Positions 1 through 35,853 of a stretch of 35,853 nucleotides of DNA are shown here, piece by piece. Numbering within the stretch: position 1 is the first letter of the stretch; each line of letters begins with the position of its first letter. The translations under genes were made by a program, and so were the position numbers. A model generated the notes under the pieces. That model was given only the letters and a program-made list of their open reading frames with translations. It was not told the DNA's origin and ran no database searches. Location of the stretch: assembly GCA_030430715.1 (NCBI GenBank), contig JAUIJZ010000023.1:1-35853 (forward strand), given 5' to 3'. This DNA comes from Alphaproteobacteria bacterium. GTDB lineage: Bacteria > Pseudomonadota > Alphaproteobacteria > Caulobacterales > Aquidulcibacteraceae.

Positions 1-987
1 GGCGTCGATTGGTTCGACCAGAATCTGAGCTATGTGGCCGATATCGGCGCGGGCTCGCCGCCGGTTGATCAGAGCGCCGAAGCGCTGGGCATTTTCGTCG
101 AGGACGAGATCGGTTTTGGCGATCGCTTCTTCCTTCGCCCCGGCGCGCGCTTCAACGATTACGAGATCACCTATGACGCCACGGGCGACAGCGGCTCATG
201 GGATGAAATGACTTACGGCCTGGCTGGCGAACTCATTGCCTTCGAAGGCTTCAGTCTGCTCGCAAGCTATACGGAGATCTTCCAAGGCCCCGAGCCCGCT
301 GAGCCGTTCGCCGGCGGAGGCGCCAACAAGATCATCAACCCCGGTCTCGAACCGGAAACCGGAGACAATGTCGAACTTGGTTTCCGTTACGCCTCCTATT
401 TCGAGGATGCGCGGATCCATGTTGGCGCCAATTGGTTCCGCACGACCATAGACGGATATATCGGCGAGGCAGCCGTGCCCGGCACGACCACGGGTCAAAC
501 CTGGGACGTCAATCTTGGCACGGCCGAAATTGAAGGCGTCGAGTTCAGCGCCGGCTTCGGCTACGGCAATTTCGACGCCCTCCTTACCCACGCGAGCGCC
601 GATCTTGACGCAAGCCGTTTGAACACGGGCGGGCTCACGGAAAACATCCGGGAGGTCGGCGATTCCTACGGTTTGGAATTCTCTTATGTGTGGCCGGACG
701 CTGGCGTGACGGCGAACCTCAACACGCAGATCATCAGCCCTCTGACAACGTTCAACGGCGAGGTGAAGCCAGGCTATTCGGTCGTGAATTTGTACACACG
801 TTGGGATGATGCGCTGACCGTCGATGGGCTGTCGCTTACCTTCGGCATCGATAACCTGCTGGACGAAGCCTACACTTCACATGCTTCGCGAACGGGTACC
901 ACTAATCACCCGCGGTTCGGTCCGCTCGTGCTTTACGATGTCGAGCCCGGCCGCAATGTGAAGCTGACCGTGGCGATGCGGTTCTAA
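1..987 (+). CDS. TonB-dependent outer-membrane receptor, C-terminal part (5' end outside window)
   Basis: The frame is open from base 1, so this is the 3' end of a longer gene; an internal GTG at 34 is not the start. The roughly 328 visible residues look like the last strands of a 22-stranded beta-barrel: alternating short strands, many aromatic and Gly residues, an SYTEIFQGPEPAEPF segment, a LEPETGDNVELGFRY segment typical of this family, a late FGIDNLLDEAYTSH segment, and a C-terminal Phe (VAMRF) as outer-membrane insertion needs. The ending resembles heme/hemoglobin-type receptors (NHPRFGPLVLYDVEPGRN), which suggests heme or siderophore uptake, but the substrate cannot be fixed without the plug domain. 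A hairpin follows 12 bases after the stop. Family is secure; ligand is inference. Confidence 0.93.
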   Translation, partial: GVDWFDQNLSYVADIGAGSPPVDQSAEALGIFVEDEIGFGDRFFLRPGARFNDYEITYDATGDSGSWDEMTYGLAGELIAFEGFSLLASYTEIFQGPEPAEPFAGGGANKIINPGLEPETGDNVELGFRYASYFEDARIHVGANWFRTTIDGYIGEAAVPGTTTGQTWDVNLGTAEIEGVEFSAGFGYGNFDALLTHASADLDASRLNTGGLTENIREVGDSYGLEFSYVWPDAGVTANLNTQIISPLTTFNGEVKPGYSVVNLYTRWDDALTVDGLSLTFGIDNLLDEAYTSHASRTGTTNHPRFGPLVLYDVEPGRNVKLTVAMRF

Positions 988-999
988 GCTTAAGCTTGA

Positions 1000-1029
1000 A
1001 GCTCTGTCGCGTGCCTGCGCGACAGAGCT
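1000..1029. terminator. Hairpin between convergent genes
   Basis: Perfect 12-bp inverted repeat (agctctgtcgcg, 1000-1011, with 1018-1029) around a 6-base loop, between the receptor stop and the end of the convergent dehydrogenase. There is no T-tract on the plus side, so it may be a Rho-assisted or 3'-end-protecting hairpin rather than a classical intrinsic terminator. A second 6-bp hairpin (1049-1054 with 1060-1065) lies closer to the dehydrogenase end. Confidence 0.55.
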
Positions 1030-1078
1030 CGGCAATGAATGGGAAGCGCCGCTTCCGAGAAGCGGCCCCGCCTCGCCC

Positions 1079-2065
1079 TCAGAGCATCGCCGGAATGACG
1101 CGATCCGGCGGCTTATGGCCGTCGGCGAACGTCTTGATGTTGACGATCACCTTCTCGCCCATGTCGATGCGGCCTTCGATCGTGCCGGAGCCCATATGCG
1201 GTAGCAGCACGACGTTTTCGAGCTTCTTGAGCTTGGGATTGATCGCCGGTTCGTGCTCGAACACGTCGAGCCCGGCGCCGGCCAGCTCTTTCTTTTCGAG
1301 CATGCGCGCGAGCGCGCCTTCATCGATCACTTCACCGCGCGCCGTATTCACGACGTAAGCGTGCGGCTTCAGCAGCGCGAGACGGCGCGCGCTGAGCAAA
1401 TGGTAGGTGGCCGGCGTGTGCGGACAATTCACCGAGACGATGTCCATGCGCGAGAGCATCTGATCGAGGCTGTCCCAATAGGTCGCCTCCAATTCCTGCT
1501 CGATATGCGCGCTCACCTTGCGGCGGTTGTGATAATGGATCTGCAGGCCGAACGCTTTCGCGCGGCGTGCAACAGCCTGTCCGATGCGGCCCATGCCGAT
1601 AATGCCGAGCCGCTTGCCGCCAACGCGGCGGCCCATCATCCAAGTCGGACTCCAACCCGTGAATTGATCGGACTCGACGATCTTCACGCCTTCGACGATG
1701 CGGCGCGGCACGGCGAGAATCAGCGCCATCGTCATGTCGGCTGTGTCTTCGGTCAGCACGCCAGGCGTGTTCGTCACCGTGATGCCGCGCTGTACGGCGG
1801 TGGCGACATCGATATTATCAACGCCGGCGCCGAACTGCGCGATCAGCCGCAATTGATCGCCGGCGCGCGAGAGCACCCGGCCGTCGAGCCGATCGGTGAC
1901 GGTGGGCACCAGCACGTCGGCGCGCGCCACGGCGGCGGCCAAATCCTCCGCCGAGAACGGCTTGTCCTCCACGTTGAGATCGGCATCGAACAATTCGCGC
2001 ATGCGCGTCTCCACCGGATCCGGGAGACGGCGTGTGACGACGACTTTGAGCTTCTTGGCGGCCAT
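1079..2065 (-). CDS. D-2-hydroxyacid dehydrogenase (glyoxylate/hydroxypyruvate reductase type)
   Basis: 328 aa. NAD(P)-dependent oxidoreductase of the D-isomer 2-hydroxyacid dehydrogenase family, reducing a 2-oxoacid such as glyoxylate or hydroxypyruvate in the cytoplasm. Visible marks: the Rossmann loop LGIIGMGRIGQAVARRA, the catalytic Arg in NTARGEVIDEGALA, the Glu in AGLDVFEHEP and the His in VLLPHMGSGT, giving the Arg-Glu-His set. The ATG at 2065 is chosen because GGGAG precedes it and the protein then starts MAAKKLKVVVTRRLP, as relatives do; the frame stays open 38 codons further upstream without similarity. It is transcribed divergently from the SH3-like gene at 2193. Exact substrate is inference. 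Confidence 0.9.
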   Translation of the reverse strand: MAAKKLKVVVTRRLPDPVETRMRELFDADLNVEDKPFSAEDLAAAVARADVLVPTVTDRLDGRVLSRAGDQLRLIAQFGAGVDNIDVATAVQRGITVTNTPGVLTEDTADMTMALILAVPRRIVEGVKIVESDQFTGWSPTWMMGRRVGGKRLGIIGMGRIGQAVARRAKAFGLQIHYHNRRKVSAHIEQELEATYWDSLDQMLSRMDIVSVNCPHTPATYHLLSARRLALLKPHAYVVNTARGEVIDEGALARMLEKKELAGAGLDVFEHEPAINPKLKKLENVVLLPHMGSGTIEGRIDMGEKVIVNIKTFADGHKPPDRVIPAML

Positions 2066-2192
2066 GCTCTCCCTTAGCTCACGCGACGCCGCACTCCAAG
2101 GCAGCGCGTTAAACCAGCCTTCACGACAAGCCCTCATGCTCGTTTTTTGCGTTCCCCGAGAACCGGGATGGGCGCCCAATTAGGTGGACACA

Positions 2193-2693
2193 ATGCGCCG
2201 AGGGTATGCCGCTGCGCTGGGCGCGGCTTTCATGCTTGTAAGTTTTGGCGCCGCCATGGCGGACGCGCCGGCGGTGGGGACGGATTCGAACCTCCCTCTG
2301 CCCCGCTATGTCAGCCTAGACGCTCAGAACGCCAATGGCCGCCGAGGCCCCGGCCTCGATCAGCGTGTGGAATGGATCTACCAGCGCTCCGGCCTACCGC
2401 TGCAAGTGACAGCCGAAAGCGGGCCCTGGCGGCGTGTGCGCGACCCGGACGGGGCGGAAGTGTGGATGCACGCTCAGCATCTCGCCATGCGCCGTTCCGT
2501 CTATGTGCGTGAGGAAGCGGCGCTGCGCCGTGGGGCGCAGGCGGGGGCGCGTCCAGCCGCCTATCTGCAACCCGGTGTTGTCGGCGCTTTGACCGGCTGC
2601 GAGGGCGAGTGGCGGCGGGTCTCGGTCGGCGGCCGTGTGGGCTGGGTTGAAGCGGACCGGCTCTGGGGCGCCGACGATTGCAGCGGCATCTGA
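2193..2693 (+). CDS. Exported SH3-like domain protein
   Basis: 166 aa. The N-terminus (MRRGYAAALGAAFMLVSF, then AMADAP) is a Sec signal peptide with likely cleavage after AMA, so the protein is periplasmic. The rest matches the bacterial SH3-like proteins of COG3807: first copy around residues 40-95 (RYVSLDAQNANGRRGPG ... WRRVRDPDGAEVWMH), second around 100-160 (AALRRGAQAGARPAAYL ... WRRVSVGGRVGWVEAD). These often bind cell-wall or protein ligands, but no enzyme activity is visible. ATG at 2193 is preferred over the GTG at 2184 because AGGTGG (2182-2187) then sits five bases upstream. Specific role unknown. Confidence 0.85.
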   Translation: MRRGYAAALGAAFMLVSFGAAMADAPAVGTDSNLPLPRYVSLDAQNANGRRGPGLDQRVEWIYQRSGLPLQVTAESGPWRRVRDPDGAEVWMHAQHLAMRRSVYVREEAALRRGAQAGARPAAYLQPGVVGALTGCEGEWRRVSVGGRVGWVEADRLWGADDCSGI

Positions 2694-2757
2694 CCGCCAC
2701 AATTAAAGTTCGGCCCTGACGCGAAAAAACTAGACAGACCTCCCTTGTCTTTCCCCA

Positions 2758-2765
2758 TTAACCAT
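2758..2765 (+). promoter_or_regulatory. Possible CtrA half-site
   Basis: TTAACCAT lies 36 bases before the lipoprotein start at 2801. It equals the half-site described for the alphaproteobacterial cell-cycle regulator CtrA. One 8-mer is weak evidence, and there is no full TTAA-N7-TTAA site. Confidence 0.2.
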
Positions 2766-2800
2766 AATGTGTCGGATCAGACGGGCAAAAGGGGGTCATT

Positions 2801-3337
2801 ATGCGCCATCTCGCACTCATTTTCGCTGTTGGGCTGCTCGCCGCGTGCGAAACCATGCCGGAAAGCTTCGCGCAAACCACGCGCAATCCAGCTAGCCTAA
2901 CCAGCACCGCAGACGCCCAAACGGCGCCGGCTGCGATGGACGTTTTTAGCCCGCCGCCGGATCAGCAGCTGCTTGAGCTGGAGCGCCAGCTTTCTGCGAC
3001 GGCCCAGGAACGCGGCCTCGGCGGCGCGCTCGCTTCAGTGCTCGATCCCACCCAGGGCATGTCGATCCGCTCAGGCGTCGTTTACACTGCGGCTGACATC
3101 GAGGGCGGCCTCGCCGCCCCCTCCGGCGCGGGGCCGATGTATTGGCAGCCCGACCGGGTCGAGGTCTCAAGCTCCGGCGATATGGGCATGACCAGCGGAC
3201 GCTACGTGCAAGTCATGACCGGGTCCGAGGCCATTCAGGGCCGCTATGTGGTGGTGTGGCGCCGCGACTTCAGCGGGGAGTGGAAAGTTCTCACCGAAAC
3301 CCGGATCGCCGATCCGGCGCGCGCCCGCCGCCGCTGA
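2801..3337 (+). CDS. Lipoprotein with SnoaL/DUF4440-like domain
   Basis: 178 aa. The N-terminus [16 protein letters not shown] is a lipoprotein signal with lipobox LAAC, so Cys16 should be acylated. After a low-complexity linker, residues about 60-175 resemble the NTF2-like DUF4440/SnoaL fold: an Asp/Leu-rich helix region, [19 protein letters not shown], and late strands [11 protein letters not shown] and [20 protein letters not shown]. These domains often bind small ligands; no catalytic residues can be named. Start supported by AGGGGG about five bases upstream. A strong hairpin follows the gene, separating it from fabA. Confidence 0.75.
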
Positions 3338-3361
3338 GGCGGCGCACTCGCCTTGCTCCGC

Positions 3362-3389
3362 GTCCGCCCGGCCTGTAAGCCGGGCGGAC
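3362..3389. terminator. Hairpin terminator between lipoprotein gene and fabA
   Basis: Perfect 11-bp stem (gtccgcccggc at 3362-3372 with 3379-3389) and 6-base loop ctgtaa. A five-T run follows only about 11 bases later, so termination strength is uncertain. Confidence 0.6.
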
Positions 3390-3413
3390 ACATTTCCAAT
3401 TTTTGAGCTACGC

Positions 3414-3947
3414 ATGGCGACGACCGACCGTCCTTCCAGTCTCTCCTATGAGGATCTGATCGCCTCCGGCGAAGGGCGCCTACATGGCCCCGGCAAAGCG
3501 CAATTGCCGCTGCCGCCCATGCTGATGTTCGACCGCATCACGCACATCTCTTCCGAAGGCGGAGAGTTCGGCAAAGGCGAGGTGGTGGCGGAGTTCGACA
3601 TCAACCCCGAGCAATGGTTCTTCGAATGCCATTTTCGCGGCGATCCGGTGATGCCGGGCTGCCTCGGGCTCGACGCCATGTGGCAGCTGGTCGGCTTCTT
3701 CATGTGCTGGGCCGGCTCGCCCGGCAAGGGCCGCGCCACGGGCGTCGGCGAAGTCAGTTTTCGCGGCGAGATCACGCCCGCGACCAAGCTCGTCACCTAC
3801 AAGATCGACATGAAGCGCGTGATCCAGCGCAAACTGCACATGGGCGTGGGCGACGGCATCGTTCTGGCCGACGGCCAACCCATCTATAGCGCTAAGGATT
3901 TGAAGGTCGGCCTCTACACGCCGGACCAGCTTAACCCAACGAAGTAA
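3414..3947 (+). CDS. fabA: 3-hydroxydecanoyl-ACP dehydratase/isomerase FabA
   Basis: 177 aa, the usual FabA length. It dehydrates 3-hydroxydecanoyl-ACP and isomerises the trans-2 product to cis-3-decenoyl-ACP, the branch point of anaerobic-type unsaturated fatty acid synthesis. The single hot-dog domain carries the active-site His in [14 protein letters not shown] (His73) and the Asp in [10 protein letters not shown] (Asp87), matching E. coli FabA His70/Asp84 with a constant offset of three. ATG at 3414 starts [15 protein letters not shown] like relatives; the frame is open further upstream only because it crosses the lipoprotein gene. fabB begins 14 bases after the stop, as expected for a fabAB unit. 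Confidence 0.97.
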
Positions 3948-3961
3948 GCAGGAAGGAAGCC

Positions 3962-5176
3962 ATGCGTCGCGTCGTCGTCACCGGCATGGGAATCGTCTCG
4001 TCCATCGGGGCCAATGCGCAGGAAGTATTGGCGAGCCTGCGCGAAGCGAAATCAGGCATCCGCGCCGCACCGGAATATGCCGAGCACGGCATGCGCTGCC
4101 AGGTGCATGGCGAACCGCAAGTGCGCCCTGAAGATCTGGTCGATAAACGCGTCATGCGTTTCATGGGCGAAGGCTCGGGCTGGAATTACATCGCCATGGA
4201 GCAGGCGATCGCCGATAGCGGCTTGAAGCCTGAGGAAGTCTCCCACGAGCGCACGGGCATCATTATGGGTTCGGGCGGGCCGTCCGCCCGCGCCATCGTC
4301 GCCGCCGCCGATACGGCGCGCGAGAAAGGCGCCAAGCGCGTCGGTCCATTCGCGGTGCCGAAAGCAATGTCGTCCACCGCCAGCGCGACTTTGGCGACGC
4401 CGTTTCAAATTCGCGGCGTGAATTATTCGATCAGCTCGGCCTGCGCCACCAGCGCCCACTGCATCGGCAATTCCTACGAACACATCGCGGCCGGCCGCCA
4501 GGATGTGATGTTCGCCGGCGGTTCGGAAGAATTGGATTGGACGCTTTCGGTGCTGTTCGACGCCATGGGCGCGATGAGCAGCAAGTATAATGAAACGCCC
4601 GGCATCGCCTCACGCGCCTTTGACGCCAATCGCGACGGCTTCGTGATTGCGGGCGGCGCCGGGGTTTTGGTGCTTGAAGAATTGCAACGCGCCAAGAAAC
4701 GCGGCGCGACCATCTATGGCGAAGTGGTGGGCTACGGCGCCACCAGCGACGGCCACGACATGGTCGCCCCTTCCGGCGAAGGCGCGGCGCGCTGCATGCA
4801 GATGGCGATGAAATATCTCGACCGCCCGGTCGATTACATCAATCCGCACGCCACCTCGACGCCGGTCGGCGATTCCAAGGAGATGGAAGCCGTGCGCGCC
4901 GTGTTCGGCGACAAAATCCCGGCTATCTCCGCCACCAAGTCGCTCACCGGCCATTCACTCGGCGCGGCCGGCGTGCAGGAAGCGATCTATTCGCTGCTGA
5001 TGATGAACAATGGTTTCGTCTGCAAGAGCGCCCACATTGAAGACCTCGACCCTGAATTTGCGGGGCTTCCCATCGCGCGCGAAACGCAGGAGCGCACGCT
5101 CAATTGCGTGCTCTCCAATTCGTTCGGCTTCGGCGGCACCAACGCAACGCTCGCTTTCGCCAAGCTGGCGGCCTGA
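3962..5176 (+). CDS. fabB: 3-oxoacyl-ACP synthase I FabB
   Basis: 404 aa, the usual length. Condenses malonyl-ACP with acyl-ACP and is needed to elongate the cis-3-decenoyl-ACP made by FabA. The thiolase-fold Cys-His-His triad is visible: Cys161 in [14 protein letters not shown], His296 in [13 protein letters not shown] and His331 in [12 protein letters not shown], with the Gly-rich [13 protein letters not shown] near the C-terminus. E. coli FabB has Cys163, His298 and His333. The ATG has GGAAGGA upstream. Together with FabA this shows the organism makes unsaturated fatty acids by the FabA/FabB route. Confidence 0.97.
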
Positions 5177-5186
5177 ACGCACAAAA

Positions 5187-5218
5187 GACGCCGGCCCGCA
5201 TTTCTGCGCACCGGCGTC
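5187..5218. terminator. Hairpin after fabB
   Basis: Outer stem gacgccgg (5187-5194) with ccggcgtc (5211-5218) and an inner stem cgca/tgcg, eleven bases after the fabB stop. The plus side has no T-run (only four T on the minus side). It may set the 3' end of a fabAB transcript or act as a processing hairpin, with fabI then using its own promoter in the rest of the 233-base gap. I see nothing else clear in 5219-5409. Confidence 0.45.
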
Positions 5219-5409
5219 CTACGACGCCGAGACAAGGGGTTAGTTCGCTCCGGTATCGTTAGACAGAATAAACGCCGCCGCTGCGTCTCCGTTCCGAACC
5301 ACGAACTCACTTTCCGGCGCTTTGGACCGCAAATGTTCCAGCCGCGGGCTTGACCGCCGCCGCCCGGCGCGCGCAGGTGCGCGCCAGTGATTTCAAGGAG
5401 TACGGATCG

Positions 5410-6225
5410 ATGGCCGACGAGTGGGCGTTTCCGAAAGGCAATCTGTTGGCAGGCAAGCGCGGCCTGATCATGGGCGTCGCCAATGACAAATCGATCGCCT
5501 GGGGCATTGCCAGCCAACTCGCGGCGCAAGGCGCTGAACTCGCCTTCACTTATCAAGGCGAAGCGCTGGAAAAGCGCGTGCGTCCGCTCGCGGAAAGCAT
5601 CGGCGTCAAGATGATGATCGAGTGCGATGTCACCGACGACGCGCAAATGGATTCCGCTTTCGGCCAGCTTGAGAAGGCGTGGGGCGGTTTGGACTTCCTC
5701 GTCCACTCGATTGCCTTTTCCGACAAGAACGAACTCAAGGGCTCGTTCGTCGAAAACACCACGCGCGAAAATTTCCTGCGCACGATGGATATCTCCGCCT
5801 TCTCTTTCGTCGCCGCCGGAAAACGCGCCGCGAAAATGATGAAGACGGGCGGCTCGATGGTGACGCTCACCTATCTCGGCGCCGAACGCGTGTTGCCGAG
5901 CTATAATGTGATGGGCGTCGCGAAAGCCTGCCTTGAAGCGTCGATGCGCTACATGGCGCGCGATCTTGGACCAGCCGGCATTCGCGTGAATGCGATCTCC
6001 GCAGGCGCCGTGCGCACGCTCGCGCTCGCAGGCATTCAGGGCGGACGCGGCTTGCTCGCCACTGGCCGGGAATGGTCGGTGATGAAGGAAGACACCAGCA
6101 TGGAGGGCATTGGCGGCGCGGCGCTCTGGCTGCTCTCCGATCTCGGCAAATCCACCACCGGCGAAGTCGTGCACGTTGACGCCGGCTTCCACATTGTCGG
6201 CGTGCCCGACGGAGGCGGCGAGTGA
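5410..6225 (+). CDS. fabI: Enoyl-ACP reductase (NADH) FabI
   Basis: 271 aa. Final reduction step of fatty acid elongation, a short-chain dehydrogenase fold specialised for enoyl-ACP and the target of triclosan-type inhibitors. Evidence: GLIMGVANDKSIAWGIA (the split nucleotide loop typical of FabI rather than FabG), LVHSIAFSDKNEL, TYLGAERVLPSYNVMGVAKA with the Tyr-x6-Lys pair Tyr165/Lys172 and the preceding Tyr155, and VDAGFHIVGVP at the end. ATG at 5410 has AAGGAG nine bases upstream; the frame is open twenty codons more without similarity. The stop overlaps the GTG start of the next SDR by four bases. Confidence 0.95.
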   Translation: MADEWAFPKGNLLAGKRGLIMGVANDKSIAWGIASQLAAQGAELAFTYQGEALEKRVRPLAESIGVKMMIECDVTDDAQMDSAFGQLEKAWGGLDFLVHSIAFSDKNELKGSFVENTTRENFLRTMDISAFSFVAAGKRAAKMMKTGGSMVTLTYLGAERVLPSYNVMGVAKACLEASMRYMARDLGPAGIRVNAISAGAVRTLALAGIQGGRGLLATGREWSVMKEDTSMEGIGGAALWLLSDLGKSTTGEVVHVDAGFHIVGVPDGGGE

Positions 6226-7100
6226 GCGAGAACAAACCCATGCAGGGCAAAGTGGTCGTCATTACCGGCGCAACGTCGGGGCTCGGCGAAGCCGCCGCCA
6301 TAGAAATGGCGCGTCAGGGCGCAACTATCATCTGCATCGCGCGCGACCAAGGTCGTCTCGACGTCTCAATGCCGAAAATTCGCGCCGCCGGCCCTGCAGC
6401 TGCGCACAAATCTTACTTGGCGGATTTCTCCAGCATCGCAGACATGAAACGGGTCGGCGCATTAATCGCCGCCGAAACACCAAAGATCGACGTGCTCGCC
6501 AACAATGCCGGCGCAATGTTGTCAAAGCGCGTGACTACCGTTGACGGTCTCGAACTTACTTTTGCCGTCAATCATATGGCGCCGTTCGTGTTGACCAACG
6601 CTCTGATGGAAAGCCTTAAACGCGCGACCAACGCGCGGATCATTAATACCTCCTCAAGCGCGCATTCATTCATCAAGGCGATCGATTTCGACGACCTCGA
6701 CAGCAAGAGCGAAGGCATCCTCACCGCTTATGCCCTGTCTAAGCTCTGCAATATTCTGCACGCGAATGAGCTGGCCAAGCGCTTAGCCGGATCGAACATC
6801 GTTGCGAACAGCTTCCATCCCGGCATGGTGCGTACGCGGTTTGGCACCGGAAACGGTTGGATCAGCGTCTTGATCAATGGCTGGCACACGATGACTGGCG
6901 TGACGGCGGAGCAAGGCGGCGATACGCTCGTCTGGCTGGCGAGCTCGGACGCGGCGGCGCGTGAAAGCGGCGGCTATTTCGCGAAGCGCAAGCGCATAGC
7001 GCCAAAATCCCCTGCGTGTAACGACGCGAACGCACGGCGTCTGTGGGAGGTATCCGAAGCGTTGGAGCGGCGCGCACCTGAACGCGCGCAATCAATCTAG
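6222..7100 (+). CDS. Short-chain dehydrogenase, retinol-dehydrogenase-like, copy 1
   Basis: 292 aa. NAD(P)-dependent oxidoreductase; visible motifs are TGATSGLG near the N-terminus, NNAG, a Ser cluster (INTSSSAHS) and YALSK (Tyr-x3-Lys), with the long Ser-to-Tyr spacing seen in retinol-dehydrogenase/protochlorophyllide-reductase-like SDRs. GTG at 6222 is preferred: GGAGG lies six bases upstream and it overlaps the fabI stop by four bases, implying translational coupling. ATG at 6240 would match the start of the paralogue but has no good ribosome site. The next gene is a clear paralogue, about 70% identical by eye. Substrate unknown; position suggests lipid or aldehyde metabolism, which is inference. 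Confidence 0.88.
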   Translation: MSENKPMQGKVVVITGATSGLGEAAAIEMARQGATIICIARDQGRLDVSMPKIRAAGPAAAHKSYLADFSSIADMKRVGALIAAETPKIDVLANNAGAMLSKRVTTVDGLELTFAVNHMAPFVLTNALMESLKRATNARIINTSSSAHSFIKAIDFDDLDSKSEGILTAYALSKLCNILHANELAKRLAGSNIVANSFHPGMVRTRFGTGNGWISVLINGWHTMTGVTAEQGGDTLVWLASSDAAARESGGYFAKRKRIAPKSPACNDANARRLWEVSEALERRAPERAQSI

Positions 7101-7185
7101 CGCCTAGCTACACCCGTAGCGAAGACTAGAGACAATACGCGAGCGGCTATATTAAAGGCCGCGTGGCTTAAGCAGAGACAAGAGC

Positions 7186-8031
7186 ATGCAAGGCAAAATC
7201 GTTGTCATCACCGGCGCGACGTCCGGCCTCGGCGAGTCCGCGGCGATCACGTTCGCCAGGCAAGGCGCGCGCATCGTCACGATCGCGCGCGACCAACAGC
7301 GCCTGGACGCCTCCATGGCGAAGATCCGCGCTGCCGGCCCGGGCGTGGAGCACAAGGCGCACATCGCCGACTTTTCCAGCATCGCCGATATGCAGCGCGT
7401 TGGCGCGCTGATCGCGGCGGAAGAGCCGCGCATCGACGTGCTCGCCAACAATGCCGGGGCCATGCTGTCCCAGCGCGTGACCACAATTGATGGTTTGGAG
7501 CTGACCTTCGCCGTCAATCACATGGCCTATTTCGTGCTGACCAATGCGTTGCTGGAAAACCTGAAGCGCACGCCGGGCGCACGCATCATCAACACCGCCT
7601 CCAGCGCGCATGCCTTCGTCCGCAAGCTCGACTTTGACGATCTCGACAGCAAGCGTGACGGCGTGATGGCGGCCTATGGCCTCTCCAAGCTGTGCAACAT
7701 GCTGCACGCCAACGAACTCGCGCGGCGGCTCGAAGGCACGGGCGTCGTCGCCAACAGCTTCCATCCCGGCGTGGTCAATACGCGCTTTGGGCAGGGCAAC
7801 GGCCTGATCGGACATCTGATCGGCATCTGGAATAATTTCGCGGCGATCACGCCCGAGCAAGGCGCGGACACGCTGGTCTGGCTGGCGACCTCCGAAGCCG
7901 GCGGACGCGAAAGCGGCGGCTATTTCTCCAAGCGTAAACGCGTGACGCCGAGCGCCGCAGCCCGCGATCCGGAAAATGCGCGCCGCTTGTGGGAGGTGTC
8001 GGAACAGATCGTCGCGCGCGCCGCAGCCTGA
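7186..8031 (+). CDS. Short-chain dehydrogenase, retinol-dehydrogenase-like, copy 2
   Basis: 281 aa. Tandem paralogue of the preceding SDR: both share MQGK(V/I)VVITGATSGLG, ADFSSIADM, VLANNAGAMLS, GLELTFAVNHMA, SKLCN, NSFHPG and ARRLWEVSE. Catalytic Tyr164 and Lys168 lie in YGLSK. The Ser-to-Tyr insert around FDDLDSK is kept in both copies. It starts 85 bases after copy 1, so it may have its own promoter. The stop lies three bases from the end of the convergent DUF2007 gene. No substrate can be assigned. Confidence 0.88.
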   Translation: MQGKIVVITGATSGLGESAAITFARQGARIVTIARDQQRLDASMAKIRAAGPGVEHKAHIADFSSIADMQRVGALIAAEEPRIDVLANNAGAMLSQRVTTIDGLELTFAVNHMAYFVLTNALLENLKRTPGARIINTASSAHAFVRKLDFDDLDSKRDGVMAAYGLSKLCNMLHANELARRLEGTGVVANSFHPGVVNTRFGQGNGLIGHLIGIWNNFAAITPEQGADTLVWLATSEAGGRESGGYFSKRKRVTPSAAARDPENARRLWEVSEQIVARAAA

Positions 8032-8034
8032 GGC

Positions 8035-8253
8035 TCACATGCTCAGCTTCGCTTCGGCGAAGATAAGCCGCGCCGTCTCGACATCCTCTTCCAGCACGAG
8101 CAGACGCCAGCCTCCCATCACGCCCATATCGAGTTCGGCCGCGACAAGCCCCTGCTCAGGCATGACGACATCCACCCCGCCCGATTCAAGCAACGACTTC
8201 GCCACCATGGCTTCGGGCAAAGAAGCGAAACGTGCGAGCAGAACAAGCGCCAT
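8035..8253 (-). CDS. DUF2007 small protein
   Basis: 72 aa, matching the short DUF2007 family (also called putative signal-transducing protein), seen in the LLARFASLPEAMVAKSLLES start (a transporter-like helix that reads position along a chain), the central VVMPEQG and the GWRLLVLEEDVETARLIFAE end. The fold is ferredoxin-like and function is unproven. It converges on the SDR gene with a three-base gap. ATG at 8253. Confidence 0.8.
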   Translation of the reverse strand: MALVLLARFASLPEAMVAKSLLESGGVDVVMPEQGLVAAELDMGVMGGWRLLVLEEDVETARLIFAEAKLSM

Positions 8254-8371
8254 GCCGCAAGCCTAGCGGCGGCGCACGCGCGCGGCAAACCATGACGCAT
8301 TGAGTTGGGACAAAGCGCCATATAGTGCGCGGCTGCGCTCGACACATCTTTCCGATCTTGGAGCCCTTAGA

Positions 8372-9103
8372 ATGAGCATGCTGAATGGAAAAACCGCGCT
8401 CGTGACCGGCGGGTCGCGCGGCATTGGCCGCGAAGCCGCGATCCAGCTTGCACGCGCGGGCGCGGATGTCGCGGTTGCGTACAGATCAGGGAAGAGCGAA
8501 GCGGAAGCCGCCGCTGGTGCGATCATCGCCATGGGACGCCGGGCGATCGCTTTGCCGGCGGACCTTTCCGCGCCTGAAGAAGCGCAAGCGCTCGTCGAGA
8601 AAGCCATCGGTGAACTCGGCAGCGTCGACATTGTCGTCAACAATGCCGGCATCAACCCGTCCAAGCCGATTGGCGATCTGACCGCCAAGGATTGGCAGGA
8701 AACGATCAGCGCCAATCTCAGTTCAGCGTTCTATGTCACGCAAGCCGCGCTGCCCGGCATGCGCGCGCGCAAATGGGGGCGGATCATTCTGCTGTCTTCG
8801 ATTGCGGCGCAGACCGGCGGCGTCATCGGACCGCACTACGCCGCGAGCAAGGCGGGATTGATCGGCTTGATGCACAGCTACGCCATCACTCTGGTCAAGG
8901 AAGGCGTGACGGCCAACGCTATCGCGCCGGCTTTGATCGAGACCGATATGATCAAGGGCAATCCCAACATCACGCCCGACCGCCTGCCGATTGGCCGTTT
9001 CGGCCAGCCCGACGAAGTGGCGCAAATTGTCGTCATGCTGGCGACGAACGGCTTCATGACCGGCCAAACCATCAATGTGAATGGCGGCTGGTATATGAGC
9101 TGA
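8372..9103 (+). CDS. FabG-like short-chain dehydrogenase
   Basis: 243 aa, the length of classical SDRs. Motifs: TGGSRGIG (residues 12-19), NNAG (90-93), Ser142/Ser143, Tyr156 and Lys160 in PHYAASKAG, and the C-terminal GQTINVNGGWYMS that closes FabG-type enzymes. It could be a 3-oxoacyl-ACP reductase or a related hydroxyacyl/alcohol dehydrogenase; the usual fabG sits with fabD/acpP, so this is more likely an extra copy. ATG at 8372 has GGAG eight bases upstream; an ATG six bases later is possible. TTGAGT (8300-8305) and TATAGT (8321-8326) could be a promoter, but the 15-base spacing is short. Confidence 0.9.
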   Translation: MSMLNGKTALVTGGSRGIGREAAIQLARAGADVAVAYRSGKSEAEAAAGAIIAMGRRAIALPADLSAPEEAQALVEKAIGELGSVDIVVNNAGINPSKPIGDLTAKDWQETISANLSSAFYVTQAALPGMRARKWGRIILLSSIAAQTGGVIGPHYAASKAGLIGLMHSYAITLVKEGVTANAIAPALIETDMIKGNPNITPDRLPIGRFGQPDEVAQIVVMLATNGFMTGQTINVNGGWYMS

Positions 9104-9109
9104 AAAGAG

Positions 9110-9139
9110 AAAAGCCCGCCTCTTGCGAAGCGGGCTTTT
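9110..9139. terminator. Bidirectional intrinsic terminator
   Basis: Perfect 10-bp stem aaaagcccgc (9110-9119) with gcgggctttt (9130-9139), ten-base loop, A-run before and T-run after. It can therefore terminate both the SDR gene (plus) and pnp operon (minus), which converge here. Confidence 0.92.
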
Positions 9140-9163
9140 CATTTTGCGTTGCCGCGAGCCTGA

Positions 9164-11383
9164 TTACTCGCCGCCGCCGCCGCCGCCTTCGCGGCGCGGA
9201 CGACGGTCACGGCGCGGGCGATCGCCGCGATCACGGCGCGGGCCGTGGTCTTCGGCTTCTTCGCCCAGTTCAGCCGTGAGATCGGCGCCGGTGGCTTGAT
9301 CGACGACCTTCATCGAGAGGCGCACTTTGCCGCGATCGTCGAAGCCCAGGAGCTTCACCTTCACGGTATCGCCTTCCTTGACCACGTCGCCCGGCTTTTC
9401 CACGCGCTCGCGCGCCAGCTGGGAAACGTGCACCAGGCCGTCCTTGGCGCCGAAGAAGTTCACGAACGCGCCGAACTCCATCACCTTCACGACCTTGCCT
9501 TCATAGATCTGGCCGACTTCCGGTTCGGAGGTCAGCGACTTGATCCACTTGATCGCCGCTTCGATCGACTCGGAATTGGCGGACGCCACTTTCACCGTGC
9601 CATCGTCCTCGACGTTCACTTTCGCGCCGGTCTTTTCGACGATCTCGCGGATCACCTTGCCGCCCGTGCCGATCACGTCACGGATCTTATCGACCGGGAT
9701 CTTGATCTGCTCGATGCGCGGCGCGTTGGGGCCAACGCTGTCGCGCGGCGCGGTGAGCGCTTTGTTCATCTCGCCGAGAATGTGCATGCGGCCCGCGTGC
9801 GCACGCTCGAGGGCGACCTTCATGATCTCCTCGGTGATGCCCGCGACCTTGATGTCCATTTGCAGCGAGGTGATGCCCTTCTCGGTGCCCGCGACTTTGA
9901 AGTCCATGTCGCCGAGATGATCCTCGTCGCCGAGAATGTCGGTGAGCACTTCGAAGCCGTAATCTTCCAGGATGAGGCCCATGGCGACGCCCGCGACCGG
10001 CGCCGCAATCGGCACGCCCGCATCCATCAGCGCCAGCGACGAACCGCAGACCGTGGCCATCGAGGACGAGCCGTTCGACTCGGTGATCTCGGAAACGAGG
10101 CGCACCGTGTACGGGAATTGCTCGGCGCTCGGCAGCACCGCCTTCATCGCACGCCAAGCCAGCTTGCCGTGGCCGATTTCGCGGCGGCCCGCACCGCCCA
10201 TGCGGCCGGTTTCGCCGACGCTATAGGGCGGGAAGTTGTAGTGGAGCATGAAACGCTCCTTGGTCGTGCCCGAGAGCGCGTCGATGAATTGCTCATCTTC
10301 GGCGGTGCCCAGCGTGGCGACGACAACGGCTTGGGTTTCCCCGCGCGTGAACAGCGACGAGCCGTGCGTGCGCGGCAGGAAGCCGACTTCGGCTTCGATG
10401 GGACGCACTTTGTCGACCGGACGGCCGTCGATGCGGCCCTTCTCCTTGACGATGCGCGAGCGCACCGTGTCGGATTCCACTTCCTTGAACACTTCCTTGA
10501 GCACGTTGGCGTCGGCGCCGTCCGGCTTATCGTCGGTCTTGCCGAATTCGGCCTTGGCCTTATCGCGCAGCGCGCCGACAGCGGCGTAGCGCTCGGCCTT
10601 GTTCGTGATCTTGTAGGCGGCGGCGAGGTCCGCGCCGATCAAGCCTTCGATCTTGCCCTTCAGCGCCGAATTGTCGGCCGGTTGGAAATCGAACGGCTCT
10701 TTGCTGGCTTGTTCCGCAAGCTCGATGATCGCGTCGATCACCGGCTGCATGCCCTTGTGCGCGAGACTGAGCGATTGGAGCATTTGCTCCTCGGTCAATT
10801 CCTTCACTTCGGATTCGACCATCATGATCGCATTGGCGGTGCCGGCGACGACGAGATCGAGATCGGAGGTTTTCATCTGCTCGATGGTCGGGTTCAGCAC
10901 CGGCTGACCGTCAATCCAGCCAACGCGCGAAGCGCCGATGGGGCCGAGGAACGGTACGCCGGAAATGGTCAGCGCAGCGGAAGCCGCGACCATGGCGAGC
11001 AGATCGCTCTCGTTTTCATTGTCCCAGGACAGAACGGTGATGATGACTTGCACTTCGTTCTTGAAGCCATCGACGAACAGCGGACGGATCGGGCGATCGA
11101 TCAGGCGCGACAGCAGCGTTTCGCGCTCCGTGGGGCGGCCTTCACGCTTGAAGAAGCCGCCGGGAATGCGGCCCGACGCAAAATACTTTTCTTGGTAGTT
11201 CACCGTGAGCGGGAAGAAGTCCTGCCCGGGCTTGGCTTCCTTCGCGTACACAACAGTCGCGAGCAGCGCGGTTTCGCCCCAGCTGGCATAGACGGCGCCG
11301 TCGGCTTGGCGCGCGACTTTGCCGGTTTCGAGCGTGAGCTTGCGCCCGGCCCAGTCGATAGAAACGGATTTGGGATCAAACAT
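9164..11383 (-). CDS. pnp: Polyribonucleotide nucleotidyltransferase (PNPase)
   Basis: 739 aa. Phosphorolytic 3'-5' exoribonuclease and RNA-tailing enzyme, trimeric, part of the RNA degradosome in many proteobacteria. Domains in order: RNase PH 1 (about 10-145), alpha-helical linker, RNase PH 2 (about 320-520, with [17 protein letters not shown] bearing the conserved Asp residues), KH (about 555-615, IGTGGK loop), S1 (about 622-690, [15 protein letters not shown]), then a tail of about 40 residues rich in Arg/Asp that ends in a run of Gly. ATG at 11383 has GGAG upstream. It follows rpsO on the same strand, as in E. coli, across a 258-base gap holding a palindromic element. Confidence 0.98.
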
Positions 11384-11490
11384 ACATCATACTCCAGCCG
11401 CGCTGCCCCTGCAGGGCGGCCTGTCAAAGCACGCGGACGGATTCCGCGCGCGAATACCCGCGCCGCATATCGGCGCGGGGTCGTCACACT

Positions 11491-11632
11491 CCTCCTCCCG
11501 TGTGAGAGAAGGCATCAGCGCGCGCAGCGCGATGACGGATGAGGGGTGAAAGCGAGGTCTGACAATCGCGTCAGCACCCCTCACCTGCGATCGCAAGCGA
11601 GCGATCTCCTCTCCCGCGTGGGAAGAGGAATG
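11491..11632. repeat. Imperfect long palindrome in rpsO-pnp gap
   Basis: The gap has two arms with the same layout in opposite orientation. GAGGGGTG (11541-11548) pairs with CACCCCTC (11575-11582), and a core CTGAC (11559-11563) pairs with GTCAG (11570-11574). Each arm carries its own hairpin (for example GATCGC 11589-11594 with GCGATC 11601-11606) and a cctc/ctccc-rich outer end. It looks like a dispersed intergenic palindromic repeat of the kind common in alphaproteobacteria, but only one copy is in this window. In the transcript it would fold between rpsO and pnp and could be a processing or stabilising structure. Confidence 0.6.
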
Positions 11633-11641
11633 AGTCCGCGC

Positions 11642-11911
11642 CTAGCGGCGCAGACCCAGCTTTTCGATCAAAGCGGCGTAGCGCGATTGATCGCGATCTT
11701 TGAGATAGTCGAGCAACCGGCGGCGCTGCGAGACCATCTTCAGAAGGCCGCGGCGCGAATGGTTGTCTTTCTTGTGGGTCTTGAAGTGCTCGGTGAGCGT
11801 GGTGATGCGCTCGGACAGAATAGCGACTTGTACTTCCGGCGAACCGGTGTCGTCCTTGCCGCGCGCATGTTCTTTGATGAGCGCGCTCTTGCGCTCAGTA
11901 GAAATCGACAT
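11642..11911 (-). CDS. rpsO: 30S ribosomal protein S15
   Basis: 89 aa, the exact family length. Primary 16S rRNA-binding protein of the central domain. Family signature visible: [68 protein letters not shown] sits five bases before the ATG and overlaps the end of truB, whose stop is eight bases upstream, so expression is probably coupled to truB. In E. coli S15 autoregulates through a leader pseudoknot; I cannot confirm that here. Confidence 0.98.
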
Positions 11912-11919
11912 CGGGGCTC

Positions 11920-12879
11920 CTATTGGTTTGCAATGTGAAACACGCGGGTCGGCTTAAAGCGGCCGGCCCGCACGTCACCCAGAGCCACCGCTTTGCCCTC
12001 GAAGAGAGCGAGCGCTGCGCGGGAGGCATCCTGACCGCTAATCGTGCGGTCACGGAATTTCGGCTTCAGCGCCTCCACCACATGGGGGAGGAGAACGATC
12101 GGCCGTCCCTGTCTGAGCTTGAACGCGTCCTCTCCGTTGATGGCCAGCGCCGGGATGTCGGCCAGCGCGGTCTCAACGGGTTTCAGGCGTTCTGACGCGG
12201 CGCCCTTATGGCGCAAATCCTCCAGCACGTCGAGCGTTACCGCGCCCTCTTCGCTGAACGGCCCCACGGCAGTCCGGCGCAGCCGCCAGACATGGCCCTC
12301 AGCCCCCAGTTTGGCCGCCAGATCGCGGACCAGGGCGCGGATATAGAAGCCTTTTCCAGAGCGGACGCGGAAATGGGCGAGGTCCTCGCCCTCCGTGCCG
12401 GCCAGTTCGGCCTCATAGACCGTGACCTGCCGTGCTTCGAGCTCGACCGTCTCGCCCGAGCGGGCGATGTCATAGGCCCGCTCGCCATCCACCTTCACGG
12501 CGCTGAACTGGGGCGGGACCTGCTCGATCTCGCCGATAAAGCTCTTCAGCGCTTCGCTGATGGCTTCGGGGGCGGGCCGCACGGCGCTTTCGGCGACGAC
12601 CTTGCCTTCACGATCCTGCGTGTCGGTCGAGACGCCCCATTTGATGGAAAAGAGATACGTCTTCTCCGCTTCCATCAGCCAGGGCACGGTCTTGGTGGCT
12701 TCGCCCAGCGCAATCGGCAGGATGCCCGAAGCCAAGGGATCGAGCGTGCCCGAATGGCCAGCCTTTTGCGCATTGAAGATGCGCCGCACCGCTGAGACCG
12801 CATGCGTTGAGGTCATGTCTTCGGGCTTGTCGAGAACCACCCAGCCGGAAACGTCCTCACCCTTCTTGCGGCGGCCCAT
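11920..12879 (-). CDS. truB: tRNA pseudouridine(55) synthase TruB
   Basis: 319 aa. Makes pseudouridine 55 in the T-loop of tRNAs. The catalytic Asp is Asp47 in [19 protein letters not shown] (E. coli Asp48), preceded by [22 protein letters not shown]; the [15 protein letters not shown] and [15 protein letters not shown] motifs follow, and the C-terminal PUA-like region has LRQGRPI and [21 protein letters not shown] at 12879 overlaps the rbfA stop by one base (TGATG), so a TTG one codon upstream is not needed. The Shine-Dalgarno is weak, which fits translation coupled to rbfA. Confidence 0.97.
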
Positions 12880-13283
12880 CAATCTTCGCTTTCGTTACGC
12901 AGGTCGCGCGCGACTTCCGGGCTCGCGAGAATTTCATCGATATGGCGCGCCTCTTCGTAGGAGACGTCCGGCTGGAAATGCAGTTCAGGCGTGAAGCGCA
13001 GCTCGATCGCGCGCGCCAGCCTGCCGCGCAAAAATCCCGAACAGCGTGTCAGCGCCTGCGCGATCACGCGCGCATCGCCCGGCCCGAGCGCCGAGACAAA
13101 CGCCGTCATGTGCTTCAAATCGGGAGAGGCGCGCACTTCGCCCACCGTGATCGAAACACCTTGAAGGTCGGGATCGCGCAGCTCCTCGCGCGCGAGAATC
13201 TCCACCAGCGCATGGCGCACCAATTCACCGGCGCGCAATTGGCGCTGCGAAGGCGCGCCGTTGCCTTTGGTTTTGCGTTTCAT
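12879..13283 (-). CDS. rbfA: Ribosome-binding factor A
   Basis: 134 aa. Binds the 30S subunit during late maturation of 16S rRNA and cold adaptation. The KH-like fold shows in [19 protein letters not shown], the [20 protein letters not shown] strand region, and [19 protein letters not shown] with the conserved hydrophobic end. ATG at 13283 is chosen over the longer open frame because relatives begin near SQRQLRAGE with a short basic leader. The lipoprotein stop (TAA) ends one base before the ATG, and there is no strong ribosome site, so it is probably coupled. Confidence 0.95.
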
Positions 13284-13284
13284 C

Positions 13285-13875
13285 TTATTGCGCCGTGTAG
13301 GCGTAGGCGCCGCAATTTTGCACGTCGCGGCCCGACGGCGGCTCGCTTTCGCCTTTGAAGGCCGCGATCTTGAACACCCAGCGCCCGCTGCCGTCGACAA
13401 ATTCGCTGACGGCCATGTGCCGTGTGGGGTCTTCGCCGCAAAGCCCGCCGCGCACGGCGCTGCGCGTCACGTTTTCGTCGAGCACGCGATAGAGCCAGGC
13501 ATCGACACGCGGATCGCCGCCCATCACGGCGGCAAAGCTTTGTCCGCCCACGCCCGATCGCGAATCCGACGGCACCACCGAATAGGGCTGCGCCCGCACC
13601 GTCACGCCATTGGCGAATGCGAAAATCACCGGCCCGCCACGATTGCCCGCGAGGCTCACGCGCAAATTGCCCGCCACGCTGCGCGCCTGATCGTTGGCGG
13701 CGCGCCATTGCGAACGCGCCAGCGCCGGCTCTTCCTCGGGCACGGTATCGACCCGCGTTTCCGGCGACACGATCGTTGAGGCGCGCACGCTCGGCGCCTG
13801 CTCGACTTCATCTTCACGCCCGCAACCCGCTGCGAAAAGCGCAAGCGCGGCCGCCGCTGCCGCAAACCATTTCAT
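13285..13875 (-). CDS. Predicted lipoprotein between infB and rbfA, function unknown
   Basis: 196 aa. The N-terminus MKWFAAAAAALALFAAGC is a lipoprotein signal with lipobox FAAGC; Cys18 would be the acylated residue. An acidic/Pro/Val linker (PEEEPALARSQWRA) leads to a globular domain of about 140 residues with two Cys (GGLCGED and VQNCGAYAYTAQ) that could form a disulfide, plus aromatic/Gly strands such as GRWVFKIAAFKGESEP. I do not recognise a family. It lies 15 bases after infB and one base before rbfA, so it is co-transcribed with translation genes although it acts in the envelope. Confidence 0.75.
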   Translation of the reverse strand: MKWFAAAAAALALFAAGCGREDEVEQAPSVRASTIVSPETRVDTVPEEEPALARSQWRAANDQARSVAGNLRVSLAGNRGGPVIFAFANGVTVRAQPYSVVPSDSRSGVGGQSFAAVMGGDPRVDAWLYRVLDENVTRSAVRGGLCGEDPTRHMAVSEFVDGSGRWVFKIAAFKGESEPPSGRDVQNCGAYAYTAQ

Positions 13876-13890
13876 GTTCGCACGAGCCCT

Positions 13891-16467
13891 TTAAAGCGTG
13901 CGCTGCACGACTTCGACGTTGAAGCACTCGACCACGTCGCCCTTTTTGATGTCCTGGAACTGGCCGAAACTCATGCCGCATTCCTGACCCATGACGACTT
14001 CGTTCACTTCATCCTTGAAGCGCTTAAGCGTGGTGAGCACGCCCATTTCCTGGATCACGACATTGTCGCGCAGGATACGCACCTTGGCGCCCTTGCGCAC
14101 GACGCCTTCGGTCACGCGGCAGCCGCCGACTTTGCCGACCTTCGAAATCTGGAAGACTTCAAGCACTTCGGCATTGCCCAGGAATGTCTCGCGATTGATC
14201 GGCGCGAGCATGCCGGACATGACGCCCTTAATGTCGTCGATCAGATCGTAGATGATCGAGTAATAGCGAATTTCCACGCCTTCGCGTTCGGCCAGATCGC
14301 GCGCTTCCTTGGAGGCGCGGACATTGAAGCCAATCACTGAAGCGCCGGACGTCTTGGCCAGCTGCACATCGGATTCGTTGATGGCGCCAACGCCGCTATG
14401 CACGGTGCGCGCCTGCACTTCTTCAGTGCCCAGCTTATCGAGCGAGCCCGTGATCGCTTCCGCCGAACCTTGCACGTCAGCCTTGATCAGCACCGGCAAT
14501 TCGGACGCGCCCGTATCCTTGATGCGCGCCATCATCTGCTCAAGCGAGTTGCCGCGGCTGGCGCCCACGGACATGCGCTCACGGCGCTTACGCTGACGAT
14601 AATCGGCGATTTCACGCGCGCGGTTTTCGTTTTCGACCACCTGCATCGTGTCGCCCGGATCGGGCACGCCTTCGAGGCCCATGATCTCCACCGGCTCGGA
14701 CGGCCCGGCTTCGTTGAGCATCTGCCCGCGCTCGTTGGCGAGCGCGCGCACGCGGCCCCATTGGGCGCCGGCGACGACAATATCGCCGCGCTTCAGCGTG
14801 CCTTTTTGCACGAGAACGGTGGCGACGACGCCGCGACCGCGATCAAGCCGCGACTCGATCACCGTCGCCTCGGCGGCGCGCTTCGGATTCGCTTTGATAT
14901 CGAGCAATTCCGCCTGCAGCAGAATGGTCTCAACCAGCTTGTCGAGACCGGTTTTCTTCAGCGCAGAAACTTCGACGTGCAACACTTCACCGCCGAAATT
15001 CTCGGTGACGATCTCATGCTGCAGCAATTCCTGCAGCACGCGTTCCGGATTCGCGTCGGGTTTGTCGATCTTGTTGACGGCGACGATGAGCGGCACGCCC
15101 GAAGCCTTGGCGTGGCTGATCGCTTCAGCCGTTTGCGGCATGACGCCGTCATCGGCGGCGACCACAAGCACAACAACGTCCGTAACCTGGGCGCCGCGCG
15201 CGCGCATGCTGGAGAACGCGGCGTGGCCAGGCGTGTCGAGGAATGTGACCCGGCTGCCGTCCTTCAGACGCACCTGATAGGCGCCGATATGCTGCGTGAT
15301 GCCGCCCGCCTCACCGGCGGCGACATCGGTCTCGCGCAGCGCGTCGAGCAGCGATGTTTTGCCGTGGTCGACGTGGCCCATAATGGTCACGACCGGCGGA
15401 CGCGGCTTGAGATCTTCTTCGGCATCGACTTCGCCGGAGAGCCCCTCTTCAACGTCCGATTCCGCGACGCGCTTGACGATGTGGCCATATTCGGTGGCGA
15501 TCAGCTCAGCCGTATCGGCGTCGAGCACATCGGCCTGCTTCACCATCTGGCCTTGGCGCATCATGAATTTGATGATGTCGGCCACGCGAATGGCCATGCG
15601 GTTGGCGAGATCCTGAACCGTGATGGTTTCCGGAATCGTCACTTCGCGCGTGATGCGCTCGCGGTCGCCGCCGCCCATCAGCTTGGCGCGGCGTTCTTTT
15701 TCTTTCTGCTGCGCACGGCGGTACGCCGCCAGCGAGCGAACGCGATCGTCGTCCCCTTCGGTGATGCGCTCGACCATGTCGAGCGTGAGCTTGCCTTCGC
15801 GGCGCTTCGGCTCACCCTTCTTAGCGGGCTTGACCGGCGCCGTGGGCAGCGGCTTGCGCGCAGACTTGATGCGTCCGCCCAGATCGCCCAGCAGATTGGT
15901 ATTCTCTTCTTTCGCAACCGGCCCGCGCGTGGGCTGCGCGGGAGCGGGCGGCGCTTCGGCAGGCGCTTGTGCTTCAACGGCTTCCGCCTCGGCCTCGGCT
16001 TCCGCTTCACGGCGGCGCGCTTCAGCTTCCGCTTCGGCGGCGGCGAGTTCGGCCGCCTTCTTGCGCTGCGCTTCATCGAGCGCGCGGCGTTGTTCTTCTT
16101 CGGCGCGCAGACGCTGTTCGCGCGCTTCACGCTCGGCCATGGCGCGGCGCACCGCTTCTTCGCGGCGGCGCGCTTCAACATCGCTGATGTCGCCCGGACG
16201 CACGGGCGGCGGCGCGGGTTCCGGCGCGGCCGGCGCAGCCTTCGGCGCGCGCGACTTGATCGGCGGCGGCACGCCAGGACCAGGCGCGCTCGGCGCGGCG
16301 CCAGCACCGCCGCGGCCGATCGCACGCTTCTCACGCACTTCGACAGCGACTTGCTTGGTGCGCCCGTGGCTGAAGCTCTGACGCACGGTGCCCCCGCTCG
16401 TGGTGCGGGTGAGCGTCAGCGGCTTGCGGCCGGAAGCGCCTTCTTTCTGTTCGGAGCCGTCACTCAT
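13891..16467 (-). CDS. infB: Translation initiation factor IF-2
   Basis: 858 aa. GTPase that places fMet-tRNA on the 30S subunit and promotes subunit joining. N-terminus has the alphaproteobacterial [20 protein letters not shown] segment, then a Pro/Ala linker and an Arg/Glu/Ala-rich region about residues 95-180 likely to form a long helix. The G domain starts near residue 362 ([15 protein letters not shown]), with [15 protein letters not shown] and [13 protein letters not shown]. Domains II-IV follow, ending in a DGVMPQ-type translocation region and the C-terminal beta-barrel. ATG at 16467. The upstream gene ends 43 bases earlier. Confidence 0.98.
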
Positions 16468-16510
16468 GCAGTCGGGTTCACATTCCTAAATTCGCCGCCA
16501 TCGCGGCTGA

Positions 16511-17253
16511 TCACAGTTCCAAATCCTTGGGCTCGCCGCGGCTCTGGAGCTTCAAGCCAGAATCCGCGCCGCCCAATCCCCATCCGACGGAGCGCCAGGA
16601 AGCGGGCCAAGAGGCCGGAACAATGGTCCTAAATCCCGCGAGACGGCTGATTTCCGTCGCCCAGACCAGCGCCAAACGCTCTTGAAGCAGGGTAGCGTGT
16701 ATCACACGTTCCCGCCCAAGCGCCACGCCCAATTCGGTCGCGTTGAAGCAAGCTACGGCCGGCGGCGGCGCGCGCCATAACCCTATATGGAGACTCATCA
16801 GCTTTTCGCGACCCTCTTCGGCGCCATCGGCAGCCTCAATTAGCAGTCGCAATGGCTGTGCGCGGATTGCGTGTTCTACCTTCGTTGCGCCGACCGCGAG
16901 CGCGCCGGCCCGCTGCGCCATGCCCAGCAAATCAAGGCAACGCCGGGCCAGGAGCGCTTCTGTCTGCCCGGCGAGATCCACGGGCGTCTTCACCGCGTTC
17001 TTAAAGGCCCGTGCGAAACCGCCTTTTTTTACCGCTTGTTCCAGCGCCGCGCGGTCGGCGCGCGCCCACGCGCCCCGTCCCGGCAGTTTCGCCGCCACAT
17101 CGGGAACCACCATTCCATCCGGCCCCAGCGCGAAGCGGATCAGCTGCGCATCGGGCAAGCTTTCGCCGCTGGCGACGCAGCGGCGCTCTCTCAGCTTCGG
17201 TTCGGCTTTTTTTGCCGGCGCGGGCGTTGGGGTGGAGGCGACGATGGGCGCAT
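16511..17253 (-). CDS. YlxR (DUF448)-L7Ae-like RNA-binding protein, start needs a -1 frameshift or non-standard codon
   Basis: About 247 aa if the frames are joined. The YlxR domain shows RRCVASGESLPDAQLIRFA, VPDVAAKLPGRGAWARADR and the Lys/Arg-rich end; an L7Ae-like domain follows (LARRCLDLLGMAQRAGALAVG, then ATELGVALGRERVIHA). In relatives this fused form binds RNA and sits between nusA and infB, as here except for asd. The conserved RRC motif is in the frame that ends at asd's TAG, where the codons from the stop to RRC include no ATG, GTG or TTG. The only ATG (17253) is in the neighbouring frame and reaches a TGA at 17191-17193. The next in-frame TTG (17158) would delete the RRC motif. See the heptamer at 17207-17213. 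Gene call is sure; 5' structure is not. Confidence 0.85.
17164..17185 (-). promoter_or_regulatory. GC-rich hairpin inside YlxR start region
   Basis: Perfect 8-bp stem CGCCGCTG/CAGCGGCG with a 6-base loop, about 20 bases downstream of the seven-A run in the sense of the gene. This is further than the usual 5-9 bases for a -1 frameshift stimulator, so it is only suggestive. The same bases encode the conserved RRC...SG motif, so the pairing may be incidental. Confidence 0.4.
17207..17213 (-). other. A AAA AAG slippery heptamer in frame with the YlxR ATG
   Basis: Reading from the ATG at 17253, codons 14-16 are CAA AAA AAG, so the run is A AAA AAG in the phase used by -1 frameshifting in E. coli dnaX. 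The seven A are 17213-17207 on the minus strand (plus-strand seven-T run); the closing G is 17206. A -1 shift here gives a protein starting MRPSSPPPQRPRRQKK followed by AEPKLRERRC. Eight A in the true sequence would give the same protein without shifting. Confidence 0.6.
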
Positions 17254-17257
17254 CTCC

Positions 17258-19898
<2,641 letters not shown>

Positions 19899-19902
<4 letters not shown>

Positions 19903-20447
19903 GATGTCTTCCCTTCGTCGAGATTTTTCTGTTCGGCGGCCTCTGCCGCCTTCGCCCGTTTCAAATCCAATTCGATCAGTCTGTCGGTCAGCACCAGGCG
20001 CGCATCCGACAGCGCCGAAAAATCAAGCTGCACATCGCCGATCTGCGTCTTCAGCGTGATCGCGCCGCCATCGACGCCGCCAATGACGCCCTTGAAGCGG
20101 CGCTGCCCGTTGACCGGCGCGGCGGTTTCGAACTTCGCGTCATAGCCTTGCCAGCGTTCGATATCGTCGATCGTCATCAGCGGCCGGTCGATGCCGGGCG
20201 ACGACACTTCCAGATCGAACTCGCCCTGAATCGCCTCCTCCATGTCGAACAATGGCGAGATCGCGCGCGAAAAGCGCTCGCAATCCTCAATGCCCATCTG
20301 TCCGTCGCTCAGCCGTTCCGCCATGATTTGGAGCCGCTTGCGCCGGTTGCCAGAGAGCCGCACCCGCACGATGCGGTAGCCCAATTGCACGGCCGTGGGC
20401 TCAATCAGCGCGATGACGCGCTCCTCGGCGGGATTGATCGCTCTCAC
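19899..20447 (-). CDS. rimP: Ribosome maturation factor RimP
   Basis: 182 aa. Assists 30S maturation. Visible: LGYRIVRVRLSGNRRKRLQIMAE, the DCERFSRAISPLFDMEEAI segment with the conserved helix, and EVSSPGIDRPL, the family signature. Starts at GTG (20445-20447), overlapping the stop of the upstream 58-aa ORF by four bases (GTGA). First recognised gene of the rimP-nusA-infB operon; nusA overlaps its end. Confidence 0.95.
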
Positions 20448-20620
20448 GCGCGCGCCTTAGCTCCAAGCAAGGCAAGCCACGCCGGATCGATCTGGATCGC
20501 CTTTTCCGGCGGCGGCTCAAGGCGCAGCTTGAGCGGCGCGGAAAGCATCAGCTCTTCGGCCTCGCGGGCGACCTCCATCGCCGCGAACAAGGCTTTCACG
20601 GCAGGCTTGGGCTTACGCAC
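20444..20620 (-). CDS. Small protein (58 aa) coupled to rimP
   Basis: GTG at 20620 gives MRKPKPAVKALFAAMEVARE and onward to 58 residues; GGAG lies seven bases upstream. Its stop overlaps the rimP GTG by four bases, so it is read just before rimP and may feed ribosomes into it. Composition is plausible for a real small protein: basic N-terminus, an amphipathic helix around residues 8-25 (VKALFAAMEVAREAEELM), then a Pro-rich stretch LEPPPEKAIQIDP and a final hydrophobic turn. I do not recognise it. A leader peptide is possible. The same frame opens further upstream to a TTG at 20680 with no ribosome site. Confidence 0.6.
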   Translation of the reverse strand: MRKPKPAVKALFAAMEVAREAEELMLSAPLKLRLEPPPEKAIQIDPAWLALLGAKARA

Positions 20621-20678
20621 GGATCGTCTCCGATGAACGACAAGCGGCGCGGCCAGACCGCACCCCAAATCGGGTAAC

Positions 20679-20707
20679 AAAAAAGCGGCGGGGCTGGGCC
20701 CCGCCGC
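20679..20707 (-). terminator. Intrinsic terminator upstream of the rimP operon (possible attenuator)
   Basis: Perfect 10-bp stem (20685-20694 with 20698-20707, 3-base loop), followed in the minus direction by six T (20684-20679). A second hairpin GCCTCC/GGAGGC (20711-20716 with 20720-20725) lies just upstream. The terminator ends 59 bases before the first operon gene, with no minus-strand gene directly upstream, so the transcript it stops must start between it and about 20830. Confidence 0.75.
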
Positions 20708-20828
20708 TGCGCCTCCATCGGAGGCATCAGCGATGTTGGATGTGGATATAGCCGATATCGCGGAGCAGCGCTAGCCCTATTCACGCTGGGGCTGTAGGCC
20801 CGCCATATCAGCACGGAGGAACGCGCCC

Positions 20829-21299
20829 ATGAGCATCGAACGCCGCACGCTGCCCGAGCAGCATTACATTTACGTCGATCGCGCGCCTGCGTTCACCCCG
20901 GCCGAAATCTCAGAAGCGATGGCCAGTGGTTTCGGCGAAGTGTTCGGGTTCGCGCAACAGAACGGCATCCAGCCGCTCGCCATGCCGATGACGATCTATA
21001 TGGAAATGCCCAAGAGCGACCGGATGGCGTTTCGCGCCGGGCTTTTCGTCAGCGCCGCAGACGCCAAGCGCGCATCCGGCGCGGTGAAATCCGACGTCAT
21101 ACCGGCAGGCGATGTTTTCACGACGACGCATGTCGGCTCCTACGCCAATCTCAACCAATCCCACAAAGCGTTGTGGGATCACATGGATGCGCAATCGGCC
21201 GCCAAGGCGATGCCGGTGTGGGAAGTCTATGTCGACGATCCGCACAAAACGCCGGAAGCAAAGCTCCGCACCGAAATCTACCGCGCGATCCAAGATTGA
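20829..21299 (+). CDS. GyrI-like small-molecule-binding domain protein
   Basis: 156 aa, about the length of stand-alone GyrI/AraC effector-binding domain proteins, with no helix-turn-helix. Seen: an N-terminal strand EQHYIYVDR, QNGIQPLAMPMTIYME, the DRMAFRAGLFVSA strand, GDVFTTTHVGSYANLNQSH, and a C-terminal AMPVWEVYVDDPHKTPEAKL that matches the family's YxxP/D-P-x-x-x-P end. Such domains bind hydrophobic ligands or, as GyrI, inhibit DNA gyrase; which applies is unknown. ATG has GGAGGA upstream. Divergent from the rimP operon across 208 bases. Confidence 0.8.
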   Translation: MSIERRTLPEQHYIYVDRAPAFTPAEISEAMASGFGEVFGFAQQNGIQPLAMPMTIYMEMPKSDRMAFRAGLFVSAADAKRASGAVKSDVIPAGDVFTTTHVGSYANLNQSHKALWDHMDAQSAAKAMPVWEVYVDDPHKTPEAKLRTEIYRAIQD

Positions 21300-21314
21300 G
21301 CCGGCGGACGCGCG

Positions 21315-22052
21315 CTAGCAACGCGCAAACCGCAGCCAAATCGGCGCGCAATCGCCGAGCTTTTTAGATTCATAGCGCGTGGTGACATGGCCCGGCCATG
21401 GCTCGCGCCAGTCGCGCGCACATTCGGCGGTCCAGGCAAAGCGTGCATCACGCGTGAAATGCTCCAGCGTCCAGGCGGCGTAGTTCGCCCAATCGGTAGC
21501 GAAGCGCACTTCCGCGCCCGGTTTCAGCACGCGCGCAAGTTCGCCGAGGAAATCCGCTTGAATCAGGCGGCGCTTGTGATGGCGCAGTTTCGGCCACGGA
21601 TCGGGAAACAGAATGTAGCAGAGATCGAGCGATGCATCGGGCAGCCGCACGATGACGTCGCGCGCATCGCCCTGATGCAGCCGCACATTCGCAACGCCGC
21701 TTTCCTCGATGTGCCGCAGGCATGAGCCGACGCCATTGAGAAACGGCTCGACGCCGATGAAGCGCGATTGCGGATGCGCCTGGGCCTGAGCGGCCAGATG
21801 CTCGCCCCCGCCAAAGCCGATTTCGAGCACCATCGGCCCGCCTGGCATTGGCGGCGAGACGGCGGGCGGCCTCAAATCATAGGGCGCCGTTTCCGGCCCC
21901 ATCGCGCCGAACAACGCCTCCACATCGATCTCTCCCTTCTCCGGCACAGCCAGATGCGGCAGCAGCGCCTCAACCAGCGCGGCTTGGCGTGGTTTCAGCG
22001 CGCGCGCCTTGAGGCGGCCATAGGAGCGCAGGGGTTTTTGGTCAGGCGACAG
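21315..22052 (-). CDS. trmB: tRNA (guanine(46)-N7)-methyltransferase TrmB, likely CTG start
   Basis: About 245 aa. SAM-dependent methylation of G46 in the variable loop of tRNA. Evidence: N-terminal SYGRLKARALKPRQAALVEAL, SAM loop VLEIGFGGGEHLA, IGVEPFLNGV, LCYILFPDPWPKLRHHKRRL (the PDPW motif), LARVLKPGAEVRFATDW and a late TTRYESKKLG. The frame has no ATG, GTG or TTG at the right place: the first is a TTG at 22130 that would run into the divergent aldehyde dehydrogenase gene. CTG at 22052, preceded by CCGGAG at eight bases, gives the usual short leader before SYGR. The start is inference; the gene is certain. Confidence 0.9.
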   Translation of the reverse strand: MSPDQKPLRSYGRLKARALKPRQAALVEALLPHLAVPEKGEIDVEALFGAMGPETAPYDLRPPAVSPPMPGGPMVLEIGFGGGEHLAAQAQAHPQSRFIGVEPFLNGVGSCLRHIEESGVANVRLHQGDARDVIVRLPDASLDLCYILFPDPWPKLRHHKRRLIQADFLGELARVLKPGAEVRFATDWANYAAWTLEHFTRDARFAWTAECARDWREPWPGHVTTRYESKKLGDCAPIWLRFARC

Positions 22053-22113
22053 GTGGCGGTCTCCGGAGGGTTGCTTATATCTGATAGTCGCTAGATCGCA
22101 TGTGGGAGCCGAA

Positions 22114-23547
22114 ATGCGCGAACAACTCAACTTCTATATCGATGGCAAGTGGGTCGCCCCGGCCGCGCCGCGCACGCATGACGTGATCAACCCAGCCACT
22201 GAAGAGCCCTGCGGGCGCATCTCCATGGGCGGCAGCGCCGATATCGACAAAGCTGTCGCCGCCGCACGGCGCGCATTCGAAACCTGGTCGCAGAGCAGCC
22301 TGGATGAGCGCAAGGCGCTGCTCGACAAAATCATCGAAATCTACAAACGCCGTTTGCCGGAAATGGCCGAGACCATCTCGACGGAAATGGGCGCGCCCAT
22401 GCCGCTGGCGTCGAGCGCGCAGGCCCCCGCTGGGCTCGGCTATCTCATCGATGCGCGCAAGCAGCTCGATACTTTTGCGTTTGAATATGACGAGAACGGT
22501 CTGCGCATCATCCGCGAACCGATCGGTGTTGTCGGCATGGTCACGCCGTGGAACTGGCCGCAAAACCAAGTTTGCGCCAAGGTCGGCCCGGCGCTCGCCG
22601 CCGGCTGCACAATGGTGCTGAAGCCTTCCGAACTCGCGCCGCTCAACGCCATTTTGTTCGCGGAAATTTTGGACGAAGCCGGCGTGCCCGCGGGCGTGTT
22701 CAATCTGGTCAATGGCGACGGCCCCAGCGCGGGCGCGGCGCTTTCCGCGCACACCGATGTCGACATGATGAGCTTTACCGGCTCCACCCGCGCCGGGCGC
22801 GAAGTGATGAAAGCCTGCGCCGACGGCATCAAGAAAGTCGCGCTGGAGCTGGGCGGCAAGAGCCCGAACATCATTCTCGATGACGCCGATCTCGCCAAAG
22901 CGGTCAAACGCGGCATGGTGCACATGGCCGGCAATACCGGCCAATCGTGCAACGCGCCTTCGCGCATGCTGGCGCCGCGCAGCAAGTATGACGAAGTGGT
23001 CGCCATCGCGGCCGAAGCCGCGAACGCGATCAGCGTCGCCCTGCCCGACAAAGCCGAACGCGGCCAGATCGGTCCGCTCGCCAACGGCAATCAATTTGAA
23101 AAGGTGCAGCGCCTGATTCAGCAAGGCGTGGATGAAGGCGCCAAGGTGGCGGCGGGCGGCGTGGGGCGGCCTGACGGCTTTGACCGCGGGTATTTCGTAC
23201 GCCCGACCGTATTCGCCAATGTCACCAATGACATGCACATCGCACGCGAAGAAATCTTCGGGCCGGTGCTTTGCATCATTGCCTATGACAGCGAAGAGGA
23301 AGCCATCCGCATCGCAAATGACACGCCCTACGGCCTTTCCGCTTATGTACAAGGCTCGAACGAGCGCGCGCGCAAAATCGCCAAGCGCCTGCGAGCGGGC
23401 AACGTGCATATCAATGGCGCGCCCGGCGGCGGCGGCACGCCGTTCGGCGGCTACAAACAATCGGGGCTTGGGCGCGAAGGCGGCGCCTTCGGGCTTGAAG
23501 AGTTTCTCGAAGTGAAAGCCGTGCCCGGCTGGACGCCGAAAGCGTAA
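22114..23547 (+). CDS. Aldehyde dehydrogenase family protein
   Basis: 477 aa. NAD(P)-dependent oxidation of an aldehyde to a carboxylate. Seen: TPWNWPQNQ near the N-terminal half, GxTxxG-like FTGSTRAGREV, Glu245 in VALELGGKSPN and catalytic Cys279 in NTGQSCNAPSR, EEIFGPVL, and PFGGYKQSGLGREGG. The GQSCNAPS context is seen in enzymes such as 3-succinoylsemialdehyde-pyridine-type dehydrogenases, but substrate is not inferable from this. ATG at 22114 has GGGAG five bases upstream; the in-frame GTG at 22102 lies in that site. Divergent from trmB across about 60 bases. Confidence 0.93.
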   Translation: MREQLNFYIDGKWVAPAAPRTHDVINPATEEPCGRISMGGSADIDKAVAAARRAFETWSQSSLDERKALLDKIIEIYKRRLPEMAETISTEMGAPMPLASSAQAPAGLGYLIDARKQLDTFAFEYDENGLRIIREPIGVVGMVTPWNWPQNQVCAKVGPALAAGCTMVLKPSELAPLNAILFAEILDEAGVPAGVFNLVNGDGPSAGAALSAHTDVDMMSFTGSTRAGREVMKACADGIKKVALELGGKSPNIILDDADLAKAVKRGMVHMAGNTGQSCNAPSRMLAPRSKYDEVVAIAAEAANAISVALPDKAERGQIGPLANGNQFEKVQRLIQQGVDEGAKVAAGGVGRPDGFDRGYFVRPTVFANVTNDMHIAREEIFGPVLCIIAYDSEEEAIRIANDTPYGLSAYVQGSNERARKIAKRLRAGNVHINGAPGGGGTPFGGYKQSGLGREGGAFGLEEFLEVKAVPGWTPKA

Positions 23548-23605
23548 ACGCGAGGCAAACGCCGGCTTCACGCCATATTAGCCTTGAACGGTGAAAGTGG
23601 CGCCT

Positions 23606-24202
23606 ATGAGCCAGCCGCTCGATCCTTTCACGCTCGCCTTCGGCGCCAACGATCCCGATCAGGGGTCGGCGGCGAACGTCATCCCGTTCACGCAGGCCGC
23701 GCGCAGCACGCCGAACAAGCCGGAGCCAGGCTTTAAGCTGCTCGACGATGCGGACGGCCGCTTTGTCGTTGATCGGCTTATGGGCGTGGTTTCCCTCGCG
23801 CGCGCCACGCTGCTCGAAACCGAGCGCGATACGGTGCATGAAATTCGGCTGCACGTGATCGAGGCCAGCGGCGCCTCTTATGAGATGGCGCTGAAATTAC
23901 GCATCACAGGCATGGTGCCGAGCATGGTCGGCGCCGAGGATGTCGATTTCTCTGGCGCGCAATCCTCGCAAGCGCACATGCAAATGCTGGAAACATGCGA
24001 GACGCCCGCGCCGCAGATTGGTTGGACCAGCTATAGCGCCGCGCGCTGCGAGGTCGATAAAGCGCCGCTCGGCATCGAAGACGCGCCTTTCGCCGCAGCT
24101 TTGGCGCCATTGCCCACGCCTGCAGCGCCCGGCCCGTTCCGGCTGCACTTGTTTACGCCACTTCCCGCGGTTTCGGCGCCAGACGCCGACTGGTCGCTCT
24201 AA
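23606..24202 (+). CDS. Conserved hypothetical protein, about 198 aa
   Basis: No recognised family. No signal peptide or membrane helix. The N-terminus is polar and Pro-rich (SQPLDPFTLAFGANDPDQ), the middle has alternating strands (FKLLDDADGRFVVDRLMG, TVHEIRLHVIEASGASYEM, ALKLRITGMVPSM), and the end is Pro/Ala-rich (APLPTPAAPGPF). ATG at 23606 is taken, with the GTG at 23591 also possible; neither has a strong ribosome site. It follows the aldehyde dehydrogenase by 58 bases and precedes the cystathionine gamma-synthase-like gene by 67, on the same strand, so joint transcription is possible. Function not assigned. Confidence 0.6.
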   Translation: MSQPLDPFTLAFGANDPDQGSAANVIPFTQAARSTPNKPEPGFKLLDDADGRFVVDRLMGVVSLARATLLETERDTVHEIRLHVIEASGASYEMALKLRITGMVPSMVGAEDVDFSGAQSSQAHMQMLETCETPAPQIGWTSYSAARCEVDKAPLGIEDAPFAAALAPLPTPAAPGPFRLHLFTPLPAVSAPDADWSL

Positions 24203-24269
24203 AAAGCCCAACTTCTCGCCTGGATTTCGCGTAAGCTCGCCTCATCTCTTTCACTGCAAGGAGGCGCGC

Positions 24270-25550
24270 GTGGCGGAAAAGAAATGGCGCAAACGGATGC
24301 TGGGCAATCGCCCGCTCAAGCCTGAAACCTTGATGATGGGCTATGGCTACGATCCGATGCTTTCGGAAGGATCGCTAAAGCCGCCGCAATTTCAGACCTC
24401 TACCTTCGTGTTCCGCAGCGCTGAAGACGGCAAGGATTTCTTCGCCGCCGCTCAAGGGCGCCGCAAGCTCGGCCCCGATGAAGAGCCGGGCCTGATCTAT
24501 TCGCGCTTCAACAATCCCAATCTCGAAGTGCTCGAAGATCGTCTTGCCCTCTGGGATGAAGCGGAAGTCTCTCTGGCGTTCGCCTCGGGCATGGCGGCGA
24601 TTTCCACCGCGCTTTGGGCATATTTGCGGCCCGGCGACGTGGTGCTGCAAAGCCAACCAATTTATGGCGGCACCGAAACCCTGATCCATTCCATCCTGCC
24701 CGAGTTCGGTGTTTCACAAGTCGGCTTTGAAGCCGAGGCCGGCGCCGAGGCGATGCGCGAAGCGGCAAGGAAAGCTGTACAAAAAGGCCGTGTCGGCGCA
24801 ATCTTCATAGAAACGCCCGCCAATCCGACCAACGCATTGGTCGATATCGCCGAGGCGCGCAAGGTTTCAGAATCGCTGTCGCACGATGGCGGACGTCCGC
24901 CTGTCATTGTCGACAATACAATGCTTGGCCCAGTCTATTCGACCCCGCTTGCGCACGGCGCCGATATCGCTGTGATGTCGCTGACCAAATATGTCGGCGG
25001 CCACTCCGATTTGATCGCCGGAGGCGCATCGGGCTCCAAGATCATGCTCGCGCCCGTTCGGCGCATGCGCTCAACTTTGGGCACGATGTGCGATCCGCAC
25101 ACCGCTTGGCTGCTGATGCGTTCGCTCGAAACGCTGAAACTGCGCATGGAAGCTGGCGCGAAGGGCGCGACCAATGTCGCCGCCTTCCTGCGCGATCACC
25201 CAAAGATCGAGAGCGTCTGGTTTTTGGATTTCCTGCCCGATAACCATCCCGATCGCCCGGTGCACGAACGCCAGAACAAAAGCGCGGGCTCGACCTTCTC
25301 ATTCGTGGTCAAGGGCGGCGAAACGGCAGCATTCCGCCTGTTGGATCGCCTGCAAGTGATCAAGCTTGCCGTCAGCCTAGGCGGCACCGAGACGCTGGCT
25401 TCCCATCCGGCGGCGATGACACATTCGGGCATGCCGGCGGAGGAATTGGCGAAATTCTCGATCACGCCTGGCCTTATCCGCGTTTCCATCGGCATCGAAG
25501 ATCCCGACGATTTGATCGCGGATTTGGGCCAAGCCCTAGAGGGCGTCTAA
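24270..25550 (+). CDS. Cystathionine gamma-synthase-family PLP enzyme
   Basis: 426 aa. Fold-type I, PLP-dependent trans-sulfuration enzyme. Seen: YSRFNNPNLEVLEDRLALW (substrate/phosphate region), FASGMAAISTALWAYL, IYGGTETLIHS, ETPANPTN, VDNTMLGP and the PLP Lys240 in MSLTKYVGGHSD. The family includes cystathionine gamma-synthase, cystathionine lyases and methionine gamma-lyase; which reaction is used cannot be told here. GTG at 24270 is chosen: AAGGAGG lies five bases upstream. The stop overlaps the P450 stop convergently. Asd elsewhere in this window supplies aspartate-semialdehyde for the same methionine branch, though distance argues against direct linkage. Confidence 0.9.
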   Translation: MAEKKWRKRMLGNRPLKPETLMMGYGYDPMLSEGSLKPPQFQTSTFVFRSAEDGKDFFAAAQGRRKLGPDEEPGLIYSRFNNPNLEVLEDRLALWDEAEVSLAFASGMAAISTALWAYLRPGDVVLQSQPIYGGTETLIHSILPEFGVSQVGFEAEAGAEAMREAARKAVQKGRVGAIFIETPANPTNALVDIAEARKVSESLSHDGGRPPVIVDNTMLGPVYSTPLAHGADIAVMSLTKYVGGHSDLIAGGASGSKIMLAPVRRMRSTLGTMCDPHTAWLLMRSLETLKLRMEAGAKGATNVAAFLRDHPKIESVWFLDFLPDNHPDRPVHERQNKSAGSTFSFVVKGGETAAFRLLDRLQVIKLAVSLGGTETLASHPAAMTHSGMPAEELAKFSITPGLIRVSIGIEDPDDLIADLGQALEGV

Positions 25551-26749
25551 GCGCCAACCCGATCGCAGGTGATGATCGCGTTGCTCAGCTCGTAGCCCTG
25601 CACGCCCGGATTCCAATCAATGTCCGGCGGACGCTTCAGGCTGAGCCCCGGCACGCGAAACAGCGCATCAAGAAAAATGCGCGTCTCGTGCAGCGCCACC
25701 TGCCAGCCAGGACAATTATGCGCGCCGTCGCCGAAGCTCATATAGCGGCCATTTTCTTTTTGCCGCGCCGCCCGATCAGGATCGACGGCGAACGGACACG
25801 CGCCCACCAGCTCTTCGTCCGTGTTCACGGCGCGAATATCGATGGCGTACAGTTCGCCGGCGCGCGCGCCATCGGGCGCCGGCGCACCTTGCTTCATCAG
25901 CCGATGCAGCATGCCCGCGACCGGCTCAAGCCGGAGAATTTCCATCAGCACGGCAAGCTGGCCCTGCATGTCGCTGGCGAGAAAACGCGCGCGCAATTCC
26001 GGCTGCTCGAACAAATACCACGCCGCCATGACGATAAATTCGCGCGTTGTCGCCATGCCGGCGGAGCCATAGGTGAGACATTCGATCAGGATCGCCTGAT
26101 CTACATAATTCTCATCCAGAAGCGTCGAGATGACATCATTCTTACGCTCGGCCATGCGCGCTTTCTTTGCGGGCATGACATCCATCCACATGAACATCAG
26201 CGTCGCGTAGGTCATGTGCAGCGCCTGCATCTGGCCGGCCAGCCCTGGCTTGCGCGGCGCAATGCCGGCATAGAGCGCACGCTCCACCCGTTTCGCGCGC
26301 GCATCTCTGTCGCTGTTGGTCAAGCCGATAATCTCGGAGACGACCGCGGCCGCAAGCTGAAAGCTCAGATCCTCAAGCCGCGCTTCGCCCTTGCCGCGCA
26401 GTTTGCCGATCAATTCCTCTGTCATGCGCACCATGACATCGCGATGCTGCGTGGTGACGGCATTGGGCGAAAGAAACTTCGCGATCGCCATACGCTTCTT
26501 GCGATGCGGCATGCCGTCGAGAAAAATCACCGGCGCATGGTCGGGATTTTTGTAGCGTACGCCGACACCGCCACCGATCGATTGCAGCGCTTCCTGGCTT
26601 CGCATGATGGCGCGCGCCAGCCCCGCCTTCTGCACAGGCGCTGCGCCTTCTCTCGGAACGATGCTCCGTGCAGCCAATTGTGCGGTCTTGCGCCGGTCAA
26701 TGCCGTCATGCACCGGACATTCAGGACTTTGATCGCGCGGCACGGACAT
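25547..26749 (-). CDS. Cytochrome P450
   Basis: 400 aa, a bacterial class I size with no membrane anchor. Heme-thiolate monooxygenase. Seen: I-helix GSAGMATTREFIVMAAWYLF, ExxR in MEILRLEP, and the heme loop FGDGAHNCPGWQVALHE with Cys346. It needs a ferredoxin and reductase, none visible here. Substrate unknown. ATG at 26749 has GGGAG eight bases upstream. Its stop shares bases with the convergent cystathionine gamma-synthase-like gene (25547-25550). Divergent from the helicase gene across 85 bases with two palindromes. Confidence 0.94.
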   Translation of the reverse strand: MSVPRDQSPECPVHDGIDRRKTAQLAARSIVPREGAAPVQKAGLARAIMRSQEALQSIGGGVGVRYKNPDHAPVIFLDGMPHRKKRMAIAKFLSPNAVTTQHRDVMVRMTEELIGKLRGKGEARLEDLSFQLAAAVVSEIIGLTNSDRDARAKRVERALYAGIAPRKPGLAGQMQALHMTYATLMFMWMDVMPAKKARMAERKNDVISTLLDENYVDQAILIECLTYGSAGMATTREFIVMAAWYLFEQPELRARFLASDMQGQLAVLMEILRLEPVAGMLHRLMKQGAPAPDGARAGELYAIDIRAVNTDEELVGACPFAVDPDRAARQKENGRYMSFGDGAHNCPGWQVALHETRIFLDALFRVPGLSLKRPPDIDWNPGVQGYELSNAIITCDRVGA

Positions 26750-26776
26750 CAGGTTTGCTCCCGGGCGCCCAGCAGA

Positions 26777-26792
26777 CTGAGCGGACGCTCAG
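26777..26792. promoter_or_regulatory. Palindrome upstream of P450 (possible operator)
   Basis: Perfect 7-bp arms CTGAGCG/CGCTCAG around GA, in the P450/helicase divergent region 28 bases from the P450 start. The shape is like many TetR-family operators. No regulator gene is adjacent. Confidence 0.45.
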
Positions 26793-26795
26793 ATG

Positions 26796-26810
26796 CGCTT
26801 AGCATAAGCG
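26796..26810. promoter_or_regulatory. Second palindrome in the P450/helicase gap
   Basis: Perfect 6-bp arms CGCTTA/TAAGCG around GCA, 25 bases before the helicase ATG and three bases after the first palindrome. Arms differ from the first, so they may bind different proteins. Confidence 0.35.
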
Positions 26811-26834
26811 GCAGCGGCTTTGTATAAAGGCCGC

Positions 26835-28130
26835 ATGCCGATTCTTGACCCCACGCGCAATCCCGATCCGTCCATAGCGGAAGCACGCGCCGCACTTTCG
26901 GATCGCACGCCTGTCGTGCTGGTCACCGGGCGCGCCGGCACCGGCAAAAGTCATTTCATCCGCTCGTTAGTGGAGGCCGATCCTGGCTTTCCACAGGCCG
27001 TGCTGGCCCCCACTGGCCTCGCCGCTATGAACATTGGCGGCCAGACCGTGCATTCGTTCTTTGGCTTTCCGCCGCGCCCCATGATCGGCGTTACGGAGAA
27101 GCCGCATTGGTTTTTCACACGCACCGCACGCGCGATGCGCCGGCTCATCATTGATGAAGTCTCGATGCTGCGCGCGGATGTGCTCGACGCGATGAACTCG
27201 CACCTGCAGATCGCGCGTAAATCCTCGCGGCCGTTCGGCGGCGTGCAGATGCTGCTGGTCGGAGACTTCTACCAATTGCCGCCGGTCGTGCGCGGCGAGG
27301 AAGGCGTGTTGCTGGAAGAAGCGGGCTATGCCAGCCCCTACGCGTTTTCCGCCCATTGCCTGCGCGATGCACCGCTCGCCGCGATTGAGCTGACGGAAGT
27401 GCACCGCCAGACCAATCAAGATTTCATCTCGCTGCTGTCATCAATCCGTGAACGGCGCGGCGTCGATGAAGCCGTGACCATCCTCAACACGGTTTGCCTC
27501 GAACGCGCCCTACCCAAGCGGCCGGTTCTGCTCTGCGCCACTAATGCTGTCGCCGACAATTACAACGCGCGCGGCTTGGCCCAACTCGAAGGCGTGGCGG
27601 CGCGTTATCGCGGCGGTTTCGAGGGCGAGGCGCCAAAGGCGCAAGGTGATCGCTTCCCCGCGCCAATGGAATTGGTTCTGAAAGCCGGCGCGCGCGTGAT
27701 CTTTACGCAAAACGATCCGGAAGGGCGTTGGGTGAACGGTTCGCTCGGCACGGTGACGAAGCTTGACGAAGAGATCGTCGCGGTGGCGCTCGATAGCGGC
27801 GACGATGTCGATGTTGAGCGCGCCACCTGGCCGCAAGCGCGCTGGACCTGGAACGCCAAGGAAAACCGCATGGAGGTGAAGGAGGAATTCAAATACGTGC
27901 AATTCCCCCTGGCGCCCGCCTGGGCGCTCACCATCCATAAGGCGCAAGGCATGACGCTAGACAGCGTCGAGATTGATCTCGGCCGCGGCGCTTTCGCGCC
28001 GGGCCAGACTTACGTGGCGCTGTCGCGCGCGCGGTCGATGGAAACACTGCGTCTAACGCGGCCAATCTCCGCACGTGACGTGCAGGTCGATGCGGCCATC
28101 GCGGAAGGCTTGGCGCGGTTGGGAGCGTAA
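26835..28130 (+). CDS. PIF1/RecD-like ATP-dependent DNA helicase
   Basis: 431 aa. Superfamily 1B 5'-3' helicase core of the PIF1/RecD type. Walker A GRAGTGKS (residues 32-39), motif Ia around APTGLAAMNIGG, Walker B LIIDEVSM, VGDFYQLPPVV (motif III), and motifs V/VI as VTIHKAQGMTLDSVEID and YVALSRARSMETLRL. No N-terminal RecD domain and no C-terminal extension, so a compact core. PIF1 helicases unwind G-quadruplexes and R-loops; a role in that here is inference. ATG at 26835 chosen with AAAGG upstream; the TTG at 26820 is a poorer start. A strong hairpin overlaps the stop. Confidence 0.88.
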   Translation: MPILDPTRNPDPSIAEARAALSDRTPVVLVTGRAGTGKSHFIRSLVEADPGFPQAVLAPTGLAAMNIGGQTVHSFFGFPPRPMIGVTEKPHWFFTRTARAMRRLIIDEVSMLRADVLDAMNSHLQIARKSSRPFGGVQMLLVGDFYQLPPVVRGEEGVLLEEAGYASPYAFSAHCLRDAPLAAIELTEVHRQTNQDFISLLSSIRERRGVDEAVTILNTVCLERALPKRPVLLCATNAVADNYNARGLAQLEGVAARYRGGFEGEAPKAQGDRFPAPMELVLKAGARVIFTQNDPEGRWVNGSLGTVTKLDEEIVAVALDSGDDVDVERATWPQARWTWNAKENRMEVKEEFKYVQFPLAPAWALTIHKAQGMTLDSVEIDLGRGAFAPGQTYVALSRARSMETLRLTRPISARDVQVDAAIAEGLARLGA

Positions 28131-28143
28131 CACTCCCAACCGC
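28115..28143. terminator. Hairpin across the helicase stop codon
   Basis: Perfect 11-bp stem (GCGGTTGGGAG at 28115-28125 with CTCCCAACCGC at 28133-28143) around a 7-base loop that holds the TAA. No T-run follows. It sits between the helicase and the convergent methyltransferase gene and can serve both. Confidence 0.6.
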
Positions 28144-28150
28144 ACACATC

Positions 28151-29002
28151 TTATTCAGGTTTGACGAAACGGAGCGTCATGCGATCGCTTTCGCCGATTG
28201 CATCATAGGGCGCACGGTCGAACGCCGGGTCGTCCGGCTCGCCGAACCCTGCCGTGCGTGCGACCGGCGGAAGCGTCCAAACGCCAAACGGATGATCGCG
28301 CGTATCGGCCGGATTCGCATTCAGATCAGAGCGATCAGCGAGCGTGAGGCCCGCGCGTTCCGCCGCTTCAATCACATAGGATTCCGGCACATACCCAGTC
28401 GGCGCCGTCTCGGTGACATCTGCGCCATCCGGCGCGCGGTGTTGCTCCACGCCCAGCACGCCGCCGGGACGCAGCACGCGTGCGAACTCGCTCATATATT
28501 GATCCGTCACACCTTCCTGGCGCGCCCAATTGTGGAATGCCCGCGCGACAAGGATGAAGTCGGCGCTCGCGTCTGGCAGAGCCAAGCCGGCGCGGGTGCT
28601 GAAATCGACCACTTCAATCGGTCCATAAACGCCTTCATCGCCAAATGAGGCGATGAAATCCGCGCGGCGCTGCCGCGCTTCATCGCTCGCGTCGGGCGCG
28701 CCAAGGTCGCCATTCGCAGCGATGTAACGCCCACCGCTCAGGCGCGCATAAGGCGCGAGAATGTGTGTCCACCAGCCGGCGCCCGGCGCGACTTCGACGA
28801 TGGTCATGTCCGGGCCGACACCCCAAAAGGCGAGCGCCTCGGCAGGATGACGATATTGGTCGCGCGCGCGGTCCTCTTCGCTGCGCCATTCCCCGTTCAC
28901 CGCCGCTTCGATAAACGTCTCATTGGTCGCTTCGGTATTTTGCGTTTCGTTGGCGCAAGCCGCCAACAAAACCATCGCCGCACCGGCAATCAAGTTTCTC
29001 AT
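28151..29002 (-). CDS. Lipoprotein with class I SAM-methyltransferase fold
   Basis: 283 aa. N-terminus MRNLIAGAAMVLLAAC is a lipoprotein signal with lipobox LAAC (Cys16). Residues about 50-240 have a Rossmann-type methyltransferase fold: MTIVEVAPGAGWWTHILAPYA (motif I), ADFILVARAFHNWARQEG, and EFARVLRPGGVLGVEQH. This matches the COG4798 predicted methyltransferases, which often carry export signals. Exported SAM-binding enzymes are puzzling because SAM is cytoplasmic; they may have lost activity or bind another ligand. ATG at 29002 has GGGAGG upstream; the frame is open 46 codons further without similarity. Function is unknown. Confidence 0.85.
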   Translation of the reverse strand: MRNLIAGAAMVLLAACANETQNTEATNETFIEAAVNGEWRSEEDRARDQYRHPAEALAFWGVGPDMTIVEVAPGAGWWTHILAPYARLSGGRYIAANGDLGAPDASDEARQRRADFIASFGDEGVYGPIEVVDFSTRAGLALPDASADFILVARAFHNWARQEGVTDQYMSEFARVLRPGGVLGVEQHRAPDGADVTETAPTGYVPESYVIEAAERAGLTLADRSDLNANPADTRDHPFGVWTLPPVARTAGFGEPDDPAFDRAPYDAIGESDRMTLRFVKPE

Positions 29003-29240
29003 CGCATCCTCCCTGATCATGGGGGCGCGTGCTGCATACGCACACGCCGCAATCCACCAGCGTTTTGAAATCTCCTGCGCACCCCTAGCCTCCCGCTCGC
29101 CCCGTCCGCAACCCCAGCGGCCACCCTTACACCGTTCCATCGAGCGGAATTGCGCCCGCGCGCCCCTTAACGGCGCGTTTTAGCCATGTAAAAGTGACAC
29201 CGCGCACGCCCGCAAAGTGGCATAAAGCGCGGGAGGAATA

Positions 29241-30488
29241 ATGCGCATCTATTATGGCTGGCTCATAGCCATGGCCTCACTCGTGATCCTGACCTTCGTC
29301 ATGGGCGCGACCTACCATTCGTACAGCGTATTCGTGATCCCGATCTCCGAGGATTTTGGCCTCTCGCGCGCAGACGCAAATACAGGTCTGATTTTGTTTA
29401 GCCTTGGAGGTGCGATACTGGCGCCGCTGCTGGGCAAATTAGTGGATCGCGTGCCCATTCGCACCATCGTTTTCGTGATCGCCATCTTGGCCGGGGCGAG
29501 CCTCGTTACGCTGAGCTTCTCGCAAAATTTGTGGCTGAGCGCGACCGTACTCGCCATACCGGTCGCCATCGTGGCGCAAGGTGGCACGATTAGCGCGACA
29601 ACGCTGATTGCGCGCTGGTTCAGCGTCTATCGCGGACGCGCTATGGCAATTGCATTGTTCGGAATGTCGCTAGCCGGAATTCTTGTGACGCCCACGATCG
29701 CTGCAGGCGTTGCGCAATTGGAATGGCGCCAAACATTGCTCATTACCGGAATCGTGCTGACAGCAGTTTTGCTACTCATAGCGCTTATCATTCGGGAGCG
29801 ACCGGGCGAAGGAGATGTCGAAAGCTCAAAACCGCAGCCCGAACAAGCTGCGCCAGCGGCGCCCCAAAGCGGCGAACCTGTAAAAGCAATCACTATTCTC
29901 TCAATGCCGCAATTTTGGCTGCTCGGGGCGCCTTCAGCAGCGACACTCGCGCTGACAAGCGCCGTCATGGTGACGCTGGTCCCGCTCGGCATCGGCGCTG
30001 GCGCAAGCGAGACAGCGGCGGCAAGCTTGATCGCGGTGATGGCTGGCGCAGGCTTCGTCGGCGGCCTTATCACCGCCTGGATTGGCGACCGCGTCGACCG
30101 GCTGCTCCTGCTCGCGATCTTATTTCTCGCCGTCGCCGGCGCGGCAGCGCTGTTCTATTTCGGCCAGAGCATGGCGCTCTTGGTGACAGCGACCGCTGTT
30201 CTCGGTCTGGCGACCGGCATCGCCAGTCCCGCCTTCCACGCACTGATCGCGGACTTCTTCGGCGCAAGCTCGTTCGGTACTGCTTATGGGTTGATGACCG
30301 TGCTCATGACTGGCTTCAGCGCGCTCTTCGTGCGCATCGCAGGCGAAGTGTTCGACCGGACGGGCTCGTATGACTGGCTGTTCATCGGCATTCTTATCGT
30401 TGAGTTGGCGGCAGCGGCGCTTGTGTACTTGACGCGCGTGATCGGTGCGCCCAGGCCGGCCGCCAGTGTGGAAGCCGCCCCACGCTGA
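29241..30488 (+). CDS. Major facilitator superfamily transporter
   Basis: 415 aa, inner membrane. About twelve transmembrane helices in two halves joined by a polar loop near residues 190-215 (RERPGEGDVESSKPQPEQ). Starts IYYGWLIAMASLVILTF, the pattern of OFA/monocarboxylate-type MFS carriers, and the first inter-helix loop shows LGKLVDRVPIRTIVF, the MFS helix 2-3 motif. Substrate not known; small organic acids are a reasonable guess from the subfamily. ATG has GGGAGGA upstream. Divergent from the methyltransferase across 238 bases (29003-29240), where I see no clear promoter. Confidence 0.9.
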   Translation: MRIYYGWLIAMASLVILTFVMGATYHSYSVFVIPISEDFGLSRADANTGLILFSLGGAILAPLLGKLVDRVPIRTIVFVIAILAGASLVTLSFSQNLWLSATVLAIPVAIVAQGGTISATTLIARWFSVYRGRAMAIALFGMSLAGILVTPTIAAGVAQLEWRQTLLITGIVLTAVLLLIALIIRERPGEGDVESSKPQPEQAAPAAPQSGEPVKAITILSMPQFWLLGAPSAATLALTSAVMVTLVPLGIGAGASETAAASLIAVMAGAGFVGGLITAWIGDRVDRLLLLAILFLAVAGAAALFYFGQSMALLVTATAVLGLATGIASPAFHALIADFFGASSFGTAYGLMTVLMTGFSALFVRIAGEVFDRTGSYDWLFIGILIVELAAAALVYLTRVIGAPRPAASVEAAPR

Positions 30489-30592
30489 GCATTCCAACGC
30501 TGTGGCCTCGGACCGCGCGCAGCGCTTCGGCGCGTCAGATGAAGCACCTTGTCTGCCGGCATTGCTCTATCTACTAGAACGCGGGGGCATCC

Positions 30593-32389
30593 ATGCCGGC
30601 TAAGAACAGGTCTTTCGGGTCTTTGAACCCTTATCTCGTGATGGGCGTGGCCACGGCGCTCCTGCACATCGCCATTGCCGCATGGCGCGCGCAAGGCAGC
30701 TACTTTTTCGGAGATGATTTCCTCCAGCTCGGCCTCGCGCGCGATACGGATTTGACCCTGTCACATCTCGTGCGCGACATGTTCGGCCATATCGAACCTC
30801 TGACAATGCTGACGCACTGGCTGTTCATAAGGGCGGCGGGCTGGGATTTTGTAGCGGCGCAAATCACACTCGTGACGGCATCGACAATCGGCGTCGTTAT
30901 GATGACAGCGACGGCCTCACGCGCGCGCACGCCACTGATTATCGCCATCGGCTGCGTGCTAGCAGCAGCGCTCACATGGGTCACGATTCAGCCCACGCGC
31001 TGGTGGGTTAGCGGCGTGATTGTTTTGCCGGCGACGGTTCTGGGCGTCGCCGCGCTCTGGATTTGCGCAAAGCCTGCGCGCCAACTTGAGCTGCGCGATC
31101 GCATTGCGCTCGCCTTCGTTCTGGTCGCCGCGCTGGCTTTCTACAACAAGGCCATTTTGGTGATCGCCCTGTGCGGCGCCGTGCGTCTGTTCGTTGCGCA
31201 GAGCGGCCGATCAAGCCAGGGCTTTTGGCCGGATGTGCTCGCCGCCCTGCGCGACCTCGCACCGGCGATAACATTTGTCGGCTTCGCAATTCTGGCCATT
31301 CTGATCCGCAAGGCGAGCATCGGTGACGGCCCCGCCGGGCCGACCATGTCCGTGGTGTCCGGCATCGGCGTCGGCCTTCAATATGGCTGGCTCGGCGGCT
31401 TGAGCGGATTGCGCGTCTCCGTAGAAACGCCGCTGATTGCGCAGATCGCCGCCGCCATCATTGCAACAGGCTTGTTCGTCCTTGTTCTCTACGCATCGCT
31501 GAGACGAAACCGCGCCGCGATTTGGATTTGGCTTGCTCTAATCGGCATCGTCTTCGTTGGCATTGTGCTGATCTCGCTTGAACGCAGCACGCCGTTCGGC
31601 CCATGGATCATGGCATCGGGCCGCTACCATACCGACACCGTCTTTCTGACATTGGCCGCGATTCTGATTGTCTTCGGGCAAGCCTATCAAGGCGAACAGA
31701 AAGAAACGTCCGCACGCCGGCCCTGGATTGCCTTATCCGCCGCCGGCGCTGTTGCGGTGTTTCAGTTTGCCGGCGGCATCGCTTACCCGCACATGGCCGA
31801 TACGGCGCCGCCTCGGCTTTTCGTAGAAACGCTCCGGCAACAGGCAGAGCAATTGCCTGCGGGTAGCATTCTTGGTGACCGGCCCTTGCCGGAAAGCGTC
31901 GCGCCGCGCTGGATGCAGCCTTGGAACGACCTTTCGCCTCTTATGGCGAACATCGCGCCGGAAGTCGTGGTCTCCAGTTGGGATCAAGCCGCCTATTACG
32001 CCGACGACGCAGGACACATGCACGCTTTCGCGGATCTACCGCGCCAAACTTTCCAGGCGCCCGACGGGAGTATGCTGACACTATCTATGGCGGCGCCCAT
32101 TGCTCACATGGGATATTTTGAATCCACGTACGATGACCGCTTGGCCGGTTGGTTCAATCCGCTACTTACGCCCGCGCAAACACTACAGATCGCCATAGTG
32201 GCGCGTGGACGCATCATTGACTGGGCCACCCCAGAGGAGCGGCCCGACGTGGCGGCTTTCTACAATAGGGGCACGATGTCGTCCGCCGGCTTCACAGCGC
32301 CAATCCCCCAAGGCTATCCGCGCGGGGAGTTGAACGCTGTCGCCATCATCGACGGCCGCATCGGCATCGTGCTGCCCATCGCCAATTAG
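30593..32389 (+). CDS. Polytopic membrane protein, GT-C glycosyltransferase-like
   Basis: 598 aa. Residues about 10-395 hold ten or eleven transmembrane helices; residues about 400-598 are a soluble, probably periplasmic domain. Just after the first helix comes YFFGDDFLQLGLARD with Asp41/Asp42, placed like the catalytic Asp of the first outer loop of GT-C glycosyltransferases that use lipid-linked sugars. That is the only functional hint; a full family match is not visible. It follows the MFS gene by 104 bases. ATG at 30593 has a GGGGG run upstream. Confidence 0.65.
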   Translation: MPAKNRSFGSLNPYLVMGVATALLHIAIAAWRAQGSYFFGDDFLQLGLARDTDLTLSHLVRDMFGHIEPLTMLTHWLFIRAAGWDFVAAQITLVTASTIGVVMMTATASRARTPLIIAIGCVLAAALTWVTIQPTRWWVSGVIVLPATVLGVAALWICAKPARQLELRDRIALAFVLVAALAFYNKAILVIALCGAVRLFVAQSGRSSQGFWPDVLAALRDLAPAITFVGFAILAILIRKASIGDGPAGPTMSVVSGIGVGLQYGWLGGLSGLRVSVETPLIAQIAAAIIATGLFVLVLYASLRRNRAAIWIWLALIGIVFVGIVLISLERSTPFGPWIMASGRYHTDTVFLTLAAILIVFGQAYQGEQKETSARRPWIALSAAGAVAVFQFAGGIAYPHMADTAPPRLFVETLRQQAEQLPAGSILGDRPLPESVAPRWMQPWNDLSPLMANIAPEVVVSSWDQAAYYADDAGHMHAFADLPRQTFQAPDGSMLTLSMAAPIAHMGYFESTYDDRLAGWFNPLLTPAQTLQIAIVARGRIIDWATPEERPDVAAFYNRGTMSSAGFTAPIPQGYPRGELNAVAIIDGRIGIVLPIAN

Positions 32390-32394
32390 CGCAG

Positions 32395-33942
32395 TCAGCT
32401 AAACGCACGACGCGGACTGGCGCTGTGCTCAGCCAGCACATTGCCGCTATCATCCTGCTCGGTGAGCTTCACGTCGTAGCCCCAAAGGTCGGCGACATGC
32501 TGAAGCACTTTCTCAGCGTCGTTCTCTTCGAGTAGCACGCCATCGAGCACGCGATGCTGAAGCATCAGCTTGCGGTCGCCCGCGAGATCGACGTCCACAA
32601 TCTGCAGATCCGGGTCACGATAAGCGATGTCGTATTGCTTCGAGAGCGCGCGGCGAATTTTGCGGTAGCCGCGCTCGTCATGTATGGCCGCCACTTCCAT
32701 TTCGTCTTCGCTCTCGTCATCGACCACACGGAACAAGCCGAAATCGCGGATGACGCGCGGCGAGAGATATTGCGAGATGAAGCTTTCGTCGCGGAAATTG
32801 GCCCAAACCTCTCGCAACGTTCCGTACGCATCCCCGTTGCCGGCAATATCCGACATCCATTCGCGGTCTTCATCGGTTGGCTCATTGCAGACGCGCTCAA
32901 TGTCGCAACACATGGCAAAGCCAAGCGCATAAGGATTGATGCCCGAGAAACGCCGATCGTCGAAATCCGGCTGCATCACCACCGATGTATGCGAGTGAAT
33001 GAACTCCAAAAATGAGCCGTCGCTGATCAGGCCCTGTTCATGCAACCGGTTCATCACGCGATGGTGCGTGAAGGTTGCGCAGCCTTCGTTCATCACCTTG
33101 GTTTGGCGCTGCGGATAGAAATACTGATTGATCAGACGCACGATGCGCAGCACTTCGCGTTGCCAGCCGGCCATACGCGGCGCCGTCTTCTCCAGGAAGT
33201 AAAGTAGGTTTTCTTCCGGCAAGCCGAGAATGGCCCGGCGCTTGGCGTCTTCATCCTCGCCGCGCTTGCGCTTTTTAGTCGTCGGCACCGTGCGCCACAG
33301 ATCGTTGAACAATTGCTCGCCATGACGGCGGCGATCTTCCTCGCGCTTCTGCTCGGAGCGGAGATCGGGCATGCGCTTGCGCGGGAACCGATGCACCCCG
33401 TGACTTTGCAGCGCATGTGCGGCGTCAAGCACGCGCTCGACTTCCTCCTGACCAAACCGATCCTCGCACTTGGCGATAAATCCGCGCGCGAATTCGAGAT
33501 AGTCGAGAATGCCGTCCGCGTCGGTCCATTGTTTGAACACGTAATTGTTCTTGAAGAAGTGGCTATGGCCATAGCCGGCATGCGCCAGCACCAGCGTCTG
33601 CATCGTCGCGGAATTTTCTTCCATGATATAGACGAGGCACGGATTGGAATTGATCACGATCTCATAAGCGAGACCCTGATAGCCCTTGCGATACATCGCT
33701 TCGTTGCGCGCGAAATGCTTGCCGAAACTCCAATGGCGATAGAACAGCGGCATGCCGGTTGAGGCATAGGCGTCGAGCATCTGCTCGGTGGTGATCACTT
33801 CGATCTGGTTGGCATAGGGGTCGAGGCCCATTTCGCCGATAGCGATCTCCCCGCACGCTTCGTGCACACGCTTGATCAAATCGAAATCCCAATCCGACCC
33901 CTCGAACAGGAGTTGGGACTTGCTGTCGGCCGGCACGCTCAT
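32395..33942 (-). CDS. spoVR: SpoVR family protein
   Basis: 515 aa, the family length. Seen: IYEIVI-type YEIVINSNPCLVYIMEEN, LVLAHAGYGHSHFFKNNY, a CATFTHHRVMNRLHEQG region, INPYALGFAMCCDIERV, and QHRVLDGVLLEENDAEKVL. E. coli YcgB is the best-known member; the biochemistry is unproven. Named SpoVR after a Bacillus cortex gene, but here as in other proteobacteria it belongs to a PrkA-YeaH stress module, not sporulation. ATG overlaps the yeaH stop by four bases (ATGA). Confidence 0.95.
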   Translation of the reverse strand: MSVPADSKSQLLFEGSDWDFDLIKRVHEACGEIAIGEMGLDPYANQIEVITTEQMLDAYASTGMPLFYRHWSFGKHFARNEAMYRKGYQGLAYEIVINSNPCLVYIMEENSATMQTLVLAHAGYGHSHFFKNNYVFKQWTDADGILDYLEFARGFIAKCEDRFGQEEVERVLDAAHALQSHGVHRFPRKRMPDLRSEQKREEDRRRHGEQLFNDLWRTVPTTKKRKRGEDEDAKRRAILGLPEENLLYFLEKTAPRMAGWQREVLRIVRLINQYFYPQRQTKVMNEGCATFTHHRVMNRLHEQGLISDGSFLEFIHSHTSVVMQPDFDDRRFSGINPYALGFAMCCDIERVCNEPTDEDREWMSDIAGNGDAYGTLREVWANFRDESFISQYLSPRVIRDFGLFRVVDDESEDEMEVAAIHDERGYRKIRRALSKQYDIAYRDPDLQIVDVDLAGDRKLMLQHRVLDGVLLEENDAEKVLQHVADLWGYDVKLTEQDDSGNVLAEHSASPRRAFS

Positions 33943-35240
33943 GAGCCGGCCTCCACGCCTTCAGGGCGGCGCGAGAACAATTCGCGGAACACGGGATAGA
34001 TGTCGCGGCGATGGCGCACTTTACGCATGGCGAACGCTGTTTCCGCCGGAACACGCCGATAAGCGCGCCATAGATTGGTCGACGGCTCGCCCGCGCCGGG
34101 ATGGTCGTCTTCGTCGTCCATGCCCACTTCGACATAAGCGTAATACTGGCACATGGGCAGGATCACATCGCGCAATTGCGCCAACACGACGGCATTGTCG
34201 CTTGATGTGTTGTCCCCGTCCGAAGCTTGCGCGGCATAGATGTTCCACTCGCTGACCGGATAGCGGTCCGCGACGATGTCGGCCATCTTGAAGAGCGCCG
34301 TGGAGACGACCGTGCCGCCGGTTTCGCGGCTGTAGAAGAAGGTCTGCTCGTCGACTTCCTGCGCCTCATGGGTATGGCGCACGAACACCACATCGACATG
34401 CTCATAGCGGCGATTGAGAAAGAGATAGAGCAGCGAATAAAACCGCTTCGCCAAATCCTTCATATGCTCGTTCATCGAGCCGGAGACGTCCATCAGACAA
34501 AACATCACCGCTTTGGCGATCGGCTTCGGCGTCGCTTCAAGCCGCCGGTAACGCACATCCACCGGATCAATGTAAGGAATCCGCTGCGTGCGCGTGATGC
34601 GTTTTTCCAGTTCTGCGCGCAGCTCCTGCAATTCGTCGAAATGACCGCCTTCGCGTTCGAGCTTTTCGATCTCGTCGCGCAGCGCCTGAATTTCCTCGGG
34701 CTTGGGCCGTTTCAGCGCCATGCGCCGTGACATGGAATGACGCAGCGTGCGCGGCACCGAAATGCGCGAAGGCGGCCCCGACGTGGCGTAGCCGGCCTGA
34801 CGCCATTGCACCGATTGCACGCCAGCCACCTGGCGCTTGGCGAGATCGGGCAACTCTAGGTCTTCCAGATAGAGATCGAGATATTCGTCGTCCGATAGCG
34901 CGAAACGAAACTCGTCTTCACCTTCGCCCGAATCCGTCGCCCGCGAACCTTGTCCGCCGCCCTGCTCTGGGCGCGGAATGGCGTCGCCTTCGATATATTT
35001 TTTGTTTCCGGGCAGGAGATAGTCGCGCACGCCGCCGTGCGAAGAACGGCGCAGCACCGGCTCATGCACGCCGCCGGCCGGAATCGACACTTCGCCACCC
35101 TTGCCCGCATCCTTGATCGAACGCTGGCTCGAAGCCTCGCGCACGGCGCGGCGTACTTGCGCGCGCGCGCGACGCAGGAAGCGTTGACGATTGGCGAAGC
35201 TCTTACCGCCTGGGTTCAGGCGCCGATCGATAATGTGCAT
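33939..35240 (-). CDS. yeaH: YeaH/YhbH (DUF444) family protein with VWA-like domain
   Basis: 433 aa. N-terminus IDRRLNPGGKSFANRQRFL RRARAQV matches the family start. Middle has RMALKRPKPEEIQALRDEIE and a VWA-like fold: CLMDVSGSM is the MIDAS DxSxS motif, with VDVVFVRHTHEAQEVDE and SRETGGTVVSTAL after it. VWA domains bind metal and mediate protein contacts. ATG at 35240 is preferred over the longer frame because that is the family's N-terminus. prkA ends 11 bases upstream; spoVR overlaps downstream. Confidence 0.94.
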   Translation of the reverse strand: MHIIDRRLNPGGKSFANRQRFLRRARAQVRRAVREASSQRSIKDAGKGGEVSIPAGGVHEPVLRRSSHGGVRDYLLPGNKKYIEGDAIPRPEQGGGQGSRATDSGEGEDEFRFALSDDEYLDLYLEDLELPDLAKRQVAGVQSVQWRQAGYATSGPPSRISVPRTLRHSMSRRMALKRPKPEEIQALRDEIEKLEREGGHFDELQELRAELEKRITRTQRIPYIDPVDVRYRRLEATPKPIAKAVMFCLMDVSGSMNEHMKDLAKRFYSLLYLFLNRRYEHVDVVFVRHTHEAQEVDEQTFFYSRETGGTVVSTALFKMADIVADRYPVSEWNIYAAQASDGDNTSSDNAVVLAQLRDVILPMCQYYAYVEVGMDDEDDHPGAGEPSTNLWRAYRRVPAETAFAMRKVRHRRDIYPVFRELFSRRPEGVEAGS

Positions 35241-35251
35241 TGGCGCCTGCC

Positions 35252-35853
35252 TTATCCGGCTTGCTTCACCCGCATGTACCATTCCACGAGACGGCGCACT
35301 TGGCGTTCGGTGTAACCACGCTCCGCCATGCGCAGCACGAATTCCTCGTGCTTCTTCTCGCTCTCGCTATCCTTCTTCGAGCCGAACGAGATCACCGGCA
35401 GCAGGTCCTCGACCTGGCTGAACATGCGCCGCTCGATCACTTCACGGATCTTCTCATAGCTGGTCCAAGACGGATTCTTGCCGCCGTGGCTGGCGCGTGC
35501 GCGCAGCGTAAACTTCACCACCTCGTTGCGGAAATCCTTGGGGTTGGCGATGCCAGCCGGTTTCTCAATCTTCGAGAGCTCTTGGTTCAATAGCTCGCGA
35601 TTGAGCAATTGGCCGGTGTCAGGATCTTTGAAGTCGATGTCTTCGATCCAGGCATCGGCATAATCGACATAGCGGTCGAACAAGTTCTGACCGTAATCGT
35701 GATACGATTCCAGATACGCCTTCTGAATTTCGTTGCCGATGAATTCCGCGTAGCGCGGCGCCAATTCAGCCTTGATGAATTCCAGCAGCTTGCCTTCGCT
35801 TTCCTGCGGGAATTGCTCGCGACGGATCGCCTGCTCCAGCACGTACATCAAAT
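35252..35853 (-). CDS. prkA: PrkA serine protein kinase, C-terminal part (5' end outside window)
   Basis: About 200 residues of the C-terminal domain; the gene continues past base 35853. Seen: LEFIKAELAPRYAEFIGNEI, DIDFKDPDTGQLLNRELLN, PKDFRNEVVKFTLRARASHG and SYEKIREVIERRMFSQVEDL, all typical of the PrkA C-terminal kinase-like domain, ending ERGYTERQVRRLVEWYMRV. Members combine an AAA+ domain with this domain; E. coli YeaG is the homologue and is RpoS/NtrC-linked. First gene of prkA-yeaH-spoVR. Confidence 0.96.
   Translation of the reverse strand, partial: LMYVLEQAIRREQFPQESEGKLLEFIKAELAPRYAEFIGNEIQKAYLESYHDYGQNLFDRYVDYADAWIEDIDFKDPDTGQLLNRELLNQELSKIEKPAGIANPKDFRNEVVKFTLRARASHGGKNPSWTSYEKIREVIERRMFSQVEDLLPVISFGSKKDSESEKKHEEFVLRMAERGYTERQVRRLVEWYMRVKQAG

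Follow-up and report, generated by a model that had tools for sequence, protein, structure and literature searches.

A candidate AUC start codon for ylxR, placed behind a second asd gene, in an alphaproteobacterium and its relatives

The window analyzed here, the whole stretch of 35,853 nucleotides, contains the genes nusA (18283..19902), asd (17258..18277), ylxR and infB (13891..16467) in this order, and all of these genes and all features described below are located on the minus strand. The genes nusA and infB, the latter coding for IF2, were recognized by their Pfam matches. The gene asd, coding for an aspartate-semialdehyde dehydrogenase, was assigned by its PF01118 and PF02774 domains, its relatives and a tree as a second, actinobacterium-type copy inserted between nusA and ylxR. 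It ends with a TAG codon at 17260-17258, directly after which a frame of 248 codons stays open down to position 16511. In a profile search, this frame matched the YlxR/RnpM family, PF04296, with 76.3 and 73.5 bits against a cutoff of 26.9, and sequence and Pfam match place an Arg-Arg-Cys motif (CGC CGC TGC, 17177..17185) where the YlxR domain begins. The gene is like other members of the family in its domain and in being flanked by nusA, here together with asd, and by infB, whereas its start codon and the inserted asd set it apart. We take its product to be a small RNA-binding regulator. In B. subtilis, YlxR/RnpM has been reported to associate with RNase P RNA, and its loss alters about 400 genes (PMC11898665).

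The beginning of ylxR is unusual in that a canonical start codon is absent. An initial annotation of the sequence had stated that the YlxR frame has no ATG, GTG or TTG ahead of the Arg-Arg-Cys motif, and this was confirmed for the 24 codons between the asd TAG and the domain. These three codons make up 172 of the 2482 codons within the genes of the window, and by simple multiplication the chance that a random 24-codon stretch has none of them is about 0.18, which is not rare. Among 29 ylxR loci of the same genus, only those of the window's genome (labeled G000; other G numbers denote the compared genomes) and of G014 had no canonical codon within 40 codons of the domain. Likewise, the lone ATG of the region, at 17251..17253, was found to lie in another frame, which ends at a TGA at 17193-17191. 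A mechanically made list of open reading frames begins ylxR at TTG 17158, and a gene call from this codon would remove the conserved Arg-Arg-Cys motif. The list would fit a gene that has lost its start and is either decaying or read solely from a codon inside the gene (TTG 17158-17156, for example), its product then lacking the motif. However, the score of 76.3 bits falls inside the range of the relatives' YlxR domains (51.6 to 81.4), and both the Arg-Arg-Cys segment and the ATC layout described below are intact in 4/4 genomes that share the gene order nusA-asd-ylxR, so that such a loss seems very unlikely.

The asd gene in front of ylxR has a distribution of its own. The window's genome, which is assembled in 172 contigs, contains two asd copies that share 48 percent identity, and the one on contig C147 resembles the copies in the rest of the genus. 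The type found in the window occurs in Actinomycetota and scattered Alphaproteobacteria, with 62-72 percent identity to at least 80 named loci among the matches listed; in the retrieved flanks of 80 such loci, again among the matches listed, tblastn found no match (1e-5) to the YlxR or NusA of the window. A search of the genus's 29 other genomes, several of them incomplete, did not find this type; long matches there were at most 51 percent identical. A search of 60 genomes of the family revealed copies 79-80 percent identical to the window's in G235, G166 and G117, which belong to another genus and also have the gene order nusA-asd-ylxR. G098, which completes the four genomes of that genus, lacks this asd type and shows a GTG for ylxR. 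Of the 58 other loci first examined, 55 have nusA upstream of ylxR without asd, and no nusA was seen within the retrieved stretch in the remaining three. In most relatives of the same genus, ylxR starts with an ATG located within the 3' end of nusA; in the window's genome the second asd separates the two genes, and ylxR begins behind asd.

Comparison of the four nusA-asd-ylxR genomes found (G000, G235, G166 and G117) revealed no in-frame ATG, GTG or TTG in any of them over the 40 codons that precede the YlxR domain. In every one of the four, a G-rich stretch is followed by an ATC in the ylxR frame. The arrangement is GGGAG-8-ATC in G000, GGGAG-6-ATC in G235, GGGGG-6-ATC in G166 and GGGGAGG-5-ATC in G117, where the middle number gives the bases in between. 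The junctions read TAGGGAGATGCGCCC-ATC-GTC in G000, TGACGGGAGATCGCC-ATC-ACC in G235, TGATGGGGGATCGCC-ATC-ACC in G166 and TAGGGGAGGGCCTC-ATC-ACG in G117. In the window, the Shine-Dalgarno-like GGGAG (17254..17258) shares its first G with the last base of the asd TAG and, as had been noted initially, stands eight bases before the ATC at 17243..17245. A near-cognate codon is therefore present at Shine-Dalgarno distance in G000, G117 and G235, and in G166 it follows the weaker GGGGG, a poor Shine-Dalgarno match. From the ATC to the Cys codon, the four genomes have 23 (G000), 27 (G166), 22 (G235) and 16 (G117) codons; the sequences of this stretch differ, the frame stays open, and G+C content is highest at third codon positions in all four. 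Within the genes of the window, 9/2482 codons are an in-frame ATC preceded at 5-9 bases by a Shine-Dalgarno core, an expectation of 0.073 per 20 codons; for any of ATT, ATC, ATA or CTG with such a core, it is 0.153. The ATC is kept across four species and two genera. G166 and G235 are closely related, so the four genomes represent about three lineages, and the ATC was singled out after inspection of the junctions; for both reasons, its conservation is support rather than proof.

This comparison also bears on two explanations that had been offered for the window alone. According to the first, one A is missing through an assembly or sequence error from the run of seven A at 17213-17207, and ATG 17253 is the true, in-frame start. 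One extra A would indeed bring this ATG into the YlxR frame, but the error would account for G000 only, and G166, G235 and G117, which share its gene order, are startless as well; we consider a missing A unlikely. According to the second, ribosomes read through the asd stop codon and produce an Asd-YlxR fusion. It holds true that asd and ylxR lie in one frame with a single stop codon between them, in G000 and also in G166 and G235, and in G014 it is nusA that shares the frame of ylxR, with a TGA between them and no start. As a mechanism, readthrough did not stand up: the asd TAG of G117 is out of the ylxR frame, so it cannot be the common mechanism; the stop codon varies between TAG and TGA; and in the 55 loci with ylxR behind nusA, ylxR is usually in another frame. 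We therefore regard readthrough as highly improbable.

The genome G014 deserves separate mention. The nusA tree places it as sister to G000 (support, 96/64), the YlxR trees leave its position unresolved, and asd is absent from its ylxR locus. Its ylxR frame contains no ATG, GTG, TTG, CTG or ATN codon before the domain, which counts against an AUC start. Ahead of ylxR (L006) stands an ATC in a different frame, with six consecutive C in between, and infC (L266) likewise has an out-of-frame ATA that adjoins a C run. Since both genes show this, homopolymer errors in the G014 assembly are suggested as a plausible, if unproven, explanation.

The title proposal of the initial annotation was a programmed -1 frameshift, in which translation would start at ATG 17253 and slip at the heptamer A AAA AAG (17206..17212) into the YlxR frame. 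In dnaX, -1 frameshifting takes place at a slippery heptamer, and the locus resembles dnaX in both heptamer and phase; we confirmed that the heptamer, cut from the seven-A run, is in the phase for a -1 shift, and the ATG frame terminates soon afterwards, at TGA 17193-17191. Unlike in dnaX, neither conservation nor a stimulating structure was found here. The ATG and the A run, and with it the heptamer, are all missing from G166, G235 and G117, so this frameshift cannot be the mechanism of these genomes, which have no canonical start either. The stretch 3' of the heptamer folds like shuffled sequences (z, -0.55; 51 of 200 shuffles were as good), the GGGAG abuts the ATG with zero spacing, and, of the three frames, that of the ATG scores worst in codon usage over 17257-17204. 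The heptamer is weak evidence in itself, as AAAAAAG occurs three times in the window on both strands, and here it also encodes Lys-Lys in the YlxR frame; it is best read as Lys codons of YlxR. In view of this, little credence can be given to a frameshift, and the ATG is not supported as the start of ylxR.

Taken together, these data make translation of ylxR from the AUC codon at 17245-17243, which the initial annotation had listed among the other explanations, the best-supported mechanism and, in our judgment, a likely one. The coding region so proposed extends over 16511..17245 and would encode 244 residues. As the AUC signal is kept in some related bacteria, neither a jump in reading frame nor a sequencing error is required, and the most likely reason why ylxR lacks an ordinary start codon is that it begins at AUC. 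Ribosomes use AUC as a start codon rarely and weakly. In the proposed mechanism, the ribosome would be guided to the AUC by the GGGAG eight bases upstream, probably aided by ribosomes terminating on asd, and the initiator tRNA would pair with AUC despite a third-base mismatch, to give a protein, its first residue read as fMet, that begins MVASTPTPAPAKKAEPKLRERRC. A codon-usage test over 17257-17204 gave a weak preference for the ylxR frame (-0.59 versus -4.96 and -1.94 bits); over 17245-17213 the third frame scored best, which is partly against an AUC start. Folding of the ylxR leader revealed nothing notable. An alternative close by is initiation at the next codon, GTC (17242-17240). Streptomyces sigR has been reported to begin at GTC (PMC5472188), but there is no GTC at the equivalent place in G166, G235 or G117, and the distance from the GGGAG would be 11 bases, which makes a GTC start exceedingly improbable.

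Standard gene callers overlook AUN starts, and to our knowledge few genes with such start codons are known; the ylxR AUC would add to them. One such gene is infC, whose start codon is ATT in E. coli; in Streptomyces it is ATC (PMC5472188). We read infC starts in 30 loci (L248-L277, read for an ATA or ATT layout) of 38 genomes with a match, 20 loci being from the same genus and 10 from other families of the order. In 19 of the 20 same-genus loci, including that of G000 (L268, on contig C27), GGAG is followed after 8 bases by an in-frame ATA, the exception being G014. For five of them (G002, G004, G011, G018 and G023), an AUN start looks hard to avoid, as no canonical codon lies between the upstream stop codon and the IF3 domain. 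The remaining 14 of the 19, G000 among them, have a GTG where the IF3 domain begins; there, the ATA start is proposed from the layout and by comparison with relatives. The same place is occupied by ATA or ATT in all ten loci from other families, and in three of them an ATG also follows within a few codons. The infC gene of G000 thus appears to start with ATA, at the same Shine-Dalgarno distance as the ylxR ATC, and this organism seems to use AUN starts already.

The parallel with infC is that an AUN codon follows a Shine-Dalgarno-like sequence at the head of a translation-related gene. The two cases differ in that ylxR does not encode IF3, so any repression of ylxR by IF3 would be a putative cross-regulation. 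Precedents for this exist. The GTC start of Streptomyces sigR is reported to be repressed by IF3, and the noncanonical starts of infC and sigR are both tied to this factor (PMC5472188). Like ylxR, sigR is a regulatory gene with a near-cognate start overlooked by standard annotation (PMC5472188), although codon and protein are different, and the ylxR start is proposed from sequence comparison. In S. aureus, infC and ccpN start with AUA and cvfC1 with AUU (PMC13009471); ccpN and cvfC1 resemble ylxR in having conserved noncanonical AUN starts, but theirs were mapped by ribosome profiling. In vitro, more IF3 is reported to favor starts whose third base forms a Watson-Crick or G/U pair and to lower starts with weaker pairing there (PMC10158994). 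By analogy with infC and sigR, we infer that initiation at the ylxR ATC would give a low rate of translation and that IF3 may control ylxR by repressing it.

Startless ylxR genes were also found elsewhere in the order. Among 144 loci, ylxR has ATG in 100, GTG in 12, TTG in 11 and no canonical start in 21, the last meaning that no in-frame ATG, GTG or TTG lies up to 40 codons from the domain, whose boundary was taken from Pfam coordinates (G253, for instance, has an ATG at -48). This sample consisted of 59 loci and 84 better-scoring places (293 of 299 genomes matched), 143 in total, to which G117 was added. The 84 were taken first from members of families f1 and f5 and then from the next best, so these two families are overrepresented and 21/144 is not a rate for the order. 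As a control, infB was read in the same way, and 0 of its 44 assessable loci (of the 144) were without a canonical start, compared with 7 of 44 for ylxR in the same loci; for ylxR 21/144 versus infB 0/44, Fisher's test gave a P value of 0.005, a figure that ignores relatedness and sampling. Eleven of the 21 startless loci belong to family f5 (L023, L028, L159, L164, L167, L171, L172, L173, L174, L177 and L178), ten of them in genus g12. In these eleven, a CTG in the ylxR frame follows an AGG-rich stretch, AGGAGG itself in six, close to where nusA ends. As ylxR and nusA overlap there, the CTG could partly reflect NusA codons.

These observations allow a wider, tentative proposal, which we think possible but rather doubtful: ylxR (rnpM) may be a second recurrent target of start codon proofreading after infC. 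Starts disfavored by IF3 would then recur across the order, as AUC in the asd-ylxR genomes and as CUG in g12, and this RNase P- and DNA-binding regulator would, by its abundance, report IF3 activity and so couple the fidelity of initiation to RNA processing. If so, ylxR would be an additional IF3-sensitive gene beside nusA and infB, and if its starts are truly tuned to be weak in many of these bacteria, the choice of start codon would be a handle on how a poorly understood regulator is kept low. It is of note that no title on ylxR start codons was seen among the paper titles surveyed. On a practical level, the locus illustrates that an apparent frameshift run can be resolved by comparing gene order among relatives.

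In a sample of the class, comprising the best-scoring loci from 105 matching genomes, 6 of 68 ylxR genes had no canonical start. Several of these six, among them L284 (G365), L314 (G341), L292 (G375) and L310 (G384), had no clear near-cognate codon, and the startless pattern is for this reason not fully explained by near-cognate starts. As a separate observation, unusually long open frames of 576 and 772 codons run through ylxR in L193 (G071) and L278 (G338), respectively, and could represent either fusions or chance.
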